A stretch of 64,000 nucleotides of DNA, taken from contig JAIPBD010000002.1 in NCBI GenBank assembly GCA_021739765.1, forward strand, positions 186,001 to 250,000. The letters run 5' to 3'. Position numbers and translations under genes: made by a program. The notes beneath the pieces are model-generated. The model was not told the origin of the DNA. It worked only from the letters and a program-made list of their open reading frames with translations, and searched no databases. Every line of letters starts with the position of its first letter. Positions within the stretch are counted from its first letter, which is position 1. The DNA comes from Melioribacteraceae bacterium. Lineage in GTDB: Bacteria > Bacteroidota > Ignavibacteria > Ignavibacteriales > Melioribacteraceae. Shown here in pieces: positions 1-64,000 of the stretch.

Positions 1-323
1 CCAAGATTGTGCGGATCTTGAATTGAATCGAGCATAAGGAAAAGCGGATTTGATTTCTGCTTGGAAGTTTTTAACAGTTGATCTAATTCCCAGTATATTA
101 CCGATGAACGAACCGCCGCAACGCCCTGATGATTTGTACCTTTGGCAATTTCGTCAAATTTCGATTTTGGTATTTCGGAAACTCGAATTCCGTTACGTTT
201 GGCAATCGTGCGGATCCTGTCAATTATCCCGCCTTGCAGACCATGCTGTAAATAAATTTGTTCAAGTTCGGTTTCAGATTGAAGAGCTTCAAGAATCGAT
301 TTTCTACCTACGATCAGTGCCAT
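1..323 (-). CDS. rlmB: 23S rRNA 2'-O-methyltransferase RlmB/TrmH family, 5' part only
   Basis: The gene runs off the left edge of the window, leaving about 107 N-terminal residues. The protein opens MALIVGRKSILEAL, the usual start of the SpoU substrate-binding domain of RlmB-type enzymes. It continues through a GIIDRIRTIAKRNGIRVSEI-like segment and the NHQGVAA motif, and reaches the beginning of the SPOUT methylase domain (LMLDSIQDPHNLG) at the window edge. The family methylates a 23S rRNA guanosine ribose (G2251 in E. coli) using S-adenosylmethionine. The ATG directly abuts the TAA of the upstream gene (TAAATG), so translation is probably coupled. The catalytic knot is outside the window, so the exact target nucleoside is inferred from family only. 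Confidence 0.85.
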   Translation of the reverse strand, partial: MALIVGRKSILEALQSETELEQIYLQHGLQGGIIDRIRTIAKRNGIRVSEIPKSKFDEIAKGTNHQGVAAVRSSVIYWELDQLLKTSKQKSNPLFLMLDSIQDPHNL

Positions 324-845
324 TTAATTCTTCAACTTATCAAAGGAAAAGTCATTTTTTGCAATATCAAACTCACAAAAAAAACGGTTATTTTTCTTTT
401 CTGGTTGAGTGGTCGAGATCAGTTTTATTTCACGAGTGTAATAGTTGAACTGGTAAATTGCGGAATTAATACAGCCATCTTGTTTTACGACATTTATTTT
501 GAATTCGCCGTTTAGGTTTTCGAAGCGAATATCTTTTTTTGCGGGTTGAACATAGGCAACTCGATTTGGTTTTGCAATCAGCCCCATTAAAACGAAGTAA
601 TGTTCATCATCTTTTTCGAGTGTATTAACGCTTAAGTCGTAATCAAAAGTAGTAAATTCAGCTTTCGTGTAAATTCTGAACGCGGCATATTGTTTTTTTT
701 CAAATTCGTCGTAGATGAATAACGCGTCGCAATAATATTCTAATCGGTCTGGTTTTTTCTCCGGGATTGCCACTAAGGCAGCTTCAGCTTTTTTCTTTCG
801 GGCTTTCGGTATTTTAGGAACTTCAGTCGGATTTTTTAATGGCAT
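324..845 (-). CDS. Conserved-looking hypothetical protein, 173 aa
   Basis: I do not recognise this family. The first 30 residues are Lys/Pro/Ala-rich (KIPKARKKKAEAALVAIPEKK) and probably disordered. The remainder is a mixed, aromatic-rich soluble domain with no signal peptide or membrane segment. An AGGGG ribosome site lies inside the last codons of hisS, which suggests translational coupling with hisS. The stop codon abuts the rlmB start, so the gene is held within a hisS-orf-rlmB operon. A role related to translation or RNA is possible from context alone. Confidence 0.7.
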   Translation of the reverse strand: MPLKNPTEVPKIPKARKKKAEAALVAIPEKKPDRLEYYCDALFIYDEFEKKQYAAFRIYTKAEFTTFDYDLSVNTLEKDDEHYFVLMGLIAKPNRVAYVQPAKKDIRFENLNGEFKINVVKQDGCINSAIYQFNYYTREIKLISTTQPEKKNNRFFCEFDIAKNDFSFDKLKN

Positions 846-847
846 TA

Positions 848-2107
848 TTAACCCCTAATTTTCTCAATTATTGAATCCATGGAGTCTAAAGATATGTTTG
901 CTTGCTCACCGTCGGTCATATTTTTTAGCTGAATTTTATTTTCTGCCAATTCTTCTCCACCGTAAAAAACAACAAATCGTGCATTATTTTTATTTGCCTC
1001 ACGAAGTTGAGCTTTGATACTTCTACTCAAATAATCACTTTCGACCGAAAATCCGTTACCTCGTAATTTGTTGGCAAAGTTATATGCTTCGGAAATTTTA
1101 CTCTTGTCAAAATTTGCGATGTAGACATCAATTTCCGGTTTTTGATCCGGAATAGAATTTTCGTTTTGACAAGCGAGAAGAATTCTTTCCATTCCCGCGG
1201 CAAATCCAACTCCCGGACTAGCTTTCCCGCCGAGTTGTTCAGCGAGAAGGTCGTATCGCCCACCTCCGCACAACGCGGATTGTGAACCGACACTCCCGCT
1301 TAAAATTTCGAAAGTTGTGTTGGTGTAATAATCCAATCCACGCACCAACTTCGGATCGATTTGATATGGTATTCCGGATGCATCGAGCACAGTTTTAACC
1401 TGCTCAAATGATTCCAGACTTTCATCATCAAGATGATCTAAAAGAACCGGAGCATCATTCATAATTTCCGCATCTTTTTCGTTTTTGGAATCGAAAATTC
1501 TAAGGATGTTAGTTTCAAATCGTTTTTGGCTTTCTTCGGATAGTTCTTTCAATTTTGGTGAAAGATAATCTTTAAGAATATTTTTATAGTTCTCTCTTGA
1601 TGATGGAATCCCAAGGGAATTTATTTTTACCGCGAGATCCGTCAGACCCATACTTTTAATTATGTTGTATCCGAGAATTATCATTTCAGCATCAAGAAGA
1701 GGTGAACTGCTTCCCAGAGCTTCGGCTCCGAATTGATGAAACTGTCGAAGTCTGCCGGCTTGAGGACGTTCTTGCCTAAACATCGGAGCTATATAAAATA
1801 GTTTATGCAATGGTTGAAGTCTATCAAGCGAATTTTCGATATAAGCGCGAACAACACTTGCAGTCATCTCGGGCCTCAGAGTTACACTGTTCTCACTTTT
1901 ATCAGTAAAAGTGTACATCTCTTTTCCAACTATATCCGTGCTTTCACCGATACTTCTTGCAAAAAGTCTAGTCTCTTCAAAAACGGGAGTCCGAATTTCA
2001 GAGTAATTAAACTCTCGCATTGTATTACGAACATTCTCCTCGAGGAAATGCCATAAAGGCATATCGGAAGGCAGAATATCTTTAGTGCCTTTTATTGCTT
2101 TGATCAT
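848..2107 (-). CDS. hisS: Histidyl-tRNA synthetase
   Basis: Charges tRNA-His with histidine in the cytoplasm. The 419-aa length is normal for bacterial HisS. Class II motifs are visible: a motif 2 region with RQERPQAGR near residue 115, the HisS-specific histidine-binding block RGLDYYTNTTFE near 258, GGGRYD near 281, and motif 3 GVGFAAGMER near 300. A C-terminal anticodon-binding domain follows, with VYIANFDKS, then ARFVVFYGGEE near the end. The start MIKAIKGTKDILP matches the typical N-terminus. It lies downstream of a PtsN-like gene and upstream of the hypothetical gene and rlmB, all on the minus strand. Identification is secure. Confidence 0.97.
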   Translation of the reverse strand: MIKAIKGTKDILPSDMPLWHFLEENVRNTMREFNYSEIRTPVFEETRLFARSIGESTDIVGKEMYTFTDKSENSVTLRPEMTASVVRAYIENSLDRLQPLHKLFYIAPMFRQERPQAGRLRQFHQFGAEALGSSSPLLDAEMIILGYNIIKSMGLTDLAVKINSLGIPSSRENYKNILKDYLSPKLKELSEESQKRFETNILRIFDSKNEKDAEIMNDAPVLLDHLDDESLESFEQVKTVLDASGIPYQIDPKLVRGLDYYTNTTFEILSGSVGSQSALCGGGRYDLLAEQLGGKASPGVGFAAGMERILLACQNENSIPDQKPEIDVYIANFDKSKISEAYNFANKLRGNGFSVESDYLSRSIKAQLREANKNNARFVVFYGGEELAENKIQLKNMTDGEQANISLDSMDSIIEKIRG

Positions 2108-2131
2108 AATTTGGGGTCTGTAATTTAGTTT

Positions 2132-2611
2132 TTAACCTAAATATTCTTTTTCTTCGTAGGAAATAATATTTAATACATCTTTCGGTGTTTTCGCTTTCGA
2201 CAATCTCGCACGAAAGTCATCCTTATTCATCATTCTTGAAATTCTACTAAGGATTTTAATATGTTCACCAACCATATTTTCTTTACCGACAACAAGAAAA
2301 ATTAAATTTACCGGATTACCATCAAGGGATTCAAACTCAACGGGTTCTGCAGTACTTCCGAATCCGATAATTATTTCGTTTGCGGCGTTTGTTTTTCCAT
2401 GCGGTATTGCGAAACCTTTTCCAACTCCGGTAGACATAACCGTTTCGCGTTCAAGTACAACTTTCTTAACTTCATCCAGGTTATTTATTCTATCATCATC
2501 AGCAAACAAATCTATAATTTCTTTAATTATCTCTTCCTTAGCATTTTTTTTAAGACCGATTTTAACCCGGTTTTCTTTTAGTATATCAGAGATCTTTATC
2601 ATACTTGCCAT
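2132..2611 (-). CDS. PTS EIIA-like (PtsN-type) regulatory phosphocarrier
   Basis: A 159-aa EIIA domain of the fructose/mannitol/nitrogen type. The phosphorylatable histidine is His71 in the motif GFAIPHGKT, followed by the conserved VEFESLDGNPVNLIFLVVG strand block. No EIIB or EIIC domain is attached and no sugar transporter lies nearby, so a regulatory role like that of PtsN is more likely than sugar uptake. Translation could start at the first ATG or four codons later (MIKISDI); neither has a good ribosome site. It is the first gene of the minus-strand run leading to hisS, 24 bases upstream of it. Confidence 0.85.
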   Translation of the reverse strand: MASMIKISDILKENRVKIGLKKNAKEEIIKEIIDLFADDDRINNLDEVKKVVLERETVMSTGVGKGFAIPHGKTNAANEIIIGFGSTAEPVEFESLDGNPVNLIFLVVGKENMVGEHIKILSRISRMMNKDDFRARLSKAKTPKDVLNIISYEEKEYLG

Positions 2612-2783
2612 ATTAACAATAAATTAATGTAAGTGTGTAATTTACTAAAGCCCGCTGTGTATAGCAATTTGGGAAAGTTTTAAATCAAAAAAAGTATTCT
2701 TTCAGTTTCTTTTCTTGGTAAGGCTGATCAATATTCTTATTTTTTGAGGACAATCTGCTCTTTGATTATACCCAGGAGAAAAA

Positions 2784-4484
2784 ATGGATATTCAAAACAA
2801 AACAGTGCTTGTTCTCGGCGCATTTGGATTGGTGGGAAATGCGGTTACGAGAAAATTAATCTCTGAAAATCCTCGCCGAATAATTGCCACATCATTATTC
2901 GAAAATGAAGCAAAGGAATATGTTTCAACCTTAAAAAATGACTACCCTGATAAACCCGAAGGATTTTTTGTGCCTTGGTGGGGAAATATTTTTGTGCGAA
3001 ACGAATTTAAGGATATTAATCGCTTCGAAATTTTAGCAAATCGCGAACTTCGTTTAAAACATATTCACGATATTATGGATGATTTTACTGATGACATATT
3101 GCAAGAATCATCAATTTATAATTTGGTTACATCTTACCAGCCCGATATTATTATCGACTGTATCAATTCCGCCACAGGTATTGCGTATCAAGATATTTAT
3201 ACCACTTACCGGTCAATTAAAAAAACAATTGAAAGTGACGCGAGCAAAGATGAATTGATTGATATGACCGAAAAGTTAATTTCAACATTGTATATTCCTC
3301 AGTTAATACGGCACATCCAAATTCTTTACAGTTCTATGAGTAAATCAAAAACCGAAATCTATGTTAAAGTTGGAACTTCGGGAACGGGTGGTATGGGATT
3401 GAATATCCCTTACACTCACAGCGAAGAGCGACCTTCGAGAGTTCTATTGAGTAAATCTTCGGTCGCCGGTGCGCATTCTTTGCTCCTATTTTTAATGGGC
3501 AGAACTCCTGAAGGAGCAATTACAAAAGAAATAAAACCCACAGCGGCCATTGCCTGGAAAGGAATTTCTTATGGAGAAATTAAAAAGAAAGGTGACCCGA
3601 TTAAACTTTATGATCTTGGGGTTGAGAATGCCGTTGAACTTAACGGGAATTTACAATTACAGATGACGAATCAGTTCGACACAAGCAATGAAGTCTTAAA
3701 GTCAGTTTTTATCGATACCGGCGAAAACGGTACTTTCTCTCGGGGAGAATTTGAAGCAATTACAGCTCAAGGACAAATGGAATATGTCACTCCTGAAGAA
3801 ATCGCTCAGGATGTGTTGTTTGAAATCAAAGGCGGGAATACTGGACATGATATTATCAACGCACTTGATAACGCAACTTTCGGTCCGACTTACCGTGCCG
3901 GATTCCTCCAAAACAGCGCGGTTGAAGAATTGCAAGAATTGGAAGAAAAACACGGAACAAGCAGTGTTGCATTTGAGTTGCTCGGACCGCCACGACTTTC
4001 AAAGTTACTGCATGAAGTAAATCTGTTAAAACTTTGTTTTGGTGATATGCGTTCAATTATCGCGGCAACACCGGAAGAGTTAACAAATAAGGTGTTTGAA
4101 TTAATCAGATCGAACAAAAAACTCAGCAATGAAATCATTTCGATAGGAATTCCTATTCTTCTCCCTGATGGCAAGAAACTTCTCAGAGGCAATCAAATAA
4201 AAATCCCACCTTTCCGTGGGGAAAACGAGTTAGAGTTAACTGAAAAAAATATTGAATTATGGTCTCATGATGGTTGGGTTGATTTACGCGAATCAAATAT
4301 GAAAAGATGGCAGAAAAGGTTTGAACTTCTGATTAAACAAACAGAAAAGATTCCGGCACACGATACAAGTTCTCTCCATGTAAGGAACAGGCGTTATTGG
4401 AAAAATTTCAAATCGATTGATATCGGGAAAGTTGTCGCATGGATTTTTATAGACGAAGAAAAAGGAAAACGAATGAAGGATTGA
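2784..4484 (+). CDS. Atypical NAD(P)-binding Rossmann-fold protein (SDR/epimerase-like), 566 aa
   Basis: The N-terminus VLVLGAFGLVGNAVTRKL carries a GxxGxxG dinucleotide-binding motif at residues 12-18, as in extended SDR/epimerase proteins. A TSGTGGMGLNIPYTHSEER block near residue 198 may be part of the catalytic pocket. After that the sequence leaves the usual SDR pattern and continues for about 300 residues I cannot assign. A normal SDR is 250-350 aa, so this protein is much longer. A GGAGAAAAA ribosome site supports the start. It stands alone between a divergent promoter region and a long convergent terminator hairpin. Cofactor binding is well supported; the substrate is unknown. Confidence 0.75.
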   Translation: MDIQNKTVLVLGAFGLVGNAVTRKLISENPRRIIATSLFENEAKEYVSTLKNDYPDKPEGFFVPWWGNIFVRNEFKDINRFEILANRELRLKHIHDIMDDFTDDILQESSIYNLVTSYQPDIIIDCINSATGIAYQDIYTTYRSIKKTIESDASKDELIDMTEKLISTLYIPQLIRHIQILYSSMSKSKTEIYVKVGTSGTGGMGLNIPYTHSEERPSRVLLSKSSVAGAHSLLLFLMGRTPEGAITKEIKPTAAIAWKGISYGEIKKKGDPIKLYDLGVENAVELNGNLQLQMTNQFDTSNEVLKSVFIDTGENGTFSRGEFEAITAQGQMEYVTPEEIAQDVLFEIKGGNTGHDIINALDNATFGPTYRAGFLQNSAVEELQELEEKHGTSSVAFELLGPPRLSKLLHEVNLLKLCFGDMRSIIAATPEELTNKVFELIRSNKKLSNEIISIGIPILLPDGKKLLRGNQIKIPPFRGENELELTEKNIELWSHDGWVDLRESNMKRWQKRFELLIKQTEKIPAHDTSSLHVRNRRYWKNFKSIDIGKVVAWIFIDEEKGKRMKD

Positions 4485-4496
4485 TCTGGAGTTAAT

Positions 4497-4575
4497 AAAA
4501 GAGGTTGTCTTAAATTTTTATGATTATCGTATGTTTGAGTCTACAAAAAACGAATTGACTGAGACAACCTCTTTT
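4497..4575. terminator. Long convergent hairpin, probable bidirectional terminator
   Basis: A perfect 14-bp inverted repeat (AAAAGAGGTTGTCT at 4497-4510 with AGACAACCTCTTTT at 4562-4575) encloses a loop of about 50 bases. Each arm ends in a T-run in its own direction. It lies between the converging Rossmann-fold gene and the Sua5 gene and would serve both. Confidence 0.75.
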
Positions 4576-4600
4576 AACTTAGAGCTATCTTGCAGTTAAA

Positions 4601-5215
4601 TTAGAGAGAAAAATACGCAATATCACCCGCGCCTTCACGAATAACTTCAGGGTCATCTTGACTTAAATCAATAATTGATGAATGTACACCTTCCAAAGGG
4701 CCTGTTGATAACATCAGATCTACATGAGGTTCAAAAACCGTTTTTATTACTTCCGGATCATAAAGCTGCTGGCCGGTTCTTAAGGTGGCACTTGTACTTA
4801 TAATCGGATTTCCCAGTCCCCTAGCGATTGATCTTGCCACTTCATGATCGGGAACACGAATTCCCACTGTTTTTCTTTTCGTCCATAACTTTTTGGGAAC
4901 CTCTTTAGCGGCAGGCAAAACAAAAGTATAAGGACCCGGTAAAAGTTTTTTCATGGTTTTATAAGCATAATCGGAAACCTTAGCATATTTGGCAATATCC
5001 TTAAGATCGGGACAAAGGAAACTGAACAGTTTCGTCTCAGCTTCGTTTTTTATAAAATATATTCTTTCAAGCGCATCTCGATTAAATATATCACACCCCA
5101 AGCCATAAACGGTATCTGTCGGGTAAATTATAACTCCCCCTTTTCTCATTACTTCAACTGCTTTATTGATGTACCTTAATTGCGGATTATCGGGATGCAA
5201 TTCATAAAACTCCAT
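4601..5215 (-). CDS. Sua5/YciO/YrdC-type threonylcarbamoyl-AMP synthase family protein
   Basis: The 204-aa protein has the YrdC fold: KGGVIIYPTDTVYGLGCDI near the N-terminus, TVGIRVPDH, and the ISTSATLRTG nucleotide-binding segment. Family members make threonylcarbamoyl-AMP from Thr, bicarbonate and ATP for the t6A modification of tRNA. The start MEFYELHPDNPQ is chosen because a GGAGG site lies 5 bases upstream; an extension of 13 codons is open but lacks a ribosome site. The short form and the HPDNPQ start resemble YciO, whose exact role is less certain than that of Sua5/TsaC. It converges on the upstream orphan across the long hairpin. Confidence 0.88.
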   Translation of the reverse strand: MEFYELHPDNPQLRYINKAVEVMRKGGVIIYPTDTVYGLGCDIFNRDALERIYFIKNEAETKLFSFLCPDLKDIAKYAKVSDYAYKTMKKLLPGPYTFVLPAAKEVPKKLWTKRKTVGIRVPDHEVARSIARGLGNPIISTSATLRTGQQLYDPEVIKTVFEPHVDLMLSTGPLEGVHSSIIDLSQDDPEVIREGAGDIAYFSL

Positions 5216-5391
5216 AACGCCTCCGAATGTATGTTGGGATAATTGATTGATCAAAAATAATTATTCCAATTTAAGAATCAACAATAATCGACTTTTTCAA
5301 GCAGTAATTAAAAATAGATTGGAGATTGAGTGAAAAATTCGCTTTGTTAATCCAATTTAGTAACTTTTGATTCATCATATTTAAGGAAACG

Positions 5392-6090
5392 ATGGGTAAA
5401 GAGAAATTAGCAATTGTTGCTGTAAGCGGAGGATTGGATAGTTGCGTAACTACCGCGATTGCAAATAAAAACTATCGATTAGCACTCGCGCATATAAATT
5501 ATGGGCAACGAACTGAAAAACGAGAATTAAAAGCATTTAACGAGATAGCAGACTATTACAATGCCGAGAAAAGGTTAGTTATTGATTTTACTCACCTGAC
5601 CAACATTGGCGGTTCGTCATTAACGGATTCAAAAATCGAAGTGACAAAAGCCGACCTGGAGAATAAAGAGATTCCATCTTCTTACGTTCCTTTCCGGAAT
5701 GCCAATATTTTAACGGCATGTGCAAGTTGGGCGGAAGTAATTGGAGCCGGCGCGATTTTTATCGGAGCTGTTCATGAAGATTCCTCGGGTTACCCGGATT
5801 GCCGTCCGAAATTTTTCAAAGCAATGGAAAAAGTGATTGATCTCGGGACAAAACCAGAAACCAAAATTGAAGTAAGAACACCGATTATCGGGAAACGGAA
5901 AGATGAAATTATCAGATTGGGGAAAGAATTAGGAGCACCACTCCAGCTTACATGGTCATGTTACCAAAATGAAGACGAAGCCTGCGGAGTTTGCGACAGC
6001 TGCGCTTTGAGATTAAGAGGATTCCAAAAAATGGGCTGGGAAGATCCGATAAATTATAAAGAAAGACCAAATTATTTAACAAAAGGTTAG
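5392..6090 (+). CDS. queC: 7-cyano-7-deazaguanine (preQ0) synthase
   Basis: Converts 7-carboxy-7-deazaguanine to preQ0 with ATP and ammonia, in queuosine biosynthesis. The PP-loop SGGLDS is at residues 12-17. The C-terminal zinc site is complete: Cys190, Cys198, Cys201 and Cys204 in CYQNEDEACGVCDSC. The length of 232 aa is normal. An AAGGA site precedes the ATG. It is followed four bases later by queF, which acts on its product. No preQ1 riboswitch was recognised in the 176-base leader. Confidence 0.96.
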   Translation: MGKEKLAIVAVSGGLDSCVTTAIANKNYRLALAHINYGQRTEKRELKAFNEIADYYNAEKRLVIDFTHLTNIGGSSLTDSKIEVTKADLENKEIPSSYVPFRNANILTACASWAEVIGAGAIFIGAVHEDSSGYPDCRPKFFKAMEKVIDLGTKPETKIEVRTPIIGKRKDEIIRLGKELGAPLQLTWSCYQNEDEACGVCDSCALRLRGFQKMGWEDPINYKERPNYLTKG

Positions 6091-6094
6091 AAAT

Positions 6095-6478
6095 ATGTCA
6101 GATAAAACAAAACTTTTAGAAACATTCGAAAACCCGAACAAAGACCGTGAATACATCATTAAACATATCGCACCGGAGTTTACTTCGGTCTGCCCCAAAA
6201 CGGGTCAACCGGATTTTGCAAAAATTATTTTAGAATATATTCCGGATGAACTTTGTGTGGAATTGAAATCATACAAATTCTACTTGCAGTCGTTTCGCAA
6301 TGACGGAATTTATTTCGAGGCGGTAACAAATCAAATTTTAGATGATTTGGTACTCGTAACCAATCCCGTTTGGATGAAAGTTAAAGCAAAATTTAACACA
6401 AGAGGTGGAATTTCATCCGTTATTGAAGCTGAATACGATCTTTACGATGATTTTGATGAAGAAGAATATCTTAATTAA
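6095..6478 (+). CDS. queF: NADPH-dependent 7-cyano-7-deazaguanine reductase (preQ0 to preQ1)
   Basis: Reduces the nitrile of preQ0 to the amine preQ1 using NADPH. This is the short unimodular type (127 aa). The catalytic Cys33 and Asp40 lie in FTSVCPKTGQPDF. The substrate/cofactor segment FRNDGIYFEAV follows. AAGG lies ahead of the ATG. The gene is directly downstream of queC and forms a two-gene operon with it; queD and queE are not in the window. Confidence 0.95.
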   Translation: MSDKTKLLETFENPNKDREYIIKHIAPEFTSVCPKTGQPDFAKIILEYIPDELCVELKSYKFYLQSFRNDGIYFEAVTNQILDDLVLVTNPVWMKVKAKFNTRGGISSVIEAEYDLYDDFDEEEYLN

Positions 6479-6697
6479 ATGAAACTCATAACACAAATAT
6501 CGCAATCGAACGAACAAGGGGTTTATAGAACTTCTTGTAAAAATGCTGAGTTTGTGTTGTCAAATTTAAATCCCCACTTATCTTTTATTAAGTATCATAA
6601 ACTGCTGCTATACAAATATCTCGCCATGTACTGAAGATTGAACTAGTATTTTCTTTTGATAATAAATGTTCATTTCAAATAATTTTCGGAGTTAAAA

Positions 6698-8089
6698 ATG
6701 GCAAAGGGAAAAATCAAAAAACGAAGTTGGGCAGAACCATTCAAAATTAAAGTGGTTGAACCAATTAAAATGTTGAATAAACAGCAGCGTGAAAAAGCGG
6801 CGAAAGATGCCGGATATAATACGTTCCTGCTTAAATCAGAACATGTTTACATTGACCTGTTAACAGACAGCGGAACGAACGCGATGAGTGATAATCAGTG
6901 GGCGGGAATGATGCTCGGCGATGAGGCTTATGCGGGAAGCAAAAACTTCTATAATTTGGAAAAAAACGTTAAGAAATATTATAGTATGCCTTATTTTGTT
7001 CCAACTCATCAAGGCCGCGCAGCCGAACACATGATTTCCAAAATTCTAATCAAACCGGGTGATTACATTCCTGGAAATATGTATTTCACCACAACCAGAT
7101 TGCACCAGGAATTGGCCGGAGCTACATTCGTTGATGTTATTGTCGATGAAGCACATATTCCTTCCAGCAAGGCACCTTTTAAAGGAAATATCGACTTACA
7201 AAAACTTGATAAATTAGTGAATGAAGTCGGCGCGAAAAAAATTCCTTATGTAAGTATGGCCGGGCCTGTAAATATGGCTGGAGGACAACCGTTCTCAATG
7301 CAAAATCTACGCGACGTTCGTGATTATTGTCAAAAACAAAAAATTAAATTGTGGTTCGACGCGACCCGGGCAACCGAAAACGCGTACTTTATTAAGGAAC
7401 GAGAAAATGGCTACGAAAACAAAACCATAGCGCAAATTCTAAAAGAAATGTGTTCACACTTTGAAGGAATTTGGGTAAGCGCCAAAAAAGATCTGATGGT
7501 TAATATTGGCGGCTTCTTAGCTACAAGAAATAAAAAAGTATTTGAAGAAGCCCGAAACATGGTTGTGGTTTATGAAGGATTGCACACCTACGGAGGATTA
7601 GCCGGCCGGGATATGGAAGCAATGGCCCGTGGAATTGAAGAAATGGTTCAATATGATAATATTCGTGCTCGAATTGGTCAAATCGAGTATTTCGGAAACC
7701 GGTTGGAAAAATTCAATATTCCGTTTGTGAAACCAATTGGCGGTCACGCAATATTTTTAGACGCGAAAAAATTTCTTCCGCATATTCCGCAATCTGAATT
7801 TCCCGCTCAGACACTTGCAGCTGAAATTTATATCGATTCCGGCGTGAGAGGGATGGAACGAGGTGTTGTATCAGCGGGACGCGATCCCGAAACGGGTGAC
7901 CACCGTTATCCTAAATTGGAGTTAGTCCGGCTCACATTCCCGAGAAGAGTCTATACACAAGCACATATCGATGTTACCGTAGAATCAATTGTTGAAGTTT
8001 TTGAGCAAAGAAAGAAAATAAAAGGGCTAAAAATGGTCTACGAACCTAAATATCTCAGATTTTTCCAGGGGAGATTCGAAAGGTTGTAA
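6698..8089 (+). CDS. tpl: Tyrosine phenol-lyase (beta-tyrosinase)
   Basis: PLP enzyme of the tryptophanase/tyrosine phenol-lyase family, which splits an amino acid into the aromatic compound, pyruvate and ammonia. The length of 463 aa is normal. The PLP lysine is Lys264 in SAKKDLMVNIGG; Asp221 and Arg224 are in FDATR; the THQGR phosphate-binding segment is at 103-107. Two residues that separate the activities are of the lyase type: Thr131 in NMYFTTTR (Asp in tryptophanase) and Arg388 in GMERG (Ile/Val in tryptophanase). The C-terminal LRFF motif is also kept. Products would be phenol, pyruvate and ammonia from tyrosine. A GGAG site precedes the ATG. An intrinsic terminator follows, so it is probably monocistronic. 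Confidence 0.88.
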   Translation: MAKGKIKKRSWAEPFKIKVVEPIKMLNKQQREKAAKDAGYNTFLLKSEHVYIDLLTDSGTNAMSDNQWAGMMLGDEAYAGSKNFYNLEKNVKKYYSMPYFVPTHQGRAAEHMISKILIKPGDYIPGNMYFTTTRLHQELAGATFVDVIVDEAHIPSSKAPFKGNIDLQKLDKLVNEVGAKKIPYVSMAGPVNMAGGQPFSMQNLRDVRDYCQKQKIKLWFDATRATENAYFIKERENGYENKTIAQILKEMCSHFEGIWVSAKKDLMVNIGGFLATRNKKVFEEARNMVVVYEGLHTYGGLAGRDMEAMARGIEEMVQYDNIRARIGQIEYFGNRLEKFNIPFVKPIGGHAIFLDAKKFLPHIPQSEFPAQTLAAEIYIDSGVRGMERGVVSAGRDPETGDHRYPKLELVRLTFPRRVYTQAHIDVTVESIVEVFEQRKKIKGLKMVYEPKYLRFFQGRFERL

Positions 8090-8115
8090 ATTCTTTCTTT
8101 TTTTGGTTGTAAATT

Positions 8116-8141
8116 GGGGTTCAATTTTGAACCCCTTTTTT
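8116..8141 (+). terminator. Intrinsic terminator of tpl, directly against the glnD start codon
   Basis: The arms GGGGTTCAA (8116-8124) and TTGAACCCC (8127-8135) are perfectly complementary, and six T residues follow. The run of T ends at 8141; the ATG used for glnD begins at 8142. Confidence 0.88.
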
Positions 8142-10691
8142 ATGAAAAATTCAATAAAAATAAAAGAACAGTTTCTTGCCGATCGGGATGAAGTCTTCAG
8201 GGAACATGACAAACATAAAGACGCGTTTAAGTTTTGCGTTCGTTATAGTCTTCTTGTTGAAGAATACGTTTATCGAATTCTTGCCGGGCGCAAATTTAAT
8301 TTCGTAATTGCATCGCTCGGAAGTTTTAGCAGGCGTGAATTAGCTCCCTTTTCTGATATCGACATGATGATAATTACGAAAAGTGTGGAAGAAAATGAAG
8401 CTGAAATAAAAAGTGCGGTTACGGAATTGTGGGATTGCGGAATTGAAGTATCTCATACAGTTCGCGAATTTGAAGATATAAAGCATTTTTTGAAAGAGGA
8501 TTTGCACGCGTTTACCCAGTTTTTTGAAACTCGATATCTTCTCGGACGTAAAGATATTTATGGTGAATGGAATCAGTTGTTGTTTGAACAAATAACTGAC
8601 AAAGATAAATTTAATCTTATTAATGAGTTCTTCCAGGATACAAAAGAACGATACAGCAAGTATGGCGCTTCGCCAAAAGTGCTCGAACCCAATATTAAGT
8701 TTTCAGCGGGGTGCTTACGGGATATTCATCTGATCGAATGGATGTATGCACTTAAAAATGATATGCTTCTTTCCGAACAATCTGAGTCTACCCAAACCGA
8801 AAAGTTTCTTACTCATTTGAAGATGAATAAAGTTGTTAATTCGAAAGAAATAACACGTATACTTGAAGCTTACAAAGTTATTCTTAATGCCCGAATTTAT
8901 CTGCACAAATTTAACGATAGAGATAACGATAGATTAGAATTCTCTTATCAAGAAAAAATCGCGAATGCGCTGGAAATCGGTTGGCAAGATTATATGAAGG
9001 AATTCTTCAAATCAACATCGAACATAAATCGATTCTCCCGCACAATGCGAAAAAGATTTGAAGAACAAATTTCGAAACCAATCTCCGAATACCTGACAAT
9101 CAATTTAGACGAAGATTTTACTTTAAAGGGAAAAGTAATTTCAATTAATAGCGATAAACTTTTATCACTTCCCGAAATGATGAGGTCGTTTTATTATCGT
9201 GGTTTGCACGATGGCAGATTTGATGAAAATCTTCGATCCTTAATAATCGAAAGTGTGAACGAATATGAAGAAACTCAAGCAGAAGAATTATCCTCGTCGG
9301 TATTTTTTCGCGAGATATTAAAACTTCCGCGCAACGTGGGAAAAACTCTTCAAACAATGAACGAACTTGGCCTGCTCGGGGCGTTTCTCACACAATTTAA
9401 AGATTTGGTCGGGTTTTTTCAGCCCGGAGTTTATCATTGTTATACCGCCGATGAGCACACTTTAATTGCTCTCAGAAACATTGAACATGTCGCGGAAAAA
9501 GATGAACATCTCGGTGTAATTTATGAAAATCTGGTTAAGAAGGATTTACTATATCTTGCCGTGCTGTTTCATGACATCGCAAAACCGATAAGTGTTGCCG
9601 GGCATGAAATAATTGGTTGCGAAATTGCAGCCAACATAATGGAAAAATTGGGTTATGCGTTAAACGAAATAAATCTTGTTAAATTTTTAGTTCGTCATCA
9701 CTTAACAATGGAACAAGTCGCGTTCAGAAGAAATCTTAATGATGGTTCAACGCTTGATAACTTCTCATCACTTTTTAATTCCTTGCTTTCGCTGGATATG
9801 TTATACATTCTCACTTACGGAGATCTTTCCGCTGTCAGTCCAGTAATTTGGACAAAATGGAAAAGCGATTTATTGTATGAATTATATTCTAAAACATATG
9901 AAATGTTAAAAACAAGGATTTCCGGGGAAGAACTGCTTTATTCCGATACTCTTCAAATTATGAACGGAATTAATGAAATGACCGATGATTCGACCAAGGA
10001 TCATGTTGAATCTATTAATGATGTCGGCTATCTCTCTTTTTATTCCCAGCGCGAAATTAATAAACACGCGGAGGAAATTGCGAAGGGTTCCAAGATTACT
10101 GTATTCTTCAACAATGACGGGCAGTTCACAACGGTGACCGTAATTACAAAGGATTTTGATTCCCTGCTTTCCAGGCTGTGCGGTGCGCTCGCAATAAACG
10201 ATGTTAACATTTTGGATGCGCGCATTTTTACTCGAAATGATGGGATTGTTATCGATAGTTTTAATGTCTCCGATTTCCGAACTCACAAACAAATTGATAA
10301 AACACGATTTGATAAAATTCGAAACGATCTTACGATCGCGATTGATGACGATCCTTATATCAGTCGCGAATTTGAAAAAATGAAATCCAGATGGTGGAGA
10401 ATTGAAAACAAGTTTTTCAAACGAAAAGGTAAAACAAACATCGAATTTGAGGATCATGATAATTTCACCATCATCGATGTATTTTCACCTGATCGATTAG
10501 GTTTACTTTATCGAATAACACAGAAAATGAATGAAATGGGGATTTCGATCTATTTCGCCAAAATTGCTACTCATTCCGATGATGTAGTTGACGCTTTTTA
10601 TATTTTGGATCGAAACGGCAAAAAAGTTTCAAAAAACGATTACGATATGATAAAACATGAATTACTGTCAACAATCAACGACTTGCTCTAG
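8142..10691 (+). CDS. glnD: GlnD-type PII uridylyltransferase/uridylyl-removing enzyme
   Basis: Nitrogen sensor that uridylylates PII when glutamine is low and de-uridylylates it when glutamine is high. The 849-aa protein has the standard order. A nucleotidyltransferase domain has GSFSRRE near residue 60 and catalytic Asp72/Asp74 in SDID. An HD domain has HDIAKP near 477 and a later RHHLTMEQ. Two C-terminal ACT domains begin near 655 and 775. The ATG at 8142 is the only good start; an in-frame TTG 13 codons earlier would read through the terminator hairpin. There is no ribosome site, because the tpl terminator occupies its place. No PII gene is in the window. The stop lies 7 bases before murI. 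Confidence 0.9.
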   Translation: MKNSIKIKEQFLADRDEVFREHDKHKDAFKFCVRYSLLVEEYVYRILAGRKFNFVIASLGSFSRRELAPFSDIDMMIITKSVEENEAEIKSAVTELWDCGIEVSHTVREFEDIKHFLKEDLHAFTQFFETRYLLGRKDIYGEWNQLLFEQITDKDKFNLINEFFQDTKERYSKYGASPKVLEPNIKFSAGCLRDIHLIEWMYALKNDMLLSEQSESTQTEKFLTHLKMNKVVNSKEITRILEAYKVILNARIYLHKFNDRDNDRLEFSYQEKIANALEIGWQDYMKEFFKSTSNINRFSRTMRKRFEEQISKPISEYLTINLDEDFTLKGKVISINSDKLLSLPEMMRSFYYRGLHDGRFDENLRSLIIESVNEYEETQAEELSSSVFFREILKLPRNVGKTLQTMNELGLLGAFLTQFKDLVGFFQPGVYHCYTADEHTLIALRNIEHVAEKDEHLGVIYENLVKKDLLYLAVLFHDIAKPISVAGHEIIGCEIAANIMEKLGYALNEINLVKFLVRHHLTMEQVAFRRNLNDGSTLDNFSSLFNSLLSLDMLYILTYGDLSAVSPVIWTKWKSDLLYELYSKTYEMLKTRISGEELLYSDTLQIMNGINEMTDDSTKDHVESINDVGYLSFYSQREINKHAEEIAKGSKITVFFNNDGQFTTVTVITKDFDSLLSRLCGALAINDVNILDARIFTRNDGIVIDSFNVSDFRTHKQIDKTRFDKIRNDLTIAIDDDPYISREFEKMKSRWWRIENKFFKRKGKTNIEFEDHDNFTIIDVFSPDRLGLLYRITQKMNEMGISIYFAKIATHSDDVVDAFYILDRNGKKVSKNDYDMIKHELLSTINDLL

Positions 10692-10698
10692 GGCTGCT

Positions 10699-11529
10699 AT
10701 GAACTTTTATACAAGAACTTTACCGATCGGTGTATTCGATTCGGGAATAGGCGGACTTACAGTCGTTAAAAAAATTGATGATTTACTTCCTGCCGAAAAT
10801 GTAATTTATTTTGGTGATACGGCAAGAGTTCCTTATGGTACCAAATCAAACGAAACGGTTATCGAGTATGCCTTACAAGATGCTGAGTTGTTGTTTGAAA
10901 AAAATGTAAAAATGATAGTAGTCGCGTGTAATACGGCTTCTTCTGTTGCGATTCCCGCATTGAAAGAAAAATATTCAATACCAATTATTGGAATGATTGA
11001 ACCCGGCACAAAACATGCTTTGAATTCAACAAAAAATGGAAAGATCGGAGTAATTGGAACAAACGCAACTATAAACAATAAAGCCTACTCAATTGAATTA
11101 TTAAAACATGATTCTAAAATTGAAGTTTTCGAAAAAGCCTGTCCGTTATTTGTTCCGCTTGCGGAAGAAGGCTGGGTTGATCATAAAGCAACCGAATTAA
11201 TCGCTGAAGAATATTTGCTTGAATTAAAAGAAAAAATGATAGATACTTTAATTTTGGGGTGCACTCATTACCCGATTTTAGCGAATGTAATTCAAAAAGT
11301 CATGGGCGAAAATGTAACTCTAATCGATTCGGGAACGGCCGCTGCGAGGCAAATCGAAGAATTGTTGATTGCACGGGGAAACAGAAACACTTCCGTTCAA
11401 AAAGGAGCAAGCGAGTTTTTTGTGAGTGATATCTCTACTAAATTTAAAGAAGTTGCCGAGCGGTTTCTTGGCAGACCTGTCCAAAGGTTCGAGAAAGCTG
11501 AAGCTGATAAATTGAGAACCCGATCATAA
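10699..11529 (+). CDS. murI: Glutamate racemase
   Basis: Interconverts L- and D-glutamate for peptidoglycan. The 276-aa length is typical. The N-terminal IGVFDSGIGGLTV motif and both catalytic cysteines are present: Cys77 in ACNTAS and Cys188 in LGCTHYP. The ATG at 10699 is preferred because it places the family N-terminus (NFYTRTLPIGVFDSG) correctly. An upstream in-frame start would overlap glnD. It follows glnD by 7 bases, so the two are probably cotranscribed. It converges on the NUDIX gene; a weak hairpin (GAACCCGA at 11516 with its complement at 11532) spans the stop codon. Confidence 0.95.
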   Translation: MNFYTRTLPIGVFDSGIGGLTVVKKIDDLLPAENVIYFGDTARVPYGTKSNETVIEYALQDAELLFEKNVKMIVVACNTASSVAIPALKEKYSIPIIGMIEPGTKHALNSTKNGKIGVIGTNATINNKAYSIELLKHDSKIEVFEKACPLFVPLAEEGWVDHKATELIAEEYLLELKEKMIDTLILGCTHYPILANVIQKVMGENVTLIDSGTAAARQIEELLIARGNRNTSVQKGASEFFVSDISTKFKEVAERFLGRPVQRFEKAEADKLRTRS

Positions 11530-11541
11530 ATTCGGGTTCGC

Positions 11542-12090
11542 TCAACAACCCAGATTAATCATATAATAATTTATTCCGGCGATTGTTTTCGCATCCTTGA
11601 TTTGCCCCGATTTGATCATATTTTTAACTTCATTAAGGGGAATTTCAAATACTTCCATTCCATATTCTCCCTCTTCCCTACTATGATTACCGGGTTGTAA
11701 ATCCTTTGCCAAATAGATGTGTAGTTCCTCGGTGCAAAATCCGGGTGTCGTATAAATTGATCCTAATTTAGAAACATTTTGTGAAGAATAGCCTGTTTCT
11801 TCGGTCAGTTCTCTGCAAGCACAAGTATACGGATCTTCGTCTTTTTCCAATTTCCCGGCGGGTAATTCGTATAAATAATCTGAAAATGGCCAGCGAAACT
11901 GCTTAACCAAAATAATTTTTCCATCGGCTTTTACGGGAAGTACAACGGCTCCTCCATTGTGGAGAACAATTTCTCGAACTGCTTTATTTCCTCCGTCATA
12001 CTCAATCTGATCTACTTGAATATCAAAAACTTTCCCATGAAATATTTTATTCGAATCCAATATTTTGAAGTTGAGAATTTTGTTAGTCAT
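11542..12090 (-). CDS. NUDIX hydrolase, ADP-ribose pyrophosphatase-like
   Basis: The 182-aa protein contains a complete Nudix box: GKLEKDEDPYTCACRE followed by LTEETGY, which fits Gx5Ex7REUxEExGU. The upstream motif ELPAGKLEKDE and downstream YTTPGFCTEELHIYLA are typical of ADP-ribose and sugar-nucleotide pyrophosphatases. Predicted to hydrolyse ADP-ribose to AMP and ribose-5-phosphate; the substrate is inferred. It overlaps the upstream DUF1232 gene by 8 bases and is therefore translationally coupled to it. Confidence 0.88.
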   Translation of the reverse strand: MTNKILNFKILDSNKIFHGKVFDIQVDQIEYDGGNKAVREIVLHNGGAVVLPVKADGKIILVKQFRWPFSDYLYELPAGKLEKDEDPYTCACRELTEETGYSSQNVSKLGSIYTTPGFCTEELHIYLAKDLQPGNHSREEGEYGMEVFEIPLNEVKNMIKSGQIKDAKTIAGINYYMINLGC

Positions 12091-12457
12091 AGTATGCCAT
12101 TATTTCATGACCCATATATTTCAGAACAGCGGTAATAACTCCAAGATCATCTAAGTATCCGATCAAAGGAGCAATATCGGGAATAGAATCAATCGGCGAA
12201 ATAAAATACACTAAAGCCCCGATAACAATTGACTTCCTGTACCAGGAAACATCAGAATCAGACATGTAAGCGTACAATGCTCTTATATCTTTTGTGAATG
12301 AGATCTTTTTTCCGGCCTTCTCAACTTTTTCCCATAAACGTTGATCAACTTTCTTGCTGGCATTGCTTACCTTTTCATCGGTGTCGTAAATTTCTTCAAA
12401 ACTTTCCGGATCCAGCTGATCAAAATCTTCATTTTCGTCTAAAATTTCGTTTGGCAT
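12083..12457 (-). CDS. DUF1232/YkvA-family small membrane protein
   Basis: The 124-aa protein has an acidic N-terminus and then the DUF1232 signature: a hydrophobic segment IVIGALVYFISPIDSIPD, followed by PLIGYLDDLGVITAVLKYMG. The SPIDxIPD motif is diagnostic. Family members are small membrane-associated proteins of unknown biochemistry. It forms a two-gene minus-strand operon with the NUDIX gene. The leader region is shared divergently with leuS. Confidence 0.85.
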   Translation of the reverse strand: MPNEILDENEDFDQLDPESFEEIYDTDEKVSNASKKVDQRLWEKVEKAGKKISFTKDIRALYAYMSDSDVSWYRKSIVIGALVYFISPIDSIPDIAPLIGYLDDLGVITAVLKYMGHEIMAYYD

Positions 12458-12658
12458 TTTCTAATTCCTATCTGATAAAAACTATTTACGAATATACTTA
12501 AAATCGTAATTCATTTCTTTTAGTCAGAAGCAAAGAAATATTTGGTCGAAATATATCATCCTCACATAATGAATGAGAAATCGCATCAATCTTGTTTCGC
12601 CTATGTTATTTTGATAACTTATGTGTTTATTTTTATTTGACAATTACAGGAAGAATAG

Positions 12659-15124
12659 ATGTATCCGTTTGAAGAGATCGAAAAGAAATGGCGGGAAATT
12701 TGGGAAGCAAGAAATGTTTATAAAACTGACTTGGAATCAAATAAAGATAATGTCTATGCATTGGTTATGTTTATTTATCCTTCCGGCGCAAAACTTCATA
12801 TTGGACATTGGTACAATTATGGACCAACAGATTCTTGGGCCAGATTCCAGAAGATAAAAGGCAAAAATGTTTTTGAACCGATCGGATATGATGCATTCGG
12901 CTTACCCGCAGAAAACTATGCTATAAAAACCGGTATTCATCCCTACGAAAGCACAAACACAAATATCGAAGATATCCGAGTGCAGCTTAAAGAAATGGGC
13001 TGTATGTATGACTGGAATTCCGAGTTAAAAACATGTGAGCCGAAATATTATAAATGGAATCAATGGCTTTTTGTTCAATTGTACAAAAAGGGTTTAGCAT
13101 ACAGAAAAAACGCGCCTGTTAACTGGTGCCCTTCCTGTCAAACCGTTTTAGCAAACGAACAAGTTTTAGCTGATGGAACATGTGAACGATGTGGTTCTGA
13201 AGTCACTCAAAAAGATTTAACGCAATGGTTTTTCAAAATAACGGAATATGCCGAAGAGCTTCTTGCAGGATTGGATAAAATCGATTGGCCCGAAAGAACC
13301 AAATTAATGCAAAAAAATTGGATCGGAAAAAGTGTAGGAACCGAACTGGAATTTGATATTGATGGAAGTGACCAAAAAATTCGAGTTTTTACTACTCGAC
13401 CGGATACTTTATTTGGCGTTACTTACGTTGTACTCGCACCCGAAAGTAAATTGATCGATTCTGTTACAACCGAAGAAAATAGAGTTAAAGTTACCGAATA
13501 CATTAATTCTGTAAAATCATTGACCGAAATTGAAAGAACATCCACCGTTAAAGAAAAAACTGGCGTACCGACAGGCGGATTTGCTGTAAATCCCGTGAAT
13601 GGTGAAAAGATACCGATTTGGGTTGCCGACTATGTTTTGTCTACTTATGGAACCGGATGTGTTATGGCTGTTCCGGGACATGATGAACGGGATTTTGAGT
13701 TTGCAAAAAGATTCGATCTTCCGATCAGAAAAGTTATTCTTGAAGCAGGCAAAGATGCAGACGCTCTTTTGGAGGAAGCTTACACCGGAACAGGTAAAAT
13801 GATTAATTCGGAAAGTTTCAACGGACTTGATTCAGCTGAAGGAAAATCAAAAATAACTGACCGGCTGATTAATGAAAATAAAGGCGAACGAAAAATCAAT
13901 TTCCGTTTAAGAGATTGGTTGATTTCCCGTCAAAGATATTGGGGAACTCCAATTCCGGTAATTTACTGCGAGGATTGCGGAGAAGTTTTGGTTCCCGAGG
14001 AACATCTTCCGGTAAAATTGCCAACCGAAAATATTGACTTCAAACCCGATGGTGGTTCACCCCTTGCGAGGAATGAGGAATTCGTTAATACGACATGTCC
14101 AAATTGCAATAAACCCGCTAAAAGAGATGTTGATACGATGGATACTTTTGTCGATTCTTCATGGTATTATTTACGTTATCTCAATCCAAAATTTTCTGAA
14201 GGAATGTTTGATTCCAAACTTGCGAATAATTGGAGTCCGGTAAACCAATATGTAGGTGGCGCCGAACACGCGGTTATGCATTTACTTTATTCCCGATTTG
14301 TTCACAAATTTATCAGAGATTTGGGATTGGTGAATTCTGATGAGCCATTTGCAAAATTGATTCATCAAGGTACAATTACAAATCAAGGCGCAAAAATGTC
14401 TAAATCGAAGGGTAATGTTGTAAATCCTAACGATTTTATTTCCAAATACGGCTCAGATGTTTTTAGGATGTATCTGATGTTTATGGGACCTTATGACGAA
14501 GGTGGAGATTGGAATTCCAGCGGAATAGTTGGAGTAGAAAGATTTGTTCAAAGAGTATTTACACTTTTTAGTTATTTTAAAAATTTGGCAAAAGAGACAA
14601 ATTCAGAAGAAAAATATGAATTGGAAATTTTGTCGGAAGTTGAGAAATCAGTCTATCGAAAAGTAAATCAGACGGTTCTAAAATATGAAACCGAGCTGGA
14701 TAATTTCCGATTTAACGTTGCGGTGGCTTCATTAATGGAATTGATAAACGAACTGAAGAATCTTAATGAATGCAGGAAAGATATTCAACTTTACGCTCTT
14801 GAAAGATTTGCAGTAATGCTCGCACCAATCGGTCCGCATCTGGGTGAAGAGATGTGGGAAATTCTCGGCAACGAATTGTCAATTTTCGAAAATCCGGTTT
14901 GGTTTACACACGATGAAGCAGCGTTGGAAGTTGATTCGGTTACAATTATACTTCAAGTTAACGGAAAATTAAGGGGTAAAATTGATTTGCCGATTGATAC
15001 AGACGAACAATTAGTTAAAAACGCGACATGGGAGGATGAGAAAGTTAAATCCCATACCGAAGGAAAAACAGTTGTTAAAGAAATTTATGTGAAAAATAAA
15101 ATTTATAATATTGTTGTTCGATAG
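12659..15124 (+). CDS. leuS: Leucyl-tRNA synthetase
   Basis: Class I synthetase that charges tRNA-Leu. The HIGH motif is at about residues 46-49 (KLHIGHW) and KMSKSKGN is near 579. The editing (CP1) domain carries TTRPDTLFGVTY. A zinc-like knuckle CPSCQ...CERCG lies near 160-180 and a second CxxC pair (CEDCG, CPNCN) lies near 440-485. The length of 821 aa is normal. The start MYPFEEIEKKWREIWE has an AGGA site. It is separated from serS by 15 bases, so the two synthetase genes form one operon. Confidence 0.97.
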   Translation: MYPFEEIEKKWREIWEARNVYKTDLESNKDNVYALVMFIYPSGAKLHIGHWYNYGPTDSWARFQKIKGKNVFEPIGYDAFGLPAENYAIKTGIHPYESTNTNIEDIRVQLKEMGCMYDWNSELKTCEPKYYKWNQWLFVQLYKKGLAYRKNAPVNWCPSCQTVLANEQVLADGTCERCGSEVTQKDLTQWFFKITEYAEELLAGLDKIDWPERTKLMQKNWIGKSVGTELEFDIDGSDQKIRVFTTRPDTLFGVTYVVLAPESKLIDSVTTEENRVKVTEYINSVKSLTEIERTSTVKEKTGVPTGGFAVNPVNGEKIPIWVADYVLSTYGTGCVMAVPGHDERDFEFAKRFDLPIRKVILEAGKDADALLEEAYTGTGKMINSESFNGLDSAEGKSKITDRLINENKGERKINFRLRDWLISRQRYWGTPIPVIYCEDCGEVLVPEEHLPVKLPTENIDFKPDGGSPLARNEEFVNTTCPNCNKPAKRDVDTMDTFVDSSWYYLRYLNPKFSEGMFDSKLANNWSPVNQYVGGAEHAVMHLLYSRFVHKFIRDLGLVNSDEPFAKLIHQGTITNQGAKMSKSKGNVVNPNDFISKYGSDVFRMYLMFMGPYDEGGDWNSSGIVGVERFVQRVFTLFSYFKNLAKETNSEEKYELEILSEVEKSVYRKVNQTVLKYETELDNFRFNVAVASLMELINELKNLNECRKDIQLYALERFAVMLAPIGPHLGEEMWEILGNELSIFENPVWFTHDEAALEVDSVTIILQVNGKLRGKIDLPIDTDEQLVKNATWEDEKVKSHTEGKTVVKEIYVKNKIYNIVVR

Positions 15125-15139
15125 CACAGAGGAAATTAG

Positions 15140-16423
15140 ATGTTAGACTTAAAGTATATTAGAGAAAATCCGGCGCTTGTTAAGAAGGGTATCACGAACA
15201 AAAATGAAAAAGATACCGTTGATCAAATAATTGAATTAGATAAAGACAGACGGCATATTCTTTCTCAGTCGGAAGAATTGAAAGCCCAAAAGAATAGAGT
15301 CTCTGCAGAGATTCCCCGGCTAAAAAAAGCCGGAGAGAACACAGACGCAATATTTGCGGAAATGAAAGAAGTAGCCGATAAGATTAAAGAACTTGATGAA
15401 TCATTGCGCGTGGTAAATGAAAAACTAAATTCCCTTTTGGAATGGGTGCCGAACCTACCACATACTTCCGTTCCCATTGGGAAATCCGCTGCCGAAAATG
15501 TAGAAGTACGAGAATGGCTGCCAGAAGGATTTGAATTTGGCAAAGAAGATGATGAACCAATTCTCGATCATCTCGAATTAGGCAAAAAGCTTGGGATACT
15601 CGATTTCGAAAGAGGAGCAAAAATTGCAGGTTCCGGTTTTCCGGTTTATATCGGCAAAGGTGCTGCACTGGAAAGAGCACTTATAAACTTTATGCTGGAA
15701 CACCATGTGGATCATCATAAATACACGGAAATAATCCCTCCCTTATTAGTTAACAGGGAATCAATGCGGGGAACGGGACAAATCCCAAAGTTGGAAGAAG
15801 ATATGTACCACATGGAAAAGGACGATCTTTTTGCCATTCCGACAGCGGAAGTTCCGATAACAAATATGCATCGGGACGAAATTTTGCTCGAGAGTCAACT
15901 CCCGATTTATTATGTCGGCTATACTCCTTGTTTCAGAAGAGAAGCCGGCTCTTATGGTAAGGATTCGAAAGGATTTTTGCGAACGCATCAATTTAATAAA
16001 GTTGAAATGGTGAAACTCGTAAAACCGGAAACATCCTATAAAGAGTTAGAAATGATCACGGCGGATGCTGAATCAATTTTGAAATCATTATTAATTCCAT
16101 ACCGTGTTTTAATGCTTTGCACAGGCGATTTAAGTTTTGCCGCCGCAAAATGTTACGATATTGAAACTTGGTCTCCTGCCGAAAACAAATGGTTGGAAGC
16201 CTCATCATGCAGCAATTTCGAAGATTTCCAAGCACGAAGAGCAAATATCCGTTTCAGAAATGTTGAAAGTAATAAAGTAGATTTTATTCACACACTGAAC
16301 GGTTCCGGTCTTGCTACATCCAGATTAATGGTTTCAATTTTGGAATCATATCAAACACCTGAAGGAAAAATAATCGTTCCTAAAGTCTTGCAAAAATATA
16401 CCGGATTCGAAATTATCGGTTAA
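15140..16423 (+). CDS. serS: Seryl-tRNA synthetase
   Basis: Class II synthetase that charges tRNA-Ser and tRNA-Sec. The N-terminal long coiled-coil arm (residues about 25-105, rich in Glu/Lys/Leu heptads) binds the tRNA variable arm. Motif 2 FRREAGSYGKDSKGFLRTHQF is near 270-290 and motif 3 NGSGLATSRLMVSILE is near 390. TAEVPITNMHRDE is the serine-binding region. The length of 427 aa is normal. AGAGGAAATTAG precedes the ATG. Downstream partner of leuS. Confidence 0.97.
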   Translation: MLDLKYIRENPALVKKGITNKNEKDTVDQIIELDKDRRHILSQSEELKAQKNRVSAEIPRLKKAGENTDAIFAEMKEVADKIKELDESLRVVNEKLNSLLEWVPNLPHTSVPIGKSAAENVEVREWLPEGFEFGKEDDEPILDHLELGKKLGILDFERGAKIAGSGFPVYIGKGAALERALINFMLEHHVDHHKYTEIIPPLLVNRESMRGTGQIPKLEEDMYHMEKDDLFAIPTAEVPITNMHRDEILLESQLPIYYVGYTPCFRREAGSYGKDSKGFLRTHQFNKVEMVKLVKPETSYKELEMITADAESILKSLLIPYRVLMLCTGDLSFAAAKCYDIETWSPAENKWLEASSCSNFEDFQARRANIRFRNVESNKVDFIHTLNGSGLATSRLMVSILESYQTPEGKIIVPKVLQKYTGFEIIG

Positions 16424-16483
16424 TTACTGAACTAAATTGTTAATTTGTAGATTGTATTATAAAAAAGGATATGAAATCCATTA

Positions 16484-18232
16484 ATGACAGGACTAAAATC
16501 ACTAAATAAATATTTCTTTCGATATAGAAAAAAACTTATCGCCGGAATCATATTTATATTATTATCGAACGGGTTCCAAGTTTACGTTCCCCTGCTCCTG
16601 CGGGATGGAATAGATAGTCTTAAATCAACTGTTGACTACGATCAAATTCTTAATTACGCACTTCTAATTATGGGCGCATCGGTGTTAAGCGGAATTTTTC
16701 GCTTCCTAATCCGACAGACAATCATTGTTGTTTCGAGAGAAATTGAATTTGATATAAGACAAGATTTTTGGACACACATTCAAAGATTGCCTTTAAGGTT
16801 CTTCCAAAATAATTCAACCGGAAATGTCATGGCTCATGCCACCAACGATGTTGGGGCGGTTAGGATGTTCGTGGGACCGGCAGTCATGTATTCAATAGAC
16901 ACAATTACAAAATTCATCATCATTATTTTTATAATTTCATCTATTAGTTGGGAATTAACGGTTTACGCCATTCTTCCTTTGCCTGTACTTTCCTATTTCA
17001 TCTACAGACTAAGTAAAAAAATCCATCATAAATTCACTCTTATTCAAGAAAAATTTTCAGAATTAACCACTCGCGCCCAAGAAAATTTTTCCGGAATCAG
17101 AATAATAAAATCTTATGTTCGTGAACAAAGCGAGATTGCAAATTTCATGAAATTGAGTCAAGATTATCTGGAAAGGAATATGGATAAGGTTAAAATCCAG
17201 GCATTCTTTATGCCGATTTTATTTCTTATCACCGGGCTCTCAATTATTATCGTTATCTGGTTAGGTGGAAATAAAGTAATCGATGGTGCAATTACACTAG
17301 GTGAATTAACCGCATTTATTGTTTATATCGGACTTCTAATTTGGCCGACAATTGCTTTCGGCTGGGTTACTAATATTATTCAACAAGCCTCCGCGAGTAT
17401 GAACAGGCTGAGTAAAATTTGGAACGAAAAGTATGAAATCGAAGATTCGGTGGATACTGATCATACCATTTCTAATATTAAAGGCTCAATTGAATTCAAA
17501 AATGTTTCCTTCAAATATCGCCCTGATCTCCCGAATGTATTAAACAATTTGAATCTGAAAATCGAGAAAGGGCAAACAATTGCGATTATCGGTCACACAG
17601 GAGTTGGGAAAACCAGCTTTATAAATTTGATTCCTCGTCTTTATGATACCACCGAAGGTGAAATTTTAATTGATGGCAAAAATGTTAAAGAGATCCCTCT
17701 TCATATCTTAAGAAAAAATATCGGACTAGTCCCTCAGGAAACTTTTCTCTTCTCCGACTCTCTTCAAAACAATATCCTTTATGGATTAGAAGACAAAAAT
17801 AAAGAGACTGTACAAAAGGTCGCGCGAATATCGAGACTGGATAAGGATGTTGAAAGTTTCCCTAAAGGATATGAGACAATTCTGGGAGAAAGAGGAATAA
17901 CGCTTTCCGGAGGACAAAAACAGCGAACCTGTCTTTCGAGAGCGCTCGCTATCGATCCGAGTATTTTAATTCTTGACGATTCCTTTTCGGCGGTTGATAC
18001 AAATACCGAAGAGGAAATTTTAACAAACTTGAAAGAGTTTATGAGGGGAAGGACAAGCATTATTATAAGCCATCGAATTTCAACTGTGAAGGATGCCGAC
18101 AGGATATTCGTAATAGATGACGGAATAATTTCTGAGGAAGGAACACATGAAGAATTGGTTGCGAAAGAAGGAATTTATTCGGAAATCCATTTCCGACAGT
18201 TGCTGGAAGAAGAATTACAAGAATTAACTTAG
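16484..18232 (+). CDS. ABC exporter half-transporter with degenerate Walker B
   Basis: A fused permease-ATPase (582 aa). Six membrane helices of the exporter type I fold fill residues 1-320. The nucleotide-binding domain has Walker A GHTGVGKTS near 369, signature LSGGQKQR near 475 and Walker B ILILDDS. At the catalytic position after Walker B the usual Glu is Asp499. The H-loop histidine is kept (ISHRIST). This pattern is known in the degenerate-site half of heterodimeric exporters such as TM287/288 or BmrCD. The likely partner is the second half-transporter at 19279. Substrate unknown; lipid or drug export is the family norm. Confidence 0.88.
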   Translation: MTGLKSLNKYFFRYRKKLIAGIIFILLSNGFQVYVPLLLRDGIDSLKSTVDYDQILNYALLIMGASVLSGIFRFLIRQTIIVVSREIEFDIRQDFWTHIQRLPLRFFQNNSTGNVMAHATNDVGAVRMFVGPAVMYSIDTITKFIIIIFIISSISWELTVYAILPLPVLSYFIYRLSKKIHHKFTLIQEKFSELTTRAQENFSGIRIIKSYVREQSEIANFMKLSQDYLERNMDKVKIQAFFMPILFLITGLSIIIVIWLGGNKVIDGAITLGELTAFIVYIGLLIWPTIAFGWVTNIIQQASASMNRLSKIWNEKYEIEDSVDTDHTISNIKGSIEFKNVSFKYRPDLPNVLNNLNLKIEKGQTIAIIGHTGVGKTSFINLIPRLYDTTEGEILIDGKNVKEIPLHILRKNIGLVPQETFLFSDSLQNNILYGLEDKNKETVQKVARISRLDKDVESFPKGYETILGERGITLSGGQKQRTCLSRALAIDPSILILDDSFSAVDTNTEEEILTNLKEFMRGRTSIIISHRISTVKDADRIFVIDDGIISEEGTHEELVAKEGIYSEIHFRQLLEEELQELT

Positions 18233-18252
18233 ATGAAAGGCTGCAACGAATA

Positions 18253-19266
18253 ATGGAAAAGTTGAAGGTTTCTTTTTTTTCGACTCCACCAAAAGAAAGA
18301 ACTTATATAAAGAAAAAATTTGATAAGAAGATTTTCGATCTTCGTTTCTATTCAGATAATCTCACTGAGAGCAATGCGGAATTAATTGAAGATTCCGATA
18401 TAATTTCAGTTTTTATCTATTCGAAAGTTACTTCAAAGGTAATTGACAGCGCGAAAAAATTGAAATTGATTGCAACCAGAAGCACCGGATTTAATCATAT
18501 CGATTTAAAGGCGGCAAAAAAAAGAAATATACCGGTTTGCAATGTTCCCTATTATGGTGAAAATACGGTTGCAGAACATACTTTTGCATTAATTTTAGCT
18601 TTGTCCCGAAATTTGCATAAAGCGTATGTCCGCTCGATTCAGAGCAATTTTTCATTAGATGGGCTGCGGGGATTTGATCTTCGAGGAAAAACACTTGGTG
18701 TTGTTGGAGCCGGAAGCATCGGAATGCATGTAATGAAGATTGCGAATGGGTTCGGGATGAATATTCTCGCTTACGATGTCAATCATAATCATATGATGCA
18801 AGAACTTATAGATTTTGAGTACGTTTCAATGGATGAATTATTATCAAAATCAGACATTATTACACTACATTGTCCATACAATAAACATACTCATCATCTT
18901 TTAAATATGGATAATATTACAAATGTTCGCAAAGGGACTTTATTCATTAATACTGCCCGGAGCGGAATAATTTCACCCGAAGCCCTTTATTATGCGATCG
19001 ATAAAGGCATTTTCGGCGGTGCCGGATTGGACGTGTTCGAAGGTGAAGAGATTGTTAATGATGAAAATCAAATGTTGACAAAAAACGTGCCCGTCGAAAA
19101 TTTGGAAGCAATATTAAAACGAAATTTGCTTCTTCGCCGGGAGAACGTAATTATCACTCCGCACATGGCATTTGATTCCGAGGAAGCCGTGCAAAGAATT
19201 TTGGATACAACTATTGAGAACATAAATGGATTTATAAGTAACAAACCGTTTTTTAAAGTAAGTTAA
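18253..19266 (+). CDS. D-2-hydroxyacid dehydrogenase, D-lactate dehydrogenase-like
   Basis: NAD-dependent reductase of 2-keto acids (337 aa). The NAD-binding motif VGVVGAGSIG lies near residues 147-156, and the catalytic triad Arg (NTARSG), Glu (LDVFEGEE) and His (ITPHMAF) is present. The pattern LDVFEGEE followed by a long variable loop and an ITPHMAF block is the arrangement of fermentative D-LDH (LdhA) rather than of phosphoglycerate dehydrogenase. An AAAGG site precedes the ATG. The gene is placed between two ABC exporter genes with spacings of 20 and 12 bases, so all three are probably one transcript. The exact keto acid is inferred. Confidence 0.85.
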   Translation: MEKLKVSFFSTPPKERTYIKKKFDKKIFDLRFYSDNLTESNAELIEDSDIISVFIYSKVTSKVIDSAKKLKLIATRSTGFNHIDLKAAKKRNIPVCNVPYYGENTVAEHTFALILALSRNLHKAYVRSIQSNFSLDGLRGFDLRGKTLGVVGAGSIGMHVMKIANGFGMNILAYDVNHNHMMQELIDFEYVSMDELLSKSDIITLHCPYNKHTHHLLNMDNITNVRKGTLFINTARSGIISPEALYYAIDKGIFGGAGLDVFEGEEIVNDENQMLTKNVPVENLEAILKRNLLLRRENVIITPHMAFDSEEAVQRILDTTIENINGFISNKPFFKVS

Positions 19267-19278
19267 AATGAGCATTTG

Positions 19279-21066
19279 ATGGCAGAAGTTTCCAGCGATG
19301 AAATATTAGGCAAAGCATACGATTCAAAATTAATGAAACGGCTGCTTGCTTATGTAAAACCGTACAAAAAGTATGTGGTATTGGCAATTGTTTTTAATAT
19401 TCTCGTAGCCGGCTTAGGACCTCTTCGCCCATATCTGACAAAAGTCGCTATTGATGAAAATATAGCAAACAGTGATTATGACGGACTAATTGTTATCTCG
19501 ATACTGCTTTTTGGATCTTTAATTTTTCAGGCCTCGATCCAATATCTGCTCACCTATTACACTCAATTAATGGGTCAAAAAATCATTTATGATTTGCGCA
19601 AAAAACTCTTTTCGCATGTTCAAAGGCTTTCGCTAAAATATTTTGACAAAACCCCGATTGGAAGAATTGTTACACGAGTGACCAACGATGTTGAATCTCT
19701 GAATGAGCTTTTTTCATCCGGGATTGTGATGGTTTTTAGTGATGTTTTTATAATCCTCTGGATACTCATTTTTATGTTCGTCATGTCTTGGGACTTATCA
19801 CTTGTAACTTTATCTGTATTACCGGCTCTTATTTACGGAACGTTTCTTTTCAGAAAAAAGGTGCGGGAAGCTTACAGGGATGTAAGAAAATATCTCGCTC
19901 GTTTAAATTCGTATATGCAAGAACATATCACCGGAATGAGTATTGTGCAAATATTCGCCAAAGAAAAAAGTGAAGAGGATCGTTTCGCGAAGATTAATTC
20001 TGATCACAAAGATTCAAACGTAAGCTCGATATTTTATTATGCGATTTTCTTTCCGTCCGTTGAAATTTTAAGCTCCCTCGCAATAGCTCTTATTGTCTGG
20101 TACGGTGGGGGCGAAGTAATTCAAAAATCGATGTCAATTGGTGTTTTGTTCGCGTTTATTCAATACACAGAGATGTTCTTTAGACCAATACGCGATCTAT
20201 CGGAAAAATATAATATTATGCAAACCGCGATGGCCTCTTCCGAAAGAATTTTTAACATTTTAGATAATGATACATTTGTAAATAATCCGGAAAATCCTCG
20301 CCGGTTCAATAAGGTTGAGGGGAAAATCGAATTTCAGGATGTTTCCTTTGCGTACAATCCGGATGAATACGTGCTAAAAAATATTAATTTTACGATAAAT
20401 CCCGGCGAAGCTGTCGCAATTGTTGGAGCCACAGGAGCGGGTAAAACATCCATCATTAACATTCTTACCCGATTCTATGATGTTCCAAAAGGAAAAATTC
20501 TGGTTGATGGATTAAACATTGCCGAAGTTGACAAACACGAATTGAGAAAACATATTTCAATGGTTTTACAAGATGTGTTTTTATTTTCCGGAACAATAAA
20601 ATCCAATATCAGTTTGGATAATGAAGATATAACCGAGCAAATGGTAATCGACGCTGCGAAAACTGTCGGAGCGCACAAATTTATATCCGAATTACCAAAA
20701 GGCTACGACGAACAAGTAATGGAAAAAGGTGCAACCTTAAGTGTAGGACAAAAGCAGTTAATTTCATTCGCGAGAGCTCTTGCTTATAATCCGCAAATAC
20801 TTATTTTGGACGAAGCGACTTCGAGTATAGATACCGAAACTGAAATTTTAATTCAAAAGGCAATTGAAAAACTTTTGGTGGGAAGGACTTCAATTGTTAT
20901 AGCTCATAGATTATCGACGGTGCAAAACGCCGATAAAATTATTGTAATGCACAAAGGTGAGATCAGAGAGGTGGGAACTCATCAAGAATTATTAACACAA
21001 AAAGGTATCTATTACAGACTGTACCAGTTACAGTATAAGGACCAGGAGATTCCAAAAACCGCTTAG
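19279..21066 (+). CDS. ABC exporter half-transporter with intact catalytic site
   Basis: A fused permease-ATPase (595 aa) of the same family as the gene at 16484. Six N-terminal membrane helices are followed by a nucleotide-binding domain with Walker A GATGAGKTS, signature LSVGQKQL and Walker B ILILDEATSS with catalytic Glu512. The H-loop is IAHRLST. The signature is LSVGQ instead of LSGGQ; in a heterodimer this falls opposite the degenerate Asp499 site of the partner. The ATG at 19279 is used; a TTG directly before it is possible. Neither has a strong ribosome site. Confidence 0.88.
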   Translation: MAEVSSDEILGKAYDSKLMKRLLAYVKPYKKYVVLAIVFNILVAGLGPLRPYLTKVAIDENIANSDYDGLIVISILLFGSLIFQASIQYLLTYYTQLMGQKIIYDLRKKLFSHVQRLSLKYFDKTPIGRIVTRVTNDVESLNELFSSGIVMVFSDVFIILWILIFMFVMSWDLSLVTLSVLPALIYGTFLFRKKVREAYRDVRKYLARLNSYMQEHITGMSIVQIFAKEKSEEDRFAKINSDHKDSNVSSIFYYAIFFPSVEILSSLAIALIVWYGGGEVIQKSMSIGVLFAFIQYTEMFFRPIRDLSEKYNIMQTAMASSERIFNILDNDTFVNNPENPRRFNKVEGKIEFQDVSFAYNPDEYVLKNINFTINPGEAVAIVGATGAGKTSIINILTRFYDVPKGKILVDGLNIAEVDKHELRKHISMVLQDVFLFSGTIKSNISLDNEDITEQMVIDAAKTVGAHKFISELPKGYDEQVMEKGATLSVGQKQLISFARALAYNPQILILDEATSSIDTETEILIQKAIEKLLVGRTSIVIAHRLSTVQNADKIIVMHKGEIREVGTHQELLTQKGIYYRLYQLQYKDQEIPKTA

Positions 21067-21077
21067 GAGGTACACTT

Positions 21078-22097
21078 ATGCCGGGAACCCGTTATATGAC
21101 ACTTCAGCGTCACATCATCGAAGGTGAAAGACGCCATCCCGAAGCTACCGGAGAACTTTCAGCACTACTTTCAGATTTATCGCTTGCCGCAAAAGTAATT
21201 TCACTCGAAGTAAACAAAGCCGGATTGGTAGATATTGTCGGTTTTACGGATGATACCAACGTACACGGAGAACAAGTAAAAAAATTAGACATTTTCGCTC
21301 ATGAAATGTTAATTCGTGCTATGGATCATGGCGGTCATCTTTGTGTAATGGCTTCTGAAGAAGAAGAGAATATCATTCATATTCCCAGAAAGCATCAAAT
21401 CGGGAAATACGTTTTACTCTTCGATCCGCTCGACGGTTCTTCGAATATTGATGCAAATGTAAGTATCGGCACAATCTTTTCAATTTACAAAAGAGTATCG
21501 CCCGAGCATACTCCAGGAACGCTTGAAGATTGTTTACAGAAAGGCGATAAACAAGTTGCCGCCGGTTATGTGGTTTACGGTTCAAGCACTATAATGGTTT
21601 ATACCGCCGGAGAAGGAACCCACGGATTTACATTAGATCCCGCATTTGGTGAATTTTTATTATCGCACGAAAGCATCCAAATTCCTTCACAAGGTAAAAT
21701 TTATAGTTTAAATGAAGGAAACTATAAATTTTGGCATCCCGGATTAAAACGGTATATCAAGTATCTTCAAGAGGATTTAAATAAACCCTACTCGGCAAGA
21801 TATATCGGATCTATGGTTGCTGATATTCATCGTAATATGTTATACGGTGGAATATTTATGTACCCTGCCGATGCGAGAAATCCCAAAGGTAAATTGAGAT
21901 TGATGTACGAAAATAATCCGATGGCCTTTATTATTGAACAAGCCGGTGGCCGAGCTTCGGATGGAAAGCAACGAATAATGGAGATCCAACCGGAAAACCT
22001 TCACGAAAGAACTCCTCTATACATCGGGAGTAAAGAAGATGTTTTAATGGTAGAAAAATTTTTGGCGGAAGCCGAAGTTTTGTCTGCTCCGGGGTAG
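21078..22097 (+). CDS. fbp: Fructose-1,6-bisphosphatase, class I
   Basis: Removes the 1-phosphate of fructose-1,6-bisphosphate, the committed step of gluconeogenesis. The 339-aa protein carries the metal-binding motif LFDPLDGSSNID near residue 115, the Glu of ASEEEE near 95, and the C-terminal block GGRASDGKQRIMEIQP typical of class I enzymes. A strong GGAGG site lies 7 bases before the ATG, the best in this part of the window, which suggests high expression. It follows the ABC gene by 11 bases and ends in a terminator, so it may be the last gene of the operon. Confidence 0.96.
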   Translation: MPGTRYMTLQRHIIEGERRHPEATGELSALLSDLSLAAKVISLEVNKAGLVDIVGFTDDTNVHGEQVKKLDIFAHEMLIRAMDHGGHLCVMASEEEENIIHIPRKHQIGKYVLLFDPLDGSSNIDANVSIGTIFSIYKRVSPEHTPGTLEDCLQKGDKQVAAGYVVYGSSTIMVYTAGEGTHGFTLDPAFGEFLLSHESIQIPSQGKIYSLNEGNYKFWHPGLKRYIKYLQEDLNKPYSARYIGSMVADIHRNMLYGGIFMYPADARNPKGKLRLMYENNPMAFIIEQAGGRASDGKQRIMEIQPENLHERTPLYIGSKEDVLMVEKFLAEAEVLSAPG

Positions 22098-22162
22098 AAT
22101 TATGAATATTCTCTATTTTGGGCGATAAACTTCGGTGACAATTTAATTATCTCTTTGTTGAG

Positions 22163-22196
22163 ACCCGTAATCAATTTTGATTCGGGTTTCATCTTT
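22163..22196 (+). terminator. Intrinsic terminator after fbp
   Basis: The arms ACCCGTAATCAA and TTGATTCGGGT pair with one bulged base. A T-rich tail (TTCATCTTTT) follows. Confidence 0.75.
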
Positions 22197-22244
22197 TAAT
22201 TCATTTTCATATTCTTGCACACATTTATCAATTCAGACGGTTTA

Positions 22245-23651
22245 ATGAAACTAACCAAATTAAAAGCTCCAAATACTTTTTTAATAATGTTTATAATTCT
22301 GGTAATCGTTGCGGCGATGACCTGGGTTATTCCCGCCGGCGAATTCGAACGAACTGAAAAAAACGGCAGAGAAGTTGTTGAAAACGGTACTTTTCACGAA
22401 GTCGAGAAAAATCCACAAAATATTGATGATTTATTAACAGCACCAGTAAGAGGATTCGCTGATCCCGACGGAGCTTTAATTATTGGTTTAGTTTTAATCG
22501 TTGGCGGTGCATTTACAGTTTTTCAAAAGACTGAGGCGGTTGATTCGGCAATTAAATCGATTGCAAAAGCACACTCCAAATCATCCCTTTTGCAGAAAAT
22601 GTTAATACCGATTTTGATGATAATTTTTTCCCTCGCGGGAGCTGTTTTTGGCATGAGTGAAGAAGTAATCCCTTTCATTTTAATTATGATTCCGCTTGCG
22701 TTAACTTTAGGATATGATACCGTAACAGGAGTAGCCATTCCGTTTATCGGAGCCGGAGCGGGATTTGCCGGTGCTTTTATAAATCCTTTCACAATTGGAA
22801 TCGCTCAAGGCATAGCAGATATTCCACTTTTTTCCGGGATGGAGTACCGAATATTAGTTTGGATAATCGTAACCTCTATCGCAATTATTTTTGTGATGCG
22901 ATATGCGCGAAGGGTTAAAGCCAATCCAAAACTCAGTTTTATGTATGAAAAGGATCAGGAAAAAAAGAAAGATTTACATTTGAAACAATTTGAAGAATTC
23001 GAAGGAATTGATAGAACTCATAAAATTGTACTTGGGATTTTTCTAGCCGGTTTACTGCTGTTAGTAGTCGGAGTTCTAAATTTTGGCTGGTACATCGAAG
23101 AAATTTCCGGATTGTTTTTGGCACTGGGAATAATAGTTGGTTTCGCGGGGAAATTATCGATAAAAGAGATTACCGATGCATTTGTGAAAGGAGCGAAGGA
23201 TCTAATCCCAACCGGTTTAATAATTGCGTCGGCAAGAGCAATTCTAATTGTGGCGGAAGATGGTCGCATCATCGACACGATATTAAATTATTTATCATCT
23301 TTGGTTGAAGGAGTTCATCCAATTATTTCTGCTCAATTAATGTTTTTTGTGCAATCATTTTTAAACTTCTTCGTTCCTTCAGGCAGCGGACAGGCAGCCT
23401 TAACCATGCCGATCATGGCCCCGCTAAGCGATTTGGTTGAAGTGAGCCGGCAAACCGCGGTTTTAGCTTTTCAATTTGGTGACGGATTCTCCAACCTAAT
23501 TATTCCCACATCTGCGGTAACAATGGGAATCTTAGCCCTTGCTGATATTCCTTGGGAGAAATGGGCAAAATGGATTTTTCCTCTGATTTTATTATTTACT
23601 GTTGCATCCATGCTTTTGCTGATCCCACCATTTATATTTGGTTGGAATTGA
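22245..23651 (+). CDS. YfcC/DcuC-family basic-amino-acid or C4-dicarboxylate carrier
   Basis: Integral inner-membrane carrier (468 aa) with about 12 hydrophobic segments. Features typical of the YfcC family (PF03606) are the opening APNTFLIMFIILVIVAAMTWVIPAGEF, the conserved AGAGAGFAGAFINPFTIGIAQ loop in the middle, and the C-terminal FVPSGSGQAALTMPIMAPL plus FGDGFSNLIIPTSAV re-entrant segments. The ATG at 22245 is preferred to an upstream TTG because it gives the normal short cytoplasmic N-terminus. It stands alone. Substrate is uncertain; members have been linked to dicarboxylates, amino acids and acetate flux. Confidence 0.82.
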   Translation: MKLTKLKAPNTFLIMFIILVIVAAMTWVIPAGEFERTEKNGREVVENGTFHEVEKNPQNIDDLLTAPVRGFADPDGALIIGLVLIVGGAFTVFQKTEAVDSAIKSIAKAHSKSSLLQKMLIPILMIIFSLAGAVFGMSEEVIPFILIMIPLALTLGYDTVTGVAIPFIGAGAGFAGAFINPFTIGIAQGIADIPLFSGMEYRILVWIIVTSIAIIFVMRYARRVKANPKLSFMYEKDQEKKKDLHLKQFEEFEGIDRTHKIVLGIFLAGLLLLVVGVLNFGWYIEEISGLFLALGIIVGFAGKLSIKEITDAFVKGAKDLIPTGLIIASARAILIVAEDGRIIDTILNYLSSLVEGVHPIISAQLMFFVQSFLNFFVPSGSGQAALTMPIMAPLSDLVEVSRQTAVLAFQFGDGFSNLIIPTSAVTMGILALADIPWEKWAKWIFPLILLFTVASMLLLIPPFIFGWN

Positions 23652-23747
23652 AATCGAATATTTAGCGCTTATGGGTTTATGGTACATGTTTTCACTTAAT
23701 ATTTTGGCTTTTGTGACTATATTTATATTCAAATAAAAGGATTAAAA

Positions 23748-24485
23748 ATGGATGTAAATCTCGCGGTACTTATTGATGGTGACAACATCCCATCTGCTCC
23801 GGTTAAGGAGATGATGGAAGAAATTGCCAAATACGGCAATCCGACAATAAAAAGGATTTACGGAGATTGGACTAATCCAAAACTTGGCAAATGGAAAAAT
23901 GTATTGCTCGAAAACGCAATAACACCAATTCAACAGTACGGTTACACAATCGGAAAAAACGCCACCGATTCGGCGATGATTATTGACGCAATGGATATTT
24001 TATATTCGGGTAAAGTTGATGGTTTTTGTATTGTTTCCAGCGATAGTGATTTTACAAGACTTGCAACCAGATTAAGAGAAGCCGGAATGCATGTAATCGG
24101 AATTGGTGAGAAAAAAACTCCGAATCCTTTTATTGTCGCGTGCGATAAGTTTATTTATATCGAAATTTTGAAGAACCAGTCAGATGAAAACGGATCTGAA
24201 ACGGCTAAAGCAAAATCAACTAAATCCTCAAATGTAGATTTAATTTCCCCACAAGTGTTAAAACTAATTTCAACCACAGTTAACGATCTGGCGGATGATG
24301 ACGGATGGGCATTTCTCGGCGATGTGGGAAACTTACTTCAGAAAAAACAACCGAATTTCGATTCTAGAAATTATGGCTTCCAAAAATTGACCCCATTGAT
24401 TAAATCAACAAAAATGTTTGAAGTTGAACATCGTGAAAGCCCGAAAGGACGGTTTAAATTGATCTATATTAAGAGCAAGGAATAA
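23748..24485 (+). CDS. NYN-domain (PIN-like) nuclease with C-terminal LOTUS/OST-HTH domain
   Basis: The N-terminal domain (residues 1-145) has NYN acidic residues: LIDGDN with Asp10 and Asp12, ATDSAMIIDAMD, and VSSDSDF near 97-102. These are the metal ligands of the LabA/DUF88 type NYN fold. After a Ser/Lys-rich linker (about 150-165), residues 170-245 look like a LOTUS (OST-HTH) RNA-binding domain (GWAFLGDVGNLLQKKQPNFDSRNYGFQKLTPLI). The combination suggests an RNA-targeting endonuclease. An AAGG site precedes the ATG. It is a single-gene unit. Confidence 0.85.
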   Translation: MDVNLAVLIDGDNIPSAPVKEMMEEIAKYGNPTIKRIYGDWTNPKLGKWKNVLLENAITPIQQYGYTIGKNATDSAMIIDAMDILYSGKVDGFCIVSSDSDFTRLATRLREAGMHVIGIGEKKTPNPFIVACDKFIYIEILKNQSDENGSETAKAKSTKSSNVDLISPQVLKLISTTVNDLADDDGWAFLGDVGNLLQKKQPNFDSRNYGFQKLTPLIKSTKMFEVEHRESPKGRFKLIYIKSKE

Positions 24486-24611
24486 CTCTACCGTTTTAAA
24501 CCACACGATAAGTATTGATTTATTTCTTGGTGTATTATTAGATTCACTCGTTGAAATTCCCCGATTTTAAGGTTCGACCGATAATTTATTCTTCTTATAT
24601 CCGTAAAACTT

Positions 24612-25484
24612 TTAATGCCAATTTTTGAGCGCGAGATATTTTTTTATAACCTCTCTCTCAACAATAGTAATCGGTGTCACATTTTCAGCTTCTTCATAAA
24701 TGAAATCGGAAACGTTGTTCATCTTCAAAGACTCTAGCGCAATTTGATAGAATTTATCAAAATAAGGTTTTTCGGCGCTGGATAGGTGCAGAGCAATTTT
24801 GTGTTTTGGAAAATCTTTCTTCCCAAGTTGGATATGAAATGAGCGGTTAGAAATTTTCAAAGCATCTTTATCACAAAGCAATGAGCTATAACAAGTTTGT
24901 TCTGCAAGTCCCAATATGAAAGGCGTAAAGTTTTTACTTAGGAACCATTCGATAAAATCAATGTCATAAATTGATTTTGGAAATCTCAAGATTCCGGCAG
25001 CAAAATTTTTGATCAGTCCTATTTTTTTCCTTAAAACCAAAGTGCTGAGATGAGTGGCATAGCTGACGCCCTTTTCTTCAAGGAAGATGGGATTTTGATT
25101 TTCGGGAAATAGTCTGTCAAATTTTTGAAAGTAGAGAAAATCACCATCAGAATATTGAACGAGTGAATTCGATAAGAGCGGTACATCGAGTAATTTGAGA
25201 CCCCAAACCGAATCATTTCTGTACTTTCGGCATGCAGGATACGCTTTAAGATAATCCTCAACTTCCTCATTAACTTGTTTCCTACGCAACAACTCAGAAT
25301 TTGGGATTTGTGATAATAATCGCTCGACATCATTCTCGGTGCAGGAGCCATCATCGTGGAAGATTATTTTTACAGGCTGCTTGCTTGCCAATCGTAGTGA
25401 GTGAAAACTTTTTACAGCGTTCTCAATATATTTAGAACCGACGAGTGATCTTACAACTAAAGGATTTTTAAGAAATCTATTCAT
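24612..25484 (-). CDS. Possible GT-A-type glycosyltransferase, 290 aa
   Basis: Not confidently recognised. The order of elements suggests a GT-A fold: a strand ending in IIFHDDGSC (residues about 39-47), a variable helical region, then VQYSDGDFLYFQKFDRLF near 110, where DGD would be a DxD metal site. The downstream EQTCYSSLL could be the acceptor-site helix. No signal peptide or membrane segment. The neighbouring genes are not cell-wall genes. A role in polysaccharide or glycan assembly is an inference only. Confidence 0.55.
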   Translation of the reverse strand: MNRFLKNPLVVRSLVGSKYIENAVKSFHSLRLASKQPVKIIFHDDGSCTENDVERLLSQIPNSELLRRKQVNEEVEDYLKAYPACRKYRNDSVWGLKLLDVPLLSNSLVQYSDGDFLYFQKFDRLFPENQNPIFLEEKGVSYATHLSTLVLRKKIGLIKNFAAGILRFPKSIYDIDFIEWFLSKNFTPFILGLAEQTCYSSLLCDKDALKISNRSFHIQLGKKDFPKHKIALHLSSAEKPYFDKFYQIALESLKMNNVSDFIYEEAENVTPITIVEREVIKKYLALKNWH

Positions 25485-25740
25485 TTATCTGCAGATGTGA
25501 ATTTTGTAAAAAAAATGATCCGCCGTATTGCCCTTTAATGTAATTATTAATTAGGGTTTTAAACCTTATTATAAACAAAATTATCGATCAAAAAAAAATC
25601 AAACCGGCGTAATTTTATACGAATCGTTTAAGGGAGGAAAAGAATCTGACAGATCTGATTTTAATTTTCCGCAATTTTTAAACTTATTAATCATATCTTT
25701 TGTCCGATTATGTAGATACTTTTTATTCATCGGAGAAAAT

Positions 25741-26691
25741 ATGTTTCGTTATAAATCAATTGTTCCCCTAATTATGTTCTTATTCGTTTTAACTGCTTGT
25801 TCGGAAGATTCACCAAACGACACCACTTCCGATTCTGATTGCACGTCTTCAATCGCGGTTGATACCGAACGTGGAGCATGTACTGAAGTACTTTCAACCG
25901 CGAGTACATTTAGTCAAAATATCACCGGAGGAACCAGAACAATAAATGCCAATAATATTCCGGCCCACAAAGTAGGATTATTCGGGAATGTGAGCGGTTC
26001 TCTTAATCCGAATGCGATCAGATCCCAATCAAGTACTTACGCCATAACAACAACACCCTCAGAGGCCGCAACTCTGACTTCTTTGCTTTCGTCGAACGGG
26101 CCTACATATTCATTCGGTGTGTTATTAAACGGAGTTGAGTTGGATCCGGTTGCTGCCGAACCCTGGCCTCATGAAGGATTTATGGCCGCCAACGTAAATT
26201 GGGAGTGGAACCTCGAAGCGACTATGGTTCAAATTGGATTGGATTGTAATAACGCGCATGTGCAGCCATCCGGCAAATATCATTATCATGGAAGTCCTTC
26301 ACTTTATTTGCAAGATCTTGATGTCAGTTCAACTGAAATGACTCTAATCGGATATGCCGCCGATGGATTTCCGGTTTATTACAAATATGGTTACAGTTCA
26401 GCATCCGACAGTTCTTCCGGCGTGAAAGTTTTGACATCGAGTTACAGATTAAAATCCGGCACTCGTCCCGGAGATGGAGTTACCGCGCCATGTGGTGAAT
26501 ATACGGGAGTTTACTCAGCCGATTTTGAATTTGTAGAAGGATTAGGCGATTTGGATGAAGCAAATGGCAGAACGGGTGTAACACCGGAATATCCAATGGG
26601 AACTTATTATTATGTTGTTACGGATGATTTCCCTAACATCCCACGATACTTTAGAGGTACACCTTCTTCGGATTTTAGATTGGGCGGTTAA
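25741..26691 (+). CDS. YHYH-domain lipoprotein
   Basis: A 316-aa exported protein. The N-terminus is a lipoprotein signal with lipobox LTAC (Cys20). A Ser/Thr-rich, low-complexity stretch follows. The core contains CNNAHVQPSGKYHYHGSP near residue 180, the hallmark of the YHYH domain (PF14240), with a further GYAADGFPVYYKYGY block and YVVTDDFPNIPRYFRGTP near the C-terminus. The YHYH histidines could bind metal, but no member has a firmly known reaction. A GGAG site supports the start. It overlaps the next gene by one base (TAATG), indicating a coupled operon with the membrane protein and deacetylase that follow. Confidence 0.85.
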   Translation: MFRYKSIVPLIMFLFVLTACSEDSPNDTTSDSDCTSSIAVDTERGACTEVLSTASTFSQNITGGTRTINANNIPAHKVGLFGNVSGSLNPNAIRSQSSTYAITTTPSEAATLTSLLSSNGPTYSFGVLLNGVELDPVAAEPWPHEGFMAANVNWEWNLEATMVQIGLDCNNAHVQPSGKYHYHGSPSLYLQDLDVSSTEMTLIGYAADGFPVYYKYGYSSASDSSSGVKVLTSSYRLKSGTRPGDGVTAPCGEYTGVYSADFEFVEGLGDLDEANGRTGVTPEYPMGTYYYVVTDDFPNIPRYFRGTPSSDFRLGG

Positions 26692-27260
26692 TGCGAAATT
26701 TATTATTTCTATTTCTGCTTATCAACAGCTTAGTCTCGGCACACGATCCGAACATAGCTTATTTTGAATTTAATGTAAATGATGGGCAGATTGTATTAAA
26801 AGCTGATTTCCCTTGGACTTTAAGAAACGCCATTTTGAAGGATTTCCCGGAATTACAAAATTCGAATTCACAGGGAGATTTTGATGAAGCCCTTTTTAAG
26901 TATTTGGAAGAGAATATTTCGATCACAGCCGATGGTGAATTATTAACAATCTTCGATGTTATGGAATTCCCGGGCAATCACAGTCACGGTGCGGCTTTCG
27001 AGATCATCTATAAATCCAAACAAACGATAGAACAATTATCAATTATAAATTCGTGTATGTTCAATCTTTATCCCAATCAAAAGAATTACAACACCTTGAT
27101 TTTTGATTCTGGTGAAATATTCGAAACTATGACAGAGATCGGGAATGCCGAATTTTCAACCGCCAGTGCAAACCGGAACTATCTTTATTACATTTTGATA
27201 TTTGGAATAATAGTCTCCGGATTTATTTTGATCTATTTTTACGCGTTAAAAAGAAAATGA
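26691..27260 (+). CDS. Exported protein with C-terminal membrane anchor, 189 aa
   Basis: No family recognised. The first 17 residues are a signal peptide (FLFLLINSLVSA, cut before HDPNIAYF). The body (18-155) is an acidic, strand-rich periplasmic domain. A single hydrophobic helix near residues 162-185 (YYILIFGIIVSGFILIYFY) followed by ALKRK anchors it with the C-terminus inside. It is translated from the TAATG junction with the YHYH lipoprotein gene and followed 18 bases later by the deacetylase, so it probably works with one of them. Confidence 0.75.
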   Translation: MRNLLFLFLLINSLVSAHDPNIAYFEFNVNDGQIVLKADFPWTLRNAILKDFPELQNSNSQGDFDEALFKYLEENISITADGELLTIFDVMEFPGNHSHGAAFEIIYKSKQTIEQLSIINSCMFNLYPNQKNYNTLIFDSGEIFETMTEIGNAEFSTASANRNYLYYILIFGIIVSGFILIYFYALKRK

Positions 27261-27278
27261 TAAGGAAGAATTATTCGA

Positions 27279-28226
27279 ATGAAACTTAAGTTATTACTTT
27301 TATTGCTGTTGCTTGCTTTGTACACAATCAATGGACAACCGAAGAAATTTATGTCCGTTACATTTGACGACCTCCCATTGCAGCAAGCCGGAAAATTTAG
27401 TTCCGAACAAATTTACGAAATCAACAGTCGTTTAATTTCCCACATAGCCAAATATGAAATCCCGGCGGTTGGATTTGTAAATGAAGGTAAAATATTTATG
27501 GTGGGAAATAGAGATGAACTCAAAATTGATGTTTTAAAAATGTGGTTGGATTCCGGCCTCGAACTTGGAAATCATACCTATTCGCACGCCGATGTAAATC
27601 GTGTTCCTTTCAATGAATACCGGCGGGAAATATTAAAGGGTGAAATTATCACTCGACCGTTAGCCGAAAAAAGAGGTTTGAAATACGAATATTTTCGTCA
27701 TCCGTATTTAAGGGCCGGTGCGACGCAAGAGTTGAAAGATTCGCTTAATAATTTTTTATCGGCACAAAATTATAAAATCGCGCCGGTTACAATCGATAAT
27801 TCTGAATGGATATTTAATGCCGCTTACACTAAAGCGTTTTTTGAATCGGATTCAATATTGATGTCCAAAATTGGGAAAGAATATGTTGATTATATGATCA
27901 AAAAAATTGGCTATTATGAAGATCAATCAAGTAAATTTTTCGGGCGAGAGATCAAACATATTCTGCTCGTCCACGCCAATTTGCTCAACTCGGATTATTT
28001 TGACGAATTGGCATCCGCAATACTGGATGTCGGATATCAATTTACGACACTTGACGAAACTTTGACTGATCCGGTTTATAATTCAAAAGATGGATACATC
28101 GGGAAATACGGTCCGTCCTGGATTCATCGTTGGGCACTCGCTATGGGATTTGAAGGAAAAGACTTTAGCGGTGAGCCGAGAACTCCTAAATACATAAAGG
28201 AATATGCGGGAATCGAATACGAATAA
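27279..28226 (+). CDS. Exported polysaccharide deacetylase (NodB-type)
   Basis: A 315-aa protein with a long leucine-rich signal peptide (residues 1-19). The NodB domain has motif 1 TFDD (Asp30/Asp31) and motif 2 with metal ligands His99 and His103 in GNHTYSH. Motif 3 is FRHPYLRAG. Family members remove N- or O-acetyl groups from chitin, peptidoglycan or xylan; the substrate is unknown here. AAGGA precedes the ATG. It is the third gene of the YHYH cluster and converges on the TonB receptor gene with only 15 bases between. Confidence 0.88.
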   Translation: MKLKLLLLLLLLALYTINGQPKKFMSVTFDDLPLQQAGKFSSEQIYEINSRLISHIAKYEIPAVGFVNEGKIFMVGNRDELKIDVLKMWLDSGLELGNHTYSHADVNRVPFNEYRREILKGEIITRPLAEKRGLKYEYFRHPYLRAGATQELKDSLNNFLSAQNYKIAPVTIDNSEWIFNAAYTKAFFESDSILMSKIGKEYVDYMIKKIGYYEDQSSKFFGREIKHILLVHANLLNSDYFDELASAILDVGYQFTTLDETLTDPVYNSKDGYIGKYGPSWIHRWALAMGFEGKDFSGEPRTPKYIKEYAGIEYE

Positions 28227-28241
28227 TTTTACCGGACAAAA

Positions 28242-30455
28242 TCAAATTGAAATACTTGTACCGATAACTATCGTTCGCCTTCCGAAATAACTTAGCACTT
28301 TTTCCTTTTGTTTATAATCAGTGGAATATGTGTAGCCGAATAAATTGTTAATATTCAATATATTGAGACCTTCGAGATAAAACACGGCGAAGTATTTTCC
28401 GAATAATTGATTCAAGTGAGTAACTCTCAAATCGACTCTTTTATAATCGGGATATCTTTCAGAGTTATTTGCGCCGTAAAGCGGCTCATAAATTTTCCGA
28501 TCGGCTAAATATTCACTGCTTTCTATTGGTGTAAAAGGTCTTCCGGAGGAATATTTCACATTTAAACCAATCTGCCACATCGCGTTAATATTATATTTTA
28601 GAATCATTGATAAATTATGTGTTATATCAAAACCACTGCTTGTAAGTTTATCAAAATCCATCCACTTCCTTTTTGTGTTGATATAACCGTATGATAACCA
28701 TCCATCCAAGTTAAATGGCAAATCGCCTTTTAACACAAAGTCTAATCCTCGTGCATATCCGAAACCGTCATTATTATAATTTATATTTTCATCTTCTAAA
28801 GGTAAATCGGTATAATCTTTTTGAAATAATTCTAACCGGATCGAATTATTTTTATTCCCGCGATATTCATACGAAAACACAAAATGTTCGGCTTTCATCG
28901 AGTTGAGATCAGGATTTCCATCCGTCGGTACAAAAAGTCTGGTATCTGGTAATTGGTGAAAAATTCCCCACGCAAACCTAAAGTTAGATTTAGCACTTAA
29001 TTTATAAACGAGTCCAAATCTTGGATCGAAAGAAGTCAGATTCAATTGGGGGAAATGGTCAGATCGAACTCCGGCAATCGCGTGAAGTTTTTTAATTCCT
29101 ACAATATTGTTAAACGTCAGTTCACCATAAACTCCGATTCTCTGACCAATAATCTCCGCATCCAAAACTACTTTTTCTGCGTCCGGGCGAATATCAAATT
29201 CGGATTCGGGGATGGCACCAACATAGTGCTGATTGCGCATTTCCCCTTCAATCCCATAATCCATCTTCAGCTGTTTTGAAAATGTAGTTTCCAGATCCAT
29301 TCGAAGTTTATACGTTCCATCAGTTTGATCAAGATCTAAAACTCCCAATCGCCATAAATTTTCAAATTGGCTGAATGAAACACTCGATTTTATAAATGTG
29401 TTTTCAAATAAAACATCATTAAGTTGAAAATTATAAAAATTAGTATTTGAATTACCGTTAAATGCACCCGAATATTCCGCCCTCCGGATTTTTACGCCTT
29501 GAGCATCGGCAGCAAAAATTCCGGTAAACTTCATACGCCCCGTTTCCGAGTATTTGTAACTGATCAGCGCTGTAATATTATTTGAAGACGGAGTGGTGGT
29601 GAACTCATCCAATTCTCCGTTCAGCCACATAATCGGTTTGGTGAAACTCTGCATTCCAAAAATCCGCATCCCGAACTTGTTATCAACAATTGGAATTTCG
29701 GCATTAAGCTGCAGAGCAGCCATCGAGATCCCCAAATCGAACCTTTGATTTATGGGCTCATTCTTTGTTGAAATATCCAGAACTCCGGAAAGAACATTGC
29801 CATATTTTGTTGAAAATCCGCCACTGGAAAAATACATAGCATCAACCGCGGCGGTATTTAGATTTGAAAACAAACCTCCGTAAGATGATTCATAAGTGTA
29901 AGGATGATAAATGGATGCTTGATCGATTATTGTAACAGTTTCAATCGGATCCCCGCCCCGAACGTAAAGTTCGGCGCTTTCAGAAACATTTGTCAGTCCG
30001 GGCATCGTCTTTAAAGATTGATAAATATCGGCGGCGCCCCCGGGAGTCATCATCACCTCCATTGAACTGATAATAATTCCTTTTTCCTTCTCGGAACTAA
30101 ACGAACTTCCCATCACAACGGCTTCTTCCAATTCAATCGTGTCCGGTGCCAGACCAAATTCAACATTGATTTCTTTATTTCCGGGCTTAACCTCAAATAC
30201 TTTCTTTTCCGATTTGTATCCCACCATACTTGCGATAATTGTGATTGTTGTATCAGAATCGGTTGAAAATGTAAAACTGCCATCCTCATCCGACATCGCT
30301 CCATCCAAAGTATTTTCCACATAAACATTAACATATGGAAGCGGAATGCCTGAGCTTTCTACTACATTCCCTTTAACGATTATTTTGGTCTGTGCGTAAT
30401 TAATACTCGCGAAAAACAGACAGAGCAGTAAAAAACTTTTAAAATTCGTTTTCAT
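28242..30455 (-). CDS. TonB-dependent outer-membrane receptor
   Basis: A 737-aa outer-membrane transporter. A signal peptide ends near residue 21. A carboxypeptidase-regulatory-like domain follows (KGNVVESSGIPLPYVNVYV...), then a plug domain (MKTMPGLT-like SLKTMPGLTNVSES, with ELYVRGGDP near 165) and a 22-strand barrel that ends in TIVIGTSISI. No SusD partner follows. It is the last gene of a five-gene minus-strand operon and directly abuts the DUF2141 gene (start at 30455, DUF2141 stop at 30456). Ligand unknown; iron chelate or peptide uptake is possible. Confidence 0.92.
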   Translation of the reverse strand: MKTNFKSFLLLCLFFASINYAQTKIIVKGNVVESSGIPLPYVNVYVENTLDGAMSDEDGSFTFSTDSDTTITIIASMVGYKSEKKVFEVKPGNKEINVEFGLAPDTIELEEAVVMGSSFSSEKEKGIIISSMEVMMTPGGAADIYQSLKTMPGLTNVSESAELYVRGGDPIETVTIIDQASIYHPYTYESSYGGLFSNLNTAAVDAMYFSSGGFSTKYGNVLSGVLDISTKNEPINQRFDLGISMAALQLNAEIPIVDNKFGMRIFGMQSFTKPIMWLNGELDEFTTTPSSNNITALISYKYSETGRMKFTGIFAADAQGVKIRRAEYSGAFNGNSNTNFYNFQLNDVLFENTFIKSSVSFSQFENLWRLGVLDLDQTDGTYKLRMDLETTFSKQLKMDYGIEGEMRNQHYVGAIPESEFDIRPDAEKVVLDAEIIGQRIGVYGELTFNNIVGIKKLHAIAGVRSDHFPQLNLTSFDPRFGLVYKLSAKSNFRFAWGIFHQLPDTRLFVPTDGNPDLNSMKAEHFVFSYEYRGNKNNSIRLELFQKDYTDLPLEDENINYNNDGFGYARGLDFVLKGDLPFNLDGWLSYGYINTKRKWMDFDKLTSSGFDITHNLSMILKYNINAMWQIGLNVKYSSGRPFTPIESSEYLADRKIYEPLYGANNSERYPDYKRVDLRVTHLNQLFGKYFAVFYLEGLNILNINNLFGYTYSTDYKQKEKVLSYFGRRTIVIGTSISI

Positions 30456-30890
30456 CTATTGCAACTCGATTTTTTCAATTTGATTATGTGATTTGAACTT
30501 AAACGCGGCCTGTTCAAAACTGGGCGGACCAAAAGTTGCCGGAGCGTTGTTCGAAAAACCATAATCCTCGGAAGGAATTCCGAAGAAATTTGTGTCCAAT
30601 TCTCTATTTTCATTTACATCGTGGTAACATTTAATCGCGTATTCGCCAAATGCCAGCGAATCGAGATTTATTTCGACAGTTCCATTTTCGATATCCGCGT
30701 AAAACGCTCGTTCAGGTTCGCTGTTCTCTTCATAACTTTTTTTAGTGTTATCAAGTCGAAGTGACAACTTTCCTGTGTTCTGCTCAAATCCGGTTACAAT
30801 GATTTTTAATGTTCCGAATTTTTTCGAATTTTCCTTTTGAGCAAATATTGAAGTCGCAAGCACCAATAAAAATATTAGACCAAGTTTCAT
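30456..30890 (-). CDS. DUF2141 exported protein
   Basis: A 144-aa protein with a signal peptide (LIFLLVLATSIFA). The body matches the DUF2141 pattern: TLKIIVTGFEQNTGKLSLRL at the start, an AFGEYAIKCYHDVNENRELD block, and a C-terminal FGIPSEDYGFSNNA. The YHDxNxNxxLD element looks like a calcium-type loop. Such genes are commonly found next to TonB receptors in Bacteroidota, as here. It overlaps the upstream TPR gene by 4 bases (ATGA). Confidence 0.85.
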   Translation of the reverse strand: MKLGLIFLLVLATSIFAQKENSKKFGTLKIIVTGFEQNTGKLSLRLDNTKKSYEENSEPERAFYADIENGTVEINLDSLAFGEYAIKCYHDVNENRELDTNFFGIPSEDYGFSNNAPATFGPPSFEQAAFKFKSHNQIEKIELQ

Positions 30891-31669
30891 TTCTCTACTC
30901 CTTTTAATTTAGATTGAACAGTAGGCAATAATTGATATTTAACCCATCCGAATTCCGGCTCGGCATTAAGCGCGTCTAAAAATGCCAGTTCGGCAGATTC
31001 CAGATCACCATTTTTCATATTTGCTATTCCGATCCAGGCTAAGGTTTCCGCATATCCCCAATTCACATTACTTGCGGAGTCTTGTGCGTCGAACTTTTCT
31101 AGCGCTTTTTCATATTCAGACAGAGCCGCCGCCGCACTTCCACCAAAAGCCGGCGGAGTATTTAACAACATTGTTCCACGAATTAAGTTTACACGCGGAT
31201 TTGCGGGATTAAGTACTTCTGCTTCTCCGAGCAGTGTATGAATTTTCATTGAAATGGAAGCGGCTTCACTAAGATCCTTAGCGAGAATCATCATATAGTT
31301 TGCTGCGAGCACAGTTTTGGCTTCGGCGGCGAAGTCTACATTTTCCGAAGATAAATTTGCCGCCTCTTCTGCAACCGGGTAATATAAGTCAAACATGGTA
31401 TCATTTTGTTTAACCATCGCAATGCTCACAATCCGATAATTGGAATAGGCTTTATAATATCCGGCAGCAGCATTCTCTTTTTCCTTTGCTAAAATTCTAT
31501 CGCATAGAGCAGATAGTTCCATAAATATTTTCTCATCATTCTGGAAGTATCCTTCTCTTGCCATCGACTTCAGTCTTTCTGTTATTTCATTCCCGCCATT
31601 CGAATTAAACGCGAAAATTGGTTGGAAGGCTAAAAACATAATTAAAAATAAGTGTGCTGATTTTTTCAT
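30887..31669 (-). CDS. Exported tetratricopeptide-repeat protein
   Basis: A 260-aa protein. The ATG at 31669 is chosen because it opens a clean signal peptide (MKKSAHLFLIMFLAFQPIFA); a 17-codon upstream extension is open but unlikely. The mature part has TPR-like helix pairs, the clearest being NWGYAETLAWIGIANMKNGD and SAELAFLDALNAEPEFGW at the C-terminus, with a long AANYMMILAKDLSEAAS middle. It probably acts as a periplasmic scaffold for the TonB receptor system downstream. Confidence 0.8.
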   Translation of the reverse strand: MKKSAHLFLIMFLAFQPIFAFNSNGGNEITERLKSMAREGYFQNDEKIFMELSALCDRILAKEKENAAAGYYKAYSNYRIVSIAMVKQNDTMFDLYYPVAEEAANLSSENVDFAAEAKTVLAANYMMILAKDLSEAASISMKIHTLLGEAEVLNPANPRVNLIRGTMLLNTPPAFGGSAAAALSEYEKALEKFDAQDSASNVNWGYAETLAWIGIANMKNGDLESAELAFLDALNAEPEFGWVKYQLLPTVQSKLKGVEK

Positions 31670-31727
31670 TGATTTCCCATTTGTTGTTAAAGTACTTTGT
31701 TTATTAAAGCGATATGCCAAAAAATTT

Positions 31728-32027
31728 TTACTTTTTTAACATGTTTTCAAGATGTTCGATATATTTTTCAAATGCGTTGATCCCCATCTTTGTGATTTTA
31801 TAAGTAGAAACCGGCTTCCTTCCGGCAAATTCCTTTTTTACGGATACATACTCTGCTTCTTCCAATTTTCGCAAATGAACAGACAAATTACCGTCAGTTG
31901 CATTCACCTTTTCCTTTAGAAAAGTAAATTCCGCATCCTCAACTCCAACGAGCAGTGACATTATCGCGAGTCTTATTCTGCTGTGAATAATATCATCCAA
32001 TTGTTGGTAATCAAAATCCTTTGCCAT
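31728..32027 (-). CDS. Winged-helix transcriptional regulator, 99 aa
   Basis: A compact winged HTH protein: helix 1 IIHSRIRLAIMSLLVGVEDAEF, recognition part DGNLSVHLRKLEEAEYVSV, and the wing FAGRKPVSTYKITKMG. This is the HTH_27 type (PF13601), in which a single-domain regulator controls a neighbouring membrane or transport gene. It abuts the stop of the upstream membrane-protein gene exactly (32027/32028), so the two are coupled. The likely target is the operon it lies in. Confidence 0.86.
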   Translation of the reverse strand: MAKDFDYQQLDDIIHSRIRLAIMSLLVGVEDAEFTFLKEKVNATDGNLSVHLRKLEEAEYVSVKKEFAGRKPVSTYKITKMGINAFEKYIEHLENMLKK

Positions 32028-32621
32028 CTAAATTTTCTCTTTTTTGTATCTTTTATACAAAACAATGCCGGGTACAACCTGTAAAAAAAGCATCATTGCC
32101 GACATTAAAATCAAAACGTACAAACCGGGATAAATAAACATAATAAGTGCGCCAATCCACCATAAGGTTGAGAGTAACAGTCCTTCTTTATAGTTGAAAA
32201 TCTGTGCCGTCACAAAAAATCCGACTCCAAGCACACAGCTTAAAACCGCCGATACGAAAACTCCATCTATTGCTCCGGTGAATGTACCCGCAATTCCTAG
32301 AATTGTAAGTGCAATTCCAACTGAGAGCCACAAACTGCCGAGAATTTTTCCCGAGAAAGTACTAACTCTTTTTTTCTTTTTATGAATATTCCATTCAACA
32401 AGATTATAGCTCCAGCCACCTGAAATGAGAATAATCCAAACATAATCATTCCTAAGTATACCATTCGATACAACATCAATGTAAGTGTAAATGAGTCCGG
32501 CAATTATTATAATTCCCCAAACGATGAATCCAATTCCGTTATCCAATACAATGTTTTTGCTATCTGAAATCGCTCTTTTAATAAAATCGAGCTGTTCTTT
32601 CGCACTGTTATTTTCATCCAT
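32028..32621 (-). CDS. Integral membrane protein of unknown function
   Basis: A 197-aa protein with about five hydrophobic helices (for example GIGFIVWGIIIIAGLIYTYI, ALTILGIAGTFTGAIDGVFV, WWIGALIMFIYPGLYVLILM). The start MDENNSAKEQLDF has a GGAGG site; a longer in-frame start 8 codons upstream has none. It is the first gene of the operon and is followed without a gap by the winged-helix gene. Pairs of this kind often form a small sensor-regulator unit; the signal is unknown. Confidence 0.75.
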   Translation of the reverse strand: MDENNSAKEQLDFIKRAISDSKNIVLDNGIGFIVWGIIIIAGLIYTYIDVVSNGILRNDYVWIILISGGWSYNLVEWNIHKKKKRVSTFSGKILGSLWLSVGIALTILGIAGTFTGAIDGVFVSAVLSCVLGVGFFVTAQIFNYKEGLLLSTLWWIGALIMFIYPGLYVLILMSAMMLFLQVVPGIVLYKRYKKEKI

Positions 32622-32905
32622 AATATATTTTCCTCCGCAAAGCACTTTGTTTTATAAAGTAATTTAATACTTATGACGTTAATCTCCAAGAAATGTTTCA
32701 AAATTTCTAAAAGATAGTATTGATGCTGATTATTTCATTTTATGAGGAATCTAAATCATATATTATTGCCAATATCTGGTAAAATTCTTAATATGTATGC
32801 TAAGAATCGAAAGCAAGACAAATTACTATAAGTGAATTTATATATTAAATTTTTGCAAATAGATTAGAATTTTAAATCAGCCGAATATAAATAAAGGGAG
32901 TAGTC

Positions 32906-33532
32906 ATGAAAAAATTATTATTCATAATGATATTATTAATCGGAGTGATCCCGTTGTACTCACAGGATGCAGTTCCGTCTGCTGAATCGGGAGACGAAGT
33001 GATAAAAAGTTATAATGGAGTTGTGGAAACTGACTACTTTAAAACCAAATTCCCTTCTAAATTTATTAAAAAAACAGTTGAGAGCGAATCATCAGATAAG
33101 TTTTCGATTAACGCTCAACATTATTTTGTGAAGGATGAGAATAATCCCGAACTACAAAATGGTGTTAAGTTATACACAATTTCAGCGAAGGACGAAAACA
33201 CAAAAATTACCGACCTGGAACAAAACATTATCGACGAATACTGCCAGTACACGGAGCGAAATTTAATCAATGCGGCATTATTCATTTCCGGATTGGCAGA
33301 CGTGCTTATGGACGAGTCAGTTTTTCTGGGAGAAGAAGTTTACAATGAGAACACCCTTAATATGAGATACACAAAGAAAGTTGGTGAAGTTACATTTAAG
33401 ACGAAAGTATTCGGTTATGTAAAACAAAAGGGGAAAGATATTATCTACTTTATTGTTTACAGCACAAATCTCAATGAAACTCCGGAATCAACCGCAAATA
33501 GTTTTATTAACGCATTTCAAGTAAAAATCTAA
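32906..33532 (+). CDS. Secreted protein of unknown function, 208 aa
   Basis: No family recognised. A clear signal peptide (KKLLFIMILLIGVIPLYSQ, cut near residue 20) is followed by a soluble acidic domain. The sequence TDYFKTKFPSKF near 40 resembles the opening of exported proteins that carry a single alpha/beta domain. The gene has a GGGAG ribosome site and an intergenic leader of about 260 bases with no readable gene. It ends at a bidirectional hairpin shared with the SDR gene. Confidence 0.75.
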   Translation: MKKLLFIMILLIGVIPLYSQDAVPSAESGDEVIKSYNGVVETDYFKTKFPSKFIKKTVESESSDKFSINAQHYFVKDENNPELQNGVKLYTISAKDENTKITDLEQNIIDEYCQYTERNLINAALFISGLADVLMDESVFLGEEVYNENTLNMRYTKKVGEVTFKTKVFGYVKQKGKDIIYFIVYSTNLNETPESTANSFINAFQVKI

Positions 33533-33539
33533 TTTAAAG

Positions 33540-33601
33540 GGGCTGTCTCAAATTTTGTCATCCGGATCTAATCCGGCAAGTCAATTTTGAGGCAGCCTTT
33601 T
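33540..33601. terminator. Convergent two-part hairpin, probable bidirectional terminator
   Basis: GGCTGTCTCAAA (33541-33552) pairs with TTTGAGGCAGCC (33587-33597 region), with one G-U type mismatch. A second small hairpin CCGGAT/ATCCGG lies in the loop. T-runs follow in both directions. It separates the secreted unknown from the converging SDR gene. The stem resembles the one at 4497-4575. Confidence 0.75.
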
Positions 33602-33602
33602 C

Positions 33603-34385
33603 TCACATTTTATCAGGATCACGATAGTTTACAAATGCACTTGCTTGTGCAATCGGTGTCATTACAATTTGCCCGATATTAGTATTTTCCTTTCTTGTTG
33701 CGCAGAAAAGTACGGCGTCAGCGATGTCATCCGCATATAACGGTTCAATTCCCTCGTAGACTTTTTTGGATCGGTTAATATCTCCCGCAAAACGAATATT
33801 ACTAAAATTAGTTTCAACCATTCCCGGATCGACGGTACTTACTCTAATATTTTTATCAATCAATTCCATTTTAAATGTCTTTGTGATCGCATCTACCGCA
33901 TGTTTCGTTGCACAATAAACACCACCGCCGGGATACGCTTCATGACCGGCAATTGAACCAATATTAATTATATGTCCACTTTTCTTTTCCACCATCTGCG
34001 GAACAATTTGGCGTGAGACATACAGAAGTCCTTTTACATTTGTATCAATCATTTCATCCCAACCATCTGGATCGTCCTCGTGCAGTTTATTAAATCCGCG
34101 AGCCAAACCGGCGTTATTTATAAGAATATCGACCGATTGCCATTCCTTTGGTAAGTTTTTGATTTTGGAAGTTACATCCGAATTTGATCTGACATCCATC
34201 GACATAGAATAAACAGAAACCCCGAATTTGATTCGGATATCCTCAGCAACTTGCTCAATTTTAGCTGCTGTGCGAGATGAGATAATTAGATTCGAGCCTT
34301 CTTCAGCAAAATAGAATGCGCAGGCCTTTCCAATTCCAGAACTTGCACCGGTAATAAATGTAGTTTTACCTTCTAATCTTTTCAT
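33603..34385 (-). CDS. Short-chain dehydrogenase/reductase
   Basis: A 260-aa classical SDR. The cofactor motif is TGASSGIGKA at residues 13-22, the structural NNAG block is DILINNAGLARG, and the catalytic Ser-Tyr-Lys follows as GSIAGHEA, then YCATKH. The SSRTAAKIEQ segment after strand 2 points to NADP. Closest in feel to the YdfG/YwaD type that acts on serine and 3-hydroxy acids, but the substrate cannot be stated. It converges on the secreted unknown. The membrane-protein gene lies 7 bases upstream, so the two are probably cotranscribed. Confidence 0.88.
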   Translation of the reverse strand: MKRLEGKTTFITGASSGIGKACAFYFAEEGSNLIISSRTAAKIEQVAEDIRIKFGVSVYSMSMDVRSNSDVTSKIKNLPKEWQSVDILINNAGLARGFNKLHEDDPDGWDEMIDTNVKGLLYVSRQIVPQMVEKKSGHIINIGSIAGHEAYPGGGVYCATKHAVDAITKTFKMELIDKNIRVSTVDPGMVETNFSNIRFAGDINRSKKVYEGIEPLYADDIADAVLFCATRKENTNIGQIVMTPIAQASAFVNYRDPDKM

Positions 34386-34392
34386 AAAAATC

Positions 34393-34962
34393 CTATTTGT
34401 TATGAGCGTTTATATAAATTTTAAGCTTATATGATAAAATATGGAGGTAGAAGGAAATCATAATGATCCCCCCGAACATAAAAACCATTCTCCAAATATT
34501 TTTTAATCCCATGAGATTGACTATCCGCAGCCAGTCGTTCTCCATCGGTGCATTAAGTAGAACGACAAATGCTCCATAAAACACCGAAATCAATAAGTAT
34601 CCCGATAAAATTAATTGAAATCCAATCGCGTAAAATCTTTGTAGTCCTAAATCGGATCGAATCATAATAAAAGTGCCGAGTCGCAAAAAAATGATACAAA
34701 TAAAAATTGATGCGAAGGAAATAAACATTGCTATAAAAATGTGTAAATCGGGAGGCAGATTAAAAAAAACGTGAAAATTATAATTAGAAAAACCCAGCCT
34801 TACATCCTCCGCTCCGAATATTAGAGCAATCAAATACTGGAACAGTTCGTTTACAAAAAACGCAACAATAAAAGCTGTTATTCCGCCAATTATAAAGGCT
34901 TTTAAGTTTTTTGCGTTTGTTTCTTTTTGATCTGCAATGTTACCGATCGATGTTTTTTTCAT
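34393..34962 (-). CDS. Four-helix membrane protein of unknown function
   Basis: A 189-aa protein with four hydrophobic helices at about 21-42, 72-95, 110-135 and 155-177. The last helix is followed by a basic tail. No motif I recognise; FVNELFQYLIALIFGAE near 40 is the most distinctive stretch. It precedes the SDR gene by 7 bases and could be a small transporter or a membrane tether for it. Confidence 0.6.
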   Translation of the reverse strand: MKKTSIGNIADQKETNAKNLKAFIIGGITAFIVAFFVNELFQYLIALIFGAEDVRLGFSNYNFHVFFNLPPDLHIFIAMFISFASIFICIIFLRLGTFIMIRSDLGLQRFYAIGFQLILSGYLLISVFYGAFVVLLNAPMENDWLRIVNLMGLKNIWRMVFMFGGIIMISFYLHILSYKLKIYINAHNK

Positions 34963-35167
34963 TATTCAAGTTATTATAAAGAGATAATAAAATGAAATCC
35001 CGTTTCCAAAAAAAAATATTTATAAGGAATTATTGAAAAAACCTCTTTATCTTATTGACTACTAATCTCAGTTCTTTCACTCTTTTGCTACGATCACTTG
35101 TTTCGAATAGGTCAATCTCGATCTATTAAAAATATTTCCCCTAAACAAATAAGGATAACAACAGAAA

Positions 35168-37390
35168 ATGGAATTATTTCTAATTGTAGTAGTAATACTA
35201 TTCATATTAGCTATCTCCGATCTTATTGTTGGCGTAAGTAATGATGCAGTAAATTTTTTAAATTCCGCGATTGGTTCACGAGTCGCACCAAGGCATATTA
35301 TTATGTTGGTAGCGAGTCTCGGCGTATTGGCAGGTACGCTATTTTCCAGCGGAATGATGGAAGTAGCACGAAAAGGGATTTTTAATCCCGAACAATTCTA
35401 TTTTGCTGAAATTATGATAATCTTTTTGGCAGTGATGCTGACGGATGTAATACTGCTTGACTTTTTTAACACCCTTGGTCTCCCGACGTCAACGACAGTT
35501 TCGATTGTTTTTGAATTATTGGGCGCGGCTGTTGCCGTTTCATTGATTAAAATCGGGCAAGCCGGTGATGGAATAGACCGCCTTATCGAATATATAAACA
35601 CCTCCAAGGCGATTGCGATTATAAGTGGAATTCTCCTCTCAATCGTAGTGGCTTTTTCTGTCGGTGCAATTATTCAATTTTTCACAAGAATAATTTTCAC
35701 TTTTGATTATGTTGATAAACTTAAAAAATATGGCGGAATTTTTGGGGGCGTAGCTCTTACGGCAATTACTTTCTTTATCCTCATAAAGGGTGCGAAAGGC
35801 GCTACTTTTATGAGTGCTGAATTCACCGATTATATCGGGGCAAATGTTTATCCGATTCTTCTGTATTCGCTAATCGCTTGGACAATTGTCTTCCAGCTGT
35901 TGATTTTCTTAAAAATTAATATATTTAAAATTATTGTTCTAATAGGGACGTTTGCTTTAGCCTTAGCTTTTGCGGCAAATGACCTGGTTAATTTTATTGG
36001 TGTACCTCTCGCCGGTTTGAATTCTTATCAGCTTATGGTCAATTCCAGTGATCCGTTTAATACATTAATGGAAGTACTACGAGAAAAAACACATTCAAAT
36101 ACTTGGTTTCTTGCCGGTGCGGGATTGGTTATGGTCGGAACACTTTATTTTAATAAAAAGGCACGAAGCGTTATTAAAACATCACTGGATTTAGGGCGAC
36201 AGCAAGAAGGTGTTGAACGTTTTGAATCTTCTTTGCTTGCTCGAACTCTTGTTAGGATGAATGTTAATCTTGGGGAAACAATTAAAAGAGTCTTTCCTAA
36301 TTTTCTACTTGACAAACTGAATAATCGATTTAAAAATTTTGATAGAACTCCGGTTGATGAGGAAAAAAATCCTATATCATTCGATTTGATAAGAGCGTCG
36401 GTAAACTTGCTCGTAGCCAGTATTTTGATATCATTCGCTACTTCCTGGAAACTTCCCCTTTCAACAACTTATGTAACTTTTATGGTGGCGATGGGGACTT
36501 CTTTCTCCGACAAAGCTTGGGGACGCGAAAGTGCGGTTTACAGAGTAAATGGAGTACTAACCGTAATCGGCGGTTGGTTTATGACAGCCATTTCGGCGTT
36601 CACGGTATCTGCGGTATTTGCGGTTATACTTTTCTATCTGGAAGGTTTCGCTATGATCTTACTTTCCGTATTAGCTATGTATATAATCTATAGAACTCAT
36701 GTTATTCATAAAAACCGCGAGATTGAAAACGCGGAATCCGAATCGGTAACTATTGGAAACGGGACAAGTAAAAAAGACGCCATCGATTCCTTAGCCGACT
36801 CAATGAAAAAATCAATCGAACAAGTTGCACCAATAGTCTTAGATTTATTTAAAGGACTTAGTAAAGGCGACAGATCAATACTCCAGAAAGCTAAGAAATC
36901 TTCTAAAAAGCTTGATAAAAAATCGAGAAAATTAATTTCTGATCTTTTCAATACAGTCCAGCTAATTGAGGAAGATGTAAAAGAAAGCTATCGTTATGGA
37001 AAGGTTATTAACTCCTTACAAGAAATTACCGCTAATTTGAGATCTCTTGCCGAGACGTGTATAGTGCATGTGGAGAATAATCATAATAATCCGTCGTCGG
37101 AACAGACAAAAGAATTGATGGAACTGTACAAAAATTTAGAGGCGCAACTAGAATTGGCTGCGGAAATGTTCGGTAAAGGAAACTATTCCGATTTCAAAAA
37201 GCTGAGTGATAGTCGTGAAGAGTTCGCGAAAATGCTTAACAAACTTGATAAAGATCAGATATCCAGAGTTAAAAAGAAAACGGACTCAACCAGAAATAGT
37301 TTATTACAGCTTTCTATTTATAGTGATTCTGACAATATCTCGAACCACAATCTTGAACTTGTAAAAGCTTGGCAGGCGACAATCAAGTAA
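35168..37390 (+). CDS. PiT-family phosphate transporter fused to a PhoU-like domain
   Basis: A 740-aa inner-membrane transporter. Residues 1-500 hold the PiT core with about 12 helices. The family signatures are GVSNDAVNFLNSAIGSR near residue 22 and FAANDLVNFIGVPLAGL near 270 (both variants of the GxNDxxN signature). A charged cytoplasmic linker follows (IHKNREIENAESE). The C-terminal 200 residues form alpha-helical bundles resembling PhoU (DSLADSMKKSIEQVAPIVLDLF..., SYRYGKVINSLQEI). Known PiT proteins move phosphate with protons or sodium. The fused PhoU part may sense or gate transport. A strong hairpin terminator follows. Confidence 0.88.
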   Translation: MELFLIVVVILFILAISDLIVGVSNDAVNFLNSAIGSRVAPRHIIMLVASLGVLAGTLFSSGMMEVARKGIFNPEQFYFAEIMIIFLAVMLTDVILLDFFNTLGLPTSTTVSIVFELLGAAVAVSLIKIGQAGDGIDRLIEYINTSKAIAIISGILLSIVVAFSVGAIIQFFTRIIFTFDYVDKLKKYGGIFGGVALTAITFFILIKGAKGATFMSAEFTDYIGANVYPILLYSLIAWTIVFQLLIFLKINIFKIIVLIGTFALALAFAANDLVNFIGVPLAGLNSYQLMVNSSDPFNTLMEVLREKTHSNTWFLAGAGLVMVGTLYFNKKARSVIKTSLDLGRQQEGVERFESSLLARTLVRMNVNLGETIKRVFPNFLLDKLNNRFKNFDRTPVDEEKNPISFDLIRASVNLLVASILISFATSWKLPLSTTYVTFMVAMGTSFSDKAWGRESAVYRVNGVLTVIGGWFMTAISAFTVSAVFAVILFYLEGFAMILLSVLAMYIIYRTHVIHKNREIENAESESVTIGNGTSKKDAIDSLADSMKKSIEQVAPIVLDLFKGLSKGDRSILQKAKKSSKKLDKKSRKLISDLFNTVQLIEEDVKESYRYGKVINSLQEITANLRSLAETCIVHVENNHNNPSSEQTKELMELYKNLEAQLELAAEMFGKGNYSDFKKLSDSREEFAKMLNKLDKDQISRVKKKTDSTRNSLLQLSIYSDSDNISNHNLELVKAWQATIK

Positions 37391-37405
37391 TATTTATGTT
37401 ATTTA

Positions 37406-37430
37406 TAAGCCGCCAAATTTTGGCGGCTTA
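37406..37430. terminator. Intrinsic terminator between phosphate transporter and propeller-kinase
   Basis: A 12-bp inverted repeat (TAAGCCGCCAAA with TTTGGCGGCTTA) is followed by TTAATTTTTT. The gene on the other strand ends shortly after, so it may serve both. Confidence 0.85.
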
Positions 37431-37484
37431 TTAATTTTTTGGTAATCAATTTTTAGTGTGATCGGCTACTTACTCAATTCCAAA

Positions 37485-40400
37485 TTAAAAGTTACGTTCA
37501 AAATCTTCCAGAAAATCTGACACAGAGGAGTATCTTTCTTCCGGTTGTTTTGCCAAACAGCTTAAAATGAGATGATCTAATTTTTTATTCGCCGAGTTGA
37601 TAAGTTCTGAAGGCGGCTTGGGATTGTTGTTAAATATTGAATGAATTAAAGCCATTTCATTTTCACCCGCGAATGGAAGTTCGTTTGTCAGCATTTCATA
37701 AAAAACAACACCCAAAGAAAAAATATCCACCCGGTGATCAACATTAAAATTTGTTATTTGTTCGGGAGCCACATAACCCAATGTTCCCATGGCGGTTCCA
37801 AGTGTCGTCATTGTCTGAGCTAACGGTGACCGGGACAAACCGAAATCCATAATCCTTACATTTTGTTCTTCATCCAGCATAATATTCGCCGATTTTATAT
37901 CGCGGTGAATTATGCCCTGAAGATGAATTTGCTGCAACCCAAAACATGTTTGTTCTATAATTTTTTTGATATCCGTTCTTTTCAAAGGATATCTTTTCTG
38001 AATAAATTCCTTTAATGTGCCTCCGGTAAGATATTCCATTGCGATATAACCTTGATGTTCGCTTTCACCGAATTGAAATGTCTTTACGATATTGGGATGA
38101 GAAAAGGATTTCATCACTTGACCTTCTCTAACAAATCGATCCCGATTCTCTTTATTTTCCAGTAGTTCATTACTGAGCAGTTTTAATGCGACAATTTTCT
38201 TGGAATTTAAATCGAGAGCTTTAAATACCTCTCCAACTCCCCCTTTTCCGATAAGTTCGAGAAGCCGGTAATGTGAAATTTTTCTTTTCCTTAGCGCCAT
38301 TATACTTCGGCGATTTTTTACTACCCAATTTGATCCGGCGGCAAAAAATCCGAATGCAATCAGATAAAAAGAGTATGCCCACCAAGTTCGCCAAAAAGGC
38401 GGGGAAATTGAGATTCGAACTGAATTACCCTCTTCATTCCAAACTCCATCATTATTTGAAGCTTTTACACGGAACGTATATTTTCCGGGATCGAGATTGG
38501 TGTAACTTACATATCGGCGGGTTCCACAATAAATCCAATTTCTGTCAAAACCTTCCATCTTGTAAGCATACTGATTTTTCTCCGGTGATGTAAAATTAAG
38601 CGCGGCAAACTCAAAAGAGAAAAAATCTTCGTCATAATTAAGATCGAATTGATTAAGTAGGTAAACACTTTTATCTGTTACGGCTTCCTTCTCAAACTTT
38701 TTGAAACTAGTAATAAAAACAGGTGGGGCATATTCGTTATCTTTTATGCTATCTGGATGGAATATGTTAAAGCCTGTAATTCCGCCAAAAAACAATTCTC
38801 CACTTCTGCTTTTGAAATACGCTCCGGCATTAAATTCGTTGTTTTGCAATCCATCGTAAATATCATAATTGCGAAACTTTTTCGTATTCGGATCAAATTT
38901 TGAGATTCCAAGATTTGTACTAATCCATAGAAATCCATCATCATCTTGAAGAATTCCATAAACAACATTATTCGGCAATCCGTCAATTTCCGAAAAACGT
39001 TCAAAGGTCTCGGTCTCAACATGGAATTTATCAAAACCGCCTGCAGTACCGATCCATAAAATCTGTGTAGAATCATTGGAATCCTCGGTAATACTCAAGA
39101 TTAAATTATCACCAATGCTGTTTTGATCTTCATTTGAATGACGGTAATATTTTATCTCACCGGTTTTACTATCAATTCTATTTAAGCCGCCGCCGAGAGT
39201 CCCAACCCAAACCATGCCTGATGAATCCGCGAATGTCGCTCGAATTAATCTGTTACTTAAAGTTTGCTTCTTATTTGGATCCGTATCAAAGGTTTCAATA
39301 GTATTTGTTTCTCGATCAAATTTCAGCATCCCGACCCCGGTTGCAGAAATCCACAAATAGCGGGAAGGATTAATTTTATCGTCAAAAATTGTCCGAATAT
39401 TCAGACCTGAGAAAAGGTCTTTCAGTCCCCGATAAAATTCAAATTTTTCGTCCCGTTCGTCAAAAGTTACAAGTCCATTCGTTGTTCCGATCCAGAGTAT
39501 CCCGTAATAATCCTTGTAGATCGCTCTAACAGAATTATGAATTAATGAAAAAGAATTTTGGGGCTCATGCTTATAAACTTTGGATTGACCGGATTCGCGA
39601 TTAAAATGATTCAATCCGCCTTTATCTGTTCCAATCCACACCATTTCACCCATTTCGTCCGGATCTTCAAAAATCGAATAGATCATATCGTCGCTGAGAC
39701 CAGTAGGATTGCCTGGTTGGCTCGAGTATCGTTTAAACTTTTCTCTTTTCGGATTGAATATATTTATACCGTCGGCATTGTTCCCAAGCCAAATAATTCC
39801 TTTGGTATCCTCAAAGATATACTCAATAAAATTTCCACTAATACTATTAGGATTTTTCGGATCGTTCTGAAATTGATAAAATCGTTTTGTTTCGGTATCG
39901 AATATGTTTAATCCACCGTCGATAGTTCCGATCCAGATATTGTTTTTATCTATGTAATGAATTTCCAAACAACGATCTGATGAGAGCGAATAATCGTTTT
40001 TTTTTGATGAGCGAAAAACCTCAATATCATTGGATTTAGGATCGAATCTCAAAATTCCTTTTCCATAAGTGGCGATCCATATTATCCCATCTTCATCTTC
40101 TGCAAAGTCTCGAACAGAGGCATTCGTGTAAAACGGTTTCGAAAATTTTCTGTTGTTGGGGTCAAACTGCTGGAATCCTTTGTTTGTTCCAAGCCATAAA
40201 TTACCTGAGCTATCTTTGAATGTCTGATAGACAAAGTTGCTAATCAATCCCGAAGAATCTTCCTCGGATTTCTTAAAACTATAATATTGATCCGTTTTTT
40301 TATCAATAAAACCAAATCCGGCTTCTGAAGTTGAAACCCAAACTCTCTCCGATTTTTCATCAATTAGGAGATAGTTCACATATTTTCCATTTAAATCTTC

Positions 40401-40790
40401 TATTTTATCATATCTATAGAATTTTTGAGTATTCGGGTTATATTTGCTTACACCGTTAAGATGTCCCAACCACAGTTGTCCATCTTCGTCTGTATCGATA
40501 AAAGTAATAAAATCATCTTGGATAGAATTGGAATCAGCTGAATTGTGTTTAAAAGTTTTAAACTCGTAACCATCGTAACGGTTTAATCCATCTTCAGTTC
40601 CAAACCACATAAATCCGTAATTATCTTCGTCAATGCAAAAAACGGTATTCTGCGATAATCCGTCTTTAATGGATAAGTGGGAAAAGCTAATATTTGGTTG
40701 AGCAAATTTCGGGGAAACTGCGAATACCAGGAATAATAAAACAAAGATTATTCTTTTTGAAAAAAGTGAGAGTCTGTTTTTAATAATCAT
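37485..40790 (-). CDS. Extracellular beta-propeller sensor fused to a Ser/Thr protein kinase
   Basis: A 1101-aa membrane protein. Residues 1-31 are a signal peptide. Residues 35-690 are two-component-regulator propeller repeats (recurring GLS..V..I..D..G..WFGT/LWIGT motifs). A Y_Y_Y domain (YKMEGFDRNWIYCGTRR...YTNLDPGKYTFRVKASNNDGVWNEEG) lies near 735-790, and one membrane helix (WWAYSFYLIAFGFFAAGSNWVV) near 810. The C-terminal domain is a complete eukaryote-type kinase: G-loop IGKGGVGEVF near 851, VALKLL lysine, HRDIKSAN near 960, DFGLSR, and GYVAPEQ. This sensor is normally joined to a histidine kinase; here the output is a Ser/Thr kinase. Ligand and target are unknown. Confidence 0.92.
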   Translation of the reverse strand: MIIKNRLSLFSKRIIFVLLFLVFAVSPKFAQPNISFSHLSIKDGLSQNTVFCIDEDNYGFMWFGTEDGLNRYDGYEFKTFKHNSADSNSIQDDFITFIDTDEDGQLWLGHLNGVSKYNPNTQKFYRYDKIEDLNGKYVNYLLIDEKSERVWVSTSEAGFGFIDKKTDQYYSFKKSEEDSSGLISNFVYQTFKDSSGNLWLGTNKGFQQFDPNNRKFSKPFYTNASVRDFAEDEDGIIWIATYGKGILRFDPKSNDIEVFRSSKKNDYSLSSDRCLEIHYIDKNNIWIGTIDGGLNIFDTETKRFYQFQNDPKNPNSISGNFIEYIFEDTKGIIWLGNNADGINIFNPKREKFKRYSSQPGNPTGLSDDMIYSIFEDPDEMGEMVWIGTDKGGLNHFNRESGQSKVYKHEPQNSFSLIHNSVRAIYKDYYGILWIGTTNGLVTFDERDEKFEFYRGLKDLFSGLNIRTIFDDKINPSRYLWISATGVGMLKFDRETNTIETFDTDPNKKQTLSNRLIRATFADSSGMVWVGTLGGGLNRIDSKTGEIKYYRHSNEDQNSIGDNLILSITEDSNDSTQILWIGTAGGFDKFHVETETFERFSEIDGLPNNVVYGILQDDDGFLWISTNLGISKFDPNTKKFRNYDIYDGLQNNEFNAGAYFKSRSGELFFGGITGFNIFHPDSIKDNEYAPPVFITSFKKFEKEAVTDKSVYLLNQFDLNYDEDFFSFEFAALNFTSPEKNQYAYKMEGFDRNWIYCGTRRYVSYTNLDPGKYTFRVKASNNDGVWNEEGNSVRISISPPFWRTWWAYSFYLIAFGFFAAGSNWVVKNRRSIMALRKRKISHYRLLELIGKGGVGEVFKALDLNSKKIVALKLLSNELLENKENRDRFVREGQVMKSFSHPNIVKTFQFGESEHQGYIAMEYLTGGTLKEFIQKRYPLKRTDIKKIIEQTCFGLQQIHLQGIIHRDIKSANIMLDEEQNVRIMDFGLSRSPLAQTMTTLGTAMGTLGYVAPEQITNFNVDHRVDIFSLGVVFYEMLTNELPFAGENEMALIHSIFNNNPKPPSELINSANKKLDHLILSCLAKQPEERYSSVSDFLEDFERNF

Positions 40791-40880
40791 TACTAATTTA
40801 TTAATCGTGATAAATGATCTGACGGAAAATAGGATTTTAAGTTATGAATCAAAAGATATGAAATCGACCTATTTTGAAAA

Positions 40881-41318
40881 CTATTCACCTATATCTTCAT
40901 TCCACAAATCCGGAGAGGATTCGATAAATTTTTCCATCAAATTAATACATTCTTCATTGTTTTCGACAACTACATCAACGCCACGCGATTTTAAGTAATC
41001 TTCGGGACCTTTAAAAGTAATGTTTTCACCTACGATTAAACGTGGTATTCCGTACAATAATACTGAACCACTGCACATATCACATGGTGAAAGGGTCGAA
41101 TATAGTGTGGCTTTTCGATAATCGGATGCTTTTAATCGCCCGGCATTTTCGATACAATCCATCTCGGCATGTAAAATTGGGCTGCCATTTTGAATTCGTT
41201 TGTTATGCCCCCGACCAACAATTTTGCCATCAATCACGAGAACAGAGCCTATCGGAATTCCGCCTTCCGATAACCCGGATTTAGCTTCATCAATAGCGGC
41301 TTTTAAAAATTTGTCCAT
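40881..41318 (-). CDS. Cytosine deaminase of the yeast Fcy1 type
   Basis: A 145-aa zinc deaminase. Zinc ligands are His50, Cys79 and Cys82 and the catalytic Glu is Glu52 (HAEMD, then LSPCDMC). Several stretches follow yeast Fcy1 closely: IPIGSVLV, GRGHNKRIQNGSPI, ENAGRL, TLYSTLSPCDMCSG, YGIPRLIVGEN, and the C-terminal end WNEDIGE (WFEDIGE in Fcy1). This makes cytosine to uracil the best prediction, rather than guanine deaminase or tRNA adenosine deaminase (TadA). It lies between the propeller-kinase and the large T9SS protein, with a terminator between it and the latter. Confidence 0.88.
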   Translation of the reverse strand: MDKFLKAAIDEAKSGLSEGGIPIGSVLVIDGKIVGRGHNKRIQNGSPILHAEMDCIENAGRLKASDYRKATLYSTLSPCDMCSGSVLLYGIPRLIVGENITFKGPEDYLKSRGVDVVVENNEECINLMEKFIESSPDLWNEDIGE

Positions 41319-41344
41319 TGCGGTTTATCCGAATTAATACAAAA

Positions 41345-41392
41345 AAATCCCCGGGGTAAAATCTTAAACAAGATTTAATTCCGGGGTTTAAT
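41345..41392 (-). terminator. Terminator after the large T9SS substrate gene
   Basis: On the minus strand, CCGGGG (complement at 41349-41354 and 41381-41386) and an inner AAGATTT/AAATCTT stem form a stacked hairpin. A run of T corresponds to the seven A residues at 41341-41347. Confidence 0.78.
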
Positions 41393-41408
41393 TTTAATAT
41401 GATTAGTA

Positions 41409-44400
41409 TTATTTGATCAAAATCATCTTTTTAGTAATTACAACATTTCCACTTCTAAGTTTATACAAGTAAATCCCGGAGGGAATTTCCGACGCATCAA
41501 AATTAATGGTGTACGAACCCGCATTTTGATTTCTATTAACAAGCGATTTTATTTCACTCCCGAGAATATTGTAAATGGTTAAGTTCACAAACGAAGCGTA
41601 TGGTAATTCATAACTTATATTCGTTGTCGGATTAAAAGGATTCGGATAATTTTGATGGAGTAAAAATTCCTTCGGACTTAACGATTTATCTGCGACAGAC
41701 GTGATCGCTCCATCAGCAATTTTAAGGATTTGACCGTCAACTTCATCACCATTATTTAATTTATATGTTGAAGTGATGATCGATTCATCAAGATTTTTTT
41801 CATTTTTCCGTTTTAATAAAACCGAGCCAAGATCAACATCTCCGACTAAGTTTTGTGACGAAGCTGCAATAAAGACTACTTTTCCCTTCTCAGGCTCAAA
41901 CGCTTTAACTCCCGCGTTTCCAGTTTGAAGTCCGGATTTAAATCCTTGGAATTCAAAATGATTCGAGTCAAAATTAAACTCAACTTCAGCAGATAAAGTA
42001 TTCTCTGATTTTTGCAGCGTAAGGGGAATTTCGTAAATATTATTATCCGCCACAGGTTCTGAATACTGAACCGAAGTATAAGGCGCGATTGGAGGAAAAT
42101 AGAAATCCCAATCATGCAGATAAATGTAAAATATAAGAGTCAAGTAATCATTTAGATCAACCACGGAATCGTAGTTTACATCGGCATTAATAAACGCTTG
42201 TCCGGTTAAAGGAGTCAAACCGATAAAATGATACAAAACGTCAAGCGCGTCATTAAAATCGACGATAAAGTTTAGAGTCGCGTCTCCCCGCTCTTCGGAT
42301 GATGCGGGAGCATCTGTATAAGTAATCAATCCACTTTCAACAGTAAATGGTTTTTCGTATACATCAACCGGCCATTCGTTTGAATTACCGGAAATACTTG
42401 CCGTACCGGCGCTTAAATCCTTCACTTGGAAAATGAGATTAAATAATACACCATCGGTTTCAATCGGGGTCGGACCACTTATTATTATATCCACAGTTCC
42501 GGGAATCGCGGAATAAAATGTGCCGTTCCAGCCGAATGAATTTAACAATGTCCCGACACCGTTTTCTCCATATTTGAATGACAATATTGCAGGATCAAAA
42601 TGCAGCCTTCCTTGCGCGAAAAAACCGATTTCAGTTTCATTTGCGAAATCAACTTCAACAGGAATTGTAAAAGTCGCTCCGCCGTAAGTATTTACAGACC
42701 CGATTCGTATTGTAGGTTCGTTTGAAATTGTTTCAATCGAAAAAACAACATCTGATATATCGGTGATTCCCGAATTATCCGAATCTGTTATGCGGATTAA
42801 GCATTGATTCGAAGAAATGTTTGGGACGTTAAATAACAATGAACCCAAACTCGCGTCAACCGAGCTTTGAACAATATTCCAGGTACTGCCGTTGTCTGCG
42901 GAAAATTCAATATCAACTGAAGTTACTTCTGAACTCGTCCACAAAATGTTTTCTGTAGTTCCGCCTGACCAAGTTTCATTGCCATTTGGAGATGTTAGTT
43001 CAACTATACTACAAGAAGGAACTGAGTGATCGATATTTCTAAAATATTCTGCCTGTAGTGTAAATGCAGGATTTGGAGTATGATTTGCTCCATAAAATCC
43101 GATTTCACTAACCGATACATTTAAAGTTTTTGTTAGGGCATTCGACCAATTGCTTCCATCATAAGAGTAGTCAAATTCAAAAATGTTTCCGGTTCTGACC
43201 AATCTTAAGTACGAGGGAATTTGTCCGCCAATTGCTTGGTTTAACGCACTACCGAACGAAACTCCGTATCCGTTTGCGTAAAAAGTCGGCTCCGTTCCAA
43301 AATATGTCTCAAATCTAATTCGATATCCGGCACCTTGAACTACGATTCCTTGCATCTGATATTCTTCCGATGGTACAGAATTAAATTTCACTTCGACTCC
43401 AAAATCAGCATCAGGAATGGATTGTAATAATCTTGGCGCTAAATTTTGTGCTAAGTCGTGCGATCCTTCATTCCCGGGAATAGAAATTTCGAGAACTCCG
43501 TTAATAATACCGAAAGATGATTCGCCGGTCTGAATACCCGCACCTGCATCATAAGGATCAAAGAGCGTCCAATATGACTCAATATCAGTCGCGCAAAATT
43601 GATCAGAATATGGTAAGGAAGTTGTAGAATTTGAAACGATAATCGTGAAATTTTGTGTCGCGGTACCTCCATTTCCATCGGAAACTTCAAGCTCAACGTT
43701 ATAAGAACCAACATCACTGATGGAAGGAGTTCCGCTTAATTGAGCTGTCCCGTTCCCATTATCGGAAAATGTTAACCAACCGGGAATTGTATTAGCCGTA
43801 ATTGTTAAATCATCGCCTGCATTTGGATCACTCGCGCTGATGTTATATACGTATAAATTATCCGCTGGTGCATTAAGAATTGGAGATGAAGTAAATGTCG
43901 GTGATTGATTTCCCGTGATCGGATTTATCGAAATATTTCCCCACGTAACATCAGCCATGTGTGTGATTAGCAGTACTGAACCATCTCTATCAGTAATATC
44001 TGAGGTTATCATATAATTTGTAGGTTCAGCTTCCCCATCTTCCCAAATTTTAACCGAGAATCGGCTCAGACCTCCGCCTATGTCCTCAGATTTAGCCTTT
44101 AAGATATATTTAGTTTCCAAATTCATACTCACACTTTGCTGGGCTTGAATGCCGTTATCGTAAGTAAGAATTCTAAGCGAACCGAAATTCCGAACCCAAC
44201 CGATACCTTCAAGAGGCCAGTTAAGTCTCGGTGAGGCATTGCCTTCATGACCTTGCCAACCGATTGCAAAACCGACACCTGAACCACTTCCGACCGAATG
44301 AACGATAAATTCAGAAGTCACTTCATAATTTGATGTCCAGCTTTCGTCGCCAAGAACAATCAATCTATCATATCCGCTTGCGGAAGTTCTGATACCATTC

Positions 44401-45497
44401 GGAGTTAATTGCCAGTCTCCATCAACGAGATTAGCAACCGAATTAACGTCTTCAATATTAGAAATTGAAGACCAATCTGCGGTGTAAGGTAAAGACCAAA
44501 CATTTCCGCTCGTATAGTTAAGAGTAACTTCTTGAGAAGTAGAAGCTCCAAGTGCGTCGGTTGCGGTTATTTCAACTGAATTTGCTCCATCTGTCAAATC
44601 CGCTCTGTCAATTTCTACGTTAAAGTCTCCGGTGGAGAGTAATCTTTTTGTATCAGGTCCAAAATTGATATTTACGGAAGCTCCCGAATTTAATGAATAA
44701 CTTAGTGAGCTTATTCCGTTTGCATCGCTTACATTTCCGAGAATGTTTATCCATTTTTGCGGATTTCCAATCAAACCAAAGTTTTGTGTATCTCCGTACC
44801 AAATTTCAACAACCGGAGGAGTTACACCGGGGATATCGGTGTCGCTAAATGAACCATCATTGAGATTTCTAAAATAATCAACACTGGTTGTGTAAGCCGG
44901 ATTCGGATTATGATTACCGCCATAAACGCCAACTTCAGAAACAGAGAATGCTTGAGCAAAACTGATCAATTCCGTAAATGTTACTCCGTCAAAAGAATAA
45001 CTGAATGTCCATTGATCGGCAACTCTTTCCACTCTTAAATAAGAAGGAGTTGCAGCTCCGATCGAAAGATTTAACTTCGTATCGTTCCCGGGGTTGTAAA
45101 CCGCACAATAAGCCATTATCGCGGAATTGGTAGAATAAGTGCCAAACCTTATATAATGTGTATCATCCTGATGAACAACTAAGCCTTGCATTTGATACTG
45201 AACGGACATTACCGATTCAAACTTTACTTCCAAAGCAAGATCACCATCACTTACAGTTTGTAAGATTCTAGGTGAACTGTTGCTTCCTAAATCGTGTGAA
45301 ATTCCCGCGGGTGAATTGATTTCAATATTTGTCCCCGTCATGGAATAACTTCCATCACCGACGGGATTATAAAATCGCCAGAACGACTTTAAACTTGTAT
45401 CATTATAAAAATTATCAGAAGTCTGGGAGAATATTGTTGTTGAGTGAAAAATTGTAAAAACAATCAATATCAGTTTGGTAAAAAAATTACGTTTCAT
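41409..45497 (-). CDS. Very large secreted multidomain protein with T9SS sorting domain
   Basis: A 1362-aa exported protein. The ATG at 45497 opens a signal peptide (KRNFFTKLILIVFTIFHSTTIFS) and has an AAAGG site; a 52-codon open extension is rejected. Two similar concanavalin-like (DUF1349-type) modules are seen near residues 25-220 and 630-830: both contain a YQMQG-IVV/LVV core and a YFRN(I/L) end. A related middle module lies at 320-520. An Ig-like putative cadherin-type domain starts near 534, cohesin-like modules near 930 and 1150, and between them a dockerin-like pair of DxNxDxxVD loops (DVNYDSVVDLNDY). The C-terminus is LHQNYPNPFNPTT ... KKMILIK, the T9SS type A sorting domain. Probably a cell-surface polysaccharide-binding protein. 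Confidence 0.9.
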   Translation of the reverse strand: MKRNFFTKLILIVFTIFHSTTIFSQTSDNFYNDTSLKSFWRFYNPVGDGSYSMTGTNIEINSPAGISHDLGSNSSPRILQTVSDGDLALEVKFESVMSVQYQMQGLVVHQDDTHYIRFGTYSTNSAIMAYCAVYNPGNDTKLNLSIGAATPSYLRVERVADQWTFSYSFDGVTFTELISFAQAFSVSEVGVYGGNHNPNPAYTTSVDYFRNLNDGSFSDTDIPGVTPPVVEIWYGDTQNFGLIGNPQKWINILGNVSDANGISSLSYSLNSGASVNINFGPDTKRLLSTGDFNVEIDRADLTDGANSVEITATDALGASTSQEVTLNYTSGNVWSLPYTADWSSISNIEDVNSVANLVDGDWQLTPNGIRTSASGYDRLIVLGDESWTSNYEVTSEFIVHSVGSGSGVGFAIGWQGHEGNASPRLNWPLEGIGWVRNFGSLRILTYDNGIQAQQSVSMNLETKYILKAKSEDIGGGLSRFSVKIWEDGEAEPTNYMITSDITDRDGSVLLITHMADVTWGNISINPITGNQSPTFTSSPILNAPADNLYVYNISASDPNAGDDLTITANTIPGWLTFSDNGNGTAQLSGTPSISDVGSYNVELEVSDGNGGTATQNFTIIVSNSTTSLPYSDQFCATDIESYWTLFDPYDAGAGIQTGESSFGIINGVLEISIPGNEGSHDLAQNLAPRLLQSIPDADFGVEVKFNSVPSEEYQMQGIVVQGAGYRIRFETYFGTEPTFYANGYGVSFGSALNQAIGGQIPSYLRLVRTGNIFEFDYSYDGSNWSNALTKTLNVSVSEIGFYGANHTPNPAFTLQAEYFRNIDHSVPSCSIVELTSPNGNETWSGGTTENILWTSSEVTSVDIEFSADNGSTWNIVQSSVDASLGSLLFNVPNISSNQCLIRITDSDNSGITDISDVVFSIETISNEPTIRIGSVNTYGGATFTIPVEVDFANETEIGFFAQGRLHFDPAILSFKYGENGVGTLLNSFGWNGTFYSAIPGTVDIIISGPTPIETDGVLFNLIFQVKDLSAGTASISGNSNEWPVDVYEKPFTVESGLITYTDAPASSEERGDATLNFIVDFNDALDVLYHFIGLTPLTGQAFINADVNYDSVVDLNDYLTLIFYIYLHDWDFYFPPIAPYTSVQYSEPVADNNIYEIPLTLQKSENTLSAEVEFNFDSNHFEFQGFKSGLQTGNAGVKAFEPEKGKVVFIAASSQNLVGDVDLGSVLLKRKNEKNLDESIITSTYKLNNGDEVDGQILKIADGAITSVADKSLSPKEFLLHQNYPNPFNPTTNISYELPYASFVNLTIYNILGSEIKSLVNRNQNAGSYTINFDASEIPSGIYLYKLRSGNVVITKKMILIK

Positions 45498-45729
45498 TCC
45501 ATTGCCTTTAAATTTAGGACTATTACCAAGAGGTGTGGAGCAAAATGGATGCCACGTATTTATATTCGTTTTTGAATTAAAATCAATTTTTGCTTTCATC
45601 AAGAGTGTTTGTTTTTTGGAATCAATCTCAAATCGAGACATGATTTTCATCAAAAATTCAATAGAGAGATGGAATAGTGCAGAATGTAAACTTGGCAGAA
45701 GGAATTTTTATTGTTGGCATTTGAGAAAT

Positions 45730-46065
45730 TCAACGCCCAGAGCAACGAATACACAGATGAGCATAAGGAATGCTTTCCAAACGTTTAATTGGAATTTCAG
45801 TTTTGCATTTATAACATTTACCATATTCTTGAGAATCCAATTTTGTGAGCGCGAAGTGAAGTCTCTCCAGTAAAGTCTTTTTATCCTTCAGCGCGGCATT
45901 ATCAATCGCCTGGTTATTTATCGCATCCATTCGAGAAAGTCTCCCATAAGCGCTGTCCGGAGAAATCGGTTCAACATTTTGTCGAAGCATTTCAATCTCA
46001 TTTTCAAGTTCAGTAATTCTTTCTCTCGTAATTTTTTTTATTTTTTCCTTTTCTTCTCTCGTCAT
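45730..46065 (-). CDS. DksA/TraR-type zinc-finger protein
   Basis: A 111-aa protein. A long N-terminal coiled-coil-prone helix (KKITRERITELENEIEMLRQ) is followed by a C4 zinc finger (CYKC...LCIRC, spacing C-x2-C-x17-C-x2-C). The arrangement is that of DksA/TraR proteins that bind the RNA polymerase secondary channel in the stringent response. It is shorter than E. coli DksA (151 aa). It is separately transcribed from the large T9SS gene, whose start lies 232 bases downstream. Confidence 0.88.
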   Translation of the reverse strand: MTREEKEKIKKITRERITELENEIEMLRQNVEPISPDSAYGRLSRMDAINNQAIDNAALKDKKTLLERLHFALTKLDSQEYGKCYKCKTEIPIKRLESIPYAHLCIRCSGR

Positions 46066-46192
46066 TTCATATCAATTTTTTGATTGAAGTTCTAAATTAT
46101 TTTGTGAAGGCTATTTAATTCAATGAGTAAAAATGATGATTAAATATAGTCCATAATTATAATTAATTTTGAATAACTGAACAGGAGAATAT

Positions 46193-46765
46193 TTGGGAAA
46201 GATTGAACCGCTGGACTACTGCCGTGTAAAAAAAATCTTTGATAAGGGCTTCGGATTTCTGACAAGTTTATACTATGCGGAAAATGTATTTTTTCATTTT
46301 AACGATGTTAAAGATCCCATCGCAAAAGAAAAGCTTCAAAAAATGAAAAGGGGCGATGTTTACTTTTATTTCACTTCAAAAGAAAAAGATGGTAAACGAA
46401 AAGTTGATCGCCTTTGGCTGAAATTAGCTGAATCGGATACCGAATTGATTCCCGGGTTTGTTTCGAGAGTGATTTATGAATTTCGGCAGGGCAGAAATAA
46501 TCCTTTCGAAGTAGCTTTTGTAATAAAAGAATTACGAAGAAGTAAATTTCTTTCAAATGAAAAATTAATTTCTGTATTGAATTCCCCAAATATCCTCAAA
46601 ACTCCTAAGATCATATTTTCAATTCTGACCGAGGAAGAACAAATTTTAGCCGAGCAAATAGAGGAATATAATTTACTGCTGGAAGAAAAATCGATTTCAC
46701 CAGATGAATGGATTCGAAATTCATATAAAATAATAACTCGTTCTGAACTACCTTTAAAAAGGTAG
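46193..46765 (+). CDS. Cold-shock-like RNA-binding protein with long C-terminal extension, TTG start
   Basis: A 190-aa protein. Residues 8-75 resemble a cold-shock domain: VKKIFDKGFGFLTS corresponds to RNP1 (KGFGFL), and NVFFHFNDV corresponds to RNP2. The remaining 110 residues are helical and unassigned. The start is TTG at 46193, supported by an AGGAG site 5 bases upstream; the first internal ATG would remove the RNP motifs. The stop codon sits inside the stem of the terminator. Confidence 0.75.
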   Translation: MGKIEPLDYCRVKKIFDKGFGFLTSLYYAENVFFHFNDVKDPIAKEKLQKMKRGDVYFYFTSKEKDGKRKVDRLWLKLAESDTELIPGFVSRVIYEFRQGRNNPFEVAFVIKELRRSKFLSNEKLISVLNSPNILKTPKIIFSILTEEEQILAEQIEEYNLLLEEKSISPDEWIRNSYKIITRSELPLKR

Positions 46766-46777
46766 TCTTATTATTCT
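46747..46777 (+). terminator. Intrinsic terminator overlapping the end of the cold-shock-like gene
   Basis: ACTACCTT and AAGGTAGT pair across a TAAA loop, followed by TCTTATTATT. The stop codon of the gene lies in the right arm. Confidence 0.75.
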
Positions 46778-46952
46778 CAATCGAGCAAAAATTGCAAATG
46801 AATAATTTGGTACTTTAGGAGAATTTTGATCAAAAAAGCTACACCGGATTTCAATTTTGTATTCTAACAGTTACCTTTATTTTAATTCATTATTGAATTT
46901 TAGAGTGATTACATTTGTTTATAATTAAAGCCTCACATTTTAGGAGAATAGA

Positions 46953-48341
46953 ATGCCAAATAGATTTACAATTACTTTATTGCTTATCGCATTTATCGGA
47001 TTTACAAATTTAAGCTGCCAAACGAACTCACCCTTAAGCAACTATAATGAATATTGCGCGACATGTCATGGAGACGACATGAACGGCGGTAACAGCGCCA
47101 GTTTAATAGATGGTGTTTGGGCGTATGGCTCTGATGTTGAATCGATCAACAAAAACATTAAAGACGGGATTGAATTGGATGGAATGCCGGCTTTTGGTGA
47201 TGTTCTTTCCCAAAAAGAAATAAACGAACTCACACAAATGTTTATTAAAGGAGAGCAGCCACAATTCCTTCAAAATCTTTCTCCATCAGAAAAAGTTGAA
47301 ACATTCGATTACGATGTAAGCATAGTTGAGATAACCGATGATTTAGAAGAACCCTGGGGAATCGCGTTTTTGGACGCATCCACCATTTTAGTAACCGAAA
47401 AACCCGGTCCGGTTAGAATAATCGAAAATGGCAAATTGAGAGAAAAACCTATTGCGGGAACGCCGGATGTTTTTTATCACGGTCAGGGCGGAATGCTGGA
47501 TGTATCCGTCGACCCCGAATTTGCTCAAAACCAATGGATTTATTTAGCATACAGTCATGAAATCAATGGTAAAGGGATGACTAAAATTATCCGCGGTAAA
47601 ATTGATAATTATAATTGGATAAATGAAGAATTGCTTTTCGAGGCTCCGTCAGAATTTTATGTTGATACCAGACATCACTTCGGCAGTAGAATAGTTTTCG
47701 ACAGTAAAGGACATTTATACTTTTCGATCGGTGATCGTGGAAAAAGAAATCATGCGCAAGATTTAACAAAACCAAACGGAAAAGTCCATCGGATATTTAA
47801 GGATGGAAAAATTCCGAACGATAATCCATTTTTAAATGTCGAAAATGCAATTCCTTCAATTTATTCCTACGGTAATCGAAATCCTCAAGGACTGGCGGTA
47901 GATCCCGAAACTGATCTGCTTTGGGCAACCGAACACGGGCAAAAAGGGGGCGATGAATTAAACATTATTCGATCAGGCAATAATTACGGCTGGGATGTGA
48001 TCACTTACGGAGTTAATTACGATGGAACCGAAAGTACGGAAAAACGAAAAATGCCCGGGATGGAAGTTCCGATACTTTTTTGGAGACCATCGATCGCCGT
48101 TTGTGGGCTGGATTTTTATTACGGAAATCTATTTGATAAATGGAACGGTCACCTTCTTGTGGGCGCACTTAAATTTGAAGAAGTCAGAATTCTTGATATT
48201 GAAGATGAACGGGTAATTCACCAGGAAATTTTGATTAAAGATAAAGGAAGAGTTCGCGATGTTGCCGTCAGCCCCGATGGTTCAATTTATGTTGTTTTGA
48301 ACAGTCCGGATAAAATTATAAGACTGACTCCCGATAATTAA
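46953..48341 (+). CDS. Lipoprotein cytochrome c fused to a PQQ-dependent aldose sugar dehydrogenase
   Basis: A 462-aa protein. A lipoprotein-like signal ends in NLSC (Cys22). Residues 30-110 are a small cytochrome c with heme site CATCH (Cys35-His39) and an axial methionine candidate in GMPAFG. From about residue 125 a six-bladed Gdh/HHIP-type propeller follows: EEPWGIAFLD, HGQGGMLDVSVDPEF, and GSRIVFDSKGHLYFSIGDRG. The EHGQKGGDELN block near 325 matches Ylii-type aldose dehydrogenases. The heme would receive electrons from the sugar oxidation directly. An AGGAG site supports the start. Confidence 0.88.
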   Translation: MPNRFTITLLLIAFIGFTNLSCQTNSPLSNYNEYCATCHGDDMNGGNSASLIDGVWAYGSDVESINKNIKDGIELDGMPAFGDVLSQKEINELTQMFIKGEQPQFLQNLSPSEKVETFDYDVSIVEITDDLEEPWGIAFLDASTILVTEKPGPVRIIENGKLREKPIAGTPDVFYHGQGGMLDVSVDPEFAQNQWIYLAYSHEINGKGMTKIIRGKIDNYNWINEELLFEAPSEFYVDTRHHFGSRIVFDSKGHLYFSIGDRGKRNHAQDLTKPNGKVHRIFKDGKIPNDNPFLNVENAIPSIYSYGNRNPQGLAVDPETDLLWATEHGQKGGDELNIIRSGNNYGWDVITYGVNYDGTESTEKRKMPGMEVPILFWRPSIAVCGLDFYYGNLFDKWNGHLLVGALKFEEVRILDIEDERVIHQEILIKDKGRVRDVAVSPDGSIYVVLNSPDKIIRLTPDN

Positions 48342-48354
48342 TTTGTAATTTTGA

Positions 48355-48395
48355 CCAAGTGTTGTCGAAACGAATTTAGGCAACACTTGGTATTT
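48355..48395 (+). terminator. Intrinsic terminator after the PQQ dehydrogenase fusion gene
   Basis: CCAAGTGTTG (48355-48364) pairs perfectly with CAACACTTGG (48381-48390), followed by TATTTGTT. A 368-base gap to the next gene follows, with a weak GTGTCGG/CCGACAC repeat at 48517/48562 and no gene. Confidence 0.8.
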
Positions 48396-48709
48396 GTTAA
48401 ATCTCAATCTGAGATGCCAATATTTATCCTCCACTTCTACTTTATAATTTGCGTTCAACATTTTTCAAATATCCATGAGATTTTCTAAATAATTTATTCA
48501 TTCCCATTCAGAATAAGTGTCGGGAAAAACAAACATTTGATTTCTGAACTGTCGTATAAATCCGACACATGGATGCTAATATTCAATTTAAGCACTCAAT
48601 TAGGCAATTTGAATTTGGGCATGCTTATTGCCGGGTTACAATAGTCCTTTAGGTTATAAATTTCGTGATGTATATATATAACAAATTAATTTAATAACCG
48701 GGAGTCAAA

Positions 48710-50323
48710 ATGAAAAAGAACTATATTAGGGTTTTCATACTCTTGTTCAGTTTTATCACAATAACCACTTTTGCCCAGAACTTTCAATGGGTTTCCACTT
48801 CGAGCGAAAATACCGGAATGTATAATGCTAATAACATAGGAAAGTGCATTAATTCCGATGCACTTGGAAATGTATATGTGATAGGAACTTTTAATGATTC
48901 TATATTTTTTGGTGATTATTCAGTAAAAAGCTTTGGACAGGCAACAGCTTTTATCGTAAAATACAGTCCGGCTGGAGAAGCTTTGTGGGCTGACCGTTTC
49001 GGGACCACTTACGCCTGGGGTACAGATGCTATTGCAAACGATGCGGCAGTGACCGATGCCGAGGGAAATACTTATATACTCCTCGCTATGTTGTATAAAG
49101 GAGCTATAGGGGGAACGGAGTATCCGGCAGGATATTACTTAATTAAATATGATACGGGCGGAAACATTGTATGGGTTAAAAATGGTTTACCGGCTGGAGC
49201 TGCAAAGTTATTTTCAGACTCGGAAGATAATTTAATAATATATTCCGCCGGTTTTAAGATGACAAAGTATTCGAAAGATGGAACTGAAATTTCGAATTTC
49301 GCTGATAATATTGGTTATAATGCTGTTTATTCCGCTGCAGTTGATCAATCGGGGAATTCATATTTTACCGGTACGTGCATTATTTCCCCTTCTAATTTAG
49401 GAGGAAATACAATTGAAGTTGGAAAATACTTCCTGGCAAAATATAACTCTCTAGGTGAATTTCAGTGGGTTAAAACAAGTTCGGGTGACGGTGTGGAAAC
49501 AGGATCGCTTGTTCAAGTTTGCAGCGACGGATCTGTGGTTGTAGTGGGCACACAGGTAAAAGATTTTATTTCTGCAACTGATGCAACCTTCGATGAAATT
49601 GAAATCAAAGACTCAAAAAGTTTCTTCTTGAAGTATGATTCAGACGGAAATATCCAATGGGGACAAAAAATAGTTGCAACGTCTAATGATATGGTTTCCG
49701 ACTGGAAGGGAAATATATATGTTGCAGGCTGGTATCAACTCACAGGATATTTCGGCGCCGATTCACTTACAGGTGACAACACAGGATTAGGAAATGCGTT
49801 TATTGCAAAATATAATTCCTCAGGTGATGTTGTTTGGTTAACACAAATAGGCGGTTATCATACGCAGAAAGTATGGGGAATGACATTAGATAAATCAAAT
49901 GATTTGTTGTTGACAGGACAATATTATCTCGGGGCGAATTTTGGAACTGATACTCTTCACCAGGAAGCGACAATTGGCGCGTATAATTTCATTTTTACAA
50001 CAAAAATTTCTAGTGGAACAGTAAGTGGAATAGAAAGTTTGACTGAAGGTGAGATACCAACCACACTACATTTAGCGCAAAATTATCCAAATCCGTTTAA
50101 TCCGGTGACTACCATAAACTATTATTTGCCGAATCAATCCAATGTGAAGCTTAGTATTTATTCAGCTTTGGGAGAAGAACTCGTTGAATTAATAAATTCA
50201 GTTACTCCCGCGGGGTATCATTCCATTGAATTCAATGCAGATAACTTAGCTTCCGGAATTTATTATTACGAGATGCGGACAGAAGATTTCAGAGAAATTA
50301 AAAAAATGGTTCTCCTTCGTTAA
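48710..50323 (+). CDS. Secreted SBBP-type propeller protein with T9SS sorting domain
   Basis: A 537-aa exported protein. A signal peptide ends near residue 22 (LFSFITITTFAQ). The main body is repeats of the kind found in SBBP (Synechocystis-bacteroides) beta-propeller proteins: recurring GNVYVIGTF / FIVKYSPAGEALWADRFGTTY, GNSYFTGTC / FLAKYNSLGEFQWV, and GNIYVAGWYQLTG / FIAKYNSSGDVVWL. The last 85 residues are a T9SS type A sorting domain (LHLAQNYPNPFNPVTTINYYLP ... GIYYYEMRTEDFREIKKMVLLR). A GGGAG ribosome site precedes the ATG. The 3' end is the best match to the relic near 59.5 kb. Confidence 0.88.
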   Translation: MKKNYIRVFILLFSFITITTFAQNFQWVSTSSENTGMYNANNIGKCINSDALGNVYVIGTFNDSIFFGDYSVKSFGQATAFIVKYSPAGEALWADRFGTTYAWGTDAIANDAAVTDAEGNTYILLAMLYKGAIGGTEYPAGYYLIKYDTGGNIVWVKNGLPAGAAKLFSDSEDNLIIYSAGFKMTKYSKDGTEISNFADNIGYNAVYSAAVDQSGNSYFTGTCIISPSNLGGNTIEVGKYFLAKYNSLGEFQWVKTSSGDGVETGSLVQVCSDGSVVVVGTQVKDFISATDATFDEIEIKDSKSFFLKYDSDGNIQWGQKIVATSNDMVSDWKGNIYVAGWYQLTGYFGADSLTGDNTGLGNAFIAKYNSSGDVVWLTQIGGYHTQKVWGMTLDKSNDLLLTGQYYLGANFGTDTLHQEATIGAYNFIFTTKISSGTVSGIESLTEGEIPTTLHLAQNYPNPFNPVTTINYYLPNQSNVKLSIYSALGEELVELINSVTPAGYHSIEFNADNLASGIYYYEMRTEDFREIKKMVLLR

Positions 50324-50346
50324 TAATCAAAAATGAAAAACCGCTT

Positions 50347-50378
50347 AATGAGGGTGGTTTAATCCGACTACCCTCATT
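50347..50378 (+). terminator. Intrinsic terminator after the SBBP-type T9SS gene
   Basis: AATGAGGGTGGT pairs with ACTACCCTCATT (one G-U), with a nine-base loop. A second version of this hairpin, partly decayed, is at 59602-59634. Confidence 0.8.
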
Positions 50379-50429
50379 GAATTTCCAAAACCAATTTGAT
50401 CCCTCCCCGGCTACTAAAACTAATTCGGG

Positions 50430-50720
50430 ACGAAAAATCTCTTTTTCCTTTTGTCATTCTGAACCTGACTGCCGTGCGCGTTGCGGAACTCAAAAATTCC
50501 GTGCATTGAGCTTGTCGAAATGCACTGAATCGAGGATTATTTTGACTTCGACAAGCTCAGTCAACTGTAATTTCTACTAACAATTAGTTATGCAACACGC
50601 TGTGCCGTCAGGCAGGTTTAGTTCAGAATCTCAACCCTTGTATTTCCTCGATTTCTTAAGGAAGATCCCGAAACGAGCCTGCCTGCCGGCAGAGGCAGGT
50701 TTGGATTACAAATCCCTATT
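50430..50720. repeat. Intergenic stretch with inverted and direct repeats
   Basis: The gap between 50378 and 50975 has no gene. Its first half is higher in G+C than the surroundings. It holds a 13-bp inverted repeat, TGAGCTTGTCGAA (50507-50519) and TTCGACAAGCTCA (50547-50559), and a GCCTGCCTGCCGGCAGAGGCAGG palindrome-like element (50678-50699) of which GGCAGGTTT also occurs earlier (near 50610). Such elements recur as short interspersed repeats in many related genomes, but I cannot show that from this window. The second half (50720-50974) is AT-rich and should hold the promoter of the cbb3 locus. Confidence 0.6.
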
Positions 50721-50974
50721 AATTCAGTATTAGACACTTGTTATTGATAACCAAAACAAGGACGATAAAAATTCAATTCATTCAAAAACTCTGATTTCTC
50801 CCCATTTTTCAATCTGAATAGATATTTTCCAATAAATGAGAAGACGTTTTGTCCTGATTAATAAAAAGTGACATTTACTCCCTTATTCGTAATTATTCAA
50901 ATAAGATTTGATATATTATTTGGCACTATTTGTGAATGATTCTTAAATTCTATTCAAAATGCAGCTGAAGGTTT

Positions 50975-53386
50975 TTGAACACATTAACAGAAAATACAAC
51001 CAAAACGATTTGCTATCATTGCGGTGATGAATGCCGTGATGAAGATATTCAGATCAATGAAAAACATTTCTGCTGTAACGGATGCAAAACAGTTTATGAA
51101 ATTTTGGATGGGAACGACCTCTGCGAATATTATAATCTGGACGAACAACCCGGGATTTCACAAAAGAAAGAGATAGTCCGCAATTACGATTTCCTCGAGG
51201 ATTCCGATCTGATTAACAAATTAATTGATTTTACCGATGGGAAAGTTTCAACGGTAAAATTTTATATTCCCCAAATGCACTGCGCTTCATGTATCTGGGT
51301 TTTGGAGAATCTCAACAGATTAAATTCCGGAGTGCTCACATCCCAAGTTAATTTTGTAAAAAAAACCGTCTCCATAAAATTTGATTCCACAAATACAACG
51401 ATTAAAGAATTGGTAATTCTTTTAGATGCAATCGGGTATGAGCCCGCTCTTAATCTGGAAGAAAAAAATGAAGATAAAAACACACTCGAAAATAAAAAAC
51501 TCTATTACAGAATTGGAGTTGCTGGATTCGCATTCGGTAACATTATGCTGCTCAGTTTTCCGGAGTATTTATCAATTGAGGGTGTTGAGGTGTTTTCCCT
51601 GAAGCAAATTTTTGGTTATTTGAGTTTACTGCTCGCTCTTCCTGTGTTTTTCTACAGTGCTTCACAATATTTTGAATCAGCTTATAAAGGATTAAAAAGC
51701 AAAATTGTTAATATCGATGTTCCCATCGCGATTGGTGTTTTTGTACTCTTTACAAGAAGTTCGATTGAAATAATTTTCAATTTAGGATCAGGTTATTTTG
51801 ATTCACTCGCGGGACTGATTTTCTTTTTGCTGATCGGGAAAGTGTTTCAAAACAAAACTTACGAAACGCTAAATTTTGAACGCAATTACAAGTCTTACTT
51901 CCCTATCGCTGTAACAATTAAGAAAGCAGATCAGGAGACGACAATTCCGGTTTCAAAATTAAATAAGGGAAATCGGATCATGCTAAAGAATAATGAATTG
52001 GTTCCTGCAGATTCGGTTTTAATCAGCAATGAAACAAATATTGATTATAGTTTCGTAACGGGAGAATCAGAAGCTGTCCACAAAGTAAACGGCGATCTTA
52101 TTTATGCAGGCGGGCGGCAGATAGGCAAAATTGCCGAAGTGGAAGTAATTAAGGAAGTTGACCAAAGTTATTTAACCCAATTATGGAATAACAAAATATT
52201 CAGCAAAGGAAGGGAAAGTAAGGTAGTTTCGTTGGCTAACGGCATAAGCAAATATTTCACAATTGTTGTGCTGTTAATTGCCGTTTTATCATCAATTTAT
52301 TGGTCTTTTTATGATCTGCATACATCTTTTAATGTATTCACCGCCGTTTTGATTGTTGCTTGTCCATGCGCTCTGGCTTTATCAACACCATTCACTCTTG
52401 GAAATACGTTAAGAATATTTGGCAGAAATAAATTCTATTTAAAAAGCACCGAAGTGATAGAAGATTTAGGTAATATAAACAGCATTGTTTTTGATAAAAC
52501 CGGTACTATTACACAAACGGGACAATCGAAAATTGAATTTATTGGCGATTCCTTAAACGAAATTGAGATGGCCCTTGTCGGATCGGCAGTCAAAAATTCT
52601 TCCCATCCGCTCAGTCGAATTATCGATAATTTTTTAAATGTTTCATCCGTAAAATCATTGGATTATTACAATGAAATACCCGGAAGCGGAATTGAGGCAA
52701 AAATTGGCGAAGATACGATTCAATTAGGTTCGCCGAAATTTTTACAATTGGCTAAAAATAATTCAAATTCTTTGACAAATACTCATGTTTTTTTAAAAGT
52801 AAATAATATCTTAAAAGGCTATTTTTCGATTACAAATCAGTACAGAAAGGGCTTGAATAATACGATTCAAAAATTGGCTATTGATTACTCGCTTGGAGTA
52901 ATTAGCGGTGATAATTCGCGTGAGCGTGAAAATCTCTTAAGAATATTTCCGCCCTCTTCTGAAATGAAATTCGAACAATCTCCTCAAGAAAAATTAAGTT
53001 ATATACAACATTTACAGTCGTTTGGTAAAAAAGTGTTGATGATAGGTGATGGATTAAATGATGCCGGAGCTTTAAAACAAAGCGATGTCGGAATAACAAT
53101 CACGGAGGATATAAATAACTTTTCCCCGGCTTGTGACGCGATGCTTGATTCATCTAAATTCGAGTTGTTAAAAACATTTTTACAATTTTCTTCAACGAGT
53201 AAAAAAATTATAATTGCCAGTTTTATTATTTCTTTTATATATAATGCCGGAGGATTGTTTTTTGCGGTTCAAGGTTTGCTTTCGCCGATAATCGCCGCGA
53301 TTTTGATGCCGTTAAGTTCAATTTCTGTCGTGATTTTTACAACGCTTACCACAAACTTTTTCGCTAAATCGAAAGGGCTTCTATAA
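50975..53386 (+). CDS. ccoI: Copper-translocating P1B-type ATPase of the CcoI/FixI type
   Basis: An 803-aa inner-membrane pump that loads copper into cbb3 oxidase. The N-terminus has a Cys-rich metal-binding domain (CYHCGDEC...HFCCNGCK), then an HMA domain with MHCASC. The membrane motif CPC lies near residue 463, the phosphorylation motif DKTGT near 506, SSHPL (HP locus) and the hinge GDGLNDAGAL near the end. The start is TTG with GAAGG three bases upstream, which is short spacing. It is followed by ccoS through a TAATG junction. Confidence 0.92.
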   Translation: MNTLTENTTKTICYHCGDECRDEDIQINEKHFCCNGCKTVYEILDGNDLCEYYNLDEQPGISQKKEIVRNYDFLEDSDLINKLIDFTDGKVSTVKFYIPQMHCASCIWVLENLNRLNSGVLTSQVNFVKKTVSIKFDSTNTTIKELVILLDAIGYEPALNLEEKNEDKNTLENKKLYYRIGVAGFAFGNIMLLSFPEYLSIEGVEVFSLKQIFGYLSLLLALPVFFYSASQYFESAYKGLKSKIVNIDVPIAIGVFVLFTRSSIEIIFNLGSGYFDSLAGLIFFLLIGKVFQNKTYETLNFERNYKSYFPIAVTIKKADQETTIPVSKLNKGNRIMLKNNELVPADSVLISNETNIDYSFVTGESEAVHKVNGDLIYAGGRQIGKIAEVEVIKEVDQSYLTQLWNNKIFSKGRESKVVSLANGISKYFTIVVLLIAVLSSIYWSFYDLHTSFNVFTAVLIVACPCALALSTPFTLGNTLRIFGRNKFYLKSTEVIEDLGNINSIVFDKTGTITQTGQSKIEFIGDSLNEIEMALVGSAVKNSSHPLSRIIDNFLNVSSVKSLDYYNEIPGSGIEAKIGEDTIQLGSPKFLQLAKNNSNSLTNTHVFLKVNNILKGYFSITNQYRKGLNNTIQKLAIDYSLGVISGDNSRERENLLRIFPPSSEMKFEQSPQEKLSYIQHLQSFGKKVLMIGDGLNDAGALKQSDVGITITEDINNFSPACDAMLDSSKFELLKTFLQFSSTSKKIIIASFIISFIYNAGGLFFAVQGLLSPIIAAILMPLSSISVVIFTTLTTNFFAKSKGLL

Positions 53387-53574
53387 TGGAAGTAATGATA
53401 GTTTTGCTTGCCGCAAGTATTCTTGTAGCATTGATTTTTCTCGGTGCTTACATTTGGGCCGTTAAATCGGGACAATATGATGACAGATACACACCTTCAA
53501 TCAGAATGCTTTTCGATGATAAAAACAATAAAAAAATTGATAATATTTCAAAAAATGTAGACACAAAAAGCTAG
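53386..53574 (+). CDS. ccoS: cbb3-type cytochrome oxidase assembly protein CcoS
   Basis: A 62-aa single-helix membrane protein. The family pattern is clear: a hydrophobic helix (LLAASILVALIFLGAYIWAV), then the KSGQYDD motif and a short charged tail. CcoS is needed to insert heme and copper into CcoN. It overlaps the ccoI stop (TAATG) and precedes ccoNO by 28 bases. Confidence 0.92.
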   Translation: MEVMIVLLAASILVALIFLGAYIWAVKSGQYDDRYTPSIRMLFDDKNNKKIDNISKNVDTKS

Positions 53575-53602
53575 TTATGGATTAACCAATAGGAGCTGTT
53601 CA

Positions 53603-55741
53603 ATGAATCTTGAAAAATTCAGTTATGATAATAAAATAGTGCGAGATTTCTCAATCGCCACTCTTCTGTGGGGCGGTGTTGGTATGCTGGTTGGGCTGAT
53701 AATTGCGATCCAAATGTATCTCCCGGAATTGAATTTTGGATTTCAATACACCACTTTCGGAAGACTTCGCCCGTTACACACAAATGCGGTTATTTTTGCG
53801 TTTATCGGTAATGCGATTTTTGCGGGAATTTATTATTCGTTGCAAAGATTGTGTAAAGCGAGAATGTATAGTGATTTATTGAGCAAAATCCATTTTTGGG
53901 GTTGGCAGTCAATTATAGTTGCGGCAGCTGTTACTCTGCTTGCCGGTATCACAACATCAAAAGAATATGCCGAATTAGAATGGCCGATCGATATTATGAT
54001 CGCCGTTGTTTGGTTGACTTTCGGTTTTAATATGATGGGAACCGTAATCAAAAGACGCGAAAAACATATGTACGTCGCTATTTGGTTCTACATCGCAACG
54101 TTTATTACCGTTACTGTTTTGCACGTTGTTAATTCGATCGAAATTCCGGTTAGCTTTTTGAAAAGTTACCCTGTTTACGCCGGTGTTCAAGACGCGCTTG
54201 TTCAGTGGTGGTATGGCCACAACGCCGTTGCGTTTTTCTTAACAACTCCTTTTCTGGGATTGATGTATTACTATTTACCAAAAGCAGCAAATCGTCCGGT
54301 TTATTCATACAAACTATCTATCCTTCACTTTTGGTCATTAATATTTTTATATATCTGGGCAGGTCCTCATCATTTGCTTTATTCCGCGCTTCCCGACTGG
54401 GCACAATCCCTGGGAACCGTATTCTCAATTATGCTTATCGCTCCTTCTTGGGGTGGAATGTTAAACGGACTTTTAACACTTCGCGGAGCTTGGGATAGAG
54501 TTCGTGATAACCCAATTTTGAAATTTATGGTTGTCGCGGTAACTGCTTACGGAATGTCAACTTTCGAAGGACCAATGTTATCGCTAAAAAGCTTCAACGC
54601 GTTAACTCATTTTACCGATTGGATTGTGGGTCATGTTCACATCGGTGCTCTCGGATGGAACGGATTTATGACATTTGGAATGTTGTATTGGCTTGTGCCG
54701 AGACTTTTCAGAACCGAGCTTTATTCCAAAAAAATGGCGAACGCTCACTTCTGGTTGGGTTCACTCGGAATTGTGCTTTACGCGGTTCCGTTATATTGGG
54801 CTGGATTAACTCAATCTTTGATGTGGAAACAATTCACTCCTCTTGGAATTCTTCAATATCCTAACTTTTTGGAAACAGTACTTCAGATTGTTCCAATGTA
54901 TATCATCCGTTCAATCGGTGGTTTATTCTATCTTAGTGGATTTGTATTAATCGTTATTAATTTGCTTAAAACAGCTAAACAAGGTTCGCTGCTTGCGAAT
55001 GAAGAAGCCGAAGCGGCTCCGATAAAAATCGAAAAAGAAAAAATAAAAAGAGGAAGCGCACACCGTTGGTTGGAAAAACGACCGGTTCAGTTTTTACTCC
55101 TTTCTACAATCGCGATTTTGATTGGTGGTATTGTTGAGATGATTCCAACATTTCTGGTAAAATCAAATATTCCGACAATCGCGAGTGTGAAACCCTATTC
55201 TCCTCTGGAATTGCAAGGCCGCGATCTTTACATCCGTGAAGGCTGTAATAATTGTCATTCGCAATTAGTTCGTCCTTTCCGTTCAGAAACCGAACGATAT
55301 GGAGAATATTCGAAAGCCGGTGAATACGTTTACGATCATCCGTTCTTATGGGGTTCGAAAAGAACAGGGCCCGATCTGCATCGAGTCGGAGGAAAATATT
55401 CAAACCTCTGGCATTATCTGCACATGGAAGATCCTCGATCAATGTCGCCCGGATCTTTGATGCCTCCTTATCCGTGGCTTCTTGAACAAAACTTGGATAT
55501 GGAATCAACTCCGGCAAAAATTTCAGCTCTTCGGATGGTCGGCGTTCCGTACGAAGAAGGTTATGAAGAATTCGCAAACGATGATTTAATGAAACAAGCC
55601 CAGCTTATTTCAGAAGATTTGTTGAACAGCGGCGCGGTTGTTGAACCGGATAAAGAGATTGTAGCTTTAATCGCTTATTTGCAGAGACTGGGGACAGATA
55701 TTAAAGCGCAGCCAAAAACTGAATCAGCCGGAGGAATGTAA
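53603..55741 (+). CDS. ccoNO: Fused cbb3 cytochrome oxidase subunits I and II (CcoN-CcoO)
   Basis: A 712-aa fusion. Residues 1-470 are CcoN, the heme-copper catalytic subunit with about 12 helices: RPLHTNAVIFAFIGN, WWYGHNAVAFFLTTP and GPHHLLYSALPDW carry the metal histidines. A basic linker (KIEKEKIKRG) near 480 leads to CcoO, which begins with one helix and carries the heme c site CNNCH at Cys548-His552 (GCNNCHSQLVRPF). CcoO ends with the expected YLQRLGTDI. Separate genes are usual in proteobacteria; fusion is found in Bacteroidota. GGAG precedes the ATG. Confidence 0.95.
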   Translation: MNLEKFSYDNKIVRDFSIATLLWGGVGMLVGLIIAIQMYLPELNFGFQYTTFGRLRPLHTNAVIFAFIGNAIFAGIYYSLQRLCKARMYSDLLSKIHFWGWQSIIVAAAVTLLAGITTSKEYAELEWPIDIMIAVVWLTFGFNMMGTVIKRREKHMYVAIWFYIATFITVTVLHVVNSIEIPVSFLKSYPVYAGVQDALVQWWYGHNAVAFFLTTPFLGLMYYYLPKAANRPVYSYKLSILHFWSLIFLYIWAGPHHLLYSALPDWAQSLGTVFSIMLIAPSWGGMLNGLLTLRGAWDRVRDNPILKFMVVAVTAYGMSTFEGPMLSLKSFNALTHFTDWIVGHVHIGALGWNGFMTFGMLYWLVPRLFRTELYSKKMANAHFWLGSLGIVLYAVPLYWAGLTQSLMWKQFTPLGILQYPNFLETVLQIVPMYIIRSIGGLFYLSGFVLIVINLLKTAKQGSLLANEEAEAAPIKIEKEKIKRGSAHRWLEKRPVQFLLLSTIAILIGGIVEMIPTFLVKSNIPTIASVKPYSPLELQGRDLYIREGCNNCHSQLVRPFRSETERYGEYSKAGEYVYDHPFLWGSKRTGPDLHRVGGKYSNLWHYLHMEDPRSMSPGSLMPPYPWLLEQNLDMESTPAKISALRMVGVPYEEGYEEFANDDLMKQAQLISEDLLNSGAVVEPDKEIVALIAYLQRLGTDIKAQPKTESAGGM

Positions 55742-55743
55742 AG

Positions 55744-55944
55744 ATGTTTTCAAATTACCTTAGTTCTATTGATGGTGTTTCCGGATATGCGATCTTCACG
55801 TTAATATTATTCTTCAGCATAATGCTATTTTCGATTTTGTGGGTAGTTAAATTGGATAAAAGCTACGTAAACAAAATGAGCAATTTACCATTGGAAGATG
55901 AGAATGAAATCGACATTGAAAAACAAATTAAAAATGAGAATTAA
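55744..55944 (+). CDS. ccoQ: CcoQ-like small subunit of cbb3 oxidase
   Basis: A 66-aa protein with one helix (GYAIFTLILFFSIMLFSILWVV) and an acidic tail. Length, position between ccoNO and ccoP and the one-helix topology fit CcoQ/FixQ. It starts 2 bases after the ccoNO stop and overlaps the earlier possible starts of ccoP. Sequence identity in this family is low, so the name rests on context. Confidence 0.78.
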   Translation: MFSNYLSSIDGVSGYAIFTLILFFSIMLFSILWVVKLDKSYVNKMSNLPLEDENEIDIEKQIKNEN

Positions 55945-55945
55945 C

Positions 55946-56794
55946 ATGAAAAATAAAATAAATATTCAACTTCTGTTATTCGTTTTTCTTTCACTAATAT
56001 TTAATTCAACGGCACGAGCAGAGGGCGGACCGGATTTGGAAGTCGTAGTTAAGTACAGCCTCGGATTTACGGTTTTACTAATTCTACTTTTGGTTTGGCT
56101 CGTAGTGGTTTATTCCGAAAGAAATGACTTTTCGGGTGAAGAATTTTGGGCACCTTTTAAAAAAGTAAAATATTATCTGACGTTAACCACTCCTCCCGAA
56201 AAAGAAAAAGATCTATTGATGGATCATGAATACGATGGAATCAGAGAGCTTGATAGCAGAATTCCACCATGGTTTCATGGTTTACTTTGGTTTACTGTTA
56301 TTTTCAGTATTGTTTATATGATTCAATATCACGTAATCGGTTCGGGTAATGTTCAGGAAGAAGAATATTTGGCGGAGATCAGTTTTGCCAAAGCTGAGAG
56401 ACAAATTCTAATCAAAACCGGCGCTTTTTTGAATGAAGAAACCGTCACCTTTACTGATGATGTTGGTGCTTTGGAAAATGGGAAACAGATATATCTCAAA
56501 AATTGCGCTTCGTGCCATGCCAACGATGGCGGCGGATTAGTCGGTCCAAACTTCACAGATAAGTATTGGATTCACGGTGGAAGCATCAAAAACTTGTTTA
56601 CTACAATTAAATATGGTGTGCCGCAAAAAGGGATGATCAGCTGGTCAAATCAACTTGATCCAATTCAGATGAGAGATGTAGCAAGTTATATTCTAACTTT
56701 ACAAGGAACTGAACCTGCTAATCCAAAAGCGCCTGAAGGTACTCTTTATATACCCGAAACGGAAAAAGAACAAAAAACTGATTCAGAAACTTAG
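55946..56794 (+). CDS. ccoP: Cytochrome c subunit III of cbb3 oxidase (CcoP), monoheme
   Basis: A 282-aa membrane-anchored cytochrome. It has a signal-like N-terminal helix, a second helix (SLGFTVLLILLLVWLVVVY) and, after the family motif DHEYDGIRELDSRIPPWF, a third helix. The periplasmic part has one heme site, CASCH (Cys187-His191), with GPNFTDKYWIHGG following. Typical proteobacterial CcoP has two heme sites; only one is visible. The ATG at 55946 is used, one base after ccoQ; starts inside ccoQ are possible. Confidence 0.92.
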   Translation: MKNKINIQLLLFVFLSLIFNSTARAEGGPDLEVVVKYSLGFTVLLILLLVWLVVVYSERNDFSGEEFWAPFKKVKYYLTLTTPPEKEKDLLMDHEYDGIRELDSRIPPWFHGLLWFTVIFSIVYMIQYHVIGSGNVQEEEYLAEISFAKAERQILIKTGAFLNEETVTFTDDVGALENGKQIYLKNCASCHANDGGGLVGPNFTDKYWIHGGSIKNLFTTIKYGVPQKGMISWSNQLDPIQMRDVASYILTLQGTEPANPKAPEGTLYIPETEKEQKTDSET

Positions 56795-56811
56795 CGTATT
56801 GATTAAATATT

Positions 56812-58230
56812 ATGTCTGAAAATTTTGATAATGATGGATCATTTAGGGATTCGTTATCGACCGTTACCGAAGACGGGAAGAGAGTTTGGGTTTATCCCAA
56901 AAAACCTTCCGGTAGATTTTATTCTGCCAGAAAAATTTTAAGTTACTTTTTACTCGCCTTTTTATTTTTAGCTCCGCTTATTAAAATTGACGGAAGACCA
57001 TTAATGTTGTTAAATATTCTGGAAAGAAAATTTATCATTTTTGGTATTCCGTTCGGACCGCATGATTTCCACCTCTTCGTTTTAGCAATGATCGCTACGA
57101 TTGTAGGTATTTTCCTATTTACAGTAGTTTACGGAAGAATTTTTTGCGGTTGGATTTGCCCCCAAACTATCTTTATGGAATTATTATTCCGGAGAATCGA
57201 ATACTTTATTGAAGGAGATGCTAATAAACAAAGGGCTTTAAACAAAGCGCCGTGGAACGGATCAAAATACTTCAAAAAAATAAGTAAACATGTAATTTTC
57301 TTCGGTATCTCGTTTTTAATCGCAAATACATTCCTCGCTTGGATAATAGGCATTGATGAATTAATTACTATTGTTACCGCACCGCCATCGCAGCATCTCG
57401 GCGGACTTTTTGCAATTACAGTTTTTTCCTTTGCGTTCTATTTCGTTTTTTCATCCTTTCGTGAACAAGTCTGCACACTTATTTGTCCTTATGGAAGATT
57501 GCAAGGTGTAATGCTCGATCAAAATTCTATTGTTATAGCTTATGATTATGAAAGAGGCGAACCGAGAGGAAAGTTAAAACGCGGCGAGGCGCGAACCGAA
57601 AATGGCGATTGTATTGATTGTCATCTGTGCGTTGATGTCTGTCCGACAGGAATCGACATCAGAAACGGAACACAACTCGAATGCATAAATTGCACCGCTT
57701 GTATTGATGCTTGTGATGCCGTTATGGATAAAATTGATAAACCGCGCGGACTTATCAGATATGCTTCCAAAAATGAGATCGAAACTAAAATCAGAAAGAT
57801 ATTTACTCCCCGTGCAATCAGTTATACATTTATTCTATTTCTATTGATTGGAATTTTTTCATTTCTATTTGCCACAAGGTCTGATATTGAATTACGGATT
57901 TTCAGAACTCCTGGCGTTTTGTATCAGGAACAACCTGATGATAAAATCAGCAATTTGTACGATGTTGAAATAACCAATAAAACATTCGATAACTTCTCAG
58001 CGGAGTTGAAATTAACAAATATTGCCGGTGAAATTAAACTTATAGGCACAGATCTAAAAGTTGCTCCGCATGGTGAAGCCGATGGGAAATTTATGATTGT
58101 ATTGGATAAACACGAAATAAATAAATTGCTCACACCAATTAACATTGAAGTAAAAGCGAACGGGAAGGTTATCGAAATTATAAAAACCACCTTCCTCGGG
58201 AAATTTGATAGAAAGGAAACACAAAAATGA
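56812..58230 (+). CDS. ccoG: cbb3 oxidase maturation protein CcoG
   Basis: A 472-aa membrane protein with about five helices and two 4Fe-4S clusters. The cluster ligands are in CIDCHLCVDVCPTGID and CINCTACIDACD, with a preceding CTLICPYGRLQ motif. CcoG reduces Cu(II) for delivery to CcoN. The C-terminal part is an Ig-like periplasmic domain (DVEITNKTFDNFSAEL...). The ATG has no clear ribosome site. It overlaps ccoH by 4 bases (ATGA). Confidence 0.93.
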   Translation: MSENFDNDGSFRDSLSTVTEDGKRVWVYPKKPSGRFYSARKILSYFLLAFLFLAPLIKIDGRPLMLLNILERKFIIFGIPFGPHDFHLFVLAMIATIVGIFLFTVVYGRIFCGWICPQTIFMELLFRRIEYFIEGDANKQRALNKAPWNGSKYFKKISKHVIFFGISFLIANTFLAWIIGIDELITIVTAPPSQHLGGLFAITVFSFAFYFVFSSFREQVCTLICPYGRLQGVMLDQNSIVIAYDYERGEPRGKLKRGEARTENGDCIDCHLCVDVCPTGIDIRNGTQLECINCTACIDACDAVMDKIDKPRGLIRYASKNEIETKIRKIFTPRAISYTFILFLLIGIFSFLFATRSDIELRIFRTPGVLYQEQPDDKISNLYDVEITNKTFDNFSAELKLTNIAGEIKLIGTDLKVAPHGEADGKFMIVLDKHEINKLLTPINIEVKANGKVIEIIKTTFLGKFDRKETQK

Positions 58231-58667
58231 AATTGAATTGGGGAACCGGTATCGCGATAATTTGCACACTTTTCGTATTGTTTCTTGTTGTGCTCGTCGG
58301 ATGGACCTTCACGGAGGATGTAAATTTAGTTGCTGATAATTATTATGAAAAAGAAATCGCTTATCAATCCGAAATCGACAAAATTCAAAATGCGCTTGAT
58401 TTGCCCGAACAACCAACCATCAATATTGTCGGTGAAATGATTGAAATCCGTTTTCCGATAATACTCGAATCAACCGATTTTAGCGGTAATATTCATCTTT
58501 ATCGGCCATCAGATAACAAAAATGATATATTGGTTCCGATTAGTTTAGTCGAACAAAAACAATTTATACCAACTGCCGCATTGATTGATGGCTTGTGGGA
58601 ATTAAAATTGGAATGGAAGTCTAACGCTGTGGCTTATCAACAAACGAAAAGATTATTTATTCAATGA
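58227..58667 (+). CDS. ccoH: FixH/CcoH-like oxidase maturation protein
   Basis: A 146-aa protein: one N-terminal helix (GIAIICTLFVLFLVVLVGWTF), then the FixH motif DNYYEKEIAYQSEIDK and an Ig-like periplasmic domain. FixH/CcoH stabilises the assembling cbb3 complex. It overlaps ccoG by 4 bases upstream and the TauE/SafE gene by 4 bases downstream, so the genes are translationally coupled. Confidence 0.88.
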   Translation: MKLNWGTGIAIICTLFVLFLVVLVGWTFTEDVNLVADNYYEKEIAYQSEIDKIQNALDLPEQPTINIVGEMIEIRFPIILESTDFSGNIHLYRPSDNKNDILVPISLVEQKQFIPTAALIDGLWELKLEWKSNAVAYQQTKRLFIQ

Positions 58668-59374
58668 TTGAAATTTGGGCAGGATTCTTAATTGGTTTTT
58701 TCGGCAGTTTACACTGCATCGGAATGTGCGGACCGATAGCTCTTGCGCTTCCCTCCTCATCAAACAATCAACTCCGCTTAATTCTTGAACGAACACTTTA
58801 TAATTTAGGAAGAATAATAACGTATTCGTTTTTCGGATTTCTATTCGGTTTTTTTGGGAAACACATTGTACTCTTCGGCTTTCAGCAGAATTTATCCATC
58901 ACTCTCGGGATATTGATTCTTGTTGGTCTCTTTACTCCCCGATCTCTAAAAAATAGGTTTCTCAACTTAGGCCCGATAAAATTATTTAATGATAATTTGA
59001 AATTATTATTCGGAAAAATGATGAGGAGTAATTCTTCGAAATCATTCCTGGCAATTGGAATATTGAACGGTTTCTTACCTTGTGGACTGGTTTATGTCGG
59101 AATCGCGGGTTCGATGAATACCGGTGATCCTATTCAAGGCGCTTTATTTATGGCGGCTTTCGGGTTCGGAACTTTCCCGATGATGTTTGCCGCATCAATG
59201 CTCGGTAAATTTGTAAATATGGAAATTAAAAGAAAAATTAATCGTTTGATTCCAACCTTCGCAGCAATTCTTGCCGTACTTTTTATTCTTCGCGGACTTA
59301 ATCTCGGCATCCCATATATCAGCCCGAAGTTTGAGAGCAAACCAGTAGAAGAACAAATGTTAAATTGTCACTAA
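58664..59374 (+). CDS. Sulfite exporter TauE/SafE-family membrane protein of the cbb3 cluster
   Basis: A 236-aa protein with about six helices. It opens with GFFGSLHCIGMCGPIALALP, the DsbD-like core pattern with a paired cysteine motif (CIGMCG), and contains FLPCGLVYVGIAG in the middle. This subtype (UreH/TauE-like) regularly ends cco clusters and has been linked to copper or thiol handling in oxidase assembly. The last codons end in LNCH. It closes an eight-gene operon that starts at ccoI. Confidence 0.85.
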   Translation: MIEIWAGFLIGFFGSLHCIGMCGPIALALPSSSNNQLRLILERTLYNLGRIITYSFFGFLFGFFGKHIVLFGFQQNLSITLGILILVGLFTPRSLKNRFLNLGPIKLFNDNLKLLFGKMMRSNSSKSFLAIGILNGFLPCGLVYVGIAGSMNTGDPIQGALFMAAFGFGTFPMMFAASMLGKFVNMEIKRKINRLIPTFAAILAVLFILRGLNLGIPYISPKFESKPVEEQMLNCH

Positions 59375-59489
59375 TTGACGGATCTGAACAAATTAATCAA
59401 GTTATTGATTCCACGGTTACCACAGCTGTCAAGGCCTTAGAAATCTTTTTAGAACTTGATGCCTTGACAACATTACAACACTAATAACA

Positions 59490-59634
59490 CCAGCCACAAT
59501 TTTAGAAACCAATATTTATTATTTCGCAATAATCACCGAGAGTTTCAAGGAAATCAAAAAAAATGGTTCTCTTCGTTAATAAATTAAAAAGAAAACCCGC
59601 TTAATGAGGGTAGTTTATAACGGCTACTCTCACG
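59490..59634 (+). pseudogene. Relic of a T9SS gene 3' end with its decayed terminator
   Basis: The frame at 59511-59579 reads NIYYFAIITESFKEIKKNGSLR and a TAA stop. This aligns along its whole length with the C-terminal end GIYYYEMRTEDFREIKKMVLLR of the SBBP-type protein at 48710. The terminator also matches: CCGCTTAATGAGGGT occurs at both loci, with the second arm altered here. Base identity continues upstream for about 20 bases. There is no start codon or domain for this frame, so it is a leftover of a deleted or recombined gene. The rest of the 59375-59851 gap contains an inverted repeat (TGTCAAGGC at 59427, GCCTTGACA at 59461) and a short GGATTA-type tandem at 59731-59757. Confidence 0.75.
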
Positions 59635-59786
59635 CAATCATTTCAGAAACAGACAATTACTCAACAAATTGAATCATATACTAAATTTTGACTTCAAAAT
59701 CTAAACTTCCAATTATAAACACTTTAGATCAGGATTAGGATTAAGATTAGGATAAAGATTTTTAGGACAAATCCGGGGTAAAAATA

Positions 59787-59827
59787 AAAAGCCCATCCGC
59801 CTTACCTAGAAAAACGAATGGACTTTT
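59787..59827 (-). terminator. Terminator of the TorF-like porin gene
   Basis: On the minus strand, AAAAGTCCATTCG pairs with CGGATGGGCTTTTT (two G-U or mismatch positions), followed by a T-run. It directly follows the stop of the gene at 59852. Confidence 0.75.
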
Positions 59828-59851
59828 ATTGGGAGGTGCACAAAATTTATG

Positions 59852-60502
59852 TTAGAGGGAAATTCCAACAACAATAAAGAACTGTTCGCTGTCAGGATTC
59901 AATATTACAGCGCCTGAGACAGGCAAGGAAAACGATTCTGAAATTTTCACTTCTTTTGAAGTACTGATTCCGACATTCACTAATTGAAACTCGGTATCGC
60001 TTGAATGCCATCCGTCACCAGCACCAACGAACAAACTAAAAGTTTCAAATGCGTATCCTAATTCAAAGTATTTATCTCCGCCGACCGTACCTGCTCCCGG
60101 AGCTTCATTTACAATATAATTTGCCGCAATGCTGAAACCATCAACTTCATATCCGAGGTTTAACTCAATGCCATGCGAACCGGTTGTATCCGATACATCA
60201 AAAAATGCTGTTCCGGGATAGTAGTAATCATAAACACCGAGTGTTAATCCGCCGGTTGTATAACTTGCGTAGAGATCCATTTCTTGGTAGTCACTTGCGT
60301 AAGTAACTGATCCCCAAGCACCGACCGAGAAACCGCCGTTGGAATAATCAACATAAGGTTGTATTGCAGGACCGCTTCCGAATTTGACACCACGAAATAC
60401 ATAAGAACTGTATATGTCAGTTCCAACAGAAAATTGAGCGCTTGTTTCAACAAACGCGAAAAGTACAAATGCTGCTACGAATAGGGTTTTGAGTTTTTTC
60501 AT
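59852..60502 (-). CDS. TorF-family putative porin
   Basis: A 216-aa outer-membrane protein. A signal peptide ends near residue 22 (FVETSAQ). The mature part starts SVGTDIYSSYVFRGVKFGSGPAIQPYVDY, the opening of TorF/Gcw_chp porins (PF09694), with alternating beta strands throughout and an aromatic/hydrophobic end (FFIVVGISL). The GGGAG site supports the start. The leader of 286 bases contains several TTAGT/ACTAA boxes (60600-60640) that may be an operator. Family members are thought to form small channels; the solute is unknown. Confidence 0.87.
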   Translation of the reverse strand: MKKLKTLFVAAFVLFAFVETSAQFSVGTDIYSSYVFRGVKFGSGPAIQPYVDYSNGGFSVGAWGSVTYASDYQEMDLYASYTTGGLTLGVYDYYYPGTAFFDVSDTTGSHGIELNLGYEVDGFSIAANYIVNEAPGAGTVGGDKYFELGYAFETFSLFVGAGDGWHSSDTEFQLVNVGISTSKEVKISESFSLPVSGAVILNPDSEQFFIVVGISL

Positions 60503-60788
60503 TTTTTTACTCCCACTAGTTATTAGATATTATTTAGATATAATTGTGAACTTTTATTATTCGGTTTCTCCTCCCAAAAGAAACATGCCGTCTAATTTAT
60601 TTAGTTGTTTTGCTCTGTTTGACTAAATTACTTAGTTATTACGAATGCAAATATATATTTATTTTAGGCATTTCAAAGAGATTGGTTTACTAATGTGGGA
60701 TTTTTGACAGTATTTCTACATCACTTTACATATTATGACATATTCTGACACATTTGGAGTCAGAAGATGCAGAGTTGGAGTTGAATTG

Positions 60789-61202
60789 TTACGCGGTTAT
60801 AATTTCTTTAAGATTTCTGATAATAATCAGCAGCTGTTTTTCTTTTATAAATTCTTGAATTAGATCAATATTTATCCACTTGCGCTTCCGGAAGTCTTCC
60901 TCCCATTTTTTATGTACTTCGGTGACTTTAAGCGGATAGTAAACAACTTTACATTTACCGCCCCATTTCTTATAGACTTGGGCACCAAGAATTACATTTA
61001 TTATTTTACCGTCGATACCGGCTTCTTCAACAGCTTCTTTGCGCGCTGCTTCCTGGGCACTGTATCCGTTATCAATTATTCCTTTCGGGATTATCCATCT
61101 TTTGTCTTTTCTTGATCTTATAATTAGAATTTCAAATTTATCGTCTCCATTCTTGCGAAATGGAACCACACCGGATTGTTGAAATATTTTTTCTATTTTC
61201 AT
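60789..61202 (-). CDS. NUDIX hydrolase with altered Nudix box
   Basis: A 137-aa protein. It has the diphosphoinositol/dinucleoside-polyphosphate type opening (SGVVPFR...ILIIRSRKDKRWIIPKG). The Nudix box is GIIDNGYSAQEAARKEAVEEAG: the first Glu is Tyr and the Arg of the RE pair is Lys, but both downstream Glu of EExG are kept. Activity is plausible but metal binding may differ. It lies divergent to the HD-PycTM gene with about 150 bases between. Confidence 0.85.
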   Translation of the reverse strand: MKIEKIFQQSGVVPFRKNGDDKFEILIIRSRKDKRWIIPKGIIDNGYSAQEAARKEAVEEAGIDGKIINVILGAQVYKKWGGKCKVVYYPLKVTEVHKKWEEDFRKRKWINIDLIQEFIKEKQLLIIIRNLKEIITA

Positions 61203-61350
61203 TAGCAGGAAGTAAATATTTATTAAATATGAGAGTTGAAGGAAATTTAATTTCCTTTATGCAAATAACAAAGTTATTTGGTCCTAAAATCTTTGATTTT
61301 ATTCCCTACAAAACCTAATTTGAAGTTTATGTAATTTGGAATCGGCAAAC

Positions 61351-62562
61351 ATGATTGATCAGAATAACATTATCGATATTAAAGAATTTGTGACAAACAA
61401 ATTCAAAGAGAAAGAATATGCGGTTTTCCTTTACCATAATCTTACTCATACACAACAAGTTGTTACTACCGTAAAATGGTTGGGAGATGAATTAAAACTT
61501 GCTGAAGAAGAAGTAAATTTGCTAATTGCCGCCGCCTGGTTTCATGATCTCGGATATGTTAATAATTCTGAGAATCATGAAGCTGAAAGCGCCGCTATCG
61601 CAGAGAAATACCTTACAGATAAAGGGACTGACCGTGGTTCAATAGAAAAAATAAAAGAGCTGATTGCATCAACACATTTATCGAAAAAACCATCAAACAT
61701 TCTTGAAGAAGTAATTTGCGACGCAGATTTGATTCATATGGGCTCTGAGAACTTCCTCCGCAAATCGAATTTACTGAAAATTGAATTCGAGCAGAGAAAT
61801 AACAAAGTGATTGACGACGCAAAATGGGATGAAGAATCATTCGAATTTTTGCAAAGTAATCAATTCCACACCCTGCCGGCAATTGAAAAATTTGGAGCAC
61901 AGCGAGAGCAAAATATTATTGAGTTAAACAAAAGAATCAAGAAACACAAAAAGAAATCAGCTCAAAAAAAACATGAATCCCATGAAAAAGCGAAAGAGGA
62001 TAAAAAAGCTACACGCGGTGTAGAAACAATGTTCCGAAACGTGATGCGCACTCATGTTAGTTTTAGCGCAATGGCGGATAATAAAGCTAATATTATGATA
62101 AGTGTGAACACATTAATATTAACCGCCGTAGTCGCGATTTTATCCCGCAAATTGGATTCCAATCCGCACCTTATTATTCCTACAATAATTATTACCGTGG
62201 TTTGTTTGGTTACATTAATTTTCGCGACTCTCGTTACCAGACCGCAAATTAACCGTGGGACTTTCTCTAAAGACGATATTAAGGAGAAAAAAGCAAATCT
62301 TCTATTTTTTGGCAATTTCTATAATGTCGATTTGAAGGATTTTAATTGGGGAATGAACGCAATGATGCGGGACGGTGATTATTTGTATGATAGTATGATA
62401 AAGGATTTTTATTTCCTCGGGCAAGTTCTCGGTAAAAAATATAAATATTTAAGAATCTGTTACACCATTTTTATGTACGGATTAATTATTTCAGTAATTG
62501 CCTTCGGTATTGCAACTTTTTTTGCGCCGGAAGGAACAGCATTAGGAGATTTCATTGAATAA
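61351..62562 (+). CDS. HD-domain phosphohydrolase fused to a Pycsar-effector-like membrane domain
   Basis: A 403-aa protein. Residues 1-190 are an HD domain with complete metal ligands: His29 and His33 in YHNLTH, His65-Asp66 in WFHDLGY, a later STHLSKK histidine, and DADLIHMG. A charged linker (about 200-225, very Lys/Glu-rich) follows. Residues 228-395 begin FRNVMRTHVSFSAMADNKANIMISVNTLIL and contain four helices, which matches the PycTM (DUF5706) domain of the Pycsar cyclic-nucleotide defence effectors. No nucleotide cyclase gene is in the window. The ATG at 61351 is preferred to a TTG 15 bases upstream. The next gene overlaps by 8 bases. Confidence 0.82.
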   Translation: MIDQNNIIDIKEFVTNKFKEKEYAVFLYHNLTHTQQVVTTVKWLGDELKLAEEEVNLLIAAAWFHDLGYVNNSENHEAESAAIAEKYLTDKGTDRGSIEKIKELIASTHLSKKPSNILEEVICDADLIHMGSENFLRKSNLLKIEFEQRNNKVIDDAKWDEESFEFLQSNQFHTLPAIEKFGAQREQNIIELNKRIKKHKKKSAQKKHESHEKAKEDKKATRGVETMFRNVMRTHVSFSAMADNKANIMISVNTLILTAVVAILSRKLDSNPHLIIPTIIITVVCLVTLIFATLVTRPQINRGTFSKDDIKEKKANLLFFGNFYNVDLKDFNWGMNAMMRDGDYLYDSMIKDFYFLGQVLGKKYKYLRICYTIFMYGLIISVIAFGIATFFAPEGTALGDFIE

Positions 62563-63064
62563 TAAGAAAACACTTTTCATTTGCCGTCATGCCAAATCCA
62601 GTTGGAAAGATTTAAATTTATCCGATAAAGAACGCCCGCTAAATAAAAGAGGAAAACGTGATGCGCCTTTTATGGGTAAACTTCTTTCCGAAAAAGGAGA
62701 AAGGGCCGATTTAATTATTTCCAGCAATGCCGTTCGCGCAGTGCTTACCGCAAAAGCTTACGCTAAGGAATTAGGATACCCAAGTGAAAATATCCGAATC
62801 GTACCAAATATATACGAAGCCGGAAGCAGAGAATTGTTTGGTGTTATAAAACAAATTGATGACCAGTACAACAATGTATTTATGTTCGGTCATAATCCCG
62901 GTTTTACTTTATTATATAATTTTATTACCGATGAACGATTGGATAATATTCCTACAAGCGGAGTTGTTAAGGTTTCTTTCGATGTAAGCTCTTGGAAAGA
63001 AATTGAAGTTGGAGCCGGTTTAACGGATTATTTTGAGTATCCTAAAAAATATCGAAACGGTTAA
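62555..63064 (+). CDS. SixA-like phosphohistidine phosphatase, TTG start
   Basis: A 169-aa histidine-phosphatase family protein. The catalytic RHA motif is LFICRHAKSSWKD at the N-terminus. The later GHNPGF motif near residue 113 holds the second catalytic His. SixA removes phosphate from phospho-His in phosphorelay domains; other members act on small metabolites. The start is TTG at 62555 with an AGGAG site 6 bases upstream. It overlaps the preceding HD-PycTM gene by 8 bases, so the two are translated together. Confidence 0.88.
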   Translation: MNNKKTLFICRHAKSSWKDLNLSDKERPLNKRGKRDAPFMGKLLSEKGERADLIISSNAVRAVLTAKAYAKELGYPSENIRIVPNIYEAGSRELFGVIKQIDDQYNNVFMFGHNPGFTLLYNFITDERLDNIPTSGVVKVSFDVSSWKEIEVGAGLTDYFEYPKKYRNG

Positions 63065-63090
63065 TCGGCTCATTTCAAGTAGCCGAATTA
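63065..63090 (+). terminator. Weak hairpin after the SixA-like gene
   Basis: TCGGCT and AGCCGA pair with flanking A-T pairs across a CATTTCAAGT loop. No T-run follows, so it may be a transcript end stabiliser rather than a terminator. Confidence 0.35.
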
Positions 63091-63168
63091 CATATTGATA
63101 CCGTACTTTTACTCCACAACATTCCCCTATTTTCCGTAATTTTATATGATAAATTAATCTGAATTAAC

Positions 63169-63993
63169 ATGCTTTCTACAATACATTTATTAAATATTCT
63201 GCTGCCCATTTTATATCTGGTGGCGTTCGTTGCTTACACTTACGATTTTATAGGCGAGGCTTCGAATTTCACGAATTCAAAACGGATATTTTTGTTTGTT
63301 ACTCTTTTTCTTCACACAGTTTATCTTCTATTCCGGACGATTGAATTTACACATGCACCAATTACAAATAAATTTGAAATATTTACATTGCTCGCGTTCG
63401 CCGTAAGTTTCTCATATTTTATTTTGGAATTGATGACAGACGTTAGAGGAACCGGACTTTTTATTATTGTCGTTTCGTTTGCGTTTCAAACTGTATCCTC
63501 AATTTTTATCCAAGATCTTGTTGAAGTAAAAGATGTACTAAGGAATGGTCTTTTAGGAATTCATGTTGTCAGCGCAATTATGGGTTATTCCGGTTTTACT
63601 ATTTCTGCGGTTTACGGCATTCTATTTATCGTATTATATAAAAATATCAGGAACAGTAAATTCGGAATAGTTTTTAAAAGGTTACCGAGTCTTGAGATTC
63701 TTGAAACACTCAGTTTTAAATCTCTCTTGATCGGATATGTTTTATTAACAATAGCTATTCTTATTGGTGTGGTTTGGTTGCCAACAGCATTCCCCGATTT
63801 TAAATGGTCGGATCCAAAACTGATTTCAAGTGGTGTTGTTTGGCTAATCTACACAGCAGGAATTACAATTAAATTAAAAGACGGTTGGTACGGGAAAAGA
63901 GTAATCTTTTTCTCCCTAACCGGATTTACAGTCGCGATATCATCGATGATTTTATCCAACTTTTTGGCGGAAAGTTTTCATTCGTTTTATTGA
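63169..63993 (+). CDS. Cytochrome c assembly (CcsA/HemX-like) membrane protein
   Basis: A 274-aa protein with eight predicted helices. Conserved elements are THAPITNKFEIFTLLAFAVSF near residues 64-84, GLLGIHVVSAIMGYSGFTISA near 126-146, and the C-terminal WKSDPK-like KWSDPKLISSGVVWLIYTAG. The heme-binding tryptophan block and histidines are those of the CcsA/ResC family, but the short length matches HemX, which in many genomes lies just before hemA. The window ends 7 bases after the stop, so hemA cannot be checked. Confidence 0.82.
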   Translation: MLSTIHLLNILLPILYLVAFVAYTYDFIGEASNFTNSKRIFLFVTLFLHTVYLLFRTIEFTHAPITNKFEIFTLLAFAVSFSYFILELMTDVRGTGLFIIVVSFAFQTVSSIFIQDLVEVKDVLRNGLLGIHVVSAIMGYSGFTISAVYGILFIVLYKNIRNSKFGIVFKRLPSLEILETLSFKSLLIGYVLLTIAILIGVVWLPTAFPDFKWSDPKLISSGVVWLIYTAGITIKLKDGWYGKRVIFFSLTGFTVAISSMILSNFLAESFHSFY

Positions 63994-64000
63994 TCCGACG

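Follow-up and report, generated by a model that had tools for sequence, protein, structure and literature searches.

An HD phosphohydrolase joined to a PycTM domain is widespread in Bacteroidota and may belong to a housekeeping cyclic-nucleotide circuit

We analyzed a stretch of 64,000 nucleotides from a Melioribacteraceae bacterium (contig JAIPBD010000002.1, positions 186,001 to 250,000), which we call the window. It contains a gene in which an HD phosphohydrolase domain is joined to a PycTM domain, with a Nudix hydrolase gene and a SixA-like phosphatase gene on either side. The features of the locus are as follows.

60789..61202, minus strand: Nudix hydrolase gene, divergent; its cluster lies within five genes in 8/49 fused loci, only in the window's family
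61351..62562, plus strand: HD-PycTM fusion gene, 403 aa, ATG start, with an alternative in-frame TTG at 61336
61441..61740, plus strand: HD phosphohydrolase domain, residues 31-130 (Pfam), with H29 just N-terminal of the Pfam match
61951..62013, plus strand: Lys/Glu-rich linker between the domains, about residues 201-221, of varying length among relatives
62014..62559, plus strand: PycTM domain region, residues 222-403 (Pfam match 266-377)
62555..63064, plus strand: SixA-like histidine phosphatase gene, TTG start, with an 8-base overlap with the fusion gene

Judged from its sequence, the gene is an HD phosphohydrolase with an intact and invariant metal motif joined to a PycTM domain. The HD match (PF01966, residues 31-130) had an E value of 1.9e-10 and 41.5 bits against a cut-off of 22. 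The protein has both the H...HD...D motif and the score that mark a member of the HD superfamily. The PycTM match (PF18967, residues 266-377) had an E value of 4.5e-34, passed the gathering cut-off with 117.5 bits against 27.2, and spanned positions 1-107 of the 107 in the profile. The PADLOC PycTM model also matched the fusion protein (2.5e-16), as did the CBASS 2TM effector model. The original prediction had placed a metal site at H29, H33, H65, D66 and DADLIH (124-129), a Lys/Glu linker behind it and a PycTM (DUF5706) block after that, and each of these was borne out by our searches. It had described the block as four helices. The hydropathy scan showed three hydrophobic stretches instead, at about residues 245-268, 268-301 and 366-398; two of them come first, then a conserved polar stretch with FFGNF, and then the third. 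The source genome (4.54 Mb, 37 contigs) has a single PycTM match.

In order to judge the HD half, we aligned 50 HD parts, namely that of the window protein and those of 49 relatives; 14 of the 50 are not fused. Nine residues (H29, H33, H65, D66, H76, E77, D124, D126 and E145) were invariant in all 50 parts, and the same nine were also invariant in 40 aligned fused proteins. Because these residues are invariant, the HD half looks like an active enzyme. The Pfam HD family matched all 50 members, HD-CE matched 30, and PDEase_I matched 6 (E <= 0.01, best 3.3e-5). The window protein itself gave no match to PDEase_I (PF00233) at E 0.1.

When the 50-member profile was compared with the PDB, the best matches among the best 60 of 125 were YpgQ-type HD hydrolases (2pq7 at 2e-10, with 3b57, 3gw7, 3dto, 3djb and 2qgs), which share the H..HD..D order. 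Hydrolases of this type are not known to carry an attached membrane domain. Among the same 60, class I cyclic-nucleotide phosphodiesterases appeared weakly, at E 0.006-0.05. They align with the H29-x3-H33 ... H65-D66 stretch, but the match covers about 50 residues. The known members of this class are mostly eukaryotic. For the other group, YpgQ is reported to cleave dNTPs (PMC8177086), and plant YpgQ-like proteins are reported to cleave cAMP and cGMP (PMC8431786). Since the nearest solved relatives of the HD half are of the YpgQ type, its sequence would fit a nucleotide pyrophosphohydrolase equally well. According to the original prediction, the HD part may bind or hydrolyze a cyclic nucleotide. 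This is still a guess, strengthened by the weak match to class I phosphodiesterases and by the cyclase co-occurrence described below, while the best matches to YpgQ-type enzymes speak against it.

The PycTM half is better conserved than the HD half. The median pairwise identity of the fused proteins was 0.49 in the PycTM half and 0.35 in the HD half, and the PycTM half was the more alike in 770 of 780 pairs. It thus appears to be the more constrained part. Among 42 aligned PycTM parts, including that of the window, the PADLOC PycTM model matched 42 and the CBASS 2TM effector model 40. A search of the PDB with the PycTM profile gave nothing up to E 1.

Proteins with HD alone or PycTM alone occur besides the fusions, and PycTM without a fused HD was found in loci of three families (f32, f40 and f46). 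In one genome (G042, locus L085) the two domains are encoded by separate genes that overlap on the same strand, and SixA-like and PPK1 genes come after them. The domain trees were poorly resolved. Several families were not monophyletic in the PycTM tree; the label fused or HD-only required 7 changes, so that the fusion may have arisen once or repeatedly.

PycTM proteins without HD were also seen in viral contigs of IMG/VR, in 149 of 250 candidate stretches, of which the best 80 were taken (L134-L213; for example, L137:3040-5630, L157:4974-5693 and L175:4986-5576). The three such proteins that we tested were all above the Pfam PycTM cut-off. The same three genes, for proteins of about 115 aa, 150 aa and 365 aa, the last solute-binding-like (with a PF00497 match in L137), were all present in 55 of these best 80 loci, and at least one of them accompanied PycTM in 71 of the 80. 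The L157 PycTM protein matched nothing among the INPHARED phages, and none of three PycTM and three cassette proteins matched PHROGs. The cassette may encode a membrane complex of the virus, or it may serve to counteract signalling of the Pycsar type.

As had been predicted, the gene after the fusion gene overlaps it by 8 bases, beginning at TTG 62555, and its product matched His_Phos_1 above the cut-off. The score with the NCBIfam SixA equivalog was 40.9 bits, below the cut-off of 74.5, and therefore only the name SixA-like is justified. Mycobacterial MutT1 (NCBIfam NF052459) gave weak matches, well under its cut-off, to both flanking genes: one half of it to the Nudix gene (E 3e-7) and the other half to the SixA-like gene (E 1e-3), as though one enzyme were split into two genes.

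We tallied five genes on each side of 74 anchor genes, that is, 49 fused, 14 HD-only and 11 PycTM-only genes. L085 and L127 count twice in this tally, because each has an HD gene and a separate PycTM gene; L047 and L123 yielded no anchor gene and were left out. Near the fused genes the most frequent cluster was a metallophosphoesterase-Omp85 protein (32/49 loci, 13 families), followed by PPK1 (21/49, 9 families), an SdiA-regulated protein (21/49, 7 families), the SixA-like protein (20/49, 5 families), a GAF-like protein whose GAF match is under its cut-off (12/49, 5 families) and a cyclase-TPR protein (1/49, 1 family). Both domains of the phosphoesterase-Omp85 cluster were matched in two full-length members, and a shorter member matched nothing.

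The two halves kept different company. Within five genes, the 14 HD-only loci had SixA-like in 9, PPK1 in 2 and phosphoesterase-Omp85 in 0. The 11 PycTM-only loci had phosphoesterase-Omp85 in 5 (3 families), cyclase-TPR in 3 and SixA-like in 1, which is the split locus. A SixA-like gene stood directly downstream on the same strand in 16/49 fused and 7/14 HD-only loci. The HD half thus associates with the SixA-like gene, the envelope phosphoesterase is the companion of the PycTM half, and the fusion unites both; since the HD-only loci come from three families only, this split is a trend and not proof. A SixA-like gene is no fixed component of the PycTM system, given 9/14, 20/49 and 1/11 in the HD-only, fused and PycTM-only loci.

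Presence of PPK1 alone was rejected as evidence, because 355 of the 395 genomes sampled have this gene. In the window's own family (f1), two PPK1 matches occurred in 6/10 genomes with PycTM and in 0/16 without it. Among these 10 genomes, 4 had only a second PPK1, 4 had only a cyclase of the c25 type described below, 2 had both and none had neither; each of the 16 others had one PPK1, and c25 was in one of them. This pattern is suggestive but is not proof, and there is a counter-example in another family (f2), where G035 has the fusion, one PPK1 and no c25. In those six genomes a PPK1 gene also lies within five genes of HD-PycTM in the fetched locus. A study of phosphate starvation in Flavobacterium johnsoniae lists a PPK-like gene and phosphatases, and its main text names no HD or PycTM gene (PMC8115612).

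In all, 193 genes lie no more than two positions from a fused gene, and 97 of them were scanned. The other 96 belong to clusters already named (c25 cyclases included), are the anchors themselves or are shorter than 100 aa. Nine PADLOC models matched the scanned neighbors at 1e-10, each in 1 or 2 genes, and two of the nine were PycC models. The first 25 of 103 Pfam matches to these neighbors were to mixed housekeeping families.

The gene is widely distributed. A match was found in 33/59 near genomes and in 175/395 genomes sampled across the phylum, the source genome being counted in both. Among the matches listed (to about E 4e-32), the PycTM part was covered in 125 of the 395; this list and the cyclase lists were compiled by hand. 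The 49 fetched fusion loci come from 16 families, and named relatives include an Ignavibacteriales MAG, a Melioribacteraceae MAG, a Bacteroidetes MAG and BMS3Abin03. The full-length fusion is present in 34/39 known genomes of one family (f30), and the window's family is patchy, with a PycTM match in 10/26 of its genomes in the phylum sample. Of 72,556 plasmid records 2 had a match, which in one case, a Persicobacter replicon of 859 kb, spanned almost the whole length; of 50,697 phage records 0 had a match. Across the phylum, the distribution resembles that of a core gene more than that of an island gene. The defence-island or mobile and patchy distribution of Pycsar was not found, though the gene is patchy within its own family.

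With regard to cyclases, a Guanylate_cyc search found none in the window, in agreement with the original prediction, and six in the whole source genome. The cyclase profile also had no hits in the 19.5 kb around the fusion gene (L086). A Pycsar operon in the window was rejected, as there is no cyclase there and the distribution is of a housekeeping kind. Pycsar has a pyrimidine cyclase beside its effector, which responds to cCMP or cUMP and stops phage. Here the nearest class III cyclase (C4:168312-169397) is on the window's contig, 17 kb to the left of the window, so that about 78 kb separate it from the fusion gene.

This nearest cyclase is of the c25 type, our label for a class III subfamily of about 360 aa that unites the cyclases of two families (f26 and f16). 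The N-terminal part of c25 is hydrophobic by eye. The catalytic domain has both metal aspartates, with Gln and with Ala or Val at two positions which we take to be the base-selecting sites (usually Lys and Asp). In the source genome, the c25 gene is divergent from two genes resembling a sensor and a response regulator (L214:8310-11767), which resemble genes near HD-PycTM in another locus (L098, clusters c336 and c24). The PADLOC PycC models matched c25 at about 1e-11 and ordinary cyclases at 3e-23 (L083) and 3e-20 (L115). We rejected these matches as cyclase evidence, because ordinary cyclases outscore c25 and the models do not discriminate.

The original prediction had called for a tally of cyclase neighbors. 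A class III cyclase was present in 11/74 fetched loci (7/49 fused, 3/11 PycTM-only and 1/14 HD-only) against 0.86 expected from whole-genome counts, a Poisson comparison which counts related loci as independent and serves as a guide only. The 11 loci belong to six families (f1, f3, f16, f26, f32 and f45), are not all independent, and in some the cyclase is several kb off; five of the 11 hits are seeds of the cyclase profile.

Of the 82 known genomes of f26, 68 were surveyed. All four genomes with HD-PycTM (G095, G195, G280 and G305) had exactly one class III cyclase, placed tail to tail beside HD-PycTM, and any class III cyclase was found in 2 of the 64 others. Cases in which c25 is adjacent or close come from two families only, f26 (adjacent) and f16 (close). 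In one f26 genome with a cyclase and without HD-PycTM (G251), the cyclase overlaps a gene for 189 aa without a Pfam match (L217:3940-5326), and a nearby gene is resolvase-like by eye. This layout is Pycsar-like, which is not proof of such a system. In f32, phosphoesterase-Omp85, cyclase-TPR and PycTM genes stand in this order on one strand in 3/5 loci (L119, L120 and L122), a possible operon without HD that is housekeeping-looking.

We compared the presence of c25 and PycTM over the 395 genomes. A genome was called c25-positive when it had a match to our profile A6 at E < 1e-50, a cut chosen after the list was seen. There were 45 such genomes, and the E values of the other five on the list range from 1e-26 to 1e-20. 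The c25 cyclase was present in 43/125 genomes with PycTM and in 2/270 others (Fisher 6e-22). When the test was stratified by 12 families, 39 were observed against 22.8 expected (CMH p 6e-12, OR 106); three f32 genomes were added between the Fisher count and the stratified test, and families were unassigned for some genomes. As a control we took another family of class III cyclases (from L130, E <= 1e-50), which was found in 35/125 and 68/270 of the same genomes, without any link (CMH p 0.57, OR 0.67). Since A6 was built from cyclases near PycTM genes and from that of the source genome, we repeated the count without the 7 genomes that supply its rows, and c25 was then present in 36/118 against 2/270 (CMH p 2e-7). 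All of this is co-occurrence measured among related genomes.

Of the two c25-positive genomes without PycTM, one was among 50 with an HD-only, weak or unlisted match and one was among 220 without any match. Thus c25 accompanies PycTM, not HD. On the other side, 82/125 PycTM genomes lack c25 at the cut used, and among the 72 genomes that supplied fetched loci there were 10 in which we found no cyclase of class III (G364, G306, G389, G130, G153, G069, G206, G339, G210 and G042). PycTM genomes without c25 or without any class III cyclase would therefore need another source of ligand.

The system resembles Pycsar (PycC with a PycTM effector) in that the window protein has a PycTM domain above the Pfam cut-off and in that a class III cyclase subfamily co-occurs with PycTM and lies beside it in f26. 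It differs from Pycsar in the fused HD enzyme, the window without a cyclase, the phosphate-related neighbors, the wide, chromosomal and housekeeping-like distribution, and the low scores of c25 on the PADLOC PycC models. To our knowledge, the only role described for PycTM is that of a suicide effector in defence against phages. A CBASS 2TM effector model matches 40/42 PycTM parts; with these effectors and with Panoptes the PycTM half may share the character of a membrane effector gated by a nucleotide. The literature presents PycTM and the analogous proteins of CBASS and Panoptes as nucleotide-controlled membrane effectors (PMC11224242, PMC12657218, PMC12657230), of which Cap15 is activated and OptE or 2TM-beta is held off by the nucleotide (PMC12657218, PMC12657230). 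OptE and Cap15 differ from the present protein in that their sensor is a beta-barrel. In the literature searched we found no description of an HD-PycTM fusion; the domains are known already, and we did not meet there the c25 partner or the split of neighbors between the halves.

These results can be read in several ways. The explanation that we tentatively favor, at somewhat less than even confidence, is a housekeeping cyclic-mononucleotide circuit of Bacteroidota built from Pycsar-type parts. The c25 cyclase with its hydrophobic N-terminal part would make a cyclic nucleotide, and the PycTM domain would be an inner-membrane receptor or effector answering it. The fused HD would be a metal phosphohydrolase, most likely a phosphodiesterase (or a hydrolase of a related nucleotide), which keeps or turns the receptor off. 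The output may be cell-envelope phosphate or polyphosphate physiology rather than abortive infection, as the phosphoesterase-Omp85, SdiA-regulated and PPK1 neighbors suggest. A receptor that removes the signal to which it responds is the simplest way to account for the specific cyclase partner together with the fused hydrolase; lineages without the HD would need another phosphodiesterase. We infer in this way the c25 product as the ligand, its cleavage by HD and the role of the membrane part.

Alternatively, and in our view unlikely, the protein may be a housekeeping hydrolase of dNTP or NTP, ApnA or another phosphate ester, held at the membrane by a PycTM domain that no longer signals, and linked to polyphosphate and phosphate metabolism. 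Its nearest solved relatives of the YpgQ type fit such an enzyme, and so do its neighbors, since PPK1, the SixA-like and Nudix proteins and the Omp85-anchored phosphoesterase would each be expected to act on phosphate compounds; the second PPK1 in the window's family (6/10 against 0/16) points the same way. However, PycTM is better conserved than the enzyme half and is found without a fused HD (f32, f40 and f46), so it is probably more than an anchor, and the c25 association tracks PycTM, not HD. Considerably less probable is that the cyclase link just reflects genome content, as when larger environmental genomes contain more genes of every kind, and that the signal is polyphosphate, phosphate or the state of the membrane. 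The absence of c25 from 82/125 PycTM genomes would agree with this, as would the neighbors of the fused loci, where PPK1 (21/49) and the envelope phosphoesterase (32/49) outnumber cyclases (7/49). Against it, the control cyclase family showed no link in the same 395 genomes (OR 0.67), the c25 link persists within families and without the seed genomes, and the genes are physically adjacent in f26 and close in f16.

The least probable of these readings, which we consider improbable indeed, is a phage-triggered Pycsar variant with a built-in regulator, to which the PycTM and CBASS 2TM matches and the minority of f26 genomes (4/82 known) that have cyclase and HD-PycTM together might point. Such an effector is hard to reconcile with a fusion found in 34/39 known f30 genomes and in fetched loci of 16 families, with a window without a cyclase, with PADLOC matches to nine models that each hit 1 or 2 of 97 scanned neighbors, and with 2 plasmid and 0 phage records. 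The wide chromosomal distribution, the absence of a cyclase from the window and the few defence-type neighbors agree better with the other possibility raised in the original prediction, that of a housekeeping relative of the Pycsar effector.

Returning to the circuit that we favor, a broader form of it is possible but somewhat more doubtful. In this form the system would be a widespread Bacteroidota counterpart of Pycsar, in which c25 signals to a conserved inner-membrane PycTM receptor with its own HD phosphodiesterase and thereby to envelope phosphate or polyphosphate, and the immune effector and the receptor would share an ancestor. If this is true, a conserved chromosomal PycTM with its own hydrolase and a specific cyclase partner would show a possible source of the immune effector, and the Bacteroidota would gain a candidate cyclic-nucleotide pathway of which the maker and the receiver are both named. 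The family label "Pycsar effector" on such genes does not imply defence.
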